NCBI RefSeq assembly: GCF_025989185.1
Contig: NZ_JAPDNT010000001.1
Coordinates: 372,001 to 436,000 of the forward strand
Reading direction: 5' to 3'
Origin: Limobrevibacterium gyesilva
GTDB taxonomy: Bacteria > Pseudomonadota > Alphaproteobacteria > Acetobacterales > Acetobacteraceae
Length of the DNA stretch: 64,000 bases
The notes beneath the pieces are model-generated. The model saw nothing but the letters and a program-made list of their open reading frames with translations, was not told the origin of the DNA and searched no databases. Made by a program: the position numbers and the translations under genes. Shown here piece by piece: positions 1 through 64,000 of the stretch. How positions within the stretch are numbered: the stretch's first letter is position 1; every line of letters begins with the position of its first letter.

Positions 1-63
1 CCACCCCCGGGGCGCACTTCACTCGGTATCGATTCGTCTCGCCACCGATAAAATCGCTTATGC

Positions 64-1734
64 TCAGAACAGCCCGGTTATCTCGCCCCTGTCCGTAAGC
101 GTGATCGACTCGGCCGAGGGAACGCGCGGCAAGCCGGGCATCGTCATGATATCGCCGGCGATCGCCACGACGAAACCCGCGCCCGCGGACATGCGGACCT
201 GGCGGATCGGCAGGACATGCCCCTCTGGAGCACCCAGCCGGGTGGGGTCGGCGCTGAAGCTGTACTGCGTCTTGGCAATGCAGACCGGCGCACGACCAAA
301 CCCCGCCTTTTCATAGGACGCCAACCTTTGGGCCACGGTGGCGGGAACATCAATGTCGCGAGCCCGGTATATCTCGCGCGCGATCACGCGAATCTTGTCA
401 ATAAGCGGCATGTCGTCGGGGTAGAGAGGCTTGAAGTCGCCGGCCTTCTGATCGGCAAGCTTCCGTACGGCCTGCGCAAGGTCGGCGGCGCCGGCAGCAC
501 CATCGCTCCAGTGCGTGCACAGGCAAACCTCCACGCCCTGACGCGCCATCGCATCCCTCACCGCGGCGATCTCCGCGTCGGTGTCGGATGTGAAGCGATT
601 CAGGGCAACGATCACGGGCAGGCCGAATTTGCGCAGGTTCTCGACATGACGATCGAGGTTATCGAGTCCACGCGTCACGGCTCCGACATCCTCACGCGAC
701 AGCTCAGACTTTTGCACTCCACCATGCATTTTCAAGGCCCGCACGGTCGCAACGACGACCGCACAGGCGGGCGCAAGACCGGCAAAACGGCACTTGATAT
801 CGAGAAACTTTTCGCCACCGAGATCTGCCCCAAACCCTGCCTCGGTAACGACGATATCGGCAAGCTTCAGGCCCAGGCGCGTTGCCAGGACCGAGTTGCA
901 ACCATGCGCGATATTCGCAAAGGGCCCGCCATGGACCAGCGCCGGTGAGCCCTCCAGCGTCTGCACGAGATTCGGCATCAGCGCGTCCCGCAACAGCGCC
1001 GCCATGGCCCCGTGGGCCTTGATGTCGCGCGCATAGACGAAGGAGCCGTCGCGACGAGAGCCGATGATCACGCCGCCAAGCCGCGCCTGCAGATCGTCGA
1101 GATCGCGCGACAGGCAGAACACCGCCATCACCTCGGACGCAACGGTGATATCGAACCCGTCCTCGCGCGGAGGGCCGCTCGTCGTCCCTCCCAATCCATT
1201 GACGATGCTGCGCAGCGCCCGGTCGTTCATATCGAGGGCGCGGCGCCAGGTGATTCGGCGAGGGTCGAGTTGCGTCGCGTTTCCCCAATAGAGGTGGTTG
1301 TCGATCATCGCGGCAAGCAGGTTGTTCGCCGACGTGATCGCGTGGAAATCGCCCGTGAAATGCAGATTGATCTCGTCCATCGGGGCCACTTGGGCCCGCC
1401 CGCCACCAGTGGCGCCCCCCTTCATGCCGAAGCACGGACCGAGGCTGGGCTCCCGCAGGCAGATCATGCTCCTGGTGCCGAGCGCATTAAGGGCATCGCC
1501 CAGGCCGATCGTCGTTGTGGTCTTGCCTTCCCCTGCTGCCGTCGGGCTGATCCCCGTTACGAGCACGAGCGCGCCGTCCGGACGAGCCTGCACGTCACGG
1601 ATGAAGTCGAAGTCGATCTTCGCCTTGTACTTGCCGTAGGGTACAAGCGCATCCGCCGGGATGCCGGCAGCGGCGGCGATCTGGGCGATCGGGCGCAGCG
1701 TCGCCGCGCGCGCGATCTCCATGTCGGTCAGCAT
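64..1734 (-). CDS. fhs: Formate-tetrahydrofolate ligase
   Basis: The product joins formate to tetrahydrofolate using ATP, giving 10-formyl-THF for one-carbon metabolism in the cytoplasm. The 556-residue length matches the family. The ATP-binding stretch [13 protein letters not shown] is at about residues 64-76, and the C-terminus [13 protein letters not shown] is typical. The ATG at 1734 is preceded by a GGGGAG ribosome site about 8 bases away. It lies 29 bases downstream of the PhnW-like gene on the same strand, so the two are probably co-transcribed. Identity is clear; the physiological direction (formate assimilation or release) cannot be read from sequence. Confidence 0.96.
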
Positions 1735-1763
1735 GTGTCGTCTCCCCGGTGGATCGTCTGCTG

Positions 1764-2891
1764 TCAGGCGGCCTGGCGCGATGCCGAACGGTTCTTGATG
1801 CCCAGGCGTACCAATACCTGATCCACCGCCGATATGAACCGCTGCATGTCGCCAGGTGTCACGGCACCAATGCAGCCGACACGGAAACTCGGGTATTCCG
1901 TATTATAGAAGTTGCTGATGACGAACCCCGCCTCCTTGAGCGCGTCGACGAAGGCCTGCAGCGACCACGCCGGATCGCTGGGCGCATGCACGTTCATGAC
2001 GATGGGTCCTTGCACATCGCGCGCAAGGCAGGGCTCCAGCCCTAGCGACAGCATGCCGTCGTAGAGGGTCCGGGCATTCGCGGTGTATCGCGCAAGGCGT
2101 GCAGCCTGACCGCCCTCGACATCGAAAAAGTCAAGCGCCGTCTGGAATGCCGCCAGCACCTGCGCCGGCGGGGTAAAGCGGAAGCTGCCCCACCCACTTC
2201 TCAGCGCATGCGCATAGATATCAGCAAGGTCGAACGACCAGCTTCCGGCATTCCCGACCGCCCCGGTCAGGGAGTCCACCCGCGCGACGGCGAATGAAAG
2301 GCCCGGCAGTCCTTCAAGGCACTTGTTGGTCGTGAACACTGCAACATCCATCTCCGGCTGGGCCGAGATATCCAGAGGCAGCGCACCGAAGGCGGATACG
2401 GCATCCAGTATCAACCGGCGGCCAGCAGCGCGAACGGCTTCCCCGATCGCAATCGCGTCGTGAATAACCCCGGAGCTCGTCTCGCTGTAGACAAGTCCCA
2501 CATGCGAAATGGTCGGATCGGCGGCCAGAGCGGCTGCCACTACTGCCGGCGAAACCGGTTCGGTCTGCGCAACCGTCAACGGAACGACGACCCGCCCCGC
2601 CTCGCGGGCCAGCCGTGCCATCCGGTCGGCGTAGGACCCGGTCGCCGGAATGAGGATCCTGCCTCCGGGCGGGACAAAGGTGCGAACAGCCGCCTCGGTC
2701 GCGAAATGTCCACAGCCTTGAAGCGCCAGACTGGCGTGGGTTCCGGGAACGCCTCCCGCGATCGCCAGCACGCGCTCGCGCACCGAGGCATACAACGGAC
2801 GAAACGCGTTGTCCCAGGGGGCGTGATCCTGGGTCATGGCCTGGCGGACCTCTGGCCTTGTCGTGACCGGGCCCGGAATCAAGAGCAACAT
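1764..2891 (-). CDS. phnW: Class V aminotransferase, PhnW-like (2-aminoethylphosphonate-pyruvate transaminase family)
   Basis: This is a fold-type I PLP aminotransferase. From the ATG at 2891 it begins [19 protein letters not shown]. It carries the PLP aspartate in LDAVSAFG (D163), the Schiff-base lysine in [11 protein letters not shown] (K190) and the C-terminal FRVGCIGAV signature, all characteristic of PhnW. The open frame extends to 2939, but the family starts at MLLL. An in-frame ATG at 2903 has its AGAGGG directly abutting it, so 2891 is preferred. No phosphonatase (phnX) or other phn gene is nearby. The neighbour is fhs, so a role with glyoxylate/serine-type substrates remains possible. 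The fold is certain, the substrate less so. Confidence 0.8.
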
Positions 2892-3002
2892 CGGCGATAC
2901 CATCCCTCTGACGCACATCTCGCATGCACTCGCATGCAAGCGTGGCGGAATCCGGGCAGTTCGTCCATCGCCTGCCCGAGAATTCGGTGCTAGGGATTGG
3001 AC

Positions 3003-3503
3003 ATGCCGCTGCCATTCCTACTTCCGGATTGGATACCAGGGTGGGTCGCCACCGCCGCATTGGTACCCTTGCTGCTCTTCGCGCTGAGCTTCCTGCTCAT
3101 GCCCTTCAACGTGTTCGGGCTGAAAGGGCGCCTCGACCAGATCGAGGCTCGACTTGACGACATCCAGGGCGAGATCCGCGCGCTCACACTTCGGCTGCCC
3201 GAACCGGATGGGTCCAGTGTGACGCGCCCACCAGCCACCGCTGCCCGCCCGCCATCGCGCGCCCCGATTCCCCCAATGCAGCGACCGGACCATGACCCCG
3301 ATCGCCTCGATCGGCATCCCGAAGCCGACCAGCCTCGCCGGCCCGCGGCGCCCTCCGAGGACGCCGCCGAAGAAGCCTGGTGGCGCTCTGGCGACCGCGG
3401 GCCATCCCACGCCTCGCCGCTCGCGCATGCGCCGCCGCCGCCCAGCATGGCCAGGCCGCCCTATGGGCGCAGGTCCGAACCCCGTCTTGACTGGCCACGC
3501 TAA
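3003..3503 (+). CDS. Small membrane protein with coiled coil and proline-rich tail
   Basis: The function is unknown. From the ATG at 3003 the protein has one hydrophobic segment at roughly residues 10-32 (WVATAALVPLLLFALSFLL). A short amphipathic coiled coil follows (GLKGRLDQIEARLDDIQGEI), then a low-complexity Pro/Arg/Asp-rich tail ending in RRSEPRLDWPR. That layout suggests an inner-membrane anchor with a cytoplasmic tail. It sits between the divergent phnW-like gene and the downstream amidohydrolase. A TTG six bases upstream is an alternative start. Coding potential is supported by the organised N-terminal half; the tail could be partly degenerate. Confidence 0.65.
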   Translation: MPLPFLLPDWIPGWVATAALVPLLLFALSFLLMPFNVFGLKGRLDQIEARLDDIQGEIRALTLRLPEPDGSSVTRPPATAARPPSRAPIPPMQRPDHDPDRLDRHPEADQPRRPAAPSEDAAEEAWWRSGDRGPSHASPLAHAPPPPSMARPPYGRRSEPRLDWPR

Positions 3504-3568
3504 GCGGCAGCCTGCTAACCTTGCGCCGGCGGACGCCCAGGCTGCGTCATGATGAATGGAGAGGTCCG

Positions 3569-4405
3569 ATGCGTGTCAGCGTGGTCCAGATGAATGCCGG
3601 CCACGACAAGGCTGCCAACATCGCCCAGGCGCGTTCGCTGATCGACGGTGCGATCGCCGCGGACACCCCGCATATCGTGAGCCTGCCGGAGATGTGGACA
3701 TGCCTTGGCGGCGACCGTGCGACGAAATTCCACCAGGCAGAGGAACTTCCGGCCAGCGGCAGCAACGAGCCCGGCGGGGAGGCCTATGAATTCCTGCGCA
3801 GCATTGCGCGGGATCGACAGATCCACGTCCATGGCGGCTCGATTGCCGAACGGATGGGGGATCGGCTGTTCAACACGACAGTGGCCTTCGACCCGCAGGG
3901 CGTCGAGATCGCGCGCTACCGCAAGATCCACCTGTTCGACATCGTTACGCCGGACGGGACGGGTTACCGCGAGAGCTCCATGTTCGGATCCGGCGACAAG
4001 GTGGTCAGCTACGACGTCAACGGCGTCCGGATCGGCTGCGCCATCTGCTACGATATTCGTTTCGCCGAGCTGTTCCTCGAGCTCCGGCGGGCTGGCGCGG
4101 AGCTGATCTTTCTGCCATCGGCATTCACCGTGCAGACCGGCAAGGACCATTGGGAGACCCTCATCCGCGCCCGGGCGATCGAGACGCAATGCTGGCTGGC
4201 TGCGCCGGCGACGTGGGGCCAGCATCGCGATGGCAGCGGCGAACCGCGCTATACCTATGGCCATTCGCTGGTCTGCGATCCCTGGGGGCATGTCGTGGCC
4301 AAGGTGTCCGACGGCGTCAGGTGGGCGACGGCCAGGATCGACAGCAACCTGACAGCGCGCGTCCGCCGGGACATGCCGGTCATGGAACACCGGAAGCTCG
4401 CTTGA
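3569..4405 (+). CDS. Carbon-nitrogen hydrolase (nitrilase superfamily, Nit2/omega-amidase-like)
   Basis: The protein hydrolyses a C-N bond of an amide or nitrile in the cytoplasm. Numbering from the ATG at 3569, the Glu-Lys-Cys triad is visible: E41 in SLPEMW, K119 in YRKIHLFD and C160 in [10 protein letters not shown]. Length (278 aa) and motifs match the Nit1/Nit2 branch, which includes omega-amidases and deaminated-glutathione amidases. The frame is open from 3521, but GGAGAGG five bases before 3569 fixes the start. The stop overlaps the TTG start of nadK, so the two are translationally coupled. The exact substrate is not determined. Confidence 0.9.
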
Positions 4406-5223
4406 ACCCGATCCACCCGGCCACCCTGGCGCGGCATCTGCCGGGGCCGCACGCGATCCCCTACGAGCGGATCAGCTTTGTCGCCTCCCCGGCCGCGCTC
4501 GCGCTCGAAAGCCGGGCGAGGATGGTCGCGCGCCACGGCGACTGTCCGCCCGAAGACGCGCAGGTGATCGTGTCGCTTGGCGGCGATGGCTTCATGCTGG
4601 AGACGCTGCACAGGATCCTGGGCCGTGGCATCCCGGTCTATGGGATGAATTGCGGATCGGTCGGCTTCCTGATGAATGAGTTCAGCGAGGACAACCTGCT
4701 CGACCGCCTGTCCCGGGCGCAGGTGGCTGTCCTGCACCCGTTGCGGATGCGCGCAACGACAGCGGCCGGCGACACGCATGAGGCCCTCGCCTTGAACGAG
4801 GTCTCGCTGCTCCGGCAGTTGCGGCAGGCGGCCAAGATACGCATCACGGTTGACGGCCGCATTCGCCTGGCTGAACTGATCTGCGACGGGGTGCTGGTCT
4901 CGACCCCAGCGGGATCGACCGCATACAACTTATCCGCGCATGGGCCGATTGTGCCATTGTCGGCCAATCTGCTGCCGCTGACGCCTATCAGCGCATTCAG
5001 GCCGCGGCGCTGGCGCGGGGCATTGCTGCCGAGCTCGGCTGAAGTGCTGTTCGAAGTGCTCGAGTCGAACAAGCGCCCCGTCGCCGCCGTCGCCGACTTC
5101 ACGGAGGTCCGCGACGTGGTGTCAGTATCCGTGCGCGAAGATCGAGCCACGGAGGCGCGGATCCTGTTCGATCCGGACCAAGGGTTGTCGGAACGAATAA
5201 TTGCGGAGCAGTTCACCGTCTGA
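4402..5223 (+). CDS. nadK: NAD kinase
   Basis: The product phosphorylates NAD to NADP. The GGDG nucleotide motif is at residues 60-63 ([14 protein letters not shown]). [14 protein letters not shown] and the [20 protein letters not shown] block, both diagnostic of NadK, follow. At 273 residues it has normal length. No ATG or GTG precedes the conserved N-terminal strand. The best start is TTG at 4402, with GGAAG upstream and overlapping the stop of the amidohydrolase gene. Coupling to that gene is likely. Downstream is convergent fliI. Confidence 0.93.
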
Positions 5224-5310
5224 GGCGAGTTGCCTCCGTTGTCGCTCCGCCGGGTCCGCGGCACCCGGCCACGATGCCAGGTCGGTCAGGGGGGCAGGCG
5301 AAACGTCCGA

Positions 5311-6684
5311 TCAGGTGGCAGGTGTTGCCGGCTCGCCCAATATCATCCGCAATTGCGTGAAACTGCCCTCTATCGTCGCGCCCTCGCCGCGTTCCTGCGC
5401 CAGCATGGCTTCGATCTTTGGTGCGAGCGCGATGGCTTCGTCGACGCGCGCATCACTTCCGGGGCGGTAGGCGCCCAGGCGAACGAGGTCTGCAACCTCG
5501 CCATGAAGACCGAGTAGTGCGCGTGCCTGCCTGGTAAGGGCGTTCTCTTCGGCTGAATTGCATCCGGGGACAGCGCGCGACAGCGACCGCAATACGTCCA
5601 CGGCCGGATACCGGCCCATTTCGCCGATCCTCCGATCGAGAATGACATGGCCGTCGAGGATCCCACGCACCGCGTCGGCGACCGGTTCGTTGTGGTCATC
5701 CCCCTCGACCAGGACGGTGAACAGCGCGGTGATGTAACCGATCCCACCGGGTGAGTCGTATCCAGGGCCGGCACGCTCCAGTAGGCCCGGCAGTTCGGAA
5801 AAGACGCTCGGCGGGTATCCCCGCGTCGCTGGCGGCTGCCCCGTAGACAGCCCTATTTCGCGCAGCGCGAGGCAGAAGCGCGTGACACTGTCCATGAGCA
5901 TGAGGACGTTCTTGCCCTGGTCGCGGAAATGCTCGGCGACCGTCATCGCGGCATAAGCGGCCTCTCGCCGCATCAACGGCGGCGAGTCGGATGTCGCGAC
6001 CACGACCACCGAGCGCGCAAGACCGGCCGCGCCGAGATCATCTTCAAGGAATTCCCTCACTTCCCGTCCACGCTCGCCAACCAGCGCAAGCACGACGACA
6101 TCGCAGTCCGCATGCCGGGCGAACATGGACAGCAGGGTCGACTTGCCGACCCCGGAGCCGGCAAACAGGCCCATTCGCTGACCTTTTCGGCATGTGGCGA
6201 AAGCATTCAGCACACGCACACCCAGATCCGTCCGCGGCCCCATGCGCGCGCGCTGGGTTGCACTCGGCGGAGCCCTGCGCACAGGGAGCGGCCGCGGCCC
6301 GCGCGGCAAGGCTCCCCGTCCGTCCGCAGGGTGCCCCAGCGGGTCGATGACACGCCCGATCCAGCCATCGTCGACAGCCAACACGTTGCCTGGCGCGTTC
6401 AGTCGGGCACGGGCGACACTCCCAGGGCCGATACCCTCGGCCGAGCTGTAGGCCATCGCCTGAGCAATCCCGCCGCGGAAGCCGACAATCTCCGCCACGG
6501 TTGACTGCCCGCTGCGGGTCTGCAGGTCGATCCGATCGCCGACCGCCAGCTGGTTCGATAGCCCGACCACCTCGACCGTGAGTCCGGATACCCCCACGAT
6601 CCGCCCCTCGAGTTGGATCGGTTCGAATTCTCCAAGGGCTGCGATGGCCGCACTAAGGCGCGCTTTGAAGGAAGAGGTCTTCAT
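5311..6684 (-). CDS. fliI: Flagellar protein export ATPase
   Basis: This is the ATPase of the flagellar type III export apparatus, at the cytoplasmic face of the basal body. The Walker A motif AGSGVGKST includes K181. VLALVGERGREVREFLEDDL and LMLMDSVTRFCLALREIGL are the FliI/ATP-synthase-beta-like motifs. Length (457 aa) is normal. The ATG at 6684 has AGGA about 8 bases upstream. It is transcribed divergently from ctrA across a 159-bp AT-rich gap holding a CtrA box. The FliJ-like partner lies on the other side of ctrA. This implies a flagellated lineage, although no other flagellar genes are in view. Confidence 0.96.
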   Translation of the reverse strand: MKTSSFKARLSAAIAALGEFEPIQLEGRIVGVSGLTVEVVGLSNQLAVGDRIDLQTRSGQSTVAEIVGFRGGIAQAMAYSSAEGIGPGSVARARLNAPGNVLAVDDGWIGRVIDPLGHPADGRGALPRGPRPLPVRRAPPSATQRARMGPRTDLGVRVLNAFATCRKGQRMGLFAGSGVGKSTLLSMFARHADCDVVVLALVGERGREVREFLEDDLGAAGLARSVVVVATSDSPPLMRREAAYAAMTVAEHFRDQGKNVLMLMDSVTRFCLALREIGLSTGQPPATRGYPPSVFSELPGLLERAGPGYDSPGGIGYITALFTVLVEGDDHNEPVADAVRGILDGHVILDRRIGEMGRYPAVDVLRSLSRAVPGCNSAEENALTRQARALLGLHGEVADLVRLGAYRPGSDARVDEAIALAPKIEAMLAQERGEGATIEGSFTQLRMILGEPATPAT

Positions 6685-6706
6685 GCTGGTATCCTAATTA
6701 TTGATA

Positions 6707-6721
6707 TTAATTTCTTTTTAA
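6707..6721. promoter_or_regulatory. CtrA-binding box, TTAA-N7-TTAA
   Basis: The sequence TTAATTTCTTTTTAA is an exact full-length CtrA recognition site (TTAA, seven bases, TTAA) in the gap between divergent fliI and ctrA. It sits 22 bp before the fliI start and 122 bp before the ctrA start. A CTAATC at about 6737 is suitably placed for a -10 element reading into ctrA. This suggests direct autoregulation of ctrA, with activation or repression of fliI. Binding is inferred from the known alphaproteobacterial consensus. Confidence 0.75.
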
Positions 6722-6843
6722 TGTTCATTGTCCACCTAATCGGATCAGATTTTCCTCCAAAATACAACTTATTGGTGAAAATTTGGTGGAAACCCTGGAG
6801 CCGGGGTGTTAAAAGACAACCATAGATAGCAAAAGGATCCACC

Positions 6844-7596
6844 ATGCGCGTCCTTCTCGTCGAAGACGACCTTGCGGCAGCACGAGGCGTGTCCCTGATG
6901 CTCAAGTCTGGCGGCACGGTCGTCGACCAAGCCGACACCGGCGAGGAAGCGCTCGAACTGGTTCGCCATTATGATTACGATATCGTTATTCTCGATCTCA
7001 TGCTGCCGGACATGGAAGGGTACGAAGTCGTCCGCCGCATGCGCGCAGGCCGAGTCGAGACCCCGGTGCTGATCCTGTCAGGTCTCTCGCGCCCGCAGGC
7101 CAAGGTGAAGGGCCTCGCCATGGGCGCCGACGATTTCATCACCAAGCCCTTTGACAAAGCTGAATTGATGGCTCGCATGCAGGCCGTCGTTCGCCGCAGC
7201 AAAGGATTCAGCCAACCCAGCCTGCGCATCGCGAATCTACAATTAAATCTCGATAGCCACGAAGTCACCGTGAACGGAACCCCCGTGCATCTGACAGGAA
7301 AGGAATATGCTATTCTTGAGCTTCTAACCCTCCGCAAGGGAATGATTTTGACGAAAGAGGCATTTCTCAATCACCTCTATGGCGGCATGGACGAACCAGA
7401 GATGAAGATTATCGACGTCTTCATTTGCAAGCTTCGCAAGAAGCTGGCGCATGCCGGCGCCACCAACCTCATCGGCACCGTCTGGGGACGTGGATACATG
7501 ATGCGGGAGCCAGAGCAGCACACGGCGCTCGGCGGAATTGCGGATGCGCGAGTCAACGATCTTGTCGAAGAACAGCAGTCCCTAAACGCAGCCTGA
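6844..7596 (+). CDS. ctrA: Cell-cycle response regulator CtrA
   Basis: CtrA is the OmpR-family master regulator of cell cycle and flagellar genes in Alphaproteobacteria. The receiver domain has the acidic pair D8/D9, phospho-acceptor D51 (VILDLMLPD) and K101. The winged-helix domain carries the near-invariant [21 protein letters not shown] and [14 protein letters not shown] blocks. After the usual end ([11 protein letters not shown]) there is a tail of about 25 residues finishing in Asn-Ala-Ala. A terminal Ala-Ala is the known ClpXP recognition feature of Caulobacter CtrA. AAGGA lies 8 bases before the ATG. A CtrA box is upstream, so autoregulation is likely. Confidence 0.97.
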
Positions 7597-7697
7597 GGCC
7601 GAAACGAACCTCGCCCTCACGATGGAAAGAGCATCCAGGAGCACTTAGCCCGGACATTCAGTCCGATTCCAGATTTGGCATCTGTCCCAAGGTATCT

Positions 7698-8126
7698 ATG
7701 GCGTCGCACCTGCAATTACTTTTGCGTCTCCGCCATATTGCCTTGGACGACGCCCGGCAGGGGCTTGCATCCCGTCTGCAAGATGCGGCGCTTGCCGCGG
7801 CCGCGGAACGTGCCGCGGCCTTGTCATTGTGGCGGGAGCGGGAAGCAGCGTCCTCGATGCAAGCCACGGACACTGCCGTCGAAGCCTTCGCCGCCTGGTT
7901 GCCGACCGGCCTCAAGGCCCTGGATGCCGCGCGCGAGGCGTCCGAGCGCGCCGAGGCAGCCTGCGCGCAGGCGCGTGCCAAGCTCGCCGCAGCGCGAGGC
8001 GCTGCCGAAGCCATCGCCAGCATGCTCGACGCGGAAGCCGCCAAGGCGCGCCTGGAAGCAAGCCGCCGAGAGCAGGCGATCCTCGACGAAGCAGCCCTAA
8101 GCAAGCGCCCCTGCCCGCCCCTCTGA
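7698..8126 (+). CDS. fliJ: FliJ-like flagellar export coiled-coil protein
   Basis: This 142-residue protein is almost entirely alpha-helical, Ala/Glu/Arg-rich coiled coil, and begins MASHLQLLLRLRHIALDDARQGLA. That matches FliJ, the export-gate chaperone that binds the FliI ring. The identification rests on length, heptad-like composition and its place in the fliI-ctrA group rather than on invariant residues, because FliJ proteins diverge strongly. The ATG at 7698 has AAGG six bases upstream. The 101 bp after ctrA could hold its own promoter or simply be read through. Confidence 0.65.
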   Translation: MASHLQLLLRLRHIALDDARQGLASRLQDAALAAAAERAAALSLWREREAASSMQATDTAVEAFAAWLPTGLKALDAAREASERAEAACAQARAKLAAARGAAEAIASMLDAEAAKARLEASRREQAILDEAALSKRPCPPL

Positions 8127-8192
8127 CGCCGTCACGGTGGCGCTTTCGTTCGGATTGTGCTGGATGTCTCGGCTCGGAGACGGAGTCGAGCC

Positions 8193-8282
8193 TTGCGCAT
8201 TGCGATGATTGGTGGCGGTTACGTGGGCCTGGTGGCCGACAATGCGGCCGCCGGCCGGCTCAGCTATCACGCTATCGGACGA
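8193..8282 (+). pseudogene. ugd: Scar of UDP-glucose 6-dehydrogenase (N- and C-terminal ends joined)
   Basis: The frame reads LRIAMIGGGYVGLVA, nearly identical to the NAD-binding N-terminus of alphaproteobacterial Ugd. It continues almost directly with AAAGRLSYHAIGR, which resembles the Ugd C-terminus. The roughly 400 residues between are missing, so this looks like an internal deletion that left only the two ends. The frame then runs on to about 8372 without resemblance to anything. It lies just upstream of glycan-modification genes, where an active ugd would be expected. The N-terminal match is strong; the C-terminal match is short and less certain. Confidence 0.6.
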
Positions 8283-8373
8283 ACAATATGCTATGAGCCG
8301 GATGAAGGGGTCTGCCTGTCATCAAGCGAGTCTCCGGTAGTTGGATCGAACGAGACAGAAGTAATACGATAAC

Positions 8374-10077
8374 ATGGCGGTATATGCCGATGCTGCGAAC
8401 CCGGATCTGCTGAAACGGATACCGCTCAATGCGATGACGGTGCTCGACGTGGGGTGCGGCACCGGCGCGTTGGGGGCAGAATACAAGCGTCGAAATCCCG
8501 CCGTCCGCTATCTCGGAATCGAGACCGACATAGCTTCCGCCAGAATCGCATCACAGCGGCTGGATGAGGTGGCGACCATCGATGTCGAAGCCGGCCCGCT
8601 TCCTTTTGACGACAAGGCCTTTGATTGCATTATCTATGGCGACGTACTCGAGCATCTGCGCGATCCCTGGAGTCTCCTGCTACGCCATGCTGAATTACTG
8701 AGCCCTACGGGGACCATTCTTATATGCCTTCCAAACGTCGAGCATTGGAGTTTTGCTGAACGTCTTCTCAGGGGAACCTGGGACTACGAAGAACAGGGAT
8801 TGTTCGACAAGACGCATCTCCGATGGTTTAATTTTGAGACCACCCGCCGGGCTCTGCGTGCCGCGGGGCTTGTCATCAGAGACGTCACTCCGCGCATATT
8901 TGACCTTGCAAGGGCGCAGGAGTTCATGCACGCGCTGCGCCCGGCGCTCGAGACTCTCGGGATCGACCCGCAGCATTACCTGCAGCGCGCGGCGCCTCTG
9001 CAGTACGTATGGCGCGCCGGCCGCCAACCGATCCAACAGATCCACGTCGTCTCGACCATGCTCGCACCGGTGGGGGGCGTCAGCCATGTCCGGGTCGTGG
9101 AACCGCTTCGCGCGATGGAAACCGACCCGGCTGTCACGACCCGGATCGTCAATGGCTTCGACACCATGGATTTGCCCGAGACGACTCCCAGGATCTTCGT
9201 GTTCCATCGCCCGCTGCTGACCGGCGAGGCCGGGCTTGTCCCCGTCCGCACCCTCATCGACCGCGGCTATCTGGTCGTGTGCGAATTCGACGATCACCCG
9301 GACTACATCCCGGTCCTGCAACGGCCCGACGTCCAAAACTTCCGGGCCGTCCATGCCGTTCAGACCTCGACCGAGCCGTTGGCCGAGGTGCTTCGCCGGC
9401 AGAACCCGGAAGTCGCGGTATTTCCAAATGCCGTCAGCCGCTTGCCGTCCGTCCGCAACTACGCGACCCCCGGCCGCCTGACGCTCTTCTTCGGCGGGTT
9501 GAATCGGGAGGAAGACTGGCCACCGTTCCTGCCCGCGCTGAATGCCGTGGCCGCACTCGCCGGCGAACGCCTGCACTTCCAGATCGTCAATGACCGCGGA
9601 CTGTTCGAGGCGCTGCAGACGCCGCACAAAAGCTTCACGCCCCTCTGCGACTATGAAACCTACCAGGAGCTCCTCTCCCGGAGCGAGATTTCGTTCATGC
9701 CGCTCCTGGACAGCCCGTTCAATCGCTGCAAGTCGGACCTCAAATTCCTTGAAGCCGCCGCTTTCCGCGTGACGGCATTGGCGAGCCCGGTCGTCTATGG
9801 CGATACCATCGAGGACGGACATACGGGCGTCCTCTTCCATGACGCCAGGGACCTCCAGCAACGGCTCTTGCGCTTGATTGCGAACCCCGATATCGGGCAG
9901 ACGATAGCTGACGCGGCCCGCTCTTACGTCGCCAAACACCGCATGCTCGCCTACCAGGTCGCGCGGAGAACCTCCTGGTATCGGTCTCTCTGGGCCCGGC
10001 GAGAGGCACTTCAGCAAAGCCTGCTGGCCCGCGTTCCGGAACTCGCCCAACCAGCCATGCCCCTGAATGCCGACTGA
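8374..10077 (+). CDS. Fusion of SAM-dependent methyltransferase and glycosyltransferase
   Basis: Residues 1 to about 200 form a class I methyltransferase: motif I VLDVGCGTG at 23-31, the acidic loop LGIETD, and an IIYGDVLEHLRDPW block typical of sugar/lipid methyltransferases. Residues from about 215 to 540 resemble a GT-B glycosyltransferase: HVVSTMLAPVGGVSHVRVVEPL at the N-side, then FFGGLNREEDW and FMPLLDSPFNRCKSDLKFLEAAAF as the donor-side region. A single protein therefore probably both methylates and transfers a sugar on a surface polysaccharide or flagellin glycan. The target is not evident. The following RgpF-like gene supports a surface-glycan role. Confidence 0.8.
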   Translation: MAVYADAANPDLLKRIPLNAMTVLDVGCGTGALGAEYKRRNPAVRYLGIETDIASARIASQRLDEVATIDVEAGPLPFDDKAFDCIIYGDVLEHLRDPWSLLLRHAELLSPTGTILICLPNVEHWSFAERLLRGTWDYEEQGLFDKTHLRWFNFETTRRALRAAGLVIRDVTPRIFDLARAQEFMHALRPALETLGIDPQHYLQRAAPLQYVWRAGRQPIQQIHVVSTMLAPVGGVSHVRVVEPLRAMETDPAVTTRIVNGFDTMDLPETTPRIFVFHRPLLTGEAGLVPVRTLIDRGYLVVCEFDDHPDYIPVLQRPDVQNFRAVHAVQTSTEPLAEVLRRQNPEVAVFPNAVSRLPSVRNYATPGRLTLFFGGLNREEDWPPFLPALNAVAALAGERLHFQIVNDRGLFEALQTPHKSFTPLCDYETYQELLSRSEISFMPLLDSPFNRCKSDLKFLEAAAFRVTALASPVVYGDTIEDGHTGVLFHDARDLQQRLLRLIANPDIGQTIADAARSYVAKHRMLAYQVARRTSWYRSLWARREALQQSLLARVPELAQPAMPLNAD

Positions 10078-10164
10078 CGGGCAGGCGGGCACAACCGCAA
10101 TCACCAGGACAATGGACCGGCCGATGCACCACCGCGGCGCCCGACCTGATGGCAATGCAGCGCC

Positions 10165-11205
10165 ATGACCTTCGCTCGTCTGCTCGCCCTGCTATCGCGG
10201 ATCCGCGCGAAATTCCTGAAATGGCTGTCCTGGCTCGACTACGCAGCCAGCGTCTTCCGCAGCCCGCGGCAGATTGTCCATGCATGGCCCGAGGGGACAA
10301 TCCCGTTGGGCCCCAAGGTTGCGATCTTCGTTCATTTCGATGCCCAGGGGAGCGTCGGACCGCACGTGCTGCATTATGTCCGGGCACTGCGCGACACCGG
10401 TCTATCCGTGGTGTTCGTTACGAACGCCGGCAAGCTGCGGCCGGATGCATTGGCCGCGCTGCAACCCCTGTGCGCCGGCATCGTGGTCCGCCGCAACATC
10501 GGATATGATTTCGGGGCAATGCGAGAGGGCCTGGAGTGTCTCGGGCTCCCGCGCGCCGACACCGAGATGGTCATACTCGCCAATGACAGCATCTACGGCC
10601 CCCTCAAGCCACTGACGGAGATGGTCCAGAAAATCGACTTCAACGTTGCGGACTTCTGGGGCGCGACCGAGAGCTGGCAGACGCGGTATCATCTGCAATC
10701 GTTCTTCCTCGCCGCGGGACGCCAGACGCTCACCAGCAAGGCGTGGCGCCAGTTCTGGGAGGATGTCCGGCCGGTCCGCTCGAAGGTGTGGGTCGTAAAT
10801 CAATATGAGGTCGGGCTGACACAAAAAATGGTTCGCGCGGGCCTGCGCTGCGCCCCGATCTGGCCCTACTGCGACCTTGTCAAGGACGTGGATGCCTATG
10901 CACTGATGGACATCCCCAAGGATCGGCCGGAATCGAAAGAGCCGATGATCACGATGCGCGGCATCCACGCCCATCGGATCCGCCATTCCGCCGCCACCCA
11001 GAAGCCGCTGAACCCGACCTCCGACCTATGGCGTCAGTTGCTGAGGGCGGGCTTCCCGTTCATCAAGCGCGAGTTGCTGCGAGACAACCCAAGCCAGGTC
11101 GCCGACATCAATGATTGGCGCGACGTCGTCCGCCGGAATTTCGGCGGCGTCCCGGACGTCATCGAACGTGATCTTCAGAAGGCGATGCGCAACCGCGCTC
11201 CGTGA
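10165..11205 (+). CDS. Rhamnan synthesis F (RgpF)-like protein
   Basis: The protein matches the RgpF-type family found in polysaccharide clusters. It contains VAIFVHFDAQGSVGPHVLHYVRAL, then VVRRNIGYDFGAMREGL, ILANDSIYGPL and YHLQSFFL, all family hallmarks. It is probably a cytoplasmic glycosyltransferase-like enzyme acting on O-antigen or another glycan. It follows the methyltransferase-glycosyltransferase fusion by 87 bases on the same strand and likely works with it. Its 3' end converges on nusG, with a GC-rich hairpin in the 36-bp gap. Confidence 0.8.
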   Translation: MTFARLLALLSRIRAKFLKWLSWLDYAASVFRSPRQIVHAWPEGTIPLGPKVAIFVHFDAQGSVGPHVLHYVRALRDTGLSVVFVTNAGKLRPDALAALQPLCAGIVVRRNIGYDFGAMREGLECLGLPRADTEMVILANDSIYGPLKPLTEMVQKIDFNVADFWGATESWQTRYHLQSFFLAAGRQTLTSKAWRQFWEDVRPVRSKVWVVNQYEVGLTQKMVRAGLRCAPIWPYCDLVKDVDAYALMDIPKDRPESKEPMITMRGIHAHRIRHSAATQKPLNPTSDLWRQLLRAGFPFIKRELLRDNPSQVADINDWRDVVRRNFGGVPDVIERDLQKAMRNRAP

Positions 11206-11214
11206 CCCGGCCGG

Positions 11215-11235
11215 CCGGGCCGCAATGCGGCCCGG
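11215..11235. terminator. GC-rich hairpin between convergent genes
   Basis: A 10-base arm CCGGGCCGCA is followed after one base by its exact complement TGCGGCCCGG. It occupies the gap between the converging rgpF-like gene and nusG. No clear T-run follows on either strand, so bidirectional termination is inferred from position and stem strength. Confidence 0.5.
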
Positions 11236-11241
11236 GTTCCG

Positions 11242-11772
11242 TCAGACCTTTTCGACCTGCCCGTATTCCAGCTCGACAGGGGTCGAACGGCCGAAAATCG
11301 AAACGCTGACCTTCACGCGGCCCTTTTCCTCGTCCACTTCCTCGACGACGCCATTGAAGCTGGTGAAGGGGCCATCGGCCACGCGAACCTGCTCGCCGAT
11401 CTCGAACAGAATCGATGGCCGCGGGCGCTCCACGCCCTCCTGGGTCTGCTTCATGATCCGCTCGGCCTCGGCGTCGCTGATCGGGGTCGGACGAGTCTTG
11501 CTGCCAAGGAAGCCGGTAACCTTGGGCGTGTCCTTGACGAGATGCCACGCCTCGTCCGTCAGTTCCATCTTCACCAGCACATAGCCGGGGAAGAACTTCC
11601 GCTCCGCATTGACCTTCTGGCCGCGGCGCACCTCCGTGACCTCCTCCGACGGCACAAGGACCTCGTCAAACTGGTCGGCCAGCCCCTTCTGGGCGGCCTG
11701 TTCCTTGATCTGCTGGGCAATCTTCTTCTCGAAGCCCGAGTAGACGTGAACCACGTACCAACGCTTGGCCAT
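11242..11772 (-). CDS. nusG: Transcription termination/antitermination factor NusG
   Basis: NusG binds RNA polymerase and links it to Rho and the ribosome. The 176-residue protein has the NGN domain ([28 protein letters not shown]) and a C-terminal KOW domain ([19 protein letters not shown]). The frame is open upstream to 11877, but [13 protein letters not shown] is the family start. It lies 11 bases after secE in the usual order. Unusually, no rplK/rplA follows: the gene abuts a convergent polysaccharide gene. Confidence 0.97.
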
Positions 11773-11783
11773 GCCGAACTCCT

Positions 11784-11987
11784 TCAGATCCCGATGCCGA
11801 ACAGCGCACGCACGCCGACGCCGATGATCTGATCCGCGAGAAAGAAGAACAAAGCGGCGAGCGCCGCCATGGCGCACACGAGACCGGTTGTCACCAGCGT
11901 CTCCTTGCGCGTGGGCCAGGTCACCTTGACGACCTCGCTCCGCACCTCGCGCGCGAATTTCACTGGATCGAACGCCACGCCGCTCAT
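11784..11987 (-). CDS. secE: Preprotein translocase subunit SecE
   Basis: This is the 67-residue single-span SecE of the alphaproteobacterial type. It has an amphipathic N-terminal helix with the conserved [17 protein letters not shown] sequence and one membrane span (about residues 33-55). It forms the SecYEG channel in the inner membrane. It lies immediately upstream of nusG and downstream of tRNA-Trp on the same strand, the classical arrangement. Confidence 0.96.
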
Positions 11988-12071
11988 ACTCCTCTAACGC
12001 CTTTCAGAAATGGGCTTACGCCCCGAAACGACCAACCCTGGACGCTGATCCCGGCTTGACGGGACCCGGAC

Positions 12072-12148
12072 TGGCAGGGGTGGAGGGTCTCGAACCCCCA
12101 ACCTCCGGTTTTGGAGACCGGCGCTCTAGCCAATTGAGCTACACCCCT
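12072..12148 (-). tRNA. tRNA-Trp (CCA)
   Basis: Read on the minus strand, the acceptor stem AGGGGTG pairs with CACCCCT, followed by G and an encoded CCA. The anticodon loop CTCCAAA gives anticodon CCA. The T arm GGTTCGAGACC is intact. It precedes secE, as expected. Confidence 0.96.
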
Positions 12149-12240
12149 ACCGCACCTCCCCGCCACGATCCGCAGCAGCAAGGTCCGGGGCGCGTAGAAA
12201 GAATGCCGGGGCGGCGATGTCAAGTGTCCGTGTCGGATGC

Positions 12241-12314
12241 TGGAGCGGGTGACGGGAATCGAACCCGCACAACCAGCTTGGAAGGCTGGGGCTCTACCAT
12301 TGAGCTACACCCGC
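12241..12314 (-). tRNA. tRNA-Gly (TCC)
   Basis: On the minus strand GCGGGTG pairs with CACCCGC, followed by T and an encoded CCA. The anticodon loop CTTCCAA gives TCC. The D and T arms are intact. In many relatives tuf lies between this tRNA and tRNA-Trp; here only 92 bases separate them. Confidence 0.96.
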
Positions 12315-12354
12315 CCGGAGCACGGAACACCATCAGGGCAACATGAAGTCGGCG

Positions 12355-12440
12355 TGGTGGAGGGGGTTGGATTCGAACCAACGTAGGCGTGCGCCAACGG
12401 ATTTACAGTCCGTCCCCTTTAGCCACTCGGGCACCCCTCC
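12355..12440 (-). tRNA. tRNA-Tyr (GTA)
   Basis: On the minus strand this is an 86-nt class II tRNA with acceptor GGAGGGG/CCCCTCC, discriminator A and encoded CCA. The anticodon loop CTGTAAA gives GTA, and a long variable arm follows. It heads the tRNA group and is divergent from rlmB. Confidence 0.96.
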
Positions 12441-12569
12441 GCGCGCCTGGAAACTTCGGCCCGGCCGTCGCAATGCCGCGCACTATTGCCATCTTGCGCC
12501 ACTTGTCAACGAACCGCATGCACAGACCGGTTTGTCGGCGATCGCATGACCAGCTATACGATACAGAAC

Positions 12570-13664
12570 ATGAAACCACCGCATAATCACGGCCCGGGCA
12601 ATCGCCACCAGGGCGGCCCGCACCGCTCGGCAGGCGGCTTCACACAGCGGCCGCGCCACGGCGCCGGGGCCGCCGCCGGCCAGGACCAGCGCGGACGCCA
12701 GGCCGGTGGTGCCGCCCCAGGCGCGGAAGGCCGAGGCCAGCGGACGGACCGCAGCCCGCAGACTGGTCAGACCACGCGCGACGACCGCCCCCAGCTCCGC
12801 TATCGCCCGCAGGATGGGAAATCTGCCGGGAGCGAACCTCAGGACCCGCGGCGGGAACGCGCCGCTGCCTATCACGGGCCAGGAAGATCACCTGCCGGGC
12901 ATCGCCAGGACCGCGCACACGCAGCCGGCCCTGATGCGCCGCGTGGGACCGTTTGGCTGTATGGATTGCATGCGGTCGCCAGCGCCCTGGCGAACCCTTC
13001 ACGGCGGCTGCGGCGCCTGATCCTCACCGAGGACGCCGAGGCGACCATCGCGGCACAGCTGAAGCAGCCGTGGCCGATCCAGCCTGAGCGTGGCGACCGC
13101 GCCCGGCTTGACCAACTGCTGGGCCGCGAAACCGCCCATCAGGGCGCAGCGCTGCTGGCCGATCCGCTGGCGCCACCTTCCCTGGCACAAGCCCTCGAGC
13201 GTCCTGGCCCGGTGCTGGTGCTCGACCAGGTGACCGACCCCCGAAATGTCGGCGCCATCCTGCGATCCGCCGCCGCTTTCGGCGCCGCCGCGATCATCAC
13301 CCAGGACCGCAATGCCCCGGAAGAGACGGGTGCTCTCGCCAAGGCGGCGTCCGGCGCCCTGGAGAAGGTGCCGCTGTTCAGGGCGGTGAACATCGCGCGC
13401 ACGCTGGTCGCCTTGAAGGCGGCAGGTTGCTGGGTGGTCGGACTCGATGCCGGCGGGGCCATACTTTCGGGGCCTGCCCTCAGGCAGCGCCGCGTGGCTC
13501 TGGTCCTCGGCAGCGAAGGCGAGGGCTTGCGTCGCCTGACCCGCGACACGTGCGACGAAATCGCCGGACTCGCGATGCCGACCGGCCATGCGTCGGAAAT
13601 GGAGAGTCTGAACGTCTCGGCCGCCGCGTCGGTCGCCCTTTACGAGTTGACACGACCCACATGA
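12570..13664 (+). CDS. rlmB: 23S rRNA (guanosine-2'-O)-methyltransferase RlmB (SpoU/TrmH family)
   Basis: This SPOUT methyltransferase probably methylates the ribose of G2251 in 23S rRNA. The catalytic part starts near residue 127 (GTVWLYGLHAVASAL). It has the SpoU motifs LDQVTDPRNVGAILRSAAAF, VLGSEGEGLRRL and MESLNVSAAASVALYEL, which form the knot. The first 125 residues are Gly/Arg/Gln/Pro-rich and look disordered, longer than in most family members. ATG at 12570 is chosen; 12546 is also possible, and neither has a strong ribosome site. The stop overlaps the next start as ATGA. Confidence 0.9.
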   Translation: MKPPHNHGPGNRHQGGPHRSAGGFTQRPRHGAGAAAGQDQRGRQAGGAAPGAEGRGQRTDRSPQTGQTTRDDRPQLRYRPQDGKSAGSEPQDPRRERAAAYHGPGRSPAGHRQDRAHAAGPDAPRGTVWLYGLHAVASALANPSRRLRRLILTEDAEATIAAQLKQPWPIQPERGDRARLDQLLGRETAHQGAALLADPLAPPSLAQALERPGPVLVLDQVTDPRNVGAILRSAAAFGAAAIITQDRNAPEETGALAKAASGALEKVPLFRAVNIARTLVALKAAGCWVVGLDAGGAILSGPALRQRRVALVLGSEGEGLRRLTRDTCDEIAGLAMPTGHASEMESLNVSAAASVALYELTRPT

Positions 13665-14455
13665 CATTCGATCCCGCCCCGGCGGCGCTCGCGCTGCACC
13701 AGGCTCGGCTCGCACGACGTCCGGCCGGCCCCCTGCCTGCGGACATCGCGCCCCGGACCGAGGGGGACGGCGTGGCCGTGCAACTCGCCCTGGCGCAGCG
13801 TCTTGCGGCGAACCCGCCGGCAGGATTCAAGATCGGGGCGACGGCGAAGAAGATGCAGGACTACCTGGGGCTGTCCGGCCCCGCCGCCGGCTTCATGGCG
13901 CCTGCAGGCCTCCACGCCAGCGGCGTGGCGCTCAACTGGTCGGACTTCCGCAGCCCTGGTGTGGAATGCGAGATCGGCGTGCGCCTCCGCCACGACCTGC
14001 CACCGGGCCCTTGTGACCCAGCCAGCGCGGCCGCCGCCGTCGGCGACCTGTTCGCGGCAATCGAGGTCGTCGAGAACCGGTATGGACCGCCACCCGCGGG
14101 CGATCTGAAGGCCGTCGGCACGCCCACCCTCATCGCCGACCAGGTCTTTCACGCGGCGGCGGTTCTCGGGGATCCGGCCGGCGACTGGCGTTCCCTCGAT
14201 CTGCTTTCGGTCCCCGGCCGCATCCAGGTCGATGGCACCCCTCGCGGCGAAGGCCATGGCGCCGACCTGCTCGGACACCCCATGCAGGCGCTGGCCTGGC
14301 TCGCCGGGTCGGCCGTGGCGCGTGCGTTCGGCGGCCTGAAGGCCGGGCAGGTCGTCATGCTCGGCAGCGTCACGCCGCCGATCTGGCTCGACGGCCCCTG
14401 CGACGTCACAGTCGCGTTCGAACGGCTGCCGGAAGCGCGGCTGCGCTTCGTCTGA
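13661..14455 (+). CDS. 2-keto-4-pentenoate hydratase-like (fumarylacetoacetate hydrolase family)
   Basis: This 264-residue protein resembles MhpD-type hydratases, which add water to 2-hydroxypenta-2,4-dienoate-like intermediates with a divalent metal. Visible signatures are GFKIGATAKKMQDYLGL, the metal-ligand region VECEIGVRLRHDL with AIEVVENRYG, and GLKAGQVVMLGSVTPP. No aromatic ring-cleavage genes are nearby, so the substrate is unclear. The ATG overlaps the rlmB stop. A second member of the family lies at 30100. Confidence 0.8.
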   Translation: MTFDPAPAALALHQARLARRPAGPLPADIAPRTEGDGVAVQLALAQRLAANPPAGFKIGATAKKMQDYLGLSGPAAGFMAPAGLHASGVALNWSDFRSPGVECEIGVRLRHDLPPGPCDPASAAAAVGDLFAAIEVVENRYGPPPAGDLKAVGTPTLIADQVFHAAAVLGDPAGDWRSLDLLSVPGRIQVDGTPRGEGHGADLLGHPMQALAWLAGSAVARAFGGLKAGQVVMLGSVTPPIWLDGPCDVTVAFERLPEARLRFV

Positions 14456-14574
14456 ACCAGACGCCGCCCAGCGACAACCGGCTGTTAACCGCCCCGCGCT
14501 AGTCTCGCTGCATGACCGCGCGTTGACGTTTCCGCGGCTACACCCTGCCAGGAAGGCCATAGCGGGATACGGTC

Positions 14575-14799
14575 ATGCTCCGCGACTGGAATATGCTGTC
14601 TGAAGAGATGCAATTGGCGCTGTCGCACGCGGCGCTGCGCCGGGCCGCCGAGACAATCGCCGGCCAGGCTGAACTCCTGGCCGGCGAAATGGAGAGCGGC
14701 GGATTGGCCGACCGTGGCGGTCCCGAAGCGCTGCGCCTGTTGGCCAATGTGGTCCGCGCGACCGACCGGAAAGAATTCGAACCGGCCGGCCACGCCTGA
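14575..14799 (+). CDS. Small hypothetical protein, 74 aa
   Basis: No family is recognised. The product begins MLRDWNMLSEEMQLALSHAALRRAAETIAGQAELLAGEM and is predicted to be a soluble, mostly helical acidic protein. A GGGA sits close before the ATG, and AGGAAGG lies further upstream. It is convergent with the Do protease gene, with 5 bases between the stops. Coding status rests on composition and fit in an otherwise empty gap. Confidence 0.55.
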   Translation: MLRDWNMLSEEMQLALSHAALRRAAETIAGQAELLAGEMESGGLADRGGPEALRLLANVVRATDRKEFEPAGHA

Positions 14800-14804
14800 C
14801 CCGC

Positions 14805-16337
14805 CTAGCCGTTCGCGCTGTCGTCCGGGCCGCCGTCGTTTGGCGCCTTGGCGCCGGGATCGACAGCAACGAACGCGGTATGCCCGTCGCGCATGATCCG
14901 CAAAGCGAGCGCCTTGCCGTTGTGCGTAGCGCCGCGGATTGCCGTGGTGGCATCATCGACCGAGCCGACCGAATGGTTGCCCACCCCGACGATGACGTCG
15001 CCGCGCCGGATCCCCGCCTGATCTGCCGGCGACCCGGGCTTCACCTCGGCAACCACAGCGCCACGGGAGCTCGCCGGCAAGTCGAGCTTGTCGCGCATAT
15101 CCGGCGACAGCGGCGCCAGGGCAACCCCGATCCCCTGGCGCTGCCCGGCCTCGCCGCGATCAGCCGTGCGCTCGTTCGGAATCGCCGCCACGGTCGCCCG
15201 CACCGACTGCGCCTTCCCATCACGCACGATGTCCAGCGCCGCCTCTTTGCCCGGCGCGATGCCCGCGATATCAATCGCGAGATCCCGCGGCGTCCCAACA
15301 CGATGCCCGTTGACCGTCTGGATCACGTCACCAGCCTGGAGGCCAGCCTTCGCCGCCGGGGAGTCGTCCTCGACCGAAGCCACCAGGGCGCCGCCCTGAT
15401 CGGTCGGGGCATTGGACGTATCCTGCTGCGGCAGGCGCAACGCAGACGCCATCGCCGCCGTCACGGGCTGGGTCTCAACGCCCAGATACCCGCGCGTGAC
15501 GCGGCCGTCTTTCTCCAACTGGGCGACAACGGACTTGACCATGTTGGCCGGGATCGCGAACCCGATCCCGACGCTCCCGCCCGATGGCGACAGGATCGCC
15601 GTGTTCACCCCGACGACACGGCCATCCTGCGTGAACAGCGGCCCACCGGAGTTGCCCTGGTTGATGGGCGCATCGACCTGGATGTAGTTGTCATACGGTC
15701 CGGAACCGATATCGCGACCGCGCGCCGAGACGATGCCCGCCGTCACCGTCCCGCCCAGGCCGAACGGGTTGCCCATGGCCACCACCCACTCGCCCGGCCG
15801 CACTTTGTTGGAGTCGCCAAGTTCGAGATAGGTCAGCTTGTGGCCCGCATCGACTTTCAGCACCGCGAGATCGGTCCGCGGGTCGCGGCCCACAATGCGT
15901 GCAGGCAACTGAGTTCCATCCGACAGAGTGACGGACACCGAGCGCGCGTTCTCGACGACATGGTTGTTGGTGACGACAGTGCCGTCGGCGTCGATGATGA
16001 ACCCGGATCCGCGGGCCTCGATCGCCCGGGGACGGTCAGGCCGCATCATGCCGAACGGCGTCTGGATCCCCTCTTCGTCCGCCGCGGCCTGGGGGCGCAT
16101 GTTGACGGTGATCGAAACAACCGCGGGCTTCACGCGTTCCGCCAGATCGGCGAAGTCCGGTACCTGATGCAGGGCGCTGCCCTGCGTTGCGGACGCATCG
16201 GCCTGGTTGGCCGGCGGAGCGGCCGCGCGGACCGACTGCACGCCGGCAACACCGGCAAGCGCCGTCCCGCCCAGCAGAGCGGCCAGAAAAACAGCGCGCC
16301 AGCGCGGCGCGCCCTTGGTTGCGGAATTGTTGGACAT
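14805..16337 (-). CDS. degP: Do-family periplasmic serine protease (DegP/MucD)
   Basis: This periplasmic quality-control protease and chaperone has an N-terminal signal sequence (WRAVFLAALLGGTALAGVA) followed by a trypsin-like domain. Numbering from the ATG at 16337, the catalytic residues are H126 (TNNHVVEN), D156 (RTDLAVLKV) and S230 (QGNSGGPLF). Two PDZ domains follow, with carboxylate loops near YLGVETQPV and IGVALAPL. The 510 residues are normal for DegP/MucD. A GTG nine bases upstream (16346) is a possible alternative start with GGGA close by. Confidence 0.95.
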   Translation of the reverse strand: MSNNSATKGAPRWRAVFLAALLGGTALAGVAGVQSVRAAAPPANQADASATQGSALHQVPDFADLAERVKPAVVSITVNMRPQAAADEEGIQTPFGMMRPDRPRAIEARGSGFIIDADGTVVTNNHVVENARSVSVTLSDGTQLPARIVGRDPRTDLAVLKVDAGHKLTYLELGDSNKVRPGEWVVAMGNPFGLGGTVTAGIVSARGRDIGSGPYDNYIQVDAPINQGNSGGPLFTQDGRVVGVNTAILSPSGGSVGIGFAIPANMVKSVVAQLEKDGRVTRGYLGVETQPVTAAMASALRLPQQDTSNAPTDQGGALVASVEDDSPAAKAGLQAGDVIQTVNGHRVGTPRDLAIDIAGIAPGKEAALDIVRDGKAQSVRATVAAIPNERTADRGEAGQRQGIGVALAPLSPDMRDKLDLPASSRGAVVAEVKPGSPADQAGIRRGDVIVGVGNHSVGSVDDATTAIRGATHNGKALALRIMRDGHTAFVAVDPGAKAPNDGGPDDSANG

Positions 16338-16515
16338 GGTTTTCACTTATCCCGTGGAAGTCGGAACTGCGTGGTGGCCGTGCTGCGCACGCACCATCCA
16401 TGCAGCCACCATGAACCGAACGTCCCAACATCGTTGTGTCGCAGGAGTGAAAGTCGCGTCATCCAGCGATCGAATGTATTCCGTACCGCATTGCAGTCGT
16501 GTAATCAGGCGGCAT

Positions 16516-16590
16516 GCCGGGTTAGCACAGCGGTAGTGCAGCGGTTTTGTAAACCGAAGGCCGGGGGTTCAAATCCCTCACCCGGCACCA
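16516..16590 (+). tRNA. tRNA-Thr (TGT)
   Basis: The acceptor GCCGGGT pairs with ACCCGGC, followed by A and an encoded CCA. The anticodon loop TTTGTAA gives TGT. The D stem is GCAC/GTGC rather than the more usual GCTC/GAGC, a compensated change. It stands alone, divergent from degP and convergent with tadA. Confidence 0.93.
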
Positions 16591-16602
16591 TCGGCCACGG
16601 CA

Positions 16603-17052
16603 TCACCCGCTTTGCCGCAGATCCTCGAAAAAGCGCCGAAGCAAGTCGCCGGCCTCCACTTCCCGCACGCCGCCGACCACGTCAGGGCGATGTAGGCACG
16701 AGGATGCCGCGAAGATCCGCGCTCCGTGTTCCACCCCCCCGCCTTTCGGATCGTAGGCACCAAAGATCAACCGGCGGATGCGAAACAGGCTGATCGCCGC
16801 CGCACACATCGGGCACGGCTCCAGGGTCACCACAAGATCGCAATCCGTCAGACGCGGCCCGGCGCGGCGCCGGGCCGCTTCGCGCAGGGCCAGCATCTCG
16901 GCGTGCGCGGATGCGTCCCGCAGTTCCTCCGTGCGATTGCCGGCGCGCGCAAGCACCGCGCCATCCGGTCCCACCACAACGGCGCCAACCGGCACCTCGC
17001 CCCGCGCCGCGGCCCGTCGCGCCTCCTGCAGGGCAATTTCCATCGTATCCAT
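16603..17052 (-). CDS. tadA: tRNA-specific adenosine deaminase TadA
   Basis: TadA converts A34 of tRNA-Arg(ACG) to inosine. The zinc site is complete: HAE at residues 50-52 and PCPMC at 79-83. Length (149 aa) is typical. The frame is open far upstream to 17787, but MDTMEIALQEARRAAARGEVP is the family N-terminus, fixing the start at 17052. It is divergent from the glutamine-amidotransferase-like gene across about 70 bases. Confidence 0.95.
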   Translation of the reverse strand: MDTMEIALQEARRAAARGEVPVGAVVVGPDGAVLARAGNRTEELRDASAHAEMLALREAARRRAGPRLTDCDLVVTLEPCPMCAAAISLFRIRRLIFGAYDPKGGGVEHGARIFAASSCLHRPDVVGGVREVEAGDLLRRFFEDLRQSG

Positions 17053-17121
17053 TGCGCCTTCATGCCTGCGATCACCCGGTTTGTCTTGCCTGTGCCACGG
17101 CTCGAGGGCTAGCAACGCGGC

Positions 17122-17844
17122 ATGGGCACCGACATCAGGCCGATCATCGGCGTTACTCTCGACAGCGAACAACCCGGCGGCTACTCGAAATACCCCTGGT
17201 ATGCGCTGAGGACCAACTACAGCGCGGCAATTGTGGCGTCCGGCGGCCTTCCCGTCGCCTTGCCGCATCATGCGGACCTGGCCGAAGCCTATCTCGACCG
17301 GATCGATGGCCTCGTCGTGACAGGTGGCGCATTCGACGTCGATCCGTCCCTCTACGGCGACGATGGGCGCCACGCGACCGTCACGCTCAAGGCCGGCCGC
17401 ACCGCCGCGGAGCTGGCGCTCGTCCGCGGCGCCCTGGCGCGCAACCTTCCGGTCCTGGGGATCTGCGGGGGACAGCAATTGCTCGCTGTCGTTTTGGGCG
17501 GCACGTTGATCCAACATATTCCCGATACCGTCGCGAACGCGCTGGCGCACGAGCAACCCAATCCGCGCCACGAGCCGGGGCACGAGGTGTCGGTCGTTGC
17601 CGGAACGCTGCTGCACCGCATTGTCGGCGCCACGACGATGCATGTGAATTCGGCGCATCATCAGGCGGTCCGCGATGCCGGCCCCTTTGCCGTGGTCGAC
17701 GCCACCGCGCCGGACGGGGTGATCGAGGGGATTGAAGACCCGCGTTACCGCTTCTGTCTGGGCATCCAGTGGCACCCCGAATTCCACATCGACCAGGGCG
17801 ACCGCCGGATCTTCGATGCCCTCACCGCCGCCTGCGTCAGATGA
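17122..17844 (+). CDS. Gamma-glutamyl-gamma-aminobutyrate hydrolase family protein (peptidase C26)
   Basis: This is a class I glutamine-amidotransferase-fold hydrolase of the PuuD type, which releases glutamate from gamma-glutamyl compounds. The nucleophile is C115 in LGICGGQQLL, and the His/Glu pair is in IQWHPEF near the C-terminus. At 240 residues it is a stand-alone hydrolase rather than a synthetase subunit. Other puu genes are absent, so a role in putrescine degradation is not shown. The stop overlaps the start of the pseudouridine synthase gene. Confidence 0.85.
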   Translation: MGTDIRPIIGVTLDSEQPGGYSKYPWYALRTNYSAAIVASGGLPVALPHHADLAEAYLDRIDGLVVTGGAFDVDPSLYGDDGRHATVTLKAGRTAAELALVRGALARNLPVLGICGGQQLLAVVLGGTLIQHIPDTVANALAHEQPNPRHEPGHEVSVVAGTLLHRIVGATTMHVNSAHHQAVRDAGPFAVVDATAPDGVIEGIEDPRYRFCLGIQWHPEFHIDQGDRRIFDALTAACVR

Positions 17845-18572
17845 CCGAGACCGGGCCGCAAGGCGAGCGGATAGCCAAATGGCTGGCGCGCGCCGGCGTG
17901 GCCAGCCGGCGCGATGCCGAGAAGCTGATCGGCGAAGGACGGGTGAAGCTCAACAATACGGTCGTCACCCATCCCGCCACCTTCGTCGCCGCCGGCGACC
18001 TCGTGGTGGTGAACGGCACCCTCGTCGACGCGCCGGAACGGACCAGGCTGTGGCGCTACCACAAGCCGACCGGGCTCGTGACCACCCACAAGGACCCGCA
18101 GGGCCGCCCCACCGTGTTCGAAAAGCTTCCGCCCGGCCTGCCGCGCGTGGTCAGCGTGGGGCGGCTCGACCTGAACAGCGAAGGCCTGTTGCTGCTGACC
18201 AACGACGGCGCCCTGGCGCGGCGGCTCGAACTGCCCGCCAATGGCTGGATCCGCCGCTATCGGGTGCGCGTCTTTGGCACCGTCGATCCTGCTGGACTGG
18301 CGGCGCTGGCGCAGGGCGTCACGATCGACGGAGTCCGCTACGGCGCCGTCGAGGCCGGGCTGGACAGCCGCAAGGGCGACAATTCATGGCTGAGCGTGGG
18401 TCTGCGCGAGGGCCGCAACCGCGAGGTCCGGCGGGTGATGGCGCATCTGGGCCTGCAGGTCACCCGGCTGATCCGCGTCGCCTATGGCCCGTTCCAGCTT
18501 GGCAACCTTCCCCGCGGCACCGTGGACGAGGTGCCGACAAAGGTTCTGCGCGAGCAACTGCCGGCGGCGTGA
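17841..18572 (+). CDS. rluB: rRNA pseudouridine synthase, RluB/RsuA family
   Basis: The protein has an N-terminal S4 RNA-binding domain (RIAKWLARAGVASRRDAEKLI) and a catalytic domain with the GRLDLNSEGLLLLTNDG motif holding the active aspartate. The tail NREVRRVMAHLGLQVTRLIRVAYGP is typical of the large-subunit RluB type. It probably modifies 23S rRNA. The ATG overlaps the preceding stop (ATGA), and rsmD follows 10 bases later, so the three genes likely form one operon. Confidence 0.92.
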   Translation: MTETGPQGERIAKWLARAGVASRRDAEKLIGEGRVKLNNTVVTHPATFVAAGDLVVVNGTLVDAPERTRLWRYHKPTGLVTTHKDPQGRPTVFEKLPPGLPRVVSVGRLDLNSEGLLLLTNDGALARRLELPANGWIRRYRVRVFGTVDPAGLAALAQGVTIDGVRYGAVEAGLDSRKGDNSWLSVGLREGRNREVRRVMAHLGLQVTRLIRVAYGPFQLGNLPRGTVDEVPTKVLREQLPAA

Positions 18573-18582
18573 GGCACCAGCG

Positions 18583-19143
18583 TTGAGAATCGTTGCGGGC
18601 ACCTGGCGCGGCCGCCTTCTGACGTCCCCTCCCGGGCTGGGCACCCGACCGACTGCCGACAGGGTCCGCCAGGCGTTGTTCGACATGCTGCTGCATGCGC
18701 CCTGGGGTGGGCGAGCTTTGCTCGAAGCGGCGCGGGTATTGGACGCGTTCGCCGGAACCGGCGCGTTGGGACTGGAAGCCCTGTCGCGGGGCGCGGCCCA
18801 CGTCACCTTCATGGAGCGTGAAAAGGCCGCGCTTGGCGCGTTGCGGGAGAACATCGCCCGCTGCAAGGCCACGGACCAGGCCACCGTCCTGGCCACGGAC
18901 GCGACCCAACCTCCGCCTGGCAAGGCATGCAGCCTGATCTTTCTGGACCCGCCTTATGGGCAGGATCTCGGGCCACGCGCGGTAACGGCGCTCCGCAGGA
19001 CCGGCTGGCTCGCCTCGGATGCCATCATCGTGCTCGAGACCGGCCGGGAGGAAGCGGCGCCGGAGATCGGCGAACTGCTGGCATCGCGCAGCCACGGCGC
19101 CGCCCAGGTCACGGTGTGGCGGAACGCGGCGCGACCAGGCTGA
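18583..19143 (+). CDS. rsmD: 16S rRNA (guanine966-N2)-methyltransferase RsmD
   Basis: The product starts LRIVAGTWRGRLL, the standard RsmD N-terminus. It has the SAM motif VLDAFAGTGALGLEALSRGA and the catalytic LIFLDPPYGQ. The best start is TTG at 18583 with GAGG 8 bases upstream; no ATG precedes the conserved region. The 186-residue length is normal. Its last 35 bases overlap the 3' end of the convergent maleate isomerase-like gene. Confidence 0.94.
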   Translation: MRIVAGTWRGRLLTSPPGLGTRPTADRVRQALFDMLLHAPWGGRALLEAARVLDAFAGTGALGLEALSRGAAHVTFMEREKAALGALRENIARCKATDQATVLATDATQPPPGKACSLIFLDPPYGQDLGPRAVTALRRTGWLASDAIIVLETGREEAAPEIGELLASRSHGAAQVTVWRNAARPG

Positions 19144-19855
19144 ACAGCCGTCCCCAGCCTTGCACCCGCGCGGGATCGACGCCGGCCAGGACGAGGCTCT
19201 TCCAGACCACGGCAGCGATCGAGTCCAGAACCGGGAGCCCGATCCCGGTCTCAAGCGCCGCGACGACGGGCGCCGCGCGCAGGTTCGTGCACACGACAGC
19301 GATGGCATCGGGCCCCGCCCCGGCCACATGGCGGACCAGGTCCATGAGCTCAGCCTCGGTCACCTCGGCGAACGACCAGTTGTCGCGCAGCCGCAGATGG
19401 CGCTCCGCCGGACAGGCGATCCCCGCCCCGGCATAATTCGCGACGATCCGCTCCTGCACATCGTCCAGATACGGCGTCACCAGCCCCAGCGACCGGACAC
19501 CAAGCACCCCAAGGATCTCGTTGAGCGCCAGAATCGACGTGGTCGCCGCGATTCCGGTCGCCTCGGTGATCCGCCGGCACAGCCGCATGTCCGCCTCGAA
19601 GCCGAGCCAGCTGGACGAGGTACCGTTCCAGCCAATCACATCGACTTTGGCATCAGCCAGGAGCTCGGCGGCCCGCAGCAATTCGGTATCGTCGAACTGC
19701 GCCAGGGCACCCGCTGACAGTGCAATCTCGGTCACGCGAAACCGCGCGAAATGCACGGACACCTCCGGCAACCCCGCCAGCATCGCTGTCGTGACCGGCT
19801 CGAGCACCGTGTTCGAGCTCGGGGTCAGCATCCCCAGCCGCTTTGCCGACGTCAT
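19109..19855 (-). CDS. Maleate isomerase/Asp-Glu racemase family protein
   Basis: This cofactor-independent two-cysteine racemase-fold enzyme resembles maleate cis-trans isomerases and arylmalonate decarboxylases. It begins KRLGMLTPSSNTVLEPVTTAML and has the first-half loop GWNGTSSSWLGFEAD. The C-terminal nucleophile region is AIAVVCTNLRAAPVVAALE, with the cysteine. In the first half Gly-Thr-Ser-Ser stands where many members have Cys, so only one active-site cysteine is evident, as in decarboxylase-type members. The substrate is unknown. It overlaps rsmD tail to tail. Confidence 0.78.
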   Translation of the reverse strand: MTSAKRLGMLTPSSNTVLEPVTTAMLAGLPEVSVHFARFRVTEIALSAGALAQFDDTELLRAAELLADAKVDVIGWNGTSSSWLGFEADMRLCRRITEATGIAATTSILALNEILGVLGVRSLGLVTPYLDDVQERIVANYAGAGIACPAERHLRLRDNWSFAEVTEAELMDLVRHVAGAGPDAIAVVCTNLRAAPVVAALETGIGLPVLDSIAAVVWKSLVLAGVDPARVQGWGRLFSLVAPRSATP

Positions 19856-19865
19856 CGCAAACCGC

Positions 19866-20297
19866 TCAGTACCATTCGATCACCGTGGCATCCAAGGCCG
19901 ACCGCGCCGCGCGGAAGCTATAGAACAGCAATCCGACTCCCAAAGTCACGATGCTGAGCACGACCCAGACGACGATATGACCAGCGTCCGTCTCGACGTC
20001 GTAATCGCATTGCAAGCGGCCGACAAGGCGACCATTGCTGTCGACAATCGTGGTGTTGTTGATGATCAGCTTGAAGAAATGCCCGCTGACCACAAGCCAC
20101 CCGAGGCCTAGTGTCCTGCCCCCGAAGTTCGCCGCATCTTGCGGCGGACGCAGGGGCAAGCAGGCCACTGAAAACGAAGGGCTCGTGGCCGCGGTCACAA
20201 TCAGCCATACCAGGAAAGGCGGCCACACCTTGCCGAGCCGCAGCTCGTTGCGCAGGCGGGTACCGGCCGGCATGGTCTCGGCAAGGGATAAACGCAT
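19866..20297 (-). CDS. Hypothetical membrane protein interrupted by a repeat-encoded segment
   Basis: The 143-residue frame has a membrane segment near the C-terminus (IVVWVVLSIVTLGVGLLFYSF). Before it is GHFFKLIINNTTIVDSNGRLVGRL, like alphaproteobacterial small membrane proteins of unknown function. Residues of about 38-63 (SPSFSVACLPLRPPQDAANF and beyond) are encoded by a dispersed repeat of about 70 bp that recurs near pgi (23875). The frame stays open across it. Translation may therefore include an alien peptide, or start downstream at the GTG at 20093, or the gene may be inactive. Confidence 0.5.
   Translation of the reverse strand: MRLSLAETMPAGTRLRNELRLGKVWPPFLVWLIVTAATSPSFSVACLPLRPPQDAANFGGRTLGLGWLVVSGHFFKLIINNTTIVDSNGRLVGRLQCDYDVETDAGHIVVWVVLSIVTLGVGLLFYSFRAARSALDATVIEWY
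20113..20182 (+). repeat. Dispersed palindromic repeat, copy A (inside a coding frame)
   Basis: The block GTCCTGCCCCCGA, then a hairpin CGCCGCA...TGCGGCG, then AAGCAGGCCACTGAAAAC, is about 80% identical to copy B at 23875-23944 in the same orientation. It lies inside the minus-strand frame 19866-20297. It is preceded by TAGTGTC (20109-20115, overlapping the first bases of the block), the same heptamer that ends the 56-bp inverted repeat beside copy B. Confidence 0.75.
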
Positions 20298-20382
20298 GGA
20301 ACGCCCCGGTTCGTTGGTGGAATCTTCGGGATTCCTACCGGGGTGGCGGCGGCAGCGCGCTGATCCAGGTCAATCACCGCCG

Positions 20383-22191
20383 CTATCGGCGGCCGAACAG
20401 CCGTTCGATCTCGGCCTTGGTCAGCTTCAGGAACGTCGGACGCCCATGGCTGCAGGTCGCGGCCCGTGGCGTCGCCTCCATCTGCCGCAGCAGCGCGTCC
20501 ATCTCGGGCGATGCAAGGCGACGGCCGGCCCGAATGCTGCCATGGCATGCCATCCGCGCAATCACCGCGTCGAGGCGCACGGACAGCGCCGTGCTCTCCC
20601 CCATCTCCCCGAACTCTTCGGCGAGGTCGCGCAGCAATGGCCCGGGATCGGGTGCGCCCAGGACCGCGGGCATTGCGCGCACCAGAACCGCACCGGGACC
20701 GAACGCTTCGATCTCCAGCCCCAGGCTGGCCAGGTCGGCGGCCCGCGCCACCAGGCGATGGACATCGGCCTGCGGCATGTCGACCACGGCCGGCAGCAGC
20801 AGCGGCTGCGTGCGCACGCCGCCTTCCAGCACCTGCTCGCGCAGCGACTCGTGGGTCAGCCGCTCGTGCGCGGCATGCTGGTCCACCAGCACCAGGCTGC
20901 CATCGGCCGCGACAGCAATGATGTAGGTGTCCAGCACCTGTGCCACCGCGGCACCAAGGGGAAATTCCCGCGCCGCCGGATTGGTGAAGGGGCCGTGATA
21001 CCGATCAGGCGTCCCCATCTCCACGACCCGGGCGGACGGGCCAGCCTCCAGCGGCAGGCGCGCCTCGGCAAAGCCCGCTGGCAGGCCTGCATGTTGGCGG
21101 GTATCGGCGGGAGCGGCGAGTTGGAGGTTCGGGCGCCTCTGCGGCGGTCGCGACTGGAACTGCGCGCCGCCCAGATGAATGGGGGCCGCCACACCGCCGG
21201 CGCCGCCGGCCAGGGCACGGCCAAGGCTGCCGATCACCAGCGCCCGCACCGCGTCCGGCTCGCGGAACCGCACCTCGGCCTTGGCCGGATGCACGTTGAT
21301 GTCGACCTCTTCCGGCGGGAGCTCAAGGAACAACGCCACCAGCGGGTGCCGGCCTGCGGCGATCACGTGGCGATAGGCGACGCGCACAGCCGTGCGCAGC
21401 ACCGGATCGACCACCGGCCGGCCATTCACGACCAGCGTCTGTCCGGCAGCCGTGGCGCGCGTCACCATCGGCGCGCAGGCGAACCCCGTGAGCCGCAACG
21501 CACCGCGCGCTCCGTCCACGGGGAGCAGGGTCGCGGCCGCCTCGGGCCCGAGCAGCGCCGCAATCCGCGCGGCCCGCTCCTGGGCCGGCAGATCGAACAC
21601 GACGCGTGCATCACTTTCCAGCCGGAACGCGACGCCGGGTGCGGCGAGCGCCAGGCGGCGTACGACCACTTCGGCCGCATCGGCCTCGGCACGCGGCGAT
21701 TTCAGGAACTTGCGGCGCGCCGGCGTCGCGAAGAACAGGTCCCGGACAGTGACGCGGGTGCCTTGCCCACCGGCCGCCGGGGCCACCGCCCCGACATGCC
21801 CGCCTTCCACCAGAATGGTGGCGGCATGATCCGCCCCCGCGCAGCGCGTGACGATGGACAGGCGCGCCGCGGCGCCGATGCTCGGCAACGCCTCACCGCG
21901 GAACCCCAGGGTCGAGATTCGCACCAGGCTGTCATCGGACAGCTTCGACGTTGCATGACGCTGCACGGCCAACGCCAACTCGTCCGGTGCCATGCCGCTG
22001 CCGTCATCGACCACTTCGATCCGGTCGATGCCGCCGCCGTCGATGGCCACCGAAACGCGCCGAGCGCCTGCATCCAACGCATTCTCGATCAGTTCGCGGG
22101 CCGCAGCCGCCGGTCGCTCGATCACCTCGCCGGCGGCAATCCGGTTGACGGTCGCCTCGGGCAGCAGGCGGATGCGCCCCGCGATGGTCAT
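20383..22191 (-). CDS. mutL: DNA mismatch repair protein MutL
   Basis: MutL couples MutS mismatch recognition to strand removal. The GHKL ATPase domain is complete: LIENALDAGARR, VVDDGSGM and STLGFRGEALPSI. The linker is followed by a dimerisation domain with DQHAAHERLTHE, matching the DQHA(X)2E(X)4E metal-binding endonuclease motif, and by ACHGSIRAGR and CSHGRPT. This MutL is therefore the nicking type, found in bacteria without MutH. Start at 22191 (MTIAGRIRLLPE) is chosen over the upstream ATG at 22221, which would run into pgi. Confidence 0.95.
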   Translation of the reverse strand: MTIAGRIRLLPEATVNRIAAGEVIERPAAAARELIENALDAGARRVSVAIDGGGIDRIEVVDDGSGMAPDELALAVQRHATSKLSDDSLVRISTLGFRGEALPSIGAAARLSIVTRCAGADHAATILVEGGHVGAVAPAAGGQGTRVTVRDLFFATPARRKFLKSPRAEADAAEVVVRRLALAAPGVAFRLESDARVVFDLPAQERAARIAALLGPEAAATLLPVDGARGALRLTGFACAPMVTRATAAGQTLVVNGRPVVDPVLRTAVRVAYRHVIAAGRHPLVALFLELPPEEVDINVHPAKAEVRFREPDAVRALVIGSLGRALAGGAGGVAAPIHLGGAQFQSRPPQRRPNLQLAAPADTRQHAGLPAGFAEARLPLEAGPSARVVEMGTPDRYHGPFTNPAAREFPLGAAVAQVLDTYIIAVAADGSLVLVDQHAAHERLTHESLREQVLEGGVRTQPLLLPAVVDMPQADVHRLVARAADLASLGLEIEAFGPGAVLVRAMPAVLGAPDPGPLLRDLAEEFGEMGESTALSVRLDAVIARMACHGSIRAGRRLASPEMDALLRQMEATPRAATCSHGRPTFLKLTKAEIERLFGRR

Positions 22192-22198
22192 CGCGGCA

Positions 22199-23860
22199 TC
22201 AGGATTCGCCCCGGAGCGCACGGAAACGCGCGATCAGGGACGCAGTGGACCCGTCATGCCCGCCGGGCCGGGCGCCGGGCGCCAGTTCCGACAGGATGCC
22301 GCGAGCCAGGACCTTGCCCAGCTCCACACCCCATTGGTCAAAACTGTTGATCCCCCAGATCCAGCCTTGCACGGCGACCTTGTGCTCATACAAGGCAATC
22401 AGCCGGCCAAGCGCATAGGCGTCGAGCCGCCGGAACATGATGGTCGTACTCGGCCGGTCGCCACTGAAGACCCGATGCGGCGCGACCGCCTGGATCTCGG
22501 GTTCGCTGGCGCCGTGCGCCCGCATCTCGGCTTCCACCTCGGCCCGGGCCTTGCCGCGCAGCAGCGCCTCAGACTGCGCGAACGCATTTGCGGCCAGCAT
22601 GCGGTGCGCATCGGGGCGCTCGTGATCGGCCTCGGCGGCCAGGATGAAGTCCACCGGGATCACCGAGGTGCCCTGGTGGACAAGCTGCATGAAGCTGTGT
22701 TGCGCATCGGTCCCGGGTCCGCCGAACACCACCGGACAGGTGGGCCGCGGAACCGGATGGCCGTCGAGGCCGACGCTTTTGCCGTTGCTCTCCATTTCCA
22801 GCTGCTGAAGATAGGCCGGGAAGCGGGCGAGCCGGTCGTCATAGGCCAGCACGCAATGACTGCGCAGCCCCAGCCCATTCACATGCCAGATTCCGGTCAG
22901 CGCCAGCAGCACCGGCAGATTGTCGGCGAAATCGGCAGCCTGGAAATGCACGTCCATTGCCCGCGCGCCGTCCAGCATGGCCTGGAACGCGTCCCAGCCG
23001 GCCGCCAGCGCGATGGACAGGCCGACCGGCGACCACAGCGAATAGCGTCCGCCGACCCAGTCGCGAAACCCGAACACCCGCTCCGGCCGGATCCCGAACG
23101 ATGCCACCGCCTTCAGGTTGGTTGACAGCGCCACGAAATGATCGCCGACCGCCCCCTCGCCCAGCGCCCCCGCCACCCAGCGGCGCACGGCGCGTGCATT
23201 CTCGGCGGTCTCCTGCGTGGTGAAGGATTTCGAGGCCACCAGCACCAGCGTCCGGGCAGGGTCCAGCTCGCGCGCGAGGGCCATGAAGCCGTGGCCGTCC
23301 ACATTGGACAGGAAGCGGGCGCGCATCAGCGGACCGCGGGCGAGCGTCAGCGCCTCCGTCGCCATCCGCGGGCCGAGATCAGACCCGCCGATCCCGATGT
23401 TCAGCACCGTGTCGAAGGGCTGGCCGGTGGCGCCGCGCAGGCTGCCGTCATGCACGGAGGCGACGAAACGGCGCATGCGGTCGCGCTCACGGGCCGCAAG
23501 GCCGCTCGCATCGTCGACCCCCTCCGGCAGCACCGCCCGCAGGCCTGCGTCAGCCGGTGCCCTCAGTGCCATATGCATCGCCGCCCGGCCTTCGGTGGTA
23601 TTCACCGCCTCGCCCGCGAACAGCCGGTCGCGAAATCCCGCCAGCCCCGCGGCATGAGCGAGATCCAGCAGCGCCACCAGCGTCTCGGCGCCGATCGACG
23701 TCTTGGAAAAATCGAGGGTCAGGTCGTCCAGGGACGCGCTGAATCGCCGCGCCCGCTGATCATCAGCGCCGAACAACGGGCGGATGAGGTTGGCCCCGGG
23801 CTGAGATGCCAGTTCGGCCACGCGCCGCCACGCGTCGGTGAGAATCGAGTCGCCATGCAT
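22199..23860 (-). CDS. pgi: Glucose-6-phosphate isomerase
   Basis: Pgi interconverts glucose 6-phosphate and fructose 6-phosphate. The 553-residue protein has the family signatures NIGIGGSDLGPRMATEAL, LVASKSFTTQET and the C-terminal GVELGKVLARGI with the catalytic histidine and lysine region. The frame opens at 23899, but MHGDSILTDAWRRV at 23860 is the likely start, with AGGA 8 bases upstream. Its 5' leader is formed by the border of repeat copy B, so part of its promoter or leader may come from the repeat. Confidence 0.95.
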   Translation of the reverse strand: MHGDSILTDAWRRVAELASQPGANLIRPLFGADDQRARRFSASLDDLTLDFSKTSIGAETLVALLDLAHAAGLAGFRDRLFAGEAVNTTEGRAAMHMALRAPADAGLRAVLPEGVDDASGLAARERDRMRRFVASVHDGSLRGATGQPFDTVLNIGIGGSDLGPRMATEALTLARGPLMRARFLSNVDGHGFMALARELDPARTLVLVASKSFTTQETAENARAVRRWVAGALGEGAVGDHFVALSTNLKAVASFGIRPERVFGFRDWVGGRYSLWSPVGLSIALAAGWDAFQAMLDGARAMDVHFQAADFADNLPVLLALTGIWHVNGLGLRSHCVLAYDDRLARFPAYLQQLEMESNGKSVGLDGHPVPRPTCPVVFGGPGTDAQHSFMQLVHQGTSVIPVDFILAAEADHERPDAHRMLAANAFAQSEALLRGKARAEVEAEMRAHGASEPEIQAVAPHRVFSGDRPSTTIMFRRLDAYALGRLIALYEHKVAVQGWIWGINSFDQWGVELGKVLARGILSELAPGARPGGHDGSTASLIARFRALRGES

Positions 23861-23874
23861 GTCGTCATCCTGGC

Positions 23875-23944
23875 GTCCTGCCCCCGACATCCGCCGCACC
23901 TGGCGGCGAACGGAGGGGATAAGCAGGCCACTGAAAACAAAAGG
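23875..23944 (+). repeat. Dispersed palindromic repeat, copy B (upstream of pgi)
   Basis: This is the same block as copy A (20113-20182): GTCCTGCCCCCGA, an internal CGCCGCA/TGGCGGCG hairpin and AAGCAGGCCACTGAAAAC. It starts 15 bp before the pgi start codon and is followed directly by the 56-bp inverted repeat. Confidence 0.75.
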
Positions 23945-23945
23945 C

Positions 23946-24001
23946 TAGTGTCCCAAGGCGGAGGTTCGCCGCCTATGGCGAACCTCCGCCTTGGGACACT
24001 A
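23946..24001. repeat. Perfect 56-bp inverted repeat
   Basis: A 25-base arm from TAGTGTCCCAAGG to GGTTCGCC is followed by a 6-base loop GCCTAT and an exact 25-base reverse complement. The termini are TAGTGTC/GACACTA. It lies between pgi and the bamF-like gene. The perfect arms suggest a young MITE or REP-like element rather than an ordinary terminator, and no T-run follows. The rest of the gap (24002-24097) shows nothing recognisable. Confidence 0.85.
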
Positions 24002-24097
24002 GCGCATCATGCCAGCGAACCGAACCGCCGCATGTCGCCGCCAGGAGGACCCGCACGGCGAAGACTATTCCGCCCGGCCGCCGCAGCCCATGGACCG

Positions 24098-24664
24098 TCA
24101 GAATATCCGGCCGAACAGGCTCTGTTTTTTCGGCTGGATGATCGGCGTATCGCCCTGCTGCACGTTCTGGCCCAGCGCGGCATTCTCCCGCAGGCGCTGC
24201 GCCTCCTTCTGCGGATCGACCACGATACCGGGCGGTGGCGGGGACCGCCAGAACATCAGACGGTCGGTGAAGCTCGGACCCGGCGCATCGATCGCCGCGT
24301 CGGCATCCACCTTCCTGCGAATATCCGCCGGCGCGGCCGGCCCGGAGGCATTCAGCAATGCCTGCTGACCCGGGCTGGTCGACCCGACAGCGTCCGCGCC
24401 AAAAGCAGTCTGCGGTGCCAACGTCGCCTGCGCAGCGCTGCTGGAACTCTGCTCCTGCGGCCGCGAAGCCCCGGGCCGCGGCGGCCGCAGCGTGTAGTCG
24501 GGCGGCATGGACAGCGGCGCGCGCGTGGTCACCTGGAACTCATCGGGCGCGTCGCGCACCAGACCGAATGTGCGCGCAACATCGGTGCCCCCGCAGGCAG
24601 TCAAGCCGAGCGTGGCGCCGAGGCAAAGGACGGGAACGACACGGAGTCTGCGAAACTGGACCAT
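24098..24664 (-). CDS. DUF3035 lipoprotein (BamF-like)
   Basis: This is a predicted outer-membrane-complex lipoprotein. It has a signal peptide and lipobox LTAC, so Cys about 23 from the ATG at 24664 would be acylated. The body has the conserved DUF3035 features VRDAPDEFQVTTRAPLSMPP and DYTLRPPRPG, and the C-terminal FWRSPPPPGIVVDP. DUF3035 members have been linked to the beta-barrel assembly complex in Alphaproteobacteria (BamF in Caulobacter). It follows lspA, whose product would process it, by 12 bases. Confidence 0.85.
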   Translation of the reverse strand: MVQFRRLRVVPVLCLGATLGLTACGGTDVARTFGLVRDAPDEFQVTTRAPLSMPPDYTLRPPRPGASRPQEQSSSSAAQATLAPQTAFGADAVGSTSPGQQALLNASGPAAPADIRRKVDADAAIDAPGPSFTDRLMFWRSPPPPGIVVDPQKEAQRLRENAALGQNVQQGDTPIIQPKKQSLFGRIF

Positions 24665-24676
24665 TGTGCACACTCC

Positions 24677-25186
24677 TTAATCGCGGCCGGAACCCACGGC
24701 AAGGCGGCTGTCGCGCTTTGGCCGCATTCCGTCGAGCACCAACGCGGCAACCCCGCAAACGATCGCAGCATCAGCCACATTGAAAACGTACCACGACCAG
24801 CCCCAGGCGTGGGCGTGGATGAAGTCGACGACCGCCCCGAAGCGAAACCGGTCGATGACATTGCCGACGGCGCCACCGACGATCGCCCCCAGGGAGATGG
24901 CAACCAGACGGCTCTCGGCGCGGCGGAGCCAGACGCCCAGTGCGACCACGACGGCCAGGGCAACCGCCGCAAGTACGATGCTGCTGGCGCGCCCCTCGCC
25001 GTTCAGCAGCCCGAAGGTGATCCCGCGGTTCCAGACCATGGTCAGGTTCAGGAACGGCAGCATCGTGACCGACCCCAGGTCGGGCAAATGCAGGACGGCC
25101 AGCACCCACCACTTGCTGGCCTGGTCGGCGGCAAGGATCAGCACGCCCGCGACAATCCCGAGCCAGGTCCGGCCGCTGCGACTCAC
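24677..25186 (-). CDS. lspA: Lipoprotein signal peptidase (signal peptidase II)
   Basis: This inner-membrane aspartic protease removes signal peptides from prolipoproteins. It has four hydrophobic segments and the conserved active-site regions GAVGNVIDRFRFGAVVDFIH and WYVFNVADAAI, with the two catalytic aspartates. The start is GTG at 25186, overlapping the ileS stop as GTGA, giving 169 residues of usual length. ileS-lspA coupling is a widespread bacterial arrangement. Confidence 0.94.
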   Translation of the reverse strand: MSRSGRTWLGIVAGVLILAADQASKWWVLAVLHLPDLGSVTMLPFLNLTMVWNRGITFGLLNGEGRASSIVLAAVALAVVVALGVWLRRAESRLVAISLGAIVGGAVGNVIDRFRFGAVVDFIHAHAWGWSWYVFNVADAAIVCGVAALVLDGMRPKRDSRLAVGSGRD

Positions 25187-28017
25187 TCGGCAGCAGCCCG
25201 GCAGACCAGACCGGAATCGACCGCATCCGCGCAGCGGCGGCACAAGGTCGGATGGCCCGGCTGCTGCCCGACCTCGGGCAGCACCTTCCAACAGCGCGCG
25301 CATTTGTCGCCGGGCGCCGCCGAGATCGCGATCGGCGACCGCTCGGGCGACGCCTGCGCGTCATCCGCCGGCTGGCGATCGGGATCCTCCGTCACGTCGG
25401 CCTTGGAGACGATGGCGACTTCCGCCCACTCCTCCGGCGTCAGCAGCGACGCATCGTCAGCCGAAAGTGGCAGCAGAACGGCAGCTTGCAGCGACGACTT
25501 GAGCCAGCCGGCCTGGCGCGCGGCTTCCAGCTGCAAGGTGACACCGCGGCGGAGCTCGCGGATGCGCTTCCAACGCTCGGCCAGCGCATCGTCGCGCCAC
25601 CGTTGCGGGATATCCGGGAAATCCTGCAGATGGATGCTGCACTCGCCGCCGAAGCGCGCGGCCCAGGCTTCCTCTGCCGTGAACACCAGCACCGGGGCCA
25701 GCCAGGTGGTGAGGCAGCGGTGCAGGTGGTCCAGCACGGTCCGCGCGGCGCGGCGGCGCAGGCTGTCGGGGCGATCGCAGTAGATCGCGTCCTTGCGGAT
25801 GTCGAAATAGAAGGCCGACAGGTCGGTGGCACAGAAGGCATGCAAGGCCGGGTACACCCCCGTCCAGTCATACGTATCCACGGCCGAGCGGATCTGGGCG
25901 TCCATTTCCCACAACCGATGCAGCACCCACCGCTCCAGTTCCGGCATCTCGGCTTCGGGCACATGCTCGCCCGGCGTCCAGCCGTCCAGGCTCCCCAGGA
26001 TCCACCGCAACGTATTGCGCAGGCGACGATACAGCTCCGCCTGCTGCTTCAGGATCTCGGGCCCGATGCGCAGATCGTCGCGCGTGTCGGAAACCATCAC
26101 CCACAGGCGCAGGATGTCGGCACCGTACTGGTCCCACACCTCCTGGGGCGCGGTGACGTTGCCGAGCGATTTCGACATCTTCCGGCCTTGCTCATCGAGC
26201 ACGAAGCCGTGGGTCAACACGGCCTCGAAGGGCGCTCGCCCGCGCGTGCCGACCGACTCCAGCAGCGACGAATGAAACCAGCCGCGATGCTGGTCGGACC
26301 CTTCCAGGTACAGATCCGCGGGCCAGGGCAGGCCGCGCGCGTCCAGCACGAAGGCATGCGACGACCCGCTCTCGAACCAGACGTCGACGATGTCCATGAC
26401 CTGCTCGTAGGCCGCCGGGTCACGATCCGGGCCCAGGAAGCGCCCAGGCGGCGAGGCATACCAGGCATCGGCCCCTTCCTCCCGGAACGCGGCGACAACG
26501 CGCGCGACCACCTCGGGATCGCGTAACGGCTGGCCGCTCGCCCGCTCGACAAAGACCGGGATGGGCACGCCCCAGGCGCGCTGGCGGCTGATGCACCAAT
26601 CCGGCCGCGCCGCGATCATGCTGCCGATCCGGTTGCGTCCCTGGTCGGGCACGAAGTCGGTTTCGGCGATGGCCTGCAGGGCCCGGGCGCGGATCTGTTC
26701 CGGCCCGTCCATGCGGATGAACCATTGCGGTGTGGCCCGGAAGATCAGTGGCGCCTTCGACCGCCATGAATGCGGATAGGAATGAACCAGCTTGCCGCGC
26801 GCCAGCAGCCCGCCCGCCTCTTGCAGCGCCGCGCAGATCGCGTCCGCCGCCTTGTAGACATGCAGTCCGGCGAACAGCGGCACCCAGGCATTGAAGCTGC
26901 CGTCATCGCCCACCGTTTCCGGGATCTCGAGGCCATGCTTGCGGCCCAGGTCGAAATCCTCCTCGCCATGACCGGGCGCGATATGGACGAAGCCGGTGCC
27001 GGCATCGGTGGTCACATAGGCGGCGGTGAAAACCGGCACGTCGTGATCGTAGCCGCGCCCACGCAACGGATGGGCGCAGACCGTGCCATAGAGATCGGCC
27101 CCCTTGAACAGCCGTAGAACGTGATGCGTCGCGATCCCCGCCGCTTCGCAAAGCTGGGGAAGCAGCGCGATCGCGACCAGGATCCGCTCACCGGGTCGGG
27201 CGCGCGAGCCTTCGGCAACGCTGTCGATGCGCACCAACGCGTAGTCGAACTCGGGTCCGCAGGCGATCGCCCGGTTGCCTGGCATGGTCCAGGGGGTCGT
27301 GGTCCAGATGACGATCGCGGCGCCGACGATGTCGCTGACCGGAGAGCGTACAACCGGGAAGCGAACCGTCACCGTGGTGCTGGTGTGGTCGTGGTACTCG
27401 ATCTCGGCCTCGGCGAGCGCGGTCTTCTCGACCGGGCTCCACATCACCGGGCGCAGGCCGCGGTACAGGGCGCCGTTGAGCAGGAACTTGCCGATCTCGC
27501 CGGCGATCGCGGCCTCGGACGGGAAGTCCATGGTGGCGTAGCGGTCTTCCCAGGCGCCGAATACGCCGAGACGCTGGAATTCCTCGGACTGCACCGCCAT
27601 CCAGTGGGCCGCGTAGGCCCGGCATTCCGCACGGAACTGCAGCACCGGCACCGCGTCCTTGTCGCGTCCGGATTTGCGGTATTCCTCCTCGATCTTCCAC
27701 TCGATCGGCAGGCCGTGGCAGTCCCAGCCCGGCACATACAGGCCGTCATAGCCGGCCATCTGCCGGGTGCGGTTGACGACGTCCTTGAGGATCTTGTTCA
27801 GCGCATGGCCGATATGCAGATGGCCGTTCGCGTAGGGCGGACCATCATGCAGGATGAACTTGTCACGCCCCTGCGAGCGGGCGCGCAGTTGCTGCCAGAT
27901 GCCGGCCTTGCGCCAGCGCTCCAGCATGCCCGGCTCCTTCTTCGGCAGGTCGCCACGCATGGGGAAGGAGGTCGCCGGCAGGAACACCGTGTCGCGGTAA
28001 TCTCGTGTTTCGCTCAT
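25183..28017 (-). CDS. ileS: Isoleucyl-tRNA synthetase
   Basis: This is a class I aminoacyl-tRNA synthetase of 944 residues. The HIGH motif is in ANGHLHIGHALNK (residues 66-71 region) and KMSKS is in DEQGRKMSKSLGN. The CP1 editing domain is present. The C-terminus has the zinc-binding Cys pairs CARCWK and CRRCAD, so it is the bacterial zinc-containing form. It is followed by lspA with a 4-base overlap. Confidence 0.97.
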   Translation of the reverse strand: MSETRDYRDTVFLPATSFPMRGDLPKKEPGMLERWRKAGIWQQLRARSQGRDKFILHDGPPYANGHLHIGHALNKILKDVVNRTRQMAGYDGLYVPGWDCHGLPIEWKIEEEYRKSGRDKDAVPVLQFRAECRAYAAHWMAVQSEEFQRLGVFGAWEDRYATMDFPSEAAIAGEIGKFLLNGALYRGLRPVMWSPVEKTALAEAEIEYHDHTSTTVTVRFPVVRSPVSDIVGAAIVIWTTTPWTMPGNRAIACGPEFDYALVRIDSVAEGSRARPGERILVAIALLPQLCEAAGIATHHVLRLFKGADLYGTVCAHPLRGRGYDHDVPVFTAAYVTTDAGTGFVHIAPGHGEEDFDLGRKHGLEIPETVGDDGSFNAWVPLFAGLHVYKAADAICAALQEAGGLLARGKLVHSYPHSWRSKAPLIFRATPQWFIRMDGPEQIRARALQAIAETDFVPDQGRNRIGSMIAARPDWCISRQRAWGVPIPVFVERASGQPLRDPEVVARVVAAFREEGADAWYASPPGRFLGPDRDPAAYEQVMDIVDVWFESGSSHAFVLDARGLPWPADLYLEGSDQHRGWFHSSLLESVGTRGRAPFEAVLTHGFVLDEQGRKMSKSLGNVTAPQEVWDQYGADILRLWVMVSDTRDDLRIGPEILKQQAELYRRLRNTLRWILGSLDGWTPGEHVPEAEMPELERWVLHRLWEMDAQIRSAVDTYDWTGVYPALHAFCATDLSAFYFDIRKDAIYCDRPDSLRRRAARTVLDHLHRCLTTWLAPVLVFTAEEAWAARFGGECSIHLQDFPDIPQRWRDDALAERWKRIRELRRGVTLQLEAARQAGWLKSSLQAAVLLPLSADDASLLTPEEWAEVAIVSKADVTEDPDRQPADDAQASPERSPIAISAAPGDKCARCWKVLPEVGQQPGHPTLCRRCADAVDSGLVCRAAAE

Positions 28018-28067
28018 TTTGATCTCGTGCGGCGTGCGGCCGCTTCAGGGAAAGGCGCATGGAGGGC

Positions 28068-28096
28068 GGTCCCGGCTCTCAGCGAGAGACCGGGCC
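28068..28096. terminator. Imperfect hairpin between ribF and ileS
   Basis: GGTCCCGGCTCTC and GAGAGACCGGGCC form a 13-bp stem with two wobble or mismatch positions and loop AGC, in the 117-bp gap after ribF. There is no T-run on the minus strand. It may be a terminator, an attenuator in the ileS leader, or a fortuitous fold. Confidence 0.35.
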
Positions 28097-28134
28097 AATA
28101 ATTCGCGCGCCGCACACCCGATACATGGGTTGGA

Positions 28135-29076
28135 CTATGCGGAGCGCGGGACCATCAGGTCAAGGATATGGCGCGCCTCGGCCGCATCAGCGGCGATCTG
28201 GGCACGCAATTCGTCAAGACCGGAGAACTTCCGCTCGCTGCGCAAGTATGCGCACAAAGCGACCGACAGCTCGGTGCCGTAGAGGTCCCCCTCATATTCG
28301 AAAATATTGACCTCGAGGCGGCTTTCCGTCCCGGAATTGACCGTCGGTCGCCTGCCGATATTGGCGACGCCACTCCGGATACTGCCGTCGGCGAGCGTGA
28401 CCATGACGGCGTAGACGCCCCGCGCCGGCTCCAGATGCCGGCCGAGTGCGATATTGGCGGTCGGGAAGCCGATCGTGCGACCCCGCTTGTCCCCATGGGC
28501 GACAACCCCGCGAATCGCCCAGGACCGCCCGAGTTTCGCCGTGGCACGCTCCGGATAGCCGTCCTGCAGCGCCCGGCGGATCCGACTGGAGGAAATCTGG
28601 CCGACCTCGTCGGTCAATAGCGGCACCACCGTCAGGCCGATGCCCATCGCCTCGGCGCGGGCCGACAGGAAGGTCACGTCACCGCCACGGCGATGGCCAA
28701 ACGCGAAATCCGGTCCGCACGCCAGGTGGCGCGCGTCCAGCCCCGCGTGCAGCACATCGGCCACGAAGGCCTCGGCCGACATCAGGCTGAACGCATGGTC
28801 GAACGGCAACTCGAACAGCAGCGAGACACCCAGGTTCTCCAGCGCCGCCGCGCGTTCCGCCGACAGCGTCAGGCGGAATGGCGGGTCATCGGGCCGGAAC
28901 AGCTCGCGCGGATGCGGCTCGAAGGTCAGGACCGCCAGCCTGGCATCCGGGCGCGCACCGTGCGCCGCCCGAAGCACGTGGGCGTGGCCCAGATGCACCC
29001 CGTCGAAATTCCCCAGGGCCACCACGGCGCCCCGGGCATCAGCCGGCAGGTTCCGCCAGTCGCGAAAGATTTCCAT
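28135..29076 (-). CDS. ribF: Bifunctional riboflavin kinase/FAD synthetase
   Basis: The product makes FMN from riboflavin and then FAD. The N-terminal FAD-synthetase domain starts GAVVALGNFDGVHLGHAHVL with the nucleotide-binding GNFDGVHxGH, and includes the conserved SSSRIRRALQDG. The C-terminal riboflavin-kinase domain has GFPTANIAL and the N-x-G-x-RPT-type stretch ANIGRRPTVN. Length (313 aa) is normal. It leads the ribF-ileS-lspA group, common in Proteobacteria. Confidence 0.95.
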   Translation of the reverse strand: MEIFRDWRNLPADARGAVVALGNFDGVHLGHAHVLRAAHGARPDARLAVLTFEPHPRELFRPDDPPFRLTLSAERAAALENLGVSLLFELPFDHAFSLMSAEAFVADVLHAGLDARHLACGPDFAFGHRRGGDVTFLSARAEAMGIGLTVVPLLTDEVGQISSSRIRRALQDGYPERATAKLGRSWAIRGVVAHGDKRGRTIGFPTANIALGRHLEPARGVYAVMVTLADGSIRSGVANIGRRPTVNSGTESRLEVNIFEYEGDLYGTELSVALCAYLRSERKFSGLDELRAQIAADAAEARHILDLMVPRSA

Positions 29077-29091
29077 CGCCGATTCAGGCCG

Positions 29092-29514
29092 CTAGCTGCG
29101 GGATCGCGGCATCACCAGCGCCTCGCCCTCGATCACGACCTTGCCGCCGACGCTGCAGGTGGTCTTCAGCGTGGCCCGCTTTTTCGCCGCGTCCAGCGCC
29201 GTCACCTCCGCGGTCGCTGTCACCGTGTCGCCGATCCGGACCGGGGCGCGGAAACGCAGGTTCTGGCTCATGTAGATCGTGCCGGGACCAGGCATCTTCG
29301 TCCCCAGGACCGCGCTGATCAGGCCCGCCGAGAGCATGCCGTGCGCGATCCGCTCCTTGAACTGTGTCCCCGCGGCAGCCTCGGCGCTCAAATGCACCGG
29401 ATTGGTGTCCATGCTCACCGCCGCAAACATCAGGATATCGGCTTCCGTGATCGTCTTGCCGGCGCTGGCGGACATGCCGACCTGCAGGTCCTCGAAGAAG
29501 TATCCGTCGCTCAT
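29092..29514 (-). CDS. MaoC-family hot-dog dehydratase
   Basis: This 140-residue hot-dog-fold protein resembles (R)-specific enoyl-CoA hydratases. The catalytic Asp/His loop is visible in MDTNPVHLSAEAAAGTQF and ERIAHGMLSAGLISAVLG. Such enzymes hydrate enoyl-CoA for PHA synthesis or beta-oxidation bypasses. The ATG at 29514 overlaps the stop of the acetyltransferase gene upstream. It lies 15 bases before ribF and is probably in the same transcript. Confidence 0.88.
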   Translation of the reverse strand: MSDGYFFEDLQVGMSASAGKTITEADILMFAAVSMDTNPVHLSAEAAAGTQFKERIAHGMLSAGLISAVLGTKMPGPGTIYMSQNLRFRAPVRIGDTVTATAEVTALDAAKKRATLKTTCSVGGKVVIEGEALVMPRSRS

Positions 29515-30002
29515 CTGACTCGTTCCGCTGGCTGTTCGCCCGCTTTCTCTGCCAGTGCGGTGTCCGCGTCTAGCCCAGAGGGGCCGAGGCGCTTGCACAG
29601 GAAGAAGCGGCTCTGGCCAGGCGGATAGTCGTCGATCTGCCCGAAGACGGCGTAACCCAGGCGCTCGTAGAACGGGCGCGCCTGAAAACTGAACGTATCG
29701 AGCCAGATGCCACGGCAGCCGCGCCGGATCGCCTCGGCCTCGGCCATCCGCATGATCCTTGTGCCCAACCCCATCCGGCGCAGATCCGGCGGCAGCACCA
29801 GGATCTCGATGAACAGCCATGCGTAATAGCTGATCCCCCGCAATCCGCCCCGCACCGCGCCGGTCGCCGGATCGCGGATCAGGATCGCCAGGCGCCGCGA
29901 CGGCTCGGTCAGCCCGGTCCGGGCGTCGTTGTAGCCGTCGATCTGATCGAACAGCGCCTTCAGGGCGGCATCATCAGGGGTTTCGGTGACCGTGATCTCC
30001 AT
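29511..30002 (-). CDS. GNAT-family N-acetyltransferase
   Basis: The acetyl-CoA-binding motif is seen in LFIEILVLPPDLRRMGLGTRIM (R/Q-x-x-G-x-G/A type). It is followed by WLDTFSFQARPFYERLGYAVFG, the usual GNAT C-half. MEITVTETPDD at 30002 is the likely start. The last 25 residues, after FFLCKRL, are polar and probably unstructured. The acceptor is unknown. It is coupled to the MaoC gene and divergent from the hydratase at 30100. Confidence 0.88.
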   Translation of the reverse strand: MEITVTETPDDAALKALFDQIDGYNDARTGLTEPSRRLAILIRDPATGAVRGGLRGISYYAWLFIEILVLPPDLRRMGLGTRIMRMAEAEAIRRGCRGIWLDTFSFQARPFYERLGYAVFGQIDDYPPGQSRFFLCKRLGPSGLDADTALAEKAGEQPAERVR

Positions 30003-30099
30003 GCCGCCAGCCTGGGCCCGGTGCGCCGGTTGGACAAGATCCGGACCCGATGCAACCATTCCTGCCGCGCTTACCACTCCCCGTGCCAAGGAATATGCG

Positions 30100-30858
30100 A
30101 TGCCCGACCCCATCACTCAGGCCGCCGACCTCTTGCTGGCCGCGCGCCGCGACCCCGCCAAGCGGCTGGCCGACCTTCCCGCCGCGTTGAAGCCGGCGGA
30201 CAAGGCGGCCGCCTACGCCATCCAGCACAAGGTTGCCGCGACGTTCCCGGGCATCGGTGGCTGGAAGGTCGGCGCGCCCGGACCCGACGCTCCCCCAATT
30301 TGCGGGGCGCTGCCGGCCGCGGGCGTCGTCCCCAGCCCCGCGAAACTCCCCTCGGCGACCCACTCTCTGCGCGGCATCGAGGCGGAGGTGTGTTTCCGCA
30401 TCGGTCGCGACCTGCCGCCGCGGCCCACGCCTTACACCCACGAGGAGGTCATTGCCGCCATCGCCGCCGCCCACCCCGCGATCGAAGTGCTGGAGTCCCG
30501 CTACCTCGACCCCGACGCGGTCGACCCGATGACCAACCTGGCGGACACGCAAAGCCACGGCGGCTTCGTCTACGGCGCCCCGGTCACGGACTGGCATGGC
30601 ATCGACTTCGCCCGCGAGAAGGTCGAGCAATACGTGGACGGCGCCCTGCAGATGGAACGGGTAGGCAACCCGGCCGGCGACATGATCCGCCTGGTGGTCT
30701 GGCTGGCCAACGAAGGCAGCATCTGGGCCGGCGGCCTGAAGGCCGGGCAGTTCGTCACCTGCGGGTCCTGGACCGGAAAGTCCACCGTCGGGCCCACCGC
30801 CAAGGTGCGGGTGCGCTTCCCCAGCCTGGGCGAGGTGCAGGTCGCCTACACGGCCTGA
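30100..30858 (+). CDS. 2-keto-4-pentenoate hydratase-like (fumarylacetoacetate hydrolase family), second copy
   Basis: This 252-residue enzyme belongs to the same superfamily as the product at 13661 but is clearly divergent. It has GGWKVGAPGPDAPPICGAL, the metal-site region GIEAEVCFRIGRDLPPR, AIEVLESRYLD and GLKAGQFVTCGSWTGK. AAGGA precedes the ATG at 30100 by 7 bases. Its 3' end overlaps the convergent M20 deacylase by 13 bases. The neighbours suggest small-molecule catabolism, but the substrate cannot be assigned. Confidence 0.82.
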   Translation: MPDPITQAADLLLAARRDPAKRLADLPAALKPADKAAAYAIQHKVAATFPGIGGWKVGAPGPDAPPICGALPAAGVVPSPAKLPSATHSLRGIEAEVCFRIGRDLPPRPTPYTHEEVIAAIAAAHPAIEVLESRYLDPDAVDPMTNLADTQSHGGFVYGAPVTDWHGIDFAREKVEQYVDGALQMERVGNPAGDMIRLVVWLANEGSIWAGGLKAGQFVTCGSWTGKSTVGPTAKVRVRFPSLGEVQVAYTA

Positions 30859-31970
30859 GCCGGCCGCGCCGCCACCTCCTTCGCCAGCCGGACGAACACC
30901 GGCACGGCCGCCTCCAGATCCGCGAGACGGACCTTCTCGCTCGGCGTATGGGCCTCGGCGATGTCGCCGGGGCCCAGCACCACACAAGGGGCGACCGCCT
31001 GCAGTCCGGACGCGTCCGTCCCATACGGGGCAGTCCGCGGCGCGGTGCCCACCGTACCGGCGCAAAGGCGGATCAGCGGGTGGTCGGCAGGGAGTTCCGG
31101 CGGGAACCCCTCGCGGGCCTCCGACAATGCCAGCCCGGCACGCGAAGCCGCGGCGCGCACGGCGTCCACCACCGGCGAGGGATCGACCTTGGCGCTGTAG
31201 CGGAACTTGATCCGCACGGTCGCCGTCGGGACCGTCACGTTCACCGCCGCGCCGTGATTGTCGATGACCAGATTGAAGTCGCTGAAGACCGGATCGTAGT
31301 CCCGGTCCTGCAGCGAGGGGTCCTCGCGCAGGCGGCGGTATATCCCCTTCATCTCCGCCAGGAACTCCACCAGGTCCCAGTTCGCGTTGCGCCCCTGCCC
31401 GGTGCTGCTATGCGCCTGCACCCCGGTGGCGACGGCGGTGAACGCAACATGGCTGCGATGGCCGCGCACCGGGATCATCCGGGTGGGCTCGGCCACAAGA
31501 ATGGCGGCGGGACGCATGCGGCGCACCAGTTCCGACCGCTCGGCGATGATCCGGGCACCGGCTTTCGTGGTCTCCTCGTCAGTGGTGATCAGCAGGGTCA
31601 CGGGCACGCTGGCCGGCAGCGCCTGCGCCGCCACGATGCAGGCCGCCACAGGGCCCTTCATGTCCGTGCTGCCCAGGCCGTGCAGCCACGCGCCCTCGAT
31701 GCGCCCCGACCACGGATCTTCTTGCCAACCTGTATCGGGCACCGTGTCCATATGCCCCGACAGCGCGAGCCCCCCTGCCCCCCCTTTGTGGGCGACCAGG
31801 GCACGCTTGGCGACACCGGCCCCGTCCACATAATCCAGCCGCTCGACATCGAACCCGACGAGCGCGGCCTCGACCCGATCCGCAACCGCAAGATTGGAGA
31901 CAAAACTGCGGCTGTCGATCGCCACCAGGTCGCTGGCAAGGCCGTGGAGATCCGAGCGGAATGACGTCAT
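30846..31970 (-). CDS. M20 family deacylase (acetylornithine deacetylase ArgE-like)
   Basis: This zinc-dependent amidohydrolase of 374 residues has LSGHMDTVPDT with the first metal His/Asp, GLGSTDMKGPVAA with the bridging Asp, TTDEETTKAGAR with the catalytic Glu pair, and the C-terminal AHTPSEKV histidine. These match ArgE. No arg genes are nearby. The divergent neighbours are amino-acid-type PLP enzymes, so it may instead deacylate an N-acyl amino acid feeding them. The start at 31970 is the first ATG of the conserved region; 32051 opens the frame. Confidence 0.85.
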   Translation of the reverse strand: MTSFRSDLHGLASDLVAIDSRSFVSNLAVADRVEAALVGFDVERLDYVDGAGVAKRALVAHKGGAGGLALSGHMDTVPDTGWQEDPWSGRIEGAWLHGLGSTDMKGPVAACIVAAQALPASVPVTLLITTDEETTKAGARIIAERSELVRRMRPAAILVAEPTRMIPVRGHRSHVAFTAVATGVQAHSSTGQGRNANWDLVEFLAEMKGIYRRLREDPSLQDRDYDPVFSDFNLVIDNHGAAVNVTVPTATVRIKFRYSAKVDPSPVVDAVRAAASRAGLALSEAREGFPPELPADHPLIRLCAGTVGTAPRTAPYGTDASGLQAVAPCVVLGPGDIAEAHTPSEKVRLADLEAAVPVFVRLAKEVAARPAQAV

Positions 31971-32050
31971 GCGAGAAAGCCTCTTCTGGCTGAGCCGGTT
32001 GACCTGTCGGGCGTGTGCGGCCAGCCTGCCGCCAACAGGAGACTTGAGCA

Positions 32051-33184
32051 ATGACTCTCGCCTATCTCGATCCGCGCAGCGGCGAGACCTTCCCCATCGA
32101 CACGCCGCGCTGGTGCGGCCCCGGCCAGGCGCCGCTGCTGCTGACGCCGCTGCCGGGAATCACCCGCGACCAGATCGATCCGGCCACACGCAGCCTGTGG
32201 CGCTATCGTGCGGCGCTGCCTATGGGCGTGCCTTCCCCCATCACCATGGGCGAGGGCTGCACCCCGCTGGTGACACGGCGGCTACATGGGGCCGACGTGC
32301 GGCTGAAATGCGAATGGTTCATGCCGACCGGCAGCTTCAAGGACCGCGGAGCCAGCGTGATGCTGTCCCTGCTGCGTCAGCAGGGCATCACCGACGTGCT
32401 GGAGGACAGTTCCGGCAATGGCGGCGCGGCGGTCGCGGCCTATGCGGCGGCCGGGGGGCTGCGTGCGACGATCATGGCCCCCGCCTCCACCAGCCCGGCC
32501 AAGACGGTGCAGATGCGCGCGCATGGCGCCGCCGTCGAGCTCATTCCCGGCACGCGGCAGGACACGGCGGATGCGGCGGTGGCGCGGTCGAGCCAGGTCT
32601 TCTACGCCAGCCACAACTGGCATCCATTCTTCCTGCACGGCACCAAGACCCTCGCTTATGAGCTATGGGAAGACCTCGGCTTCCGTGCGCCCGACAACGT
32701 CATCGTGCCCTGCGGCGCCGGGTCCAACGTGCTCGGGTGCGAGATCGGCTTTTCCGAATTGCTGCGTGCCGGCGAGATCGACGCGCCGCCGCGGATCTTC
32801 GCCGCCCAGCCCGCCAATTGCGGCCCGATCGCCGCGGCGTTCCTGGCCGGCTCTGAGCACCCCGTGCCCTCGCCGGTCCGCCCAACCATCGCCGAGGGCA
32901 CGGCGATCGCCGCTCCCATCCGGCTGTCCGAAGTGCTCGGCGCCCTGCGCGAGACCGGCGGCGGCGCCGTCATGTTGACCGAAGAAGAAATCGGGACCGC
33001 GACGCTCGACCTCGCGCGCAGCGGCATCTATGTCGAGCCGACCAGCGCCCAGGCCGCCGCCGCGTTCGGCAAGCTGCTGGCATCCGGCGCCATCACGCCG
33101 GAACAGACCACCGTGCTGGTCCTCACCGGCACCGGATTGAAGGCGACACCACGCATCGCCGAATTGTTGGGAATCACCCTGTGA
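32051..33184 (+). CDS. Threonine synthase-like PLP enzyme (fold type II)
   Basis: The Schiff-base lysine is K97 in FMPTGSFKDRG. The phosphate loop is DSSGNGGAAVAAYAA, and GAGSNVLGCEIGF is conserved. At 377 residues it resembles the short plant/archaeal-type threonine synthases and related beta-eliminases. A different, long thrC is present at 54020, so this copy is unlikely to be the housekeeping enzyme. It overlaps the M81 peptidase gene by 4 bases (GTGA) and is divergent from the M20 deacylase, suggesting a catabolic or specialised substrate. Confidence 0.82.
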   Translation: MTLAYLDPRSGETFPIDTPRWCGPGQAPLLLTPLPGITRDQIDPATRSLWRYRAALPMGVPSPITMGEGCTPLVTRRLHGADVRLKCEWFMPTGSFKDRGASVMLSLLRQQGITDVLEDSSGNGGAAVAAYAAAGGLRATIMAPASTSPAKTVQMRAHGAAVELIPGTRQDTADAAVARSSQVFYASHNWHPFFLHGTKTLAYELWEDLGFRAPDNVIVPCGAGSNVLGCEIGFSELLRAGEIDAPPRIFAAQPANCGPIAAAFLAGSEHPVPSPVRPTIAEGTAIAAPIRLSEVLGALRETGGGAVMLTEEEIGTATLDLARSGIYVEPTSAQAAAAFGKLLASGAITPEQTTVLVLTGTGLKATPRIAELLGITL

Positions 33185-34725
33185 CCGCACGCATCGCCCT
33201 GCTGGGCTTCTCCATCGAGTGCAACCGCTTCGCCCCGCCCGCGACCGAGCAGGATTTCGCCACCCGCACGCTGTTCCGCGGCGCGCCACTGATCGCGGAA
33301 GCGCATGCGCCCTCGCCGCGGATGCTCGGCGAACTGCCGGGTTTCGTCGCCGACATGGACACCGCCGGCCCATGGGAGCCGGTTCCGGTGCTGCTGGCGA
33401 TGGCAGAACCGAACGGGCCCGTGGAGCACCCGTTCTTCCAGCACATCTTGAAGGAATGCGAGGACGGGCTGCGCGCGGCCGGCAAGCTCGACGGCGTCTA
33501 TTGCGTGCTGCATGGCGCAGCCCTGACGACCGAAGACCATGACCCCGAAGGCACCATCCTGACGATGGTGCGCGCCGTCGTCGGTCCTGATGTGCCGGTG
33601 GTCGCCAGCTTCGACCTGCACGCCAATGTCTCCGGCACCGATGTCCGGACGGTCGATGCCTTCATCGGCTATCGCACCAATCCGCACCTGGACATGCGCG
33701 AGCGCGGCGCCGAGTCGGCGCAGGTGCTGCGGCGCCTCATGGGCGGCATGAAGACCCATCTCGCCAGCGTCCGCCTGCCGATCGTCCCGCCAACCGTTAC
33801 CATGCTGACCGGCAAGGATGCGCCCAATCGCCCCTATGGCGAGCTGATCGACCTGGGCCAGCGCCGCATGGCCGAGCCACCTTATGCGGGCCGTGTGGTC
33901 AACGTGTCGGTCATGGGCGGCTTCGCCTTCGCGGACACGCCGTTCAACGGCCTGACCGCGGTGGTGACCGCCACCGATGCGGCCGCCGCCCGCGACCTGG
34001 CGATGGAGATCGCGCGCGAAGGCTGGGCGCGTCGCGAACAATTCCACCCGCGCCTGACGTCACTTGAAGAGGCGGTGCAACTTGCCCGACGCACCGAGGA
34101 CCGCACGCAACCTGCCCTGATCTTCGCCGATGTCGCCGACAACCCTGGCGGTGGCGGGCGCGGGAACACCATGTTCATCCTGGAAGCGTTCCACGCAGCG
34201 GCAGTGAAGGACGCGATCGTCGGCGTCATCCACGACCCGGCCTTGGCGGCGGAAGCGCATCGCCTGGGTGAAGGCGCAGCCTTCGACGCCCGGTTCAACC
34301 GCGAATCGGCGTCGGAGTTCTCCCGGCCGTTCCATGCCGCGGCGACCGTGCGCCGGCTGCATCCCGGGCCGGTCCAGTGCCGTCGCGGGATCTTCGCCGG
34401 CGGCACGATCGACCTTGGCCCCTCGGCCGCGCTGGACGTCGGCGGCATCACCGTGGTCGTCGTCTCGCAGCGGGTCCAGTGCGCCGATCCGGCCTTCCTG
34501 GAGTCGTTCGGCCTCGACATCGGCAAGGCCCGAGTCGTCGTCGTGAAGTCGCGCGGCCATTTCCGTGGCGGCTTCGACGAGTTCTTCCGCCACGAGCAGG
34601 TGATCGAAGTCGACGCGCCCGGCCTCACCAGCCCGATCCTGCATCACTTCAACTGGCAGCATTTGCCACGCCCTGTCGTGCCGCTCGATCCGCAGGCCAC
34701 CTGGGCGCCGGAGCAATACGCATGA
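33181..34725 (+). CDS. M81 family metallopeptidase (MlrC-like)
   Basis: The 514-residue protein matches the MlrC/microcystinase-C family. It begins RIALLGFSIECNRFAPPATEQDF and has the metal-binding VVASFDLHANVSGTD plus IFADVADNPGGGGRGNTMFIL. The second half is the DUF1485-type C-terminal domain with AGGTIDLGPSAAL. Family members cleave small linear peptides or amides; only MlrC has an assigned substrate (linear microcystin). Its GTG start overlaps the upstream stop, and its own stop overlaps the next ATG, so it is the middle gene of a tightly coupled trio. Confidence 0.88.
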   Translation: MTARIALLGFSIECNRFAPPATEQDFATRTLFRGAPLIAEAHAPSPRMLGELPGFVADMDTAGPWEPVPVLLAMAEPNGPVEHPFFQHILKECEDGLRAAGKLDGVYCVLHGAALTTEDHDPEGTILTMVRAVVGPDVPVVASFDLHANVSGTDVRTVDAFIGYRTNPHLDMRERGAESAQVLRRLMGGMKTHLASVRLPIVPPTVTMLTGKDAPNRPYGELIDLGQRRMAEPPYAGRVVNVSVMGGFAFADTPFNGLTAVVTATDAAAARDLAMEIAREGWARREQFHPRLTSLEEAVQLARRTEDRTQPALIFADVADNPGGGGRGNTMFILEAFHAAAVKDAIVGVIHDPALAAEAHRLGEGAAFDARFNRESASEFSRPFHAAATVRRLHPGPVQCRRGIFAGGTIDLGPSAALDVGGITVVVVSQRVQCADPAFLESFGLDIGKARVVVVKSRGHFRGGFDEFFRHEQVIEVDAPGLTSPILHHFNWQHLPRPVVPLDPQATWAPEQYA

Positions 34726-35837
34726 AGCTGGACGATCTCCCCACGCCGTGCCTGGTACTGGAGCGGCCGATCCTCCAGCGCAACCTGGATGCGATGGCAC
34801 AGGCGGTCGCCCGGCATGGCGTGGCGTTGCGGCCGCATATGAAGACCGCGAAATCGATCGACGTCGCCCGGCTGGCGCTTGCCACGCCGCAGGCCCGGCC
34901 ATCCGGCATCACCGTCTCGACGCTGGCGGAAGCCGAGTACTTCGTCGGGCACGGGATCACCGACGTGCTTTACGCCGTCGGCATCACGCCGCAGAAGCTG
35001 GAGCAGGTGGCGAAGCTCAATGTCGCCGGCGCGTCGGTGATGGTCATCACCGATGACCCCGAGGTTGCGAGCATCATCGCTGCGCAGCCGCATCCGCCGC
35101 GCGTGCTGGTCGAGGTCGACACCGGCGAGCACCGTGGCGGCGTGGCGCCGGAGGACCCGGCGCTGCTGGATATCGCGGCTCGCCTCGGCCAGACCCTCGC
35201 CGGCGTCATCACGCATGCGGGTCACAGCTATGCCGGCCGCTCGGCGCAGCAGATGGCCGACATCGCAGAAATCGAGCGCAGCGGCGCCGTTCGCGCGGCC
35301 GAGCGGCTGACGGCCGCCGGCCTGCCGTGCCCGATCGTATCGATGGGCAGCTCCCCTACCGCCTTGCACGCCGCCAACCTCGATGGCGTCACCGAAGTTC
35401 GTGCCGGCGTCTACATGCTCGGCGACCTGTTCCAGGCGGAGATCGGCACGCACGGCCTGGGCGACATCGCCGTGACGGTGCTTGCCAGCGTCATCGGCCA
35501 CCGCCCGTCGCAAGGGCAGATCGTGATCGACGCCGGCGGCATCGCGCTGTCGAAGGACCGCAGCACCGAAGCGGCGCCGCATGACTGGGGCTTCGGCCTC
35601 ATGCTCGACCTGCACGGCCAGCGCAGCTTCGGTCACGCGCTGGTCAAGCGCGCCTACCAGGAACATGGCATGGTCGACCTCGACCCGAAGCTGCCGGCCC
35701 CTGACCTGCCGATCGGGGCGAAGGTGCGCATCGCGCCCAACCACATCTGCATGACCGCCGCGGCGCATGACCGTTACTTCGTGGTCGACGGCAGCGACAC
35801 GGTGACCGCGATCTGGCCGCGGGTGAACGGCTGGTAG
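34722..35837 (+). CDS. D-threonine aldolase/D-serine dehydratase-like PLP enzyme (fold type III)
   Basis: This enzyme has an alanine-racemase N-terminal barrel with K41 in LRPHMKTAKS as the PLP lysine, then VLVEVDTGEHRGGV and ITHAGHSYAG. The C-terminal beta domain carries NHICMT, the HxC zinc site of this family. It probably cleaves or dehydrates a D-beta-hydroxy amino acid. The usual Thr-His-Lys after the lysine is Thr-Ala-Lys here. The ATG overlaps the M81 stop. The stop is one base from the end of the convergent MFS gene. Confidence 0.88.
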   Translation: MKLDDLPTPCLVLERPILQRNLDAMAQAVARHGVALRPHMKTAKSIDVARLALATPQARPSGITVSTLAEAEYFVGHGITDVLYAVGITPQKLEQVAKLNVAGASVMVITDDPEVASIIAAQPHPPRVLVEVDTGEHRGGVAPEDPALLDIAARLGQTLAGVITHAGHSYAGRSAQQMADIAEIERSGAVRAAERLTAAGLPCPIVSMGSSPTALHAANLDGVTEVRAGVYMLGDLFQAEIGTHGLGDIAVTVLASVIGHRPSQGQIVIDAGGIALSKDRSTEAAPHDWGFGLMLDLHGQRSFGHALVKRAYQEHGMVDLDPKLPAPDLPIGAKVRIAPNHICMTAAAHDRYFVVDGSDTVTAIWPRVNGW

Positions 35838-35838
35838 C

Positions 35839-37041
35839 TTATTCGGCCGGCGCCGGAGCCACCTCAGGGAGTGTGGCGGCCCGGGCGCCGCCGGCGCAGA
35901 GCAGGCTGACCAGCAGGATGGCCGCGACCAGGACCAGCACAAGCTCAGGATGGCCGCGGTCGATGAGGTAGCCGAACGGCACCGGTGTGACCGCACTGCC
36001 CAACGGCAGGCCCGCGCTGACGAAGCCGAAGACCTTGCCGATCTGCCCCGGCGGCGCCGCGTCCTTCACCATGATGTCGCGCGGCGTCCGGCTGGCGCCG
36101 AGCGCCAGGCCCGAGCCGAACATCACCGCGATGGTCATGGGATCCGGCAGCGCCGCGACGGCCACGACCAGGATCAGCGCGGCCGAGACGACCGTCAACA
36201 CGGACGCGAAGGTCAGTTGGCGCCTGATCCGGTCCGCGACATAGCCACCCACCAGCGTGCCGGACGTGGCGCCGGCCATGTAGCCGGTCAGGACCGACGA
36301 CGCGGCGGCGAGATCCATGCCGTGCACCTGGTGCAGCACCGTGATGATCCATGACTGGATGCCCGCGCCGGCCATGGAGGACAGCAGGAAGAAGGCGAAG
36401 AACAGCAGCATCGGCCGGGTCATCAACAGCTCGCGGCCGGAGGGCGCGGGGCCGCCGTGCCGGGCATGCTCGGTTGGCACCTGATCGTTGAGGATGCGGC
36501 TCTGCAGCAGGATGGTCACCACCAACGGGATGCCGAGCCCGCCGACCAGCAGCAGGCTGGCGCGCCATCCCATGACCAGCATCAGCGCCGCCATCACCGG
36601 CGGGGCCGCGGCAAAGCCGAGATTCCCGTTGAAGGTATGAATGGCGAACGCACGGCCCATCCGACTCTTGTCGACCGAGCCGCTGAGGATCGCATAGTCC
36701 GCAGGGTGGATGACGGAGTTGCCGACGCCCGACAGCGCCGCCAGCGCCAGGATCTGCCAGAAGGCGGTGGCCAGCCCCATGCCGGCGATGGTCAACGTCA
36801 TCAGCAACGTTCCGCCGACCAGGAAGCGCCGGGCACCGTAGCGGTCGACCAGGAAGCCGACGGGCGTCTGCAGCACCGCCGTCACGCCTGACATCAAGGC
36901 CACGCTGAGACCGAGCTGCGCATAGGACACGTCGAAACTGTCCTGCCAGGCCAGGAACATCGGCGGCAGGCACAGCACGTAGAAATGTGACAGGAAATGT
37001 CCGGTTCCGATCAGAAGGTTGACACGGCCGTCGCGACTCAT
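35839..37041 (-). CDS. MFS transporter
   Basis: This 400-residue inner-membrane carrier has about 12 hydrophobic spans. The conserved cytoplasmic loop 2-3 is GFLVDRYGARRFLVGG, and the equivalent after span 8 is GGYVADRIRRQLTF. Start at 37041 (MSRDGRVNLLIGTGHFLSHFYV) fits the family better than the long upstream extension. The substrate is unknown. Position beside the deacylase and PLP trio makes uptake or export of their substrate plausible, but the gene is on the opposite strand. Confidence 0.88.
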   Translation of the reverse strand: MSRDGRVNLLIGTGHFLSHFYVLCLPPMFLAWQDSFDVSYAQLGLSVALMSGVTAVLQTPVGFLVDRYGARRFLVGGTLLMTLTIAGMGLATAFWQILALAALSGVGNSVIHPADYAILSGSVDKSRMGRAFAIHTFNGNLGFAAAPPVMAALMLVMGWRASLLLVGGLGIPLVVTILLQSRILNDQVPTEHARHGGPAPSGRELLMTRPMLLFFAFFLLSSMAGAGIQSWIITVLHQVHGMDLAAASSVLTGYMAGATSGTLVGGYVADRIRRQLTFASVLTVVSAALILVVAVAALPDPMTIAVMFGSGLALGASRTPRDIMVKDAAPPGQIGKVFGFVSAGLPLGSAVTPVPFGYLIDRGHPELVLVLVAAILLVSLLCAGGARAATLPEVAPAPAE

Positions 37042-37111
37042 GGCACGCCCCTGCAAGGTCACGCCCGGAAAAATGCGGGGCAGACTATCCGCCGTCAACT
37101 CGTTACCGGAA

Positions 37112-37148
37112 TCAGCGCATTTTCCAGGTGCCGTCGGTGCATCTTCAT
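37112..37148 (-). pseudogene. Deleted tandem copy of the small surface-antigen-like gene
   Basis: On the minus strand ATGAAGATGCACCG is followed at once by ACGGCACCTGGAAAATGCGC and TGA. These are the first codons (MKMHR) and last codons (DGTW..R stop) of the intact gene at 37228-37593, joined out of frame. The 5' flank up to about 37170 also matches that gene's flank (CGAGCCGTGAA). It is therefore a former tandem duplicate that lost its interior. Confidence 0.7.
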
Positions 37149-37227
37149 GGCAGACCCCCGAGCCGTGAACGATCGGCATCGACCATGCCGCAGCCGGTCG
37201 GCGCCGACCGAAGCCGAGACGCAACAA

Positions 37228-37593
37228 TCAGCGAAACCTCCAGGTGCCATCGGCTGTCCGGCACCAGTCCAGTGTGAGGGACCGGTCACTGCGGCGCCCC
37301 TGCACCGAAAAATCGTATCTGACTTTGCGGCACAGCATGCCGTGGCTCTGCGTGCTGTCCAGTATGGTCACCACCCCCGAAGCGCCCGTCCTCTCGTTAT
37401 TCCAGGTCGCGGACGCGCCGGGCGTCGCGTTCTCCGCCTGGAACAACGGCTCGGCAGCCTTGTCCATCAGGGCCAGGTCCGAGCTGTCGAGCCTCGGCCC
37501 CTTCCCCTTGAACGGGTTGATCTGGGCGTTCGCCGCCCCGCAGATCAGCAGGCCGAGCAGGAAGGCGAGCGCGACGTGGCGATGCATCTTCAT
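37228..37593 (-). CDS. Small secreted protein, surface-antigen-like
   Basis: The 121-residue product begins MKMHRHVALAFLLGLLICGAANAQ, a classical signal peptide with cleavage after ANA. The mature part, about 97 residues, has TWNNERTGASGVVTIL and ends CRTADGTWRFR. It has two cysteines (GMLCRKV and DWCRTADG) that could form a disulfide. This resembles the C-terminal region of the 17-kDa/RT0821-type surface-antigen family. The function is unknown, and localisation would be periplasmic or surface. A deleted duplicate lies 80 bases downstream. Confidence 0.75.
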   Translation of the reverse strand: MKMHRHVALAFLLGLLICGAANAQINPFKGKGPRLDSSDLALMDKAAEPLFQAENATPGASATWNNERTGASGVVTILDSTQSHGMLCRKVRYDFSVQGRRSDRSLTLDWCRTADGTWRFR

Positions 37594-37662
37594 GACGAGG
37601 ATCCCGAGCCGTGAATGACCATGGGCCTGCATAGCATGCAGGCACCGGCCGTGGGACACGCG

Positions 37663-39843
37663 CTATCGCCGCTTCCGCCCGTGCCGCTTCTTCGGGTCAT
37701 AGCCGCCCCCGCCGGGGCCCATCGGCTCCGGCGTGCGGTCGCGCTTCGGCCGCAGCGTGGCCGACGAGGCCGGCGGCGGCTCAAGGCCCAGCTCAAGCGC
37801 CTCCAGCCGCCGGATCTCGTCGCGCAGCCTTGCGGCTTCCTCGAATTCCAGGTCGGCCGCGGCGGCGCGCATCCGGCGCTCGAGTTCGGCAATCGAGGCT
37901 TTCAGGTCCTTGCCGACGAACTCCGTGGTCTTGCTGTCGGCGACGGGCGCCACGGTCACGTAATCCTGCTCGAACACACTTTCGAGCACCTTGCCGATCT
38001 GCTTCCTGATCGACTGCGGCGTGATGCCGTGCGCCTCGTTCCAGGCACGCTGCTTGTTGCGCCGGCGTTCGGTCTCCTCGATCGCGAAGCGCAGGCTGTC
38101 GGTCATGACGTCGGCATACAGGATCACGCGGCCATCCACGTTGCGGGCGGCCCGGCCGATCGTCTGGATCAGGCTGGTGCGCGAGCGCAGGAACCCTTCC
38201 TTGTCCGCGTCCAGGATCGCCACCAGGGCGCATTCCGGGATGTCGAGCCCCTCGCGCAGCAGGTTGATGCCGATCAGCACGTCGAAGACGCCCAGGCGCA
38301 GGTCGCGGATGATCTCGATGCGTTCGAGCGTATCGATGTCGGAGTGCAGGTAGCGCACCTTCACCCCGTGCTCGTTCAGATACTCCGTGAGATCCTCGGC
38401 CATCCGCTTGGTCAGCACCGTCACCAGCACGCGCCCGCCGGCCGCGGCGGCCGTGCGGCATTCGGCCAGCAGGTCGTCCACCTGCCGCTCGACGGGACGG
38501 ATCTCGGTGACCGGGTCGATCAGCCCGGTCGGACGGATCACCTGCTCGGCGAACACGCCGGCGGTACGTTCCATCTCCCATGGCCCCGGCGTCGCACTCA
38601 CGAACAGGGTCTGGGGGCGGAAGGACTCCCATTCCGCGAATTTCAGCGGCCGGTTGTCGATGCATGAGGGAAGCCGGAAGCCGAACTCGGCCAGGATCGA
38701 TTTGCGGGCATGGTCCCCGCGCTCCATGCCACCGATCTGCGGCACGGTGACGTGGCTCTCATCCACGATCAGCAGCGCGTTCTCGGGCAGGTATTCGAAC
38801 AGGGTGGGCGGCGGCTCGCCCGCGTTCCGGCCGGACAGATAGCGGGAGTAGTTCTCGATGCTCTTGCAACTGCCGGTCGTCTCCATCATTTCGATGTCGA
38901 ACGTCGTTCGCTGCTGCAGCCGCTCCACCTCCAGCAGCTTTCCTTCCGCTTCGAACTGCGCCAGCCGCTCCTTCAGCTCGATCTTGATATCGGCCACCGC
39001 CTGCGTCAGCGTCGGCCGCGGCGTCACGTAGTGGCTGTTGGCGTAGACCGTGATCGTTTCGAGTGTCGCGGTCTTCTCGCCGGTCAACGGATCGAACTCG
39101 GAAATGCTCTCGACCTCGTCGCCGAACAGCACCACGCGCCAGGCACGATCCTCGTAATGCGCGGGATAGATATCGACCGTTTCGCCGCGCAGGCGGAACG
39201 TCCCGCGCTGGAAGGCCGCGTCGTTGCGGCGATACTGCAGCTCGACCAGCCCTTTCGCCAGCCGATCCCGGTCGATATGTCCCCCGACATCCAGCTTCAC
39301 CACCATCTTGGCGTAGGTCTCGACCGACCCGATGCCGTAGATGCAGGAGACGGAGGCGACGATGATGACGTCGTTGCGTTCGAGCAGGGACTGCGTCGCC
39401 GCATGCCGCATGCGGTCGATCTGCTCGTTGATCTGCGAATCCTTCTCGATATAGGTGTCGGTGCGCGGAACATAGGCTTCCGGCTGGTAGTAGTCGTAGT
39501 AGCTGACGAAATACTCCACCGCGTTGTCCGGGAAGAACGCCTTCATCTCACCGTAGAGCTGTGCGGCGAGCGTCTTGTTCGGCGCCAGGATCAGCGTCGG
39601 CTTCTGCACCGCCTCGATGACCTTGGCCATGGTGAAGGTCTTGCCCGAGCCGGTGACGCCCAGCAGCACCTGGTCGCGCTCGCCCTGCTCCACCCCCGCC
39701 ACCAGGTCGCGGATCGCCGTCGGCTGATCGCCGTTCGGCTCGAATTCGGAGACCACGCTCAGGCGCCGCGTCACGGGCTTGGGCGGCTGACGCTGCGGCA
39801 CGAACAGGACCGGTTGAGTCGGGCGGTTCAGAACCTGGGACAT
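37663..39843 (-). CDS. uvrB: Excinuclease ABC subunit B
   Basis: This is the damage-verification helicase of nucleotide excision repair. Walker A is [14 protein letters not shown], and the beta-hairpin region is [12 protein letters not shown]. Helicase motifs include [13 protein letters not shown] and [12 protein letters not shown]. The C-terminal UVR domain is [26 protein letters not shown]. From [12 protein letters not shown] at 39843 it has 726 residues, slightly long, with a basic Gly-rich tail ([17 protein letters not shown]). Confidence 0.97.
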
Positions 39844-39898
39844 GGCGCTCTCCTGCGCCGCTAGATGGCGACGTTCCCGCCGGGAGTCGAGGGGGGGC

Positions 39899-41167
39899 CT
39901 ACGCCAGCGCACGCCAGGCGATGTCGCGCCGGCAGAACCCCTCCGGCCAGTCGATCCGCGCGACCGCGGCATAGGCCGCCGTCCGGGCGGCGCGCAAATC
40001 GGCGCCGGTGGCGCACACCGTCAGCACCCGCCCCCCGGACGACACGAGGCGGCCATCGAGCACTTCCGTGCCCGCATGGAAGATCTGCACCCCGGGGACC
40101 GACGCCGCCTCCTCCAGCCCGCGGATCACGGTATGGCGAACAGGGGTGCCGGGGTAGCCACGGGCCGCCATCACGACGCCGATGGCGGCCTCGTCGTGCC
40201 AGCGCAGGTCGAATGCGGCGAGCTCCCCGTCGCAGGCCGCGATCAGGGCCGCCAGCAGGTCGGATTTGAGCCGCAGCATGAGCACCTGGCATTCGGGATC
40301 GCCGAAGCGCACGTTGAACTCGATCAGCTTCGGCCCCTCGGCCGTCAGCATCAGTCCGGCGAACAGAACGCCGCGGAACGGCGTGCCCTGCCGCGCAAGC
40401 TCGGCCAGGGCCGGGCGCAGGATCCGGTCCATCGCCTGCTGCTCCAGGGCCGGGGTCAGGGCCGGCGGGGGCGAATAGGCCCCCATTCCGCCGGTATTGG
40501 GGCCGGTGTCGCCCTCGCCCATGCGCTTGTGGTCTTGCGCCGCACCCAGCGGAATCGCATGGGTGCCATCGCACAGCGCAAACAGGCTGATCTCCTCGCC
40601 AACCAGACATTCCTCGATGACGACCGTGCGGCCGGCATCACCGAGACGGCCGGACTCCATGAAATCGGCGATCGCCGCCTCGGCCTCGGCCACGCTGTTG
40701 GCCACCACCACGCCCTTGCCGGCCGCGAGGCCATCCGCCTTCACGACGATCGGCGCCCCCCGGCGGCGCACGAAGGCCCGGGCCGCGGCCGGGTCGTCGA
40801 ACCGCTCCCACAGCGCCGTCGGGATGCCGGCCGCTTCGCAGATCTCCTTGGTGAAGGTTTTGCTGCCTTCCAACCGGGCGGCGGCGGCGGACGGCCCGCA
40901 GCAGGCGATGCCCTCATGCCCCAGCGCGTCGGCGATCCCGGCCACCAGTGGCGGCTCGCCGCCGGGAACGACCAGATCGACCGCATTCTCGCGCGCGAAT
41001 CGGACCAGGTCCGCGATGTCCAGCGCGCCGATCGGCACATTCTCCGCGACCTCGCCGGTGCCGGGATTTCCGGGGGCGCACCACAATTTCGTCAATAGCG
41101 GCGAGGCCGACAATGCCCAGCACAGCGCGTGCTCACGCCCGCCCGATCCGACCACCAGCACCCGCAT
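39899..41167 (-). CDS. purD: Phosphoribosylamine-glycine ligase
   Basis: This ATP-grasp enzyme catalyses the second step of purine biosynthesis. The N-terminus [19 protein letters not shown], the ATP-grasp loop [26 protein letters not shown] and [13 protein letters not shown] are all present. Length (422 aa) is normal. It is divergent from xseA with 50 bases between the starts, an arrangement common in Alphaproteobacteria. Confidence 0.97.
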
Positions 41168-41217
41168 GCCCGCCCTCTCCGCTTCATCCGCGGCCGCCTC
41201 TAGCATAGGCTGGCGCC

Positions 41218-42729
41218 ATGGACGAACTCCCTGCCTCGAACATCCCCGAATACACCGTCACCGAGATCTCCGGCGCGGTGAAGCGAACGCTCGAAGGCGC
41301 CTTCGGGCGCGTGCGTGTGCGCGGCGAGATCACCGAGCTGAAGCGCTACCCGTCCGGCCATATCTATTTCTCGCTCAAGGACGAAGGCGGGAAGATCGCC
41401 GGCGTGGTCTGGAAATCGGCCGTCTCGCGACTCGGGCTCGACCCCGAGAATGGCGTGGAAGTCATCGCCCAGGGCAAGATCTCCGCCTACGGCGACCGCT
41501 CCACCTACCAGTTGATCGTGGAGCGCATGGACTACGCGGGCGCCGGCGCCTTGCTGGCGCGGATCGAGCTGCTGCGCGCCCGGCTGGCCGCCGAAGGATT
41601 GTTCGACGCCGCCCGCAAGAAATCCTTTCCGCTGCTGCCCGAGGTCGTCGGCGTCGTCACCTCGGAGCGCGGCGCGGTCATCCAGGACATCCGCACAACG
41701 ATCCAGCGCCGGTTCCCCCGCCACATCCTGCTCTGGCCCGTCCCGGTGCAGGGCGAGGGCGCGGCCGCGAAGATCGCCGAGGCGATTCGCGGCTTCGACG
41801 CGTTGCCGAAGGATGGCCCGATCCCCCGGCCGGATGTGCTGATCGTCGCGCGCGGCGGCGGCAGCCTCGAAGACCTGATGGCGTTCAACGAGGAGGTCGT
41901 CGTCCGCGCCGCCGCTGCCTGCCGCATTCCGCTGATCTCCGCCGTCGGGCACGAAACCGATACCACCCTGATCGACCACGTCTCCGACCGGCGGGCGCCC
42001 ACGCCGACGGCGGCGGCCGAGATTGCCGTGCCGTCACGCGTGGAACTGGCCGCCGACCTGCAGCAGAAAGGCGCACGCCTGATCGGCGCGCTCAACCGGC
42101 TGGCGCAGGAATGCCGTCTGCGCCTGCAACGCGCCGAACGCGGCTTGCCCGACCTGCCCAACCTGGTCGGCACCGCGCGCCAGCGGCTCGACGACCGGGC
42201 GGCCCGGCTGGGGCTGGCATTGCCGAACCTTCTGGCCGCACGCCGGACGGCGCTGGAGCGCGCCGAGCGTGGCCTGCCCGACCTGCCCACGCTGATCGCC
42301 GCCGCACGCCAGCGGCTGGATGAGCAATCATTCCGGCTCCGTTTGGCCCTGCCGAGCTTCGTCACGCTACGCCAGGCCGCCCTCACGCTGGCGTCGGAGC
42401 AGTTGCGCTCGGCCTTGCGCCATGCCGTTGCCGGCCGCGCTGCGGCGGCTGCGCGGGTGCTTCCGCGGCTGACCGATGCACCGCTGCGGGCCCGGCTTCG
42501 CGAGGCCAGGGCGCGGCTCGAAGGCGTGGGGGCACGGCTGGAATCGGTGTCCCACACCGCCGTGCTGGCACGCGGATACGCGCTGGTGTTCGACCGCGCA
42601 GGGGCCCCCGTGACCTCGGCGAAAATGGTCCGGTCCGGGATGGACCTGCGCCTCCAGTTCGCCGATGGCGACGTGCGCGCCGTCGCCGGCGGCCGGGCAG
42701 AATCGCGTCAGCGCACGCTGCCGCTCTGA
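41218..42729 (+). CDS. xseA: Exodeoxyribonuclease VII large subunit with internal duplication
   Basis: XseA is the catalytic subunit of exonuclease VII. The OB-fold domain (YTVTEISGAVKRTLEGAFG) and catalytic core (VGVVTSERGAVIQDI, ARGGGSLEDLMAFN, SAVGHETDTTLID) are intact. The coiled-coil part contains an exact-length tandem duplication of 43 residues (305-347 and 348-390), each unit starting RAERGLPDLP. The total of 503 residues is therefore longer than usual. The 3' end overlaps the convergent gph gene by 22 bases. Confidence 0.95.
   Translation: MDELPASNIPEYTVTEISGAVKRTLEGAFGRVRVRGEITELKRYPSGHIYFSLKDEGGKIAGVVWKSAVSRLGLDPENGVEVIAQGKISAYGDRSTYQLIVERMDYAGAGALLARIELLRARLAAEGLFDAARKKSFPLLPEVVGVVTSERGAVIQDIRTTIQRRFPRHILLWPVPVQGEGAAAKIAEAIRGFDALPKDGPIPRPDVLIVARGGGSLEDLMAFNEEVVVRAAAACRIPLISAVGHETDTTLIDHVSDRRAPTPTAAAEIAVPSRVELAADLQQKGARLIGALNRLAQECRLRLQRAERGLPDLPNLVGTARQRLDDRAARLGLALPNLLAARRTALERAERGLPDLPTLIAAARQRLDEQSFRLRLALPSFVTLRQAALTLASEQLRSALRHAVAGRAAAAARVLPRLTDAPLRARLREARARLEGVGARLESVSHTAVLARGYALVFDRAGAPVTSAKMVRSGMDLRLQFADGDVRAVAGGRAESRQRTLPL
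42130..42387 (+). repeat. Two tandem 129-bp units inside xseA
   Basis: The units are 42130-42258 and 42259-42387. Both encode RAERGLPDLP, then ARQRLD, then LALP at the same positions. The DNA has diverged moderately, so the duplication is not recent. It lengthens the coiled coil of XseA in frame. Confidence 0.85.
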
Positions 42730-43382
42730 ACCAGTGCACGGGCCACGGATAGCAGGTCGGACGCCGCATGCGCCAATGCGTCAGCGCCGGCCTGTTCCAG
42801 TTCACCGGCATCGCCATAACCCCAGGTGACCCCGATCGCGCGCATGCCGTTCGCATGGGCGCCGGCGATATCCTGCCGCCGGTCGCCGATCATCACGGCT
42901 GCTGGCGGACGGATCGGCTCGCGCCGCAGAATATGGCCGAGCAGTTCCGGCTTGTGGTCGAGCGCCCCGCCATCCTCCGATCCGTAGATGCCGCGGAAGC
43001 AGCCGGATATCCCGAAATGCTCGAGAATCCTGCGGGCGAAGAGGGTGCGCTTGGATGTGGCCACATAGAGCGTGAACCCGGCTGCCACGAATTCCGCCAG
43101 AGCGGCCTGGATGTCCGGATAGAGCGCGTTGTCGAACAGGCCCGTCTCGCCATAGTGGCCGCGATAAAGCGTAATGGCCTCCGCCGTCCTGGTGTCGCCA
43201 TAATGGTCCAGGACATGCGCGATCACCTCGTCGAGCGGCGGCCCGATCACCCGGGTCAGGTCCATCCGCGGGTCGGGCACATGGCCCAGCGAACGCAAGG
43301 CGGCATGGATGCTGCCGACGATCCCGGGACGGGAGTCCGTGAGCGTGCCGTCGAGGTCGAACAATGCCGCTGGTCCGTTCAT
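42708..43382 (-). CDS. gph: Phosphoglycolate phosphatase-like HAD hydrolase
   Basis: The HAD motif I FDLDGTLTDS (nucleophile D9, D11) starts the 224-residue protein. Motif II is YVATSKRTLFA, and motifs III/IV are HKPELL and MIGDRRQDIAGAHANGM. A helical cap domain lies between motifs I and II, as in Gph. It probably dephosphorylates 2-phosphoglycolate or a similar phosphoester. The ATG is at 43382, overlapping the acyltransferase stop by 4 bases. Confidence 0.88.
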   Translation of the reverse strand: MNGPAALFDLDGTLTDSRPGIVGSIHAALRSLGHVPDPRMDLTRVIGPPLDEVIAHVLDHYGDTRTAEAITLYRGHYGETGLFDNALYPDIQAALAEFVAAGFTLYVATSKRTLFARRILEHFGISGCFRGIYGSEDGGALDHKPELLGHILRREPIRPPAAVMIGDRRQDIAGAHANGMRAIGVTWGYGDAGELEQAGADALAHAASDLLSVARALVQSGSVR

Positions 43383-44278
43383 GGTGTCGCCTCGCGCGGC
43401 CAACGGCGGTGCAGCCACAGCCACTCCGCCGGCCGGGCGCGGATCCATCGCTCCAGGCAGCCATTGATCTGCAGGGTCAGGCTGGCGATGTCGGCCTGGC
43501 GGTCGCCGCTGTCGGGCAGTGGCAGCGGCTCTTCGCACACCAGGCGGAAGCGGGCGGGACCGAGCCGCTGCGCATAGGCGGGGACAATCGGGCAGCGGAA
43601 CCGGATGGCATAGGCAGCCGCGGCCGGCGCCGTCATGGCGGTGTGCCCGAAGAACGGCACGGGAATGCCGTCGTTCATCTTCTGGTCGACGAGCATTCCC
43701 AGGAACCCGCCGTCGCGCAGCAATCCCAGCGCGGAGCGGGCACCCTGCGCGCCCTTGGGAAACTGCGGCACATCGGCGCCGATCGCGCGCTGCCGCAGAT
43801 CCATGATGATTCCGTCCACAATCGGGTTCGCGGCCGCACGATAGAAGCTGCTGAGGGGCATGCCGAAGGAAGCGGCGACGGCGGGCAGCATCTCCCAATT
43901 GCCGATATGGCCAGAGAAGAAGATCGCCGGCCCGCCATTGCGCACCAATCCGCGAAAAATCTGCTCGCCCTCAAGATCCCAACCGGGGCCCGACGCCGTC
44001 CGCGTCAGCGCGGCCACATGGGGCAGTTCCGCGGCGGTGCGCCCCAGATTGTCCCACACGCCGCGGATCACGCGGCGCCGCGTCGCGCGATCCAGTTCGG
44101 GCAGCGCCAGCCGCAGGTTCGCGTCCGCCACGCGGCTGACCGGCAACCAAGGGCCGATGGTGCGCGCGATCGCGCCGCCGATATTGGACGCCGTGGCTGG
44201 GCGCAGCCGCGTCAGCAGGCCGAGCGCCAGGCGGACGACGGCGGCCTCAAGACGAAACTGCAACGCGCGCAACGTCAT
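43379..44278 (-). CDS. lpxL: Lauroyl/myristoyl acyltransferase (LpxL/HtrB family)
   Basis: This membrane-associated enzyme adds a secondary acyl chain to lipid A. The catalytic H-x4-E motif is SGHIGNWE (H124, E129). Other family segments are LRLALPELD, SFYRAAANPIVDGII, and LVDQKMNDGIPVPFFGHTA with the conserved substrate-binding loop. Length (299 aa) is normal. It overlaps lpxK by 4 bases and is part of the envelope operon running leftwards from waaA. Confidence 0.92.
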   Translation of the reverse strand: MTLRALQFRLEAAVVRLALGLLTRLRPATASNIGGAIARTIGPWLPVSRVADANLRLALPELDRATRRRVIRGVWDNLGRTAAELPHVAALTRTASGPGWDLEGEQIFRGLVRNGGPAIFFSGHIGNWEMLPAVAASFGMPLSSFYRAAANPIVDGIIMDLRQRAIGADVPQFPKGAQGARSALGLLRDGGFLGMLVDQKMNDGIPVPFFGHTAMTAPAAAAYAIRFRCPIVPAYAQRLGPARFRLVCEEPLPLPDSGDRQADIASLTLQINGCLERWIRARPAEWLWLHRRWPREATP

Positions 44279-45249
44279 GTCCGCGCCCCGACAACCCGGT
44301 CCAGCAGGGCCTCCAGCGCAGCCGGATCCTGCCAGACGAGATCCACGCCCACCACCGACACCATGCCCCGGGCAGGCTCAGGCAGGCGGACGGCATCCTT
44401 CGGCGTGGTCACGGGCGTCGCTCCCAGGCGCCTGGCCTCATCCAGGACACGTTGAACGTCCATTGCCGAATAAGGATGATGGTCCGGGAACGCCATGCGC
44501 CCGGCCAATGTCAGGCCAGCCGACGCGAGCGTGTCGAAGAACTTCCCTGGCCGGCCGATGCCGGCGAAGGCGAGCACGGGCCCGCCGCGAAGTGCCTCGA
44601 CCGCGGCAGCGGAGCGCAGCTCTGCGCGCAGAACCGGCAGCCCGGGCGGCAGCATCGCGGTGGCGCCGTGGCAGTCCTCGCCGATGATCACCGCCGCCTG
44701 GCATCGGGCGGCCGCCGCGGCGACCGGCTCGCGCAGCGGCCCGGCGGGAATCACCCGCCGGTTTCCGAAGCCGCTGGCGCCATCGATGACGAGCATCGAG
44801 AAATCCCGAACAAGCGAGGGGCTCTGCAGGCCGTCATCCATCACCAGCACCTTGGCCCCCTCGGCCACGGCCGCGCGGGCGCCGGCGCCGCGATCCGGGC
44901 AGACGATGGTCGGGGCGACCGCCGCCAGCAGGAGGGCCTCGTCCCCCACGTCCCTGGCGCCATGACGATCGGGATCAACCCGAACCGGCTCCACGATGCG
45001 GCTGCCATAGCCGCGAGTCAGGAATGCGACCGGCTTGCCCCGGGCAACCAGGCGGACCCCGATATCCAACGCCACCGTCGTCTTGCCGGTGCCCCCCGCC
45101 GTGGCGTTGCCGCAGCAGATCACAGGCACCGCGGCCCGCCAGCCCGGCCGCGCCACCCGGCGCGCCGTCGCCGCCGCATACAGGCAGGACAGCGGCGACA
45201 GAAGCGCAGGCAGGACCCCATCATGCTGCCAGAAAGACGGTGCCCGCAT
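44275..45249 (-). CDS. lpxK: Tetraacyldisaccharide 4'-kinase
   Basis: LpxK phosphorylates the 4' position of the lipid A precursor at the inner membrane. The P-loop is CCGNATAGGTGKTTVAL, and the product has FLTRGYGSR, VGDEALLLA, VMDDGLQSPSL and the C-terminal TTPKDAVRLP, all LpxK signatures. The start is at 45249 (MRAPSFWQHDG). Its neighbours lpxL and waaA act in the same pathway. Confidence 0.95.
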   Translation of the reverse strand: MRAPSFWQHDGVLPALLSPLSCLYAAATARRVARPGWRAAVPVICCGNATAGGTGKTTVALDIGVRLVARGKPVAFLTRGYGSRIVEPVRVDPDRHGARDVGDEALLLAAVAPTIVCPDRGAGARAAVAEGAKVLVMDDGLQSPSLVRDFSMLVIDGASGFGNRRVIPAGPLREPVAAAAARCQAAVIIGEDCHGATAMLPPGLPVLRAELRSAAAVEALRGGPVLAFAGIGRPGKFFDTLASAGLTLAGRMAFPDHHPYSAMDVQRVLDEARRLGATPVTTPKDAVRLPEPARGMVSVVGVDLVWQDPAALEALLDRVVGART

Positions 45250-45253
45250 CGCC

Positions 45254-46537
45254 TCAGGACCCCGCCCCGGCCGGCAGCAGCTCCGCCACGGCCGCGGCGA
45301 CGCGGGCCGGCAGATCGGCATAGCGGCGCGACGCAGCCATGCCCGCCTCGCCCATGCTTGCGCGTCGCGCCGGGTCTTGCAGCATCCGGTCGACCCAATC
45401 GACCAGCGACGCGACATCGGCCACGCGGGCCAGGGCGCCCGCCGCCTCCAGGATCGCGACCGGATCCCGGAAATTCTCGACATTCGGCCCCACCGCCACG
45501 GCGCAGCCGAGCCGGGCGGGCTCGAGCGGGTTCTGGCCGCCATGCTCCCCCAGACTCCGCCCGACGAATGCGTGGCCGACCAGCCGGTAGAACAGGCCCA
45601 ACTCGCCCAGCGTATCCGCGATCCACAGGCCCTCGCCCGCCGGCGGACCCTCCCCGGCTGAACGCCGGGCCACCGCGAGCGATCCGGCCCTGGCGGCAAT
45701 GTCGCGGCCACGCTCGGGATGCCGCGGCACCACGATCGTCAGCAGCCGCTGGTGCCGCCGCGCCAGCATACTGTGCGCCTCAAGCAGCGCGGCCTCCTCA
45801 CCCGGATGCGTGCTGGCCGCGAGCCAGACGGGGCGCCCGGCGACGAGCCGCCGCAACTGCGCCAGCTCAGCCGCGTCCGCCGGCAATGGATCGGCGGCGA
45901 ATTTCAGGTTCCCGGTCAACAGGCTGGGCGGTGCACCAAGCGCCCGCAGCCGCTCGGCATCCCCATCGGACTGCGCCTGGAGGCGATCGAACGAACCGAA
46001 CAGCGCCTGTGCCAGCCGTGGCAGACGGCGCCATCGCGCGAAACTGCGTGCCGACAGCCGGGCATTGACCAGCATCGTGGGAATCCCGCGACGACGGCAG
46101 CCGGTCAGCAGGTTCGGCCAGATCTCGCTTTCCACGAAGGCGGCGGCATCGGGACGCCAATGGTCCAGGAATCGCGCCGTCCAGGCCGGAACGTCCAGTG
46201 GAACGAAGCGGTGGAGCACCCGCGCCTGCAACCCCAGCTCAGGCAGGCGCCGGGCGAGCAGGGTGGCGGAGGTCACCGTTCCCGTGGTCATCAGCACCGT
46301 CACCTCGGGTGACGACTGCGCCAACGCGGCCAGGACCGGCAGCACGGAGACCGTCTCGCCGACGCTCGCCGCATGCAGCCATAGCAGGCGCCCGGGCGGC
46401 CGCGCCGTGCCATCGATGCCGCGCCGCTCCGGCAACCGGGCGGCGACTTCCTTGCCGCGCCGCGCCCGGCCTGCGAGCATCAGGCGCAGGCCCGGCGTGG
46501 CAATCGTGGCCGCCCCTGCATAGAGCGCCCGCAGCAT
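45254..46537 (-). CDS. waaA: 3-deoxy-D-manno-octulosonic acid (Kdo) transferase
   Basis: WaaA is the GT30 transferase that attaches Kdo to lipid A. It has an N-terminal membrane-anchoring helix, then LLWLHAASVGETVSVLPVL and VESEIWPNLL with the catalytic Glu. The donor half has STHPGEEAALLEAH, IVVPRHPERG and GRSLGEHGGQNPLEPA. Length (427 aa) is typical. The frame remains open far upstream, but MLRALYAGAATIATPGLRL at 46537 is the family start, sharing one base with the preceding stop. Confidence 0.95.
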   Translation of the reverse strand: MLRALYAGAATIATPGLRLMLAGRARRGKEVAARLPERRGIDGTARPPGRLLWLHAASVGETVSVLPVLAALAQSSPEVTVLMTTGTVTSATLLARRLPELGLQARVLHRFVPLDVPAWTARFLDHWRPDAAAFVESEIWPNLLTGCRRRGIPTMLVNARLSARSFARWRRLPRLAQALFGSFDRLQAQSDGDAERLRALGAPPSLLTGNLKFAADPLPADAAELAQLRRLVAGRPVWLAASTHPGEEAALLEAHSMLARRHQRLLTIVVPRHPERGRDIAARAGSLAVARRSAGEGPPAGEGLWIADTLGELGLFYRLVGHAFVGRSLGEHGGQNPLEPARLGCAVAVGPNVENFRDPVAILEAAGALARVADVASLVDWVDRMLQDPARRASMGEAGMAASRRYADLPARVAAAVAELLPAGAGS

Positions 46538-47220
46538 CAGCCGCACAGCCTGTCGGCGGCATCGGCCGCGTCGGACAGCGCCTTCGCGATCTGCGGCAGC
46601 GACTCCTGCCACCCGTCGCGCGGCACCAAGATGGCCGGCCCGCAAACCAGGACGCCACGCCCCCACGGCAGCGGCAGGATCATCCGGTCCCATGACCCCA
46701 GGATGCGCCGACGGCTCGTCTGGGCGGCGCAGGGCAGCACCGGCGCACCCGATCGCGCCGCGAGCTGGGCCACCCCCGGCGCGGCCTGGCGGCGCGGGCC
46801 GCGCGGCCCGTCCGGGGTCAGGACCACGAGCCCGCCGTCGTCCAGCACGTCCAGCATCGTAAGAACGCTCGCCGCACCGCCCCGATCCCGGCCGTCGCGC
46901 TGGGTGGAGCCGTGCACGACCGACACCCCGAACCGGCGCATCACCTCGCCGAGGAAGCGCCCATCCTGGTGGCGGCTGGCCAGGATATGCGCGCGCAGAT
47001 CGCCCCCCTGCCGCTTCGCCAGCGTCCACAAGGCGGGCATCAACGGCAGCCGCTCGTGCCAGAACGCGACGACCGCCCGATGGCCCGCGGCAAACGGCGC
47101 GAGATGCTCGTCGCCATGCAGCGTCCAGCGCGTGGTGCGCAGCGCGAAGTCGAGATAACGGCCGAGCAGCCACGCCAGCAGCGCCTGCGCGGCCGGTCGC
47201 CGCAACAGGCGCTTCAACAT
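46537..47220 (-). CDS. DUF374 lysophospholipid acyltransferase-family protein
   Basis: This 227-residue membrane-associated protein has the acyltransferase-like FWHERLPLMPALWTL, LASRHQDGRFLGEVMRRFGV and VLTPDGPRGPRR. These match the DUF374 family, normally found next to waaA in Alphaproteobacteria. It probably acylates lipid A or a phospholipid. The start at 47220 follows a 105-base gap from the glycosyltransferase gene. That gap holds nothing I recognise. Confidence 0.85.
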   Translation of the reverse strand: MLKRLLRRPAAQALLAWLLGRYLDFALRTTRWTLHGDEHLAPFAAGHRAVVAFWHERLPLMPALWTLAKRQGGDLRAHILASRHQDGRFLGEVMRRFGVSVVHGSTQRDGRDRGGAASVLTMLDVLDDGGLVVLTPDGPRGPRRQAAPGVAQLAARSGAPVLPCAAQTSRRRILGSWDRMILPLPWGRGVLVCGPAILVPRDGWQESLPQIAKALSDAADAADRLCG

Positions 47221-47325
47221 TGCGCTTCGTGCACCGTCGCCAACATGGGTGCGCCGGTAGCACGCTCCCCGGGGCACCGCAAATGCGTTCCTCCTCCTGC
47301 GGCAGCCCGCTCCTGTACCCCCGCC

Positions 47326-48384
47326 TTAATGGCCGCCGAGCGGCACCAGGTGCGACAGGAACGCCTCCGCGCAGGCGCGCCAGCCGAAACGCTCGGCATG
47401 GGTGCGGCAGGCAGCGCGGTCCGCGCCCAGGGCCCGTAATGCCGCACGCCGCAAATCGCTGTCGACCGCCCCGATCCGGCCCTCGGCCGCGGCCAGGATA
47501 TCCTTGGGCCCGGTCACATCGTAGGCGGCGACCGGGGTCCCGCAGGCCAATGCTTCCAGGATCACGAGGCCGAACGTGTCGGTCAGGCTGGGGAAGACGA
47601 ACACGTCCGACCCGGCATAGGCCCGCGCCAGCGCTTCGCCGTGGCGCGGACCGGTGAACCGCACGCCCGGATAGTGACGCCGCAACGCGGACAGTTGCGG
47701 CCCCCCGCCCACGACCACCTTGGAGCCCGGCAGGTCGAGGTCGAGGAACGCCCGGATGTTCTTCTCGACCGCCACACGGCCGACATAGGCGAACACCGGC
47801 CGCGGCAGGCCCCATTCCTCCGCCGGCGCGGGCCTGAACAATTCCAGATCGACCCCGCGCGACCAGGCCCGGATGTTGCGGAACCCACGGTCGGCCAGCT
47901 CTTCCCGGAGGCTGGCCGTGGCAACCATCACGCCCTGGCCGGCATCGTGAAAACGGCGCAGCCAGGCATAGAGCCAGCGCGGGGAAAGGCCGGTGCGCGC
48001 CTGAACATATTCCGGGAAGCGGGTATGGAACGCGGTGGTGAACGCGCAGCCGCGCCGCAAGGCCCATGACCGCGCCGCCTGCCCCAGTGGACCCTCGGTC
48101 GCAATGTGCAGGGCATCAGGCGCAAACGCTTCGATCAGCCGTCCCAACCGCCGCTTTGGCAACAAAGACAGCCGGATGTCCGGATAGGTCGGGCATGGCA
48201 GCGTGCGGAACCGATCCGGCCCGACGACCTCGACGACGTGGCCCATGGCAGCCAGCTCAGCCGCCAAGGTCTGCAGCGTCCGGACCACGCCGTTCACCTG
48301 CGGCCGCCATGCGTCCGAGACGATCAGGATGCGCGCCGGTTGCGGCCCGACAGCCAGCAAGCGCGCACGGTGCTCGCTCAGCAT
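47326..48384 (-). CDS. GT4-family glycosyltransferase
   Basis: This GT-B enzyme uses a nucleotide sugar. The N-terminal half has ILIVSDAWRPQVNGVVRTLQTLA, and the C-terminal donor half has FAYVGRVAVEKNIRAFLDLDLPG and FPSLTDTFGLVILEALACGTPVAAYDV with the E-x7-E motif. The pattern resembles alpha-mannosyltransferases and SqdX-like enzymes that glycosylate lipids. ATG at 48384 is used; a TTG at 48414 is an alternative. It lies downstream of the LpxH-like gene on the same strand. Confidence 0.88.
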   Translation of the reverse strand: MLSEHRARLLAVGPQPARILIVSDAWRPQVNGVVRTLQTLAAELAAMGHVVEVVGPDRFRTLPCPTYPDIRLSLLPKRRLGRLIEAFAPDALHIATEGPLGQAARSWALRRGCAFTTAFHTRFPEYVQARTGLSPRWLYAWLRRFHDAGQGVMVATASLREELADRGFRNIRAWSRGVDLELFRPAPAEEWGLPRPVFAYVGRVAVEKNIRAFLDLDLPGSKVVVGGGPQLSALRRHYPGVRFTGPRHGEALARAYAGSDVFVFPSLTDTFGLVILEALACGTPVAAYDVTGPKDILAAAEGRIGAVDSDLRRAALRALGADRAACRTHAERFGWRACAEAFLSHLVPLGGH

Positions 48385-48418
48385 GTCCGCCGCGGGACTC
48401 TCGGGAAGGGGCAAGGGG

Positions 48419-49234
48419 TCAGGCGGCTTCAGGCATCGCCGTGCGGCGTGGCGCGAGGAACGACAGGCGATTGACTGCCGCCCAGTCGATCAGCTCCAGC
48501 CTGCCGTCGTGATGCTCGACCAGCGCCGTACAGCTTTCCACCCAGTCGCCATCGTTGACGTAGAGCACACCGTTCACGTCGCGCATCTCGGCGTGATGGA
48601 TGTGGCCGCACACGACGCCGTCGAAGCCGCGCCGCCTGGCTTCCCCGGCCAGCGCGGTCTCGAACCGGTCGATGGCCTTGACCGCCTCTTTCACCTGCCG
48701 CTTCAGCCATGCCGACAGCGACCAGTAGGGATAGCCGAGGTGCCGGCGTACCGCGTTGAACCACCGGTTCACGACCAGCGCGGTCGAGTACGCCCCGTCG
48801 CCCAGCAAGGCCAGGAACCTCGCGTATCGCACCACGCTGTCGAACTCGTCGCCGTGCAGTACCAGAAGCCGGCGATCGTCGGCGGTAACGTGCACGGCTT
48901 CCTTGCGCAGACGGATGCCGGCGATCTCGAGCCCCAGGGGCAGCCAGTTGCGGAACAGCTCGTCGTGGTTGCCTGGAATGTAGGTCACCTCGGTTCCGGC
49001 GCGGGCGTGCCGCAGGATCAGGCGGAGCACCTCGTCGTGGCTCCCGTCCCAGTACCAGGACTTCCGAAGACGCCAGCCGTCGATGATGTCGCCGACCAGG
49101 AACAGGTTCTCGCAACTCACCCGGCGCAGGAAATCGGCAAGGAAGTCCGCGCGAGAGCCACGCGTGCCCAGATGGACATCGGAGATGAAGATGCTGCGAT
49201 AACGGTCGCCGGAGGAAAGGGCGGAGGCGTTCAT
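48419..49234 (-). CDS. LpxH-like metallophosphoesterase (UDP-2,3-diacylglucosamine diphosphatase family)
   Basis: This calcineurin-like phosphoesterase of 271 residues has the full metal site: SDVHLG (D19, H21), VGDIIDGW (D49), PGNHDE (N89, H90, D91) and VCGHIHHAE. It resembles the LpxH/LpxH2 proteins that release lipid X. Two lipid A genes are close by, which supports that role. Related proteins next to glycosyltransferases can have other envelope phosphodiester substrates. The start at 49234 (MNASALSSGDRY) has GGAGG upstream. Confidence 0.87.
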   Translation of the reverse strand: MNASALSSGDRYRSIFISDVHLGTRGSRADFLADFLRRVSCENLFLVGDIIDGWRLRKSWYWDGSHDEVLRLILRHARAGTEVTYIPGNHDELFRNWLPLGLEIAGIRLRKEAVHVTADDRRLLVLHGDEFDSVVRYARFLALLGDGAYSTALVVNRWFNAVRRHLGYPYWSLSAWLKRQVKEAVKAIDRFETALAGEARRRGFDGVVCGHIHHAEMRDVNGVLYVNDGDWVESCTALVEHHDGRLELIDWAAVNRLSFLAPRRTAMPEAA

Positions 49235-49383
49235 GCGCCCAGCAGATACGGCACGATGCGGGCCGTGCACGTGAAGATTCCATGACCCGCCATCGGTTCC
49301 AGCGCCTTCGACAAGATCACTGCGCCGCCGCATAATCGTCATGACGATGCAATCATCCGGGCGCATGAAGGGCACTTTCTGCG

Positions 49384-50286
49384 ATGCATATGCCCCGAGC
49401 CGCCGGCACGCACACTGGCATGACGATCGTGTTCAACCCCGCCGCCGGGCGCCGGCGCGCGCAGCTCCTGTGGCACGTGCTCGATGTCATGGCGGCGAAC
49501 GGCGTCGGCTTCGAGATCGAGGAGACACGGCGCCCTGGTCATGCGACCGAGATCGCACGGCAGGCCGCCCGTGCCGGCATCACCCTCGTGGTCGCGGCCG
49601 GCGGCGACGGCACGATCGCGGAAGTCGCCAACGGGTTGTCCGGCTCGCCCTGCCGGCTGGGGATCATCCCGCTGGGAACCGCAAATGTGCTGGCGCACGA
49701 GCTGGGCCTGCCATTCGCCCCCCGGGCAGTGGCCGCGTCGCTTGCGTTCGGGCGCACCCGCGCGGTCTGGCCCGGCATCGCGTGCGGCGAGTCAGGTACT
49801 CGTCTGTTCGTCCAGATGCTGGGGGCCGGATTCGACGCGCAAGTGGTTCATGGGCTGTCGAAGCGGTTGAAGCGGACGATCGGCCGTGGCGCCTATGTCG
49901 CGCAGACGCTCCGCGAGCTGGCGCGTTACGGGTTTCCGCCCATCCGCCTCAGGCTCGATGGCGCCGAGACGGAAACCGGCAGCGTGATCGTCACCAAGGG
50001 CCACCTCTACGCCGGCTGCTACACGCTCGCACCCGGCGCGACGCCCACGGACAAGGGATTCACCGTCGCCCTGTTCGACCGTGGCGGCCCCATGGCCGCG
50101 CTCCTCTATGGCGCGGCCCTGCCGTTGAACCTGTTGCCCCGCATGTCCGGCCTGCGCCTGCTGCGCGCCGACCGGATCGATATCCTCTCCAGTCAGGTGC
50201 CGGCGCAGGCCGACGGCGACCCCGCCGGCGAAACGCCGCTTTCGATCAGCGACGCGCCGGCGCCAATGAACGTGGTTGTCGGTTAG
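49384..50286 (+). CDS. Diacylglycerol kinase family lipid kinase
   Basis: This YegS/DgkB-type lipid kinase has MTIVFNPAAGRRRAQLL for nucleotide binding and the catalytic VVAAGGDGTIAEVANGL, then GIIPLGTANVLAHELGLP. Length (300 aa) is normal. It would phosphorylate diacylglycerol or a related lipid at the membrane. It is divergent from the LpxH-like gene. Its TAG stop codon is the first three bases of the 104-bp palindromic element at 50284. Confidence 0.92.
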   Translation: MHMPRAAGTHTGMTIVFNPAAGRRRAQLLWHVLDVMAANGVGFEIEETRRPGHATEIARQAARAGITLVVAAGGDGTIAEVANGLSGSPCRLGIIPLGTANVLAHELGLPFAPRAVAASLAFGRTRAVWPGIACGESGTRLFVQMLGAGFDAQVVHGLSKRLKRTIGRGAYVAQTLRELARYGFPPIRLRLDGAETETGSVIVTKGHLYAGCYTLAPGATPTDKGFTVALFDRGGPMAALLYGAALPLNLLPRMSGLRLLRADRIDILSSQVPAQADGDPAGETPLSISDAPAPMNVVVG

Positions 50287-50387
50287 AGCAATATCGCTAG
50301 AGGTGGAATCACCGGGCGATAAAATTGCTCGTCAAAACAATAAGCTAGAGCATGATTGGTGCTTCTATCTGCACCGATCATGCTCTA
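50284..50387. repeat. 104-bp palindromic element with TAGAGCA/TGCTCTA termini
   Basis: The ends are TAGAGCA and TGCTCTA. Inside are two hairpins: GAGCAATATCGC paired with GCGATAAAATTGCTC, and CTAGAGCATGATTGGTGC (50345-50362) paired with GCACCGATCATGCTCTAG (50371-50388), with one wobble. Similar AGAGCATGAT palindromes are scattered through many alphaproteobacterial genomes. The left end gives the stop codon of the lipid kinase; the right end gives that of the Tim44-domain gene. It may also serve as a bidirectional terminator. Confidence 0.8.
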
Positions 50388-51311
50388 GCGCGCCTGCTGG
50401 ATCGCCGACAGGACCCAACGGCCGCCGGGCACGCGCATGAAGGTCCAGATCTCCGTGGCCTCGGTCCGGCGCGTCGGATCGCCCTCCACCACGCGGCCGC
50501 TCGCGTCACGGGTGGCATCGATCATGGAGAAGCGCATCGCCACGGTCGCATATTCGCGGCCCTGCTCCGCCCAGGATTCGGCGAGATCGCCCTGCTCCAG
50601 GTGCACGTCCGTGACCGTGTTGCGCACGCCGCCGCTGGTCTGCTCGGCCATCTGTTCGGCGAAGTAGCTGACCATTTCCGGCGTCGCGACCGCACGCAGC
50701 GCGTTGACGTCATGCGCCGACCAGGCGGCCTGCACCGCCTTCAGCAACTGCTCGAACGCCTGGTAGTCCGCGGGCCCTACGGCAAGCGCCGCAACCTGTG
50801 GTGCCCCACCGCCGCCACCCATCGGCCGCACGCCCGCGTCGGGGTCGGGCGAGCGGGCGAACATGGCCCCGCCGGCGAGCGCCGGCTGGCGAAAGATCCG
50901 CCGCCATACAAAGCGACCGATCAGCACCAACAGGAAGATCTGCAGCAGGAAGCCCAGGAAGCTGCCGAAGCCGCTGATGCCGTGGAACAGCCCGCCGCCG
51001 AACAGCAACCCGCCGATGCCGGCCCCCAGCAATCCGCCCATCAGGCCGGACATGAAGGGAGAGCGGCCGGCGAAGCCAGGCTGGGCGGCGGGTGACGTGC
51101 CCGGCGCCGTCGTCGGCGCGGCCTGCGGCGTCTGTGTGCGCTGCATCGGCTGCGCGGCGCCGGGCGCCGTGGTGGTGGCCGGCGGCCGCGAATAGGTGTT
51201 GCTGCCCCGGCTGCCCATGGAGCCGCCGCCACCAGCACGCGCATCGGCCAGCCCCGGCGCGAGAACCAGCGCGAGGGCAACCAGACCAGCAAGAAGACGG
51301 ATGCGACGCAT
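50385..51311 (-). CDS. Tim44-like domain membrane protein
   Basis: The protein starts MRRIRLLAGLVALALVLAPGL, a signal or anchor segment. A Gly/Pro/Thr/Gln-rich low-complexity stretch follows, then a Gly-rich hydrophobic region (SGLMGGLLGAGIGGLLFGGG with FLLQIFLLVLIGRFVWRRI). The C-terminal Tim44-like domain (ADYQAFEQLLKAVQAAWSAHDVNAL onward) probably binds lipid or partner proteins. Bacterial Tim44-like proteins are widespread but not functionally assigned. An ATG at 51326 is an alternative start. The TAG stop falls in the palindromic element. Confidence 0.82.
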   Translation of the reverse strand: MRRIRLLAGLVALALVLAPGLADARAGGGGSMGSRGSNTYSRPPATTTAPGAAQPMQRTQTPQAAPTTAPGTSPAAQPGFAGRSPFMSGLMGGLLGAGIGGLLFGGGLFHGISGFGSFLGFLLQIFLLVLIGRFVWRRIFRQPALAGGAMFARSPDPDAGVRPMGGGGGAPQVAALAVGPADYQAFEQLLKAVQAAWSAHDVNALRAVATPEMVSYFAEQMAEQTSGGVRNTVTDVHLEQGDLAESWAEQGREYATVAMRFSMIDATRDASGRVVEGDPTRRTEATEIWTFMRVPGGRWVLSAIQQAR

Positions 51312-51379
51312 GTTGTGGCTCACCATTTCTTTGGACTCGGCCCCGTATATAGCCTCGCCTGCCTTGCAAGACGAGGGGG

Positions 51380-52708
51380 TCAGCTTCCCGCGAGAGTCAT
51401 ACCGTCGATCCGGACCGTCGGCGCGTCGGTCCCCCGGCGGAAGCGAAGATCATCGGCCGGCGTCATATGGGCGAACATCTCCGGCAGCGCCCCGGCGATG
51501 GTGATCTCGGCTACCGGCTCCGCGAGCTTCCCGTCGCGGATCGTGAACCCGGCGGCGCCGCGGCTGTAGTCGCCGGTGACGCCATTGACGCCCATCCCGA
51601 TCAGTTCGGTGACGTAGAGCCCCTCCTTGATGTCGGCCATCAACGCCGCGGGGCTGACGGCTCCCGCCTGCAGATAGAGGTTGGTCGGCCCCGGCGACGG
51701 CGGGCCGCCGGTGCCGCGCCCGGCATGCCCGGTGGTGGTCATGCCAAGCTGCCTGGCGCTGCGCGAATCGAGCAGCCATGTCGTCAGCACCCCGTCGTCG
51801 ACGAGGGTCCATGGCTTCGTGGGCACGCCTTCCCCGTCGAACGGACGCGACCGCAGGCCGCGGCGACGGCGCGGATCGTCGATGACCACGATGCCCGGGG
51901 CGAAGATGCGCTGGCCGAGCTTCTCCTTCAGGAACGTCGTCCCACGGGCAACCGAGGCGCCGTTGATCGCGCCGGCGAGATGGCCGAGCAGGCTGGCCGC
52001 GACGCGCGGATCATAGACGACCGGCAGGCGCCCGGTCTTCGGGCGGATCGGGTTCAGCCGGGCGATGGCCTTCTCGCCGGCCGTGCGCCCGATCGTCAGG
52101 GGATCGTCGAGATCCGCCAGATGGACGGCCGTCGAATAGTCGTAGTCGCGCTGCATCGCGGTGCCCTGCCCGGCCAGCGCAGTCGCGGACACCGAGTGGC
52201 TGGTGCGGATATAGCGCCCGGCGAAGCCCGCCGACGTGACCAGGACGATCTCGGTCCGGCCATACCCCGCCTCCGCGCCTTCGGAATTGGTGACGCCAGG
52301 CACAGCAAGGGCCGCCGCCTCCGCGGCGGATGCCCGGGCAATCAGCGCCTCGGCATCCGGTTCGGCGGGATCATCCAGATCGAGGTCGCCGGCATCGGCC
52401 GGCGCCGCTTCCGCCGCCAGCCCGCCATACGGATCTTCCGGGACCACCCTGGCCATGGCGACGGCGCGCTCCGCCAGCATTCCGAATCCGGCGGAATCGA
52501 CGGAGGATGAAGAGACGATGGCCGAGCGCTGCCCGACGAAGACGCGCAAGCCGAGATCCCGCCCCTCAGCGCGCTCCAGATGCTCGGTTTGGCCCAGACG
52601 GCATTGCACGGACAGCGACGTGCCGGCCACCAGCACGGCGTCGGCGGCGTCGGCCCCCGCCTTGCGGGCGCGCGCGATCAGGTCGGCCAGCAGGTCCAGG
52701 CTGCTCAT
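51380..52708 (-). CDS. pmbA: TldD/PmbA family metalloprotease component
   Basis: The 442-residue protein matches PmbA (TldE): LVQ-type N-terminus SLDLLADLIARARKAGADAADA, GLRVFVGQRSAIVSSS, ASLLGHLAGAINGASVARGTTFL, RPFDGEGVPTKPWTLVDDGVL and NLYLQAGAVS. PmbA pairs with TldD, but no tldD gene is in the window. Such heterodimers degrade unfolded peptides or mature RiPP precursors. It follows the M16 protease gene by 10 bases. Confidence 0.92.
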   Translation of the reverse strand: MSSLDLLADLIARARKAGADAADAVLVAGTSLSVQCRLGQTEHLERAEGRDLGLRVFVGQRSAIVSSSSVDSAGFGMLAERAVAMARVVPEDPYGGLAAEAAPADAGDLDLDDPAEPDAEALIARASAAEAAALAVPGVTNSEGAEAGYGRTEIVLVTSAGFAGRYIRTSHSVSATALAGQGTAMQRDYDYSTAVHLADLDDPLTIGRTAGEKAIARLNPIRPKTGRLPVVYDPRVAASLLGHLAGAINGASVARGTTFLKEKLGQRIFAPGIVVIDDPRRRRGLRSRPFDGEGVPTKPWTLVDDGVLTTWLLDSRSARQLGMTTTGHAGRGTGGPPSPGPTNLYLQAGAVSPAALMADIKEGLYVTELIGMGVNGVTGDYSRGAAGFTIRDGKLAEPVAEITIAGALPEMFAHMTPADDLRFRRGTDAPTVRIDGMTLAGS

Positions 52709-52718
52709 CGGCGTCCCC

Positions 52719-54023
52719 TCACGCCGCCAGCCGTTCGGCGATCACCGGCAGCGCCGGCACCCGGCCGGCCGGGCCCATCGCAGCCAGCGTCGGCGGGGCG
52801 CGGAAGATACGGGCGGCTGCACGCGCGACGTCGGCAGGGGTCACGGCCTCGATCTTCGCGACCGTTTCCGCCGTGGGGATCACGCGGCCGAACACCTGGA
52901 TCTGCCGCGACAGCTGTTCGCACCGGCTGCCCGTGCTTTCCAGCGACATCAGCAGCGACGCCTTCACCTGCGCCCGTGCGCGCCCGAGTTCGACATCGGT
53001 CACGCCACGCTGGACCTTGTGCAGCTCGTCGAGGGTGATCGGGATCAGCTCGGCCGCCTCGCTCTCGCCCGTGCCGGCATAGATGCCGAACAGCCCGCCA
53101 TCCATGTACGGCGCGGTGAAGGAATACACGGAATAGACCAGACCGCGCTTCTCCCGCACCTCCTGGAACAGGCGCGAGGACATCCCGCCGCCCAACAGGG
53201 TCGAGAGCAGCATGGCCGGGTAATAGTCGGGATCGGCATAGGCCACGGACGGGAAGCCGAGCACGATATGCACCTGGTCGAGGTCGCGCCCCTCGCGGAA
53301 CTCGCCGCCCGCATACAGCCCGGGCGGCACCGCCGGCGCCGGCGTGCCGGGCAGGTCAGCGAAATGGCGCTGGACCAGGTCGAGGAAAGCGTCGTGGTCC
53401 AGGTTCCCCGCGGCGGCCACAACGGTGTTCGCCGCCGTGTAGTGGCGCCGCATATAGCCCATCAGCGTGTCGCGCTTCATGGCCCGGATGCTGGCTTCGG
53501 TGCCCAGGACCGGGCGGCCCATCGGCTGGTCGGGATAGGCCGTCTCCTGGAAATGATCGAACACGATGTCATCGGGCGTGTCGTTGGCCTGGCCGATCTC
53601 CTGCAGGATCACGCCGCGCTCGCGCTCCAGCTCGTCGGGGTCGAAGGTCGAGTGGGTCACGATATCGCCGATGATGTCGGCTCCCAGCTCCGTGTCCTCC
53701 TTCAGGACCTTGACGTAGAAGGCGGTTTGCTCGCGGGCCGTGTAGGCATTGATGTGGCCGCCGACCGCCTCGATCTCCTCGGCGATCGCCGTGGCGCTGC
53801 GGCGCTCGGTGCCCTTGAACGCCATGTGCTCCAGGAAGTGCGAGACGCCGTTCTCCTCGGCCCGCTCGCTGCGGGTGCCGGTGGCGACATAGGCGCCAAG
53901 CGAAACGGTCTCGACCCGGTCCATGCGCTCGGTGACGACGATCAGGCCGGATGGCAGGCGGGTGACGCGGATTGCGCCAGCCTCACGGACATCCTGGTTC
54001 TCGGCACGTGCGGCTTCGGTCAT
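52719..54023 (-). CDS. M16 family zinc peptidase (mitochondrial processing peptidase-like)
   Basis: The inverted zinc motif H62-x-x-E-H66 is in VSHFLEHMAFKGTERRSA, with the distal glutamate in ERGVILQEIGQANDTPDD. Both halves of a 434-residue M16 subunit are present, including SRLFQEVREKRGLVYSVYSF. This resembles alphaproteobacterial PqqL/MPP-beta-type proteases. The ATG overlaps the thrC stop (ATGA), a conserved thrC-M16 pairing in this class. Confidence 0.94.
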   Translation of the reverse strand: MTEAARAENQDVREAGAIRVTRLPSGLIVVTERMDRVETVSLGAYVATGTRSERAEENGVSHFLEHMAFKGTERRSATAIAEEIEAVGGHINAYTAREQTAFYVKVLKEDTELGADIIGDIVTHSTFDPDELERERGVILQEIGQANDTPDDIVFDHFQETAYPDQPMGRPVLGTEASIRAMKRDTLMGYMRRHYTAANTVVAAAGNLDHDAFLDLVQRHFADLPGTPAPAVPPGLYAGGEFREGRDLDQVHIVLGFPSVAYADPDYYPAMLLSTLLGGGMSSRLFQEVREKRGLVYSVYSFTAPYMDGGLFGIYAGTGESEAAELIPITLDELHKVQRGVTDVELGRARAQVKASLLMSLESTGSRCEQLSRQIQVFGRVIPTAETVAKIEAVTPADVARAAARIFRAPPTLAAMGPAGRVPALPVIAERLAA

Positions 54024-55423
54024 GCGGCGTTCCTTAGAACAGTCGCGCGTACCTGCGCCTCGATGGCGCCGAGGTCATTGGGTGCGCGGGTGAATCTCTC
54101 GGGCCTCTCATATAGGTCGGCCAGGCGCGCGGGCAGGGGGGGGCGCAAGCCGGTCGCCTGCTCCATGGCATCCGGGAACTTGGCGGGGTGGGCGGTGGCC
54201 ATGGCGATGGTGGGCACGCCATGCGGGCAGGCCAGGGCGCGGGCCGCGGCGATGCCGATGGCGGTATGGGGGTCCGCCAGGTAACCCGAGGCCGCATGCA
54301 GGCGGCGGATTTCGGTGACGGTGCCGGCATCGTCAAGGTGGAACCCATGGAAGACGGCCCGCGCCCGCTGCCAGGCCTGCTGGGGCACCGGCATCCGTCC
54401 GGTCGCGCGGAAGGCCGTCATGGCCGCGACCGTGGCCGCCGCGTCGCGGTCCATCAGCTCGAACAGCAGCCGCTCGAAATTGGAGCTGACCTGGATGTCC
54501 ATGCTGGGGGACAGCGAGGGCTCGACGCCACGCACGGACATGTCATTGGCGGCCAGGAACCGCGCCAGGATGTCGTTGCGATTGGACGCAACCACGAGGC
54601 GGACGACCGGAAGCCCCATGCGCCGGGCCGCCCAGGCGGCGAGCACGTTGCCGAAATTCCCGCTGGGGACGCTGAACGCCACCTCCCGCTCCGGTGCGCC
54701 CAGGGCGAGCGCCGAGGCAACGTAGTAAGGGATCTGGGCCGCGATTCGCGCCCAGTTGATCGAATTCACCGCCGACAAATGCATCTCGCCACGGAACGCG
54801 GTGTCCGCGAACATGGCCTTCACCAGGTCCTGACAGTCGTCGAACGTTCCGTCCACGGCGATGTTGCCGACATTCGGGGCCAGCACCGTTGTCATTTGCC
54901 GCCGCTGCACCTCGCTGGTGCGGCCATGCGGATGCAGGATCACGATATCCACCCGTGCCCGCCCGGCGCAGGCCTCGATGGCGGCCGAGCCGGTGTCCCC
55001 GGACGTGGCCCCGACGATGGTGACGCGTTCGTCGCGCTGCGTCAGCACGTGGTCGAACAGCCGGCCGAGCAGCTGCATCGCCATGTCCTTGAAGGCAAGC
55101 GTCGGACCGTGGAACAGCTCCTGCGCCCAGAGCCGGGAATCGAGCTGCACGAGCGGCACCACCGCAGGGTGCCCGAAGCTCGCATAGGCGTCCCGGCAGA
55201 GGCCCTGCAGGGTCGCGAAGGGGATCGCGTCGCCGATGAAGGGCTGCATGACGCGCGCCGCCAGCTCGGCATAAGGCAGCCCCCGCAGCGACCGCCAATC
55301 GGCGGCGGAGAAGGTTGGCCAGGTGGCGGGCATGTAAAGCCCACCATCCTCGGCCAGGCCAGCCAGCAGGACGCCTGAGAAGTCGCGCACGGGCGCCTGC
55401 CCGCGAGTGGAGACGTAGCGCAT
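54020..55423 (-). CDS. thrC: Threonine synthase
   Basis: This PLP enzyme converts O-phosphohomoserine to threonine. It is the long bacterial/fungal type. MRYVSTRGQAPVRDFSGVLLAGL begins the 467-residue product, K112 lies in GPTLAFKDMAMQLLG, the phosphate loop is ATSGDTGSAAIEA, and SVPSGNFGNVLAAW follows. It is the probable housekeeping enzyme, in contrast to the threonine-synthase-like gene at 32051. Confidence 0.95.
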   Translation of the reverse strand: MRYVSTRGQAPVRDFSGVLLAGLAEDGGLYMPATWPTFSAADWRSLRGLPYAELAARVMQPFIGDAIPFATLQGLCRDAYASFGHPAVVPLVQLDSRLWAQELFHGPTLAFKDMAMQLLGRLFDHVLTQRDERVTIVGATSGDTGSAAIEACAGRARVDIVILHPHGRTSEVQRRQMTTVLAPNVGNIAVDGTFDDCQDLVKAMFADTAFRGEMHLSAVNSINWARIAAQIPYYVASALALGAPEREVAFSVPSGNFGNVLAAWAARRMGLPVVRLVVASNRNDILARFLAANDMSVRGVEPSLSPSMDIQVSSNFERLLFELMDRDAAATVAAMTAFRATGRMPVPQQAWQRARAVFHGFHLDDAGTVTEIRRLHAASGYLADPHTAIGIAAARALACPHGVPTIAMATAHPAKFPDAMEQATGLRPPLPARLADLYERPERFTRAPNDLGAIEAQVRATVLRNAA

Positions 55424-55508
55424 GGCGTGACGGCCCTGCTTTCTTGACGGGTGAACGGGATTTCTGGGCCAGTCCGGCCCGCCGATCAATGGCGCAACCG
55501 GGGCCAGG

Positions 55509-55754
55509 TCAGGCGGGCAGGCATCCTTGCGGCTTGACCTTGCGCACGGTGGAAGCCGGGAAGCGGCCCAGCTTCTCCGCCGGCCGGATCGGGCGCCGCA
55601 CCAGTTCGCCGCCGCAATTCGGACAGTGCCCGCGCAAAGCGCCCTCGGCGCAGGTCACGCAGAACGTGCATTCGAACGAGCAGATGCGGGCCTCAAGGCT
55701 CTCCGGCGGCAGATCCGTGCCGCAGCACTCGCAGTTCGGACGCAGTTCGAGCAT
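55509..55754 (-). CDS. DUF1272 zinc-ribbon-like protein
   Basis: The 81-residue cytoplasmic protein MLELRPNCECCGTDLPPES is Cys-rich: CECC, CSFECTFCVTCA and CPNCGG form two likely zinc-binding sites. This matches DUF1272. The C-terminus RRPIRPAEKLGRFPAS is also typical. The function is unknown. It lies between thrC (86 bases downstream) and the M32 carboxypeptidase gene (11 bases upstream). Confidence 0.9.
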   Translation of the reverse strand: MLELRPNCECCGTDLPPESLEARICSFECTFCVTCAEGALRGHCPNCGGELVRRPIRPAEKLGRFPASTVRKVKPQGCLPA

Positions 55755-55765
55755 GGGAGCCTCCG

Positions 55766-57259
55766 TCAGGACAGGTAGCGCGCGGTCAGGTGTGCCTGGA
55801 AGTCGGCGGGGTCGAGCTTCTTGCCGGTGGCGGCCTGCAGCAGATCGTTGAAGCCCAGCAGGCTGCCCTGGCCATGTACCTTCTCCCGCAGCCAGCCCAC
55901 CTGCGGCCCCAGATCGCCGCGCGACAGCGCGGCGTCAAGATCCGGCACCGCCCGGCGCGCCGCCGCCATCAACTGCGCGGCGGCCATGGCGCCCAGCGTA
56001 TAGCTCGGGAAATAGCCCACGCCGCCATCATACCAGTGGATGTCCTGCAGGCATCCCTGCGCGTCGTCCGGCGGCACCACCCCCAACAGCCCGCGCAGCC
56101 CCTCGTTCCAGGCCCCGGGCAGGTCGGCAACCCGAAGATCGCCCGACACCAGCGCCTGTTCCAGCCGGAAACGCAGGATGACATGGGCGGGGTAGGTCAT
56201 CTCGTCGGCATCGACGCGGATGAAGCCGCGCTCCACCCGCCGCCACAGCCGCGTCAGGTTGGCGGGGTCATAGAAGGCGGGATCGCCGCCGAACGTCGCC
56301 AGAAGCTCGGGCCCCAGCCAGCTCAGGAAGGCATCGGAGCGGCAGGACTGCATCTCCACGATCAGCGACTGGCTCTCATGTGCTGCCATCCCGGCCGCCT
56401 GGCCAACGGGCTGGCGGGCGAACGAGGCGGGCAGCCCGCGCTCGTACAACGCGTGCCCGGTCTCGTGCATCACGCCCATGAGGCTCATCGAGAGATCGGC
56501 CTCGTCATAGCGCGTCGTGATGCGAACGTCGGTCGGTGTGCCGCCGCAGAACGGATGCGCCGAGCGATCCAGCCGCGCATGCGCGGGCTCAAGGCCGGCC
56601 CGTTCCGACAGGCGGCGGCAAAGCGCCTCCTGCACCGTCGCGGCGAACGGCCCCTGTGCCGGCACGGGTGCCGGCTGGCGCGCCTGGCGTTCCTCTGCCT
56701 GCGGCAGGGAGGCGCGGAGGAATGCCTCGTAATCCGCAAAGATAGGCGTCACGTCGGCGGCACCGATGCCGCGCTGGTAGCCGTCCATCAAGGCGTCATA
56801 GGGCGACAGGCCCAGCGCCGGGGCCAACGCCGCCGCCTGCTGGCGCACGAGGTTCATCACTTCCGCGAGCGACGCCTGCACCAGCGAGAAGTCGGCGGTG
56901 TTCCGCGCCTCTCGCCACACCTTCTCGCAGGCCGAGTTCGCCCGTGCCTGCGCCTCGACGAGGTCGGCGGGGATCGCGACGGCGCGGGTATGGGCATGGC
57001 GCATCAGCCGCAGATTGGCGGCGTGCCAGGCATCCAGCCCGGCCGAGTCGGCCTCGGCCTGTGCCAGCTCGTCCGCCGCCGCCGGCGCCACCAGCTGTGC
57101 ATGCGCGAGGCCGGCCAGGACGGCCAGCTGGTCGCCGCGTGCAGCCCCGCCCCCTGCCGGCATCATCGCAGCGGCGTCCCAGCCGAGCACGGCGGCGGCC
57201 TCATCGATCACGGCAATGCGGCTGAAACGTTCGGTCAGCCGGTCATAGGCGGAGGTCAT
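55766..57259 (-). CDS. M32 family carboxypeptidase (Taq type)
   Basis: This metallocarboxypeptidase of 497 residues has the HExxH zinc motif in GVMHETGHALYERGLP. Other family signatures are the HPFCGGTPTDVRITTRYDE block and MAAHESQSLIVEMQSCRSDAF. Further typical segments are DADEMTYPAHVILRFRLE and DIHWYDGGVGYFPSYTLGAM. It removes C-terminal residues from peptides in the cytoplasm. The ATG at 57259 overlaps the SURF1 stop. Confidence 0.95.
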   Translation of the reverse strand: MTSAYDRLTERFSRIAVIDEAAAVLGWDAAAMMPAGGGAARGDQLAVLAGLAHAQLVAPAAADELAQAEADSAGLDAWHAANLRLMRHAHTRAVAIPADLVEAQARANSACEKVWREARNTADFSLVQASLAEVMNLVRQQAAALAPALGLSPYDALMDGYQRGIGAADVTPIFADYEAFLRASLPQAEERQARQPAPVPAQGPFAATVQEALCRRLSERAGLEPAHARLDRSAHPFCGGTPTDVRITTRYDEADLSMSLMGVMHETGHALYERGLPASFARQPVGQAAGMAAHESQSLIVEMQSCRSDAFLSWLGPELLATFGGDPAFYDPANLTRLWRRVERGFIRVDADEMTYPAHVILRFRLEQALVSGDLRVADLPGAWNEGLRGLLGVVPPDDAQGCLQDIHWYDGGVGYFPSYTLGAMAAAQLMAAARRAVPDLDAALSRGDLGPQVGWLREKVHGQGSLLGFNDLLQAATGKKLDPADFQAHLTARYLS

Positions 57260-57957
57260 TCGCGCGCAGCTTTCCGGACATAAAGGACAAAGATCACCAC
57301 CAGGGCGACCGCGAGGCCGTACCAGGTGATCGCATAGGACAGATGGTTGTTCGGCGGCCGCGGCAGATGGCGCGCGGGGTCGGGATACAGCTCCGGCGGC
57401 GCCGACCCGACCGCGACCAGGGTGAACGGCGCAACGCGCGCCAAGCCCAGAGCGGCGCCGATCGCCTGCGGATCCAGGGTGTAGAAGCGCCGCGCCTGCG
57501 GATCGTCCTTCGCCGAGAACCATCCGGCATGCTCGGCGGGCCGCACATAGCCCTCCACCACGACAGTGCCCGTCGCGGCCGGCATCGGCCGCCTATCCGG
57601 CACCCAGCCCCGGTCAACCAGGATCGGGTCGGCGCCCGGGCGCTCCATCGGCACGATCTGCTGTCCGCCCATCTGCGGCCCCTGCGCCGTCTCCCGCCCT
57701 TCGGCCCCGTACAGCGCCGCCAGATCGTTGCGCAGGCGCCCCTCGACGCGAACCCGCACGAATGGCGAGGGGTCGGCGGGCAGCAGTTCCGCCGGGCGTG
57801 CCTCCGCCTGGGCGAGTTGGTTCAGCAGGTTGGTCTTCCAGGCAAGCCGCTCCACCTGCCAGGTTCCAAGGCCGATCAGCACCGCGAGCATCGCCAGGGC
57901 GCTGAGCCCAGGCACCAGCAAGCGCCGGGCCAGACTCACCGCCACAGCCTCATACAC
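57256..57957 (-). CDS. SURF1 family cytochrome oxidase assembly protein
   Basis: SURF1 assists heme insertion into cytochrome oxidase. The protein has two membrane spans (LSALAMLAVLIGLGTWQVERL at the N-terminus and ITWYGLAVALVVIFVLYVRK at the C-terminus). The periplasmic domain has ILVDRGWVPDRRP and PPNNHLSYAITWYGLA, both classical. The GTG start at 57957 overlaps the DUF983 gene by 8 bases. Its position downstream of ctaE is standard. Confidence 0.93.
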   Translation of the reverse strand: MYEAVAVSLARRLLVPGLSALAMLAVLIGLGTWQVERLAWKTNLLNQLAQAEARPAELLPADPSPFVRVRVEGRLRNDLAALYGAEGRETAQGPQMGGQQIVPMERPGADPILVDRGWVPDRRPMPAATGTVVVEGYVRPAEHAGWFSAKDDPQARRFYTLDPQAIGAALGLARVAPFTLVAVGSAPPELYPDPARHLPRPPNNHLSYAITWYGLAVALVVIFVLYVRKAARE

Positions 57958-58312
57958 CCATCTCGCTGGAGCGATGGCGATACTGGAGTGCGACCAGGGC
58001 GGCCTTCAGCGGCCGCATCATCGCCAACGCCAAAGGCACGGTGACAACCGGCCAGAGCACGGCATGGACCCAAAGCGGCGGCGAGAAGCGGAACTCCACC
58101 CAGAACGCCGCGGCCACAACCATGGTTGCCAGCAGGAAGATCACCAGCACGGCCGGTCCGTCGCCGGCATCGTGTTCGCGCAGATCCAGGCCACACACGC
58201 CGCATCGCTCGTTGACCGTGAGCACGCCCCTGAACAGCCTGCCCTCGCCGCACCGGGGGCAGCGGCATGTCAGCGCCACCTGCCACCAGGGCGGTGAGGC
58301 CCGGTCGGTCAC
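57950..58312 (-). CDS. DUF983 membrane protein
   Basis: The 120-residue protein has an N-terminal zinc-ribbon-like CRCPRCGEGRLFRG...CGVCGLDL. Two membrane spans follow (GPAVLVIFLLATMVVAAAFWV and WVHAVLWPVVTVPLALAMM). DUF983 genes regularly sit between ctaE and surf1 in Alphaproteobacteria, which implies a role in oxidase assembly. The GTG at 58312 overlaps the ctaE stop as GTGA. Confidence 0.9.
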   Translation of the reverse strand: MTDRASPPWWQVALTCRCPRCGEGRLFRGVLTVNERCGVCGLDLREHDAGDGPAVLVIFLLATMVVAAAFWVEFRFSPPLWVHAVLWPVVTVPLALAMMRPLKAALVALQYRHRSSEMGV

Positions 58313-59163
58313 TCGCCGACGATCACCCCGGCGCCCCACCAGTAGATGCAGATGAACAAGAACAGCCAGACCACGTCGACGAAATGCCAGTACCAAGCGG
58401 CCGCCTCGAAGCCGAAATGCCGCTGCGGCGTGAACTGGCCATTCATCGCGCGGAGCAGGCAGACGATCAGGAAGCAGGTGCCGACGATCACGTGGAACCC
58501 GTGAAAACCGGTCGCCAGGAAGAACACGGACGGATAGATGCCGCCGCCACTGAAGTGGAACGGCGCCTCCGAGTATTCGATGGCCTGGAAGGTCGTAAAG
58601 GTCAGGCCCAGCGCCACCGTGAGCGCGAGGCCGGTGATCAGCCCCTTGCGGTCACCTGCCAGCAGGCTGTGATGCGCCCAGGTAATCGTGGTGCCGGACA
58701 GCAGCAGGATCATCGTGTTCAGGAACGGCAGATGCCACGGATCGAAGGTGTGGATGCCGGCCGGTGGCCATGTCGGGTTTTCGACGCCCAGCACGTGCTC
58801 GGGGAACAGGGCGAAATGGAAATATGCCCAGAAGAACCCGGCGAAGAACATGACCTCGCTGGCGATGAACAGCGTCATGCCGTAGCGCAGGCCGATGCGC
58901 ACGATCGGCGTGTGCATGCCGGCTGTCCGGCTCTCCTTCAGCACGTCGCGCCACCAGAAGAACATGACGCCAAGGATCACCAGCACGCCGATGACCAGCG
59001 TGATGTAGCTGCCGTAATGGGCCGCCAGAATGATGCCAAGCACCGTCAGGCCACCGCCGAGGGAACCGAGCAACGGCCAGGGGCTAGGGTCGACCAGGTG
59101 ATACGGCTGCTTCAGGCCCGAACTGGCGGGAAGGGTGGTGGCGCCGTGCGCGTCGCTGCTCAT
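58309..59163 (-). CDS. ctaE: Cytochrome c oxidase subunit III
   Basis: This is a seven-span subunit of the aa3-type oxidase. It starts MSSDAHGATTLPASSGLKQPYHLVDPSPWPLLGS, and has LFIASEVMFFAGFFWAYFH, TMILLLSGTTITWAHH, TGFHGFHVIVGTCFL and WYWHFVDVVWLFLF. Length (284 aa) is normal. The upstream gap to ctaG contains a terminator-like hairpin, so it may have its own promoter as well as read-through. Confidence 0.96.
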   Translation of the reverse strand: MSSDAHGATTLPASSGLKQPYHLVDPSPWPLLGSLGGGLTVLGIILAAHYGSYITLVIGVLVILGVMFFWWRDVLKESRTAGMHTPIVRIGLRYGMTLFIASEVMFFAGFFWAYFHFALFPEHVLGVENPTWPPAGIHTFDPWHLPFLNTMILLLSGTTITWAHHSLLAGDRKGLITGLALTVALGLTFTTFQAIEYSEAPFHFSGGGIYPSVFFLATGFHGFHVIVGTCFLIVCLLRAMNGQFTPQRHFGFEAAAWYWHFVDVVWLFLFICIYWWGAGVIVGE

Positions 59164-59254
59164 GCCAAATCCATCACAAGAGGTGGCCGCATCATCGCCA
59201 AAACGCCGCACGCATCAAGGGTGATTGGTGCGCTGCGATGGGGAGGCCGAAAGA

Positions 59255-59276
59255 AGCCCGGGCCCATGCCCGGGCT
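59255..59276 (-). terminator. Terminator-like hairpin between ctaG and ctaE
   Basis: AGCCCGGGC, loop of four, GCCCGGGCT form a perfect 9-bp stem. Reading on the minus strand it is followed by TTCTTTC, a weak U-rich tract. It sits in the only sizeable gap (151 bp) of the oxidase cluster. It may reduce transcription into ctaE and the genes beyond. Confidence 0.55.
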
Positions 59277-59314
59277 GACGAAGGAGTGAGCGCCGCCGGC
59301 ATGCGCGAAGCCGA

Positions 59315-59935
59315 TCATCGCACGAGCGGCCCGACATGCGGCCCGGCCTTGGCAAGAGCGCCCGAGCGGGCGGCGTCGTCGAGCGAGCGAAAGAAGGTGT
59401 AGGAGAGCGTGATCGTGTTCACGTCGGCGGTGCTGGGATCGCTGGCGATTGCCGGATCGACCCAGAAGCTCAGCGGGAACTGCATCTCCTGGTTCGGCGC
59501 CAGGGTCTGCTCGTTGAAGCAGAAGCACGCGGTCTTGTGGAAGTATTTCGCGGCTTTCTCGGGCGTCACGTTATAGGTCGCGACCCCCGTCACCGGCCCG
59601 GAATCGAGGTTCCGGGCATGGTAGAAGGCGACCTGCTCATCGCCCAGCTTGACGTGAACCTCGTTCTGCTCCGGCAGGAAGCGCCAGGGAAGCGTCGGGT
59701 TCGTGTCGGCATTGAAGCGGACTGCGATCGTCTGCGCGATCACACCCGGGCTGGCTGCCGGACCGATCTTGGGTGTCCCGCCATAGCCGGTCGCCGCGCA
59801 GAAGGCGCGATAGAGCGGCACCGCGGCGAACGACAGCCCGACCATCCCCGCGATGACCCCGAACAGCGACAACGCCAGAACGGCATTGCCACGCGGCTGC
59901 TTCGGTCGAGGCGCCTGCTGCGTCGACTGCTTCAT
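59315..59935 (-). CDS. ctaG: Cytochrome c oxidase assembly protein CtaG/Cox11
   Basis: This copper chaperone delivers copper to the CuB site of subunit I. It has a single N-terminal span (VLALSLFGVIAGMVGLSFAAVPLYRAFCAATGYGG) and the conserved copper-binding pair in KTACFCFNEQTL (C137, C139), with C46 after the span. Length (206 aa) is normal. It follows the 56-residue small membrane gene by one base. Confidence 0.96.
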   Translation of the reverse strand: MKQSTQQAPRPKQPRGNAVLALSLFGVIAGMVGLSFAAVPLYRAFCAATGYGGTPKIGPAASPGVIAQTIAVRFNADTNPTLPWRFLPEQNEVHVKLGDEQVAFYHARNLDSGPVTGVATYNVTPEKAAKYFHKTACFCFNEQTLAPNQEMQFPLSFWVDPAIASDPSTADVNTITLSYTFFRSLDDAARSGALAKAGPHVGPLVR

Positions 59936-59936
59936 G

Positions 59937-60107
59937 TCAGGGGGCCAGGTCCGGCTTGGTCAACTTGACCATCGCCACCGCGTAGAACAGGCCGGACAGC
60001 GCGATGAGCACGATCAGCATGGCGATATTCCGGCCGCGGCGCCGCCGCGCGACCAGCTTCGACTCGTCGCGTGACAGCGGCGGCAGCTGCTTCGGATTCA
60101 TGCCCAT
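59937..60107 (-). CDS. Small membrane protein of the oxidase cluster, 56 aa
   Basis: The frame is short. From the ATG at 60107 it reads MGMNPKQLPPLSRDESKLVA, then five basic residues, one membrane span (IAMLIVLIALSGLFYAVAMV) and the end KLTKPDLAP. It lies in a 4-base-tight position between ctaB and ctaG. Similar short one-span proteins occur at this place in other alphaproteobacterial clusters. It probably assists oxidase assembly. An ATG at 60101 is an alternative start. Confidence 0.8.
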   Translation of the reverse strand: MGMNPKQLPPLSRDESKLVARRRRGRNIAMLIVLIALSGLFYAVAMVKLTKPDLAP

Positions 60108-60111
60108 GGGA

Positions 60112-61083
60112 TCAACCGATCATCCGGTCCACCGCGAGCGCCGCGAACAGGACGAACAGATACAGGATCGAGAACTTGAAAGCGGCCTTCGCCGGGGCGT
60201 CCCCGGTCAGGCTGACGCCAGCGGCGTCCTGCCGGTCGCGCGCCACACGCCAGACGCTGGCCAGGAAACCCAGGCCGAGCACCAGCGCCGAGAGGCCGTA
60301 GATGGCGCCGGTCTGATGCAACATCCATGGCAGCAGGCTGAGCGGCACCAGCAGGAGGGTGTAGAGAACGATCTGCCGCCGCGTCTCAGTCGCGCCGGCC
60401 ACCACCGGCAGCATCGGCACGCCCGCGCGCTGGTAGTCGGTATGCGCCCACAGCGACAGCGCCCAGAAATGCGGCGGCGTCCAGAAGAAGATGATCGCGA
60501 ACATCAGCACCGGCATCACGTCGAGCCCGCCGGTCACCGCCGCCCACCCGATCACCGGCGGGAAGGCGCCGGCAGCGCCGCCGATGACGATATTCTGCGG
60601 CGTCCGTCGCTTCAGCCACATCGTATAGACGAAAACATAGAAGGCGATGGAAAGGGCCAGCACCGCGGCGGCCAGGGCGTTGGTCGCCAGACCCATCACC
60701 AGCACGGACGCGACGGCCAGCGTCACGCCGAAGCCCAGCGCCTCACCGGCGCGGATCCGCCCGGCCGGAATCGGCCGGTTTTTGGTTCGCCGCATCACCG
60801 CGTCGATATCGCGGTCGTACCACATATTGATCGCCCCGGCCGCACCGGCGCCGACGGCGATGCACAGGACCGCCGTGAAGGCCAGTATCGGATGCAGATG
60901 CCCGGGCGCCACCAGCAGCCCGACCAGCCCGGTGAACACCACCAGGGTCATCACCCGCGGCTTGAGCAAGGCGATCCAGTCACCCGCGCTGGAGACACCG
61001 ATACCCTGTGCCGAAAGCGACGCCAGGGAGGGTGGCTCACCCCCCCTGCCCTCGCCGAGCGCCGCGCTTGCAGCCTCAATCAT
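60112..61083 (-). CDS. ctaB: Protoheme IX farnesyltransferase (heme O synthase)
   Basis: This UbiA-family membrane enzyme makes heme O from heme B, the first step toward heme A. It has about nine spans and the two Asp-rich prenyl-diphosphate sites: [19 protein letters not shown] and [16 protein letters not shown]. Length (323 aa) is slightly long because of an N-terminal extension of about 35 residues. It lies 12 bases after ctaD. Confidence 0.96.
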
Positions 61084-61095
61084 GACATCACCCGA

Positions 61096-62703
61096 TCAGC
61101 GGATACGTGGCAGTTCCTCGTAAGTGTGGAACGGCGGTGGCGAAGACACCGTCCACTCCAGGGTCGTAGCCCCTTCACCCCAGTAGTTCTCGGCCACCTG
61201 TTCCTTCGAGGTGAAGGTGCGGAAGACCACGTACAGGAAGATCAGCACCGACAGGCCGCCGATATACGAACCGATCGACGCCACCTCGTTCCAGCCGGCG
61301 AAGGCATCGGGGTAGTCGACATAGCGGCGCGGCATGCCCTGCAGGCCCAGGAAGTGCATCGGGAAGAAGGTCAGGTTCACGCCGATGAAGGTGACCCAGA
61401 AATGCACCTTGCCCCAGAACTCCGGATACTGCCGGCCCGACATCTTGCCGATCCAGTAGTAGAATCCCGCGAAGATCGAGAACACCGCGCCCAGCGACAG
61501 CACGTAGTGGAAATGGGCGATCACGTAGTAGCTGTTGTGCAGGACCTGATCGAGGCCGGCATTCGCCAGCACCACGCCCGTCACGCCGCCGATCGTGAAC
61601 AGGAAGATGAAGCCGATCGCCCACAGCATCGGCGTCGCCAGCTCGATCGATCCCCCCCACATGGTGGCGATCCACGAGAAGATCTTGATGCCCGTCGGCA
61701 CCGCGATGATCATCGTCGCGGCCATGAAATAGGCGCGGGTGTCGACGTCCATGCCCGAGACGAACATGTGGTGCGCCCACACCACGAAGCCCACCACGCC
61801 GATCGCGACCATGGCGTAGGCCATGCCGAGATAGCCGAACACCGGCTTGCGGCCGAAGGTGGAAACGATGTGGCTGACGATCCCGAAGCCGGGCAGGATC
61901 ATGATGTACACTTCGGGGTGCCCGAAGAACCAGAACAGATGCTGGAACAGCACCGGATCGCCGCCGCCCTGCGGATCGAAGAACGCCGTGCCGAAATTGC
62001 GGTCGGTGATCAACATGGTGATCGCGCCGGCCAGCACGGGGATCGCGAGCAGCAGCAGGAACGCCGTCACCAGCATGCCCCACACGAACAGCGGCATCTT
62101 GTGCAGCGTCATGCCGGGGGCGCGCATGTTGAAGATGGTGGTGATGAAGTTGATGGCGCCCAGCAGCGACGAAATGCCGGCCAGATGCAGCGCGAACAGC
62201 GTGAAGTCCAGCGCCGGGCCGCTCTGGTAGGTCGCATTTGACAGCGGCGGGTACAGCGTCCAGCCCGAGCCCGCGCCATCGCCGCTCAGCAGACCAGCCA
62301 TGATCAGGCAGAATGCCGGCACGAGCAGCCAGAAACTGATGTTGTTCAGCCGCGGGAACGCCATATCCGGCGCGCCGATCATCAGCGGCACGAACCAGTT
62401 GCCGAAGCCGCCGATCAGGGCCGGCATGACCACGAAGAAGATCATGATCAGCCCGTGCGCGGTGACCACCGCGTTCCATTGCTGGCCCGACGTGAAGTGG
62501 TGCATGCCCGGCGACGCCAGTTCGATGCGCATCCAGATCGACAACGCGCCGCCGACCAGCCCCGCGAGAACCGCGAAGATCAGATAGAGCGTGCCGATGT
62601 CCTTGTGGTTGGTGCTGCCGAGCCAGCGGGCTGCAAACCCAGGATAATGGCCATGACGGTCGTCATGGCCGTGATGCGCGTGGTCGTGGGCGGTAGCACT
62701 CAT
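61096..62703 (-). CDS. ctaD: Cytochrome c oxidase subunit I
   Basis: This is the catalytic heme-copper subunit, 535 residues with 12 spans. The CuB/D-channel region [21 protein letters not shown] carries the Glu and the His-Tyr pair of the A1-type oxidase. [11 protein letters not shown] supplies further CuB histidines, and [12 protein letters not shown] the heme histidines. The N-terminus is unusually His/Asp-rich ([14 protein letters not shown]), a possible metal-binding tail. It is followed by ctaB. Confidence 0.97.
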
Positions 62704-62735
62704 CTTAGGTCTCCTTCATGCACCGACATGCGGGG

Positions 62736-63617
62736 TCAGTGCTGAATCTGCGCAACCGCCAGCCGCTCAGGCGCGACGGGGGTCGTGGATGCGGCGGGAA
62801 CGGCGCCCTGCTCGGCGAACTTGGTCTTGGCCTGCTTCACCCAGGCCTCGAACTCGGCCGGCGGCACGGCATGGACCGAGATCGGCATGAAGCTGTGGTT
62901 GTTGCCGCAGACCTGGTTGCACTCGCCGTAATAGTCACCGGGCTGGTCGACCCGCACCCAGGTCTCGATCGTGCGGCCCGGGATCGCGTAGCGCTGAACG
63001 CCGAGGCTCGGAATGTAGAAGCTGTGGATCACGTCGGCACTGGTGGCGAGGATCCGGATATTCTTCCCGGCCGGCAGCACCAGCGGATTGTCGACATCGA
63101 GGAGACGCAGCTGTCCCGGCTTCAGCTGGTCGGTCGGGACCATGTAGCTGCTGAAATTGACGTTGTCATGATCCGGGTATGCGTATTCCCAGTACCACTG
63201 ATGCGCCGTCACCTTGATGGTCATGTCGGCATCATGAGTGCGGTCCTGGTAGTAGACGAGGCGGAAGCTCGGGATGGCGATCACCACCAGGATCAGCACC
63301 GGCACGACGGTCCAGGCCACTTCCAGCACCGTGTTGTGGCTGGTGCGGCTGGGGTTCGGATTGCGGCTGGCATTGTAGCGATACATCACCCAGCCAAGCA
63401 GGCCGGCGACGAAGACGGTGATCGCCGTGATGATCACCAGCACGATGTCGTGCAGGCTCGTCACAGCATGCGCGACCGGGCTGCCTGGCGCCTGCATCCC
63501 GATGTTCCAGTTCGTCGGAGTCTGCGCCATGACGCTCCCGGCACAGCCCAGGGCGCCGGTGGCAATGAGAGCAAATGCGGCACTAAGCCGCCGGAGAACG
63601 TGCATCGGCCGATCCAT
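62736..63617 (-). CDS. ctaC: Cytochrome c oxidase subunit II
   Basis: This subunit carries the CuA electron-entry site. It has a signal peptide, two spans (VLVIITAITVFVAGLLGWVMY and WTVVPVLILVVIAIPSF), then the periplasmic cupredoxin domain with HQWYWEYAYPD. The CuA ligands are H198, C233, C237, H241 and M244 in YGECNQVCGNNHSFM. The residue between the cysteines is Gln235 rather than Glu. There is no C-terminal cytochrome c domain. An ATG at 63605 is an alternative start. Confidence 0.96.
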   Translation of the reverse strand: MDRPMHVLRRLSAAFALIATGALGCAGSVMAQTPTNWNIGMQAPGSPVAHAVTSLHDIVLVIITAITVFVAGLLGWVMYRYNASRNPNPSRTSHNTVLEVAWTVVPVLILVVIAIPSFRLVYYQDRTHDADMTIKVTAHQWYWEYAYPDHDNVNFSSYMVPTDQLKPGQLRLLDVDNPLVLPAGKNIRILATSADVIHSFYIPSLGVQRYAIPGRTIETWVRVDQPGDYYGECNQVCGNNHSFMPISVHAVPPAEFEAWVKQAKTKFAEQGAVPAASTTPVAPERLAVAQIQH

Positions 63618-63726
63618 CCCGCTGAGAAATCGCGAGGTGAGCGACCACCCCGCGCTGCAAGATGTGGGCTACAAGACCCTTACGTCCAGATCAAGGCCCG
63701 TTCATCCGCGGCCCCCCGCCGCGACG

Positions 63727-64000
63727 TCAGTTTGGCAGGCGCGCCAGGGTGAAGAGACCGAGCGGCGGCACCGGCGTAAGGGTGCATTGCGCCCGGTCCT
63801 CGGGGCTGAACAGGGCGTCAACCGAGAAATCCGGATGCCAGCCCAGCGCGCGAGAGGCCGGCGCCAATGTCCGCTCCGCCCACCAGCGCGGGCCGCGCTC
63901 GGCGGCGAAGTGGTTCACGAACAGGATGTGGCCACCCGGCCGCACGACGCGACGCATCTCCGCCAGCAGCCGCCGCGGATGCGGCACGACCGAGGCGACG
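63727..64000 (-). CDS. Class I SAM-dependent methyltransferase, partial (PmtA-like)
   Basis: Only the C-terminal 91 or so residues are inside the window; the 5' part lies beyond 64000. The visible part reads VVPHPRRLLAEMRRVVRPGGHILFVNHFAAERGP and ends GLFTLARLPN. The Pro-x-x-Leu, RPGG and VNHF pattern is typical of phosphatidylethanolamine N-methyltransferases (PmtA). It is upstream of ctaC on the same strand with a 109-base gap. Exact substrate needs the missing half. Confidence 0.7.
   Translation of the reverse strand, partial: VASVVPHPRRLLAEMRRVVRPGGHILFVNHFAAERGPRWWAERTLAPASRALGWHPDFSVDALFSPEDRAQCTLTPVPPLGLFTLARLPN

Follow-up and report, generated by a model that had tools for sequence, protein, structure and literature searches.

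CIR repeats of Alphaproteobacteria are intergenic elements of ~110 bp, composed of two arms and a linker, with an exposed GANTC and TA termini (PMC2229807). A published review lists their target duplication as unknown and calls for more information on CIR movement. RUP of pneumococcus is a non-autonomous, IS630-linked MITE of ~107 bp with a TA target and is enriched between convergent genes (PMC2229807, PMC3049150). Two other repeats have been connected to stop codons: GTAG REPs "often provide" the TAG stops of flanking genes (PMC3733652), and pneumococcal BOX encodes a stop codon in 36 cases, for which a comparison with orthologues did not point strongly to truncation (PMC3049150). Here, we describe a CIR-like repeat whose two ends coincide with the stop codons of two convergent genes, and its relatives in other genomes.

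Architecture and distribution of the repeat

In the 64,000-nucleotide stretch of DNA analyzed here (the window), a putative CIR-like MITE of 104 bp with the ends TAGAGC...GCTCTA occupies positions 50284 to 50387 (no strand assigned), starting with TAGAGCAATATCGC, finishing with CATGCTCTA and constituting the entire intergenic space between a lipid kinase gene (DAGK_cat, YegS_C; 49384 to 50286, plus strand) and a Tim44-domain gene (50385 to 51326, minus strand). The kinase ends ...NVVVG-TAG in the left end of the element, with its stop TAG at 50284 to 50286, and the Tim44-domain protein ends ...SAIQQAR-TAG in the right end, where its stop is the CTA at 50385 to 50387. The first-pass annotation had recognized this double use of the ends, TAGAGCA and TGCTCTA, and had read both terminal heptamers as TAGAGCA; coordinates and sequence bear it out on each point. 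Its term "palindromic element" fits the terminal inverted repeats, which extend over 6 to 7 terminal bases only, but not the whole, since the element is made up of two distinct hairpins with a linker between them, not of one single palindrome.

The predicted fold of the element has a free energy of -51.3 kcal/mol, against -22.9 kcal/mol for shuffled sequences (z -8.8). Arm 1 (50286 to 50330, plus strand) carries a candidate CcrM-type GAATC site in a GGTG-GAAT-CACC apical loop at about 50302 to 50313. The linker (50331 to 50345, no strand assigned) contains the conserved CAAAACAA, with a T-rich tract after arm 2 on the minus strand, and arm 2 (50346 to 50387, plus strand) forms a hairpin TAGAGCATGATTGGTGC-loop-GCACCGATCATGCTCTA with an almost perfect stem of 17 bp. 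GGAATC was present in the arm 1 loop of 20/24 copies in the element's own genome and of 55/62 and 48/91 copies in the related genomes G112 and G018, respectively, with at least one GANTC per copy in 23/24, 62/62, and 71/91. Within the 64 kb, TAGAGCANNNT occurs only three times (0.26 expected), each time inside the element. The arrangement in the window is not due to chance, as it is one of many full-length copies sharing the same ends.

About 20 copies were found in the own genome by BLAST, and a covariance model derived from 17 own-genome copies and then used to scan genomes recovered at least 20 strong full-length copies there, plus weaker ones. Family members are 104 to 105 bp long and fall into two subfamilies within the own genome. 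The model had 133 matches in G112 and 149 in G018, and few or none in other related genomes. Among plasmid records, Bradyrhizobium was the sole source of a match, at full length on plasmid pB41S5 (NZ_CP083722.1; 42.8 bits, E 3e-9); two further copies of the repeat used as queries against plasmid records returned none, and neither an Rfam search with the element nor a search of phage records returned a match. The best plasmid matches of a protein neighboring the repeat were alphaproteobacterial. Elsewhere in the window, positions 35517 to 35642 (plus strand) matched the model weakly over its full length (17.3 bits, E 0.006) and may be a decayed copy. A different repeat of ~60 bp, present in many copies, was observed in genome G173 at loci L296, L297, L299, L301, L303, L304, L306, L308, and L311, and matches the right flank of locus L180.

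Insertion at TA and the origin of the stop codons

For 177 of the best-scoring copies from three genomes (24 from the own genome, 62 from G112, and 91 from G018, the tandem copies among them not being independent), we reconstructed the target NTAN, which was YTAR in 165/177 (own genome, 21/24; G112, 57/62; G018, 87/91). Comparison of G112 copies with congeneric genomes at a flank identity of ~80 to 92% identified empty sites in genome G182 for loci L165, L172, L156, and L221, at each of which exactly 2 bp separate the two flanks; genome G180 likewise lacks the L165 copy. The fifth case, L240, is less exact: its gap measures 3 bp, and a TAG of the sister lies at or next to the position. Genome G173 was also examined for empty sites, but was too diverged. 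In addition, 13 tandem pairs of copies (11 in G018 and 2 in G112) have an overlap of exactly 2 bp, namely the TA that both copies share. The empty sites in congeners and the tandem copies sharing a TA show that the repeat family inserts at TA and duplicates it. By extension from this family-wide duplication, the window copy would carry the left TA at 50284 to 50285, which with the next G forms the TAG stop of the kinase, and the right TA at 50386 to 50387, which read on the minus strand begins the TAG stop of the Tim44-domain gene (no strand is assigned to either TA).

These observations bear on an alternative in which a REP-type element was moved by a RAYT/Y1 transposase and its TAG tag gives the stops. 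GTAG REPs do provide TAG stops and sit between convergent genes (PMC3733652), but a TA duplication at a symmetric YTAR target, in a two-armed unit of 104 bp with both ends alike, does not match the features of REP/RAYT systems (GTAG tag, short single palindrome, no target duplication), none of which the element displays, and we regard this origin as extremely improbable.

A YTAR target presents TAA or TAG itself on both strands and, because a G follows the TA at both ends of the element, any TAA or TAG that is entered becomes TAG. This is seen at L165, L172, and L221, where a TAA stop in the sister genome corresponds to TAG in the gene carrying the element; L156, with TGA in the sister, is a less exact case. 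After in silico splicing of the element, 85/86 of the ends used as stops retained a stop at the same codon. Orthologues of the kinase and of the Tim44-domain protein that lack the element in relatives terminate at matching residues, their stops being TAG, TAA, or TGA. The flanking genes therefore already stopped at that codon before insertion, and the claim of the first-pass annotation that the element supplies both stops has the direction mostly wrong: when the C-termini of orthologues are compared, as it had proposed, the stops turn out to be there by descent.

For the window copy, the T before the 5' TA and the G after the 3' TA belong to the flanking DNA and not to the element, and joining the flanks yields the reconstructed empty site GTCGGT-TA-GCGCGC. 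From the flanks, we infer a TTAG in which the TAG of the kinase overlapped the TAA of the Tim44-domain gene, and predict GGTTAGCGCGC as the sequence of the empty site, with both of these stops. The empty site itself was not seen, the nearest kinase being 72% identical, and a contig scan with the kinase returned only distant, uninformative relatives.

Stop codons, selection, and termination

We examined the context of the same 177 copies with gene models from a home-made codon-usage scorer. At least one terminal TAG serves as the stop of a flanking gene in 81/177 (own genome, 16/24; G112, 31/62; G018, 34/91), and both ends do so in 2/24, 2/62, and 1/91 copies, respectively. Copies lie between convergent genes in 93/177 cases (12/24, 30/62, and 51/91) and between divergent genes in only 4/177 (2/24, 0/62, and 2/91), whereas in the background the two types of gene pair occur at similar frequency (63 convergent versus 62 divergent in the own genome, 97 versus 97 in G182). 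A gene spanned the junction after in silico removal of the element, indicating a possibly intragenic copy, in 0/24, 3/62, and 3/91 cases; in the comparison with background YTAR sites, insertions in gene bodies numbered 0/24 in the own genome, 0/60 in G112, and 0/90 in G018, a strong depletion that extended to divergent spacers. The bias of copies to gene ends proposed in the first-pass annotation is thus real in all three genomes, as is the frequent use of the TAG end as a stop, and its suggestion that such an element can land at gene ends with limited damage is supported.

Such a bias could arise if the element actively seeks stops or gene 3' ends, through a host factor, a transcription-linked structure, or DNA bendability. 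Stop codons make up 12 to 20% of non-gene YTAR sites, a background drawn from little own-genome sequence and later extended for the convergent and tandem comparisons, versus 37 to 67% of copies (odds ratio 4 to 14), and this enrichment is what active seeking would predict. Set against convergent intergenic YTAR sites, however, stops were not enriched in the own genome (16:1 among copies versus 28:6 in the background, P 0.40) or in G112 (31:11 versus 118:50, P 0.71), and were depleted in G018 (34:30 versus 118:50, P 0.02), for which the background came from G182, a different genus. When tandem spacers were added, an excess of stops appeared in the own genome (16:6 versus 28:70, P 0.0002) and in G112 (P 0.003); the same excess could also result if insertions upstream of genes were selected against. 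Active seeking is therefore quite improbable and is not needed to explain the bias, though given the enrichment over non-gene YTAR sites, a degree of preference for stop codons or for local structure is possible in the own genome. On the simplest reading, TA targeting together with the removal of harmful insertions explains most of the bias to gene ends.

Another conceivable cause, built on the reading in the first-pass annotation, is that the element supplies new stops and is kept at gene ends as a transcription terminator acting on both sides. Strong hairpins on both strands, a T-rich linker after arm 2 on the minus strand in nearly all copies, and the strong bias of copies to 3' ends would all suit such a role. 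Yet the stops pre-exist, as orthologues, empty sites, and splicing indicate, and a consensus scan of the window region for intrinsic terminators (a GC-rich stem with an immediate T run) found none (0 matches), the window copy having only the looser T-rich tract. Orientation toward tandem genes is balanced at 38:38 (own genome, 5:5; G112, 15:15; G018, 18:18), and the arm 1 end provides the stop about as often as the arm 2 end (51:35, P 0.11). Nothing therefore suggests retention as a directional terminator. We consider this account very unlikely, although a contribution of the hairpins to termination is possible, judging from their sequence.

We propose, with high confidence, that the repeat is a CIR-type MITE that inserts at TA within YTAR, rebuilds the stop with its terminal G, and is concentrated by selection at stops and in convergent spacers. 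Under this proposal, the repeat, a non-autonomous MITE of the CIR type known from Alphaproteobacteria, would enter a TA within YTAR and duplicate it in the manner of IS630/Tc1, as seen in the relatives, and a TAA or TAG stop that is hit would be rebuilt as TAG by the first G of the element, leaving the protein unchanged, as in the loci described above. Other YTAR sites probably lie mostly in genes or promoters, where insertions would be removed by selection, and because most other sites would be purged in this way, surviving copies would gather at stop codons and in convergent spacers. In the window, the flanks suggest that the element landed in the TTAG in which the two stops overlapped, so that both would have been rebuilt. 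Whether the YTAR target and the terminal G represent an evolved safe-landing strategy, by which a selfish element finds neutral sites at stops, including overlapping convergent stops, is a further step that we regard as rather unlikely.

Mobilization and comparison with known systems

A TA duplication fits transposases of the IS630/Tc1 type. IS630-type DDE_3 genes occur in most of the genomes considered, numbering 5 in the own genome, 20 in G018, and 6 in G112. None of the DDE_3 sites checked in the own genome was flanked by a TAGAGC pair, and no transposase bearing TAGAGC at its two ends emerged from these sites or from two loci in other genomes, which were considered as a parent and rejected. 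The IS630-type element at L435 (385 to 1566) has a split transposase and the ends TACCAACCG...CGGTTGGTA, unlike those of the repeat; it has in turn entered a CIR-like copy at a TA, in a CTAA, the same YTAR context as that of the repeat. At L436 (66 to 617, minus strand), a DDE_3 transposase open reading frame reads in frame into a CIR-like copy, but it is a cut-off frame with no matching far end. As a separate observation, genome G031 (2.5 Mb) has 100 model matches yet only one partial IS630-type match, so that many copies coexist with almost no resident IS630.

The repeat described here matches CIR in its approximate length, its two hairpin arms and linker, its GANTC in or at the loop, its TA termini, and its intergenic location, an assignment made by architecture and set beside the description of CIR rather than the CIR1-4 sequences; it differs from CIR as described in that a TA duplication is evident. 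The Bradyrhizobium pB41S5 repeat shares the TAGAGC ends and the CGTCAAAACAA linker, but has different arm sequences and an arm 1 loop without GAATC. RUP is similar in length, TA target, lack of autonomy, and enrichment between convergent genes; in contrast, it has ends resembling those of a resident IS630, a partner of a kind not found for the repeat here, and is not described as two separate arms. As in GTAG REPs and BOX, the termini of the element serve as the stops of flanking genes, though both differ from it in architecture and GTAG REPs are attributed to tyrosine transposases. Repeat ends as stop codons are thus already known in kind from these precedents, and the present data add a TA duplication, found in a CIR-like family, and a mechanism that restores the stop. 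The empty sites and the tandem copies sharing a TA answer the question of movement for one CIR-like family, with a TA duplication at a YTAR target. They also explain in a simple way how repeat ends come to be stops, since the insertion target is a stop codon that the element then restores. Other elements that target TA in GC-rich genomes may follow the same principle.
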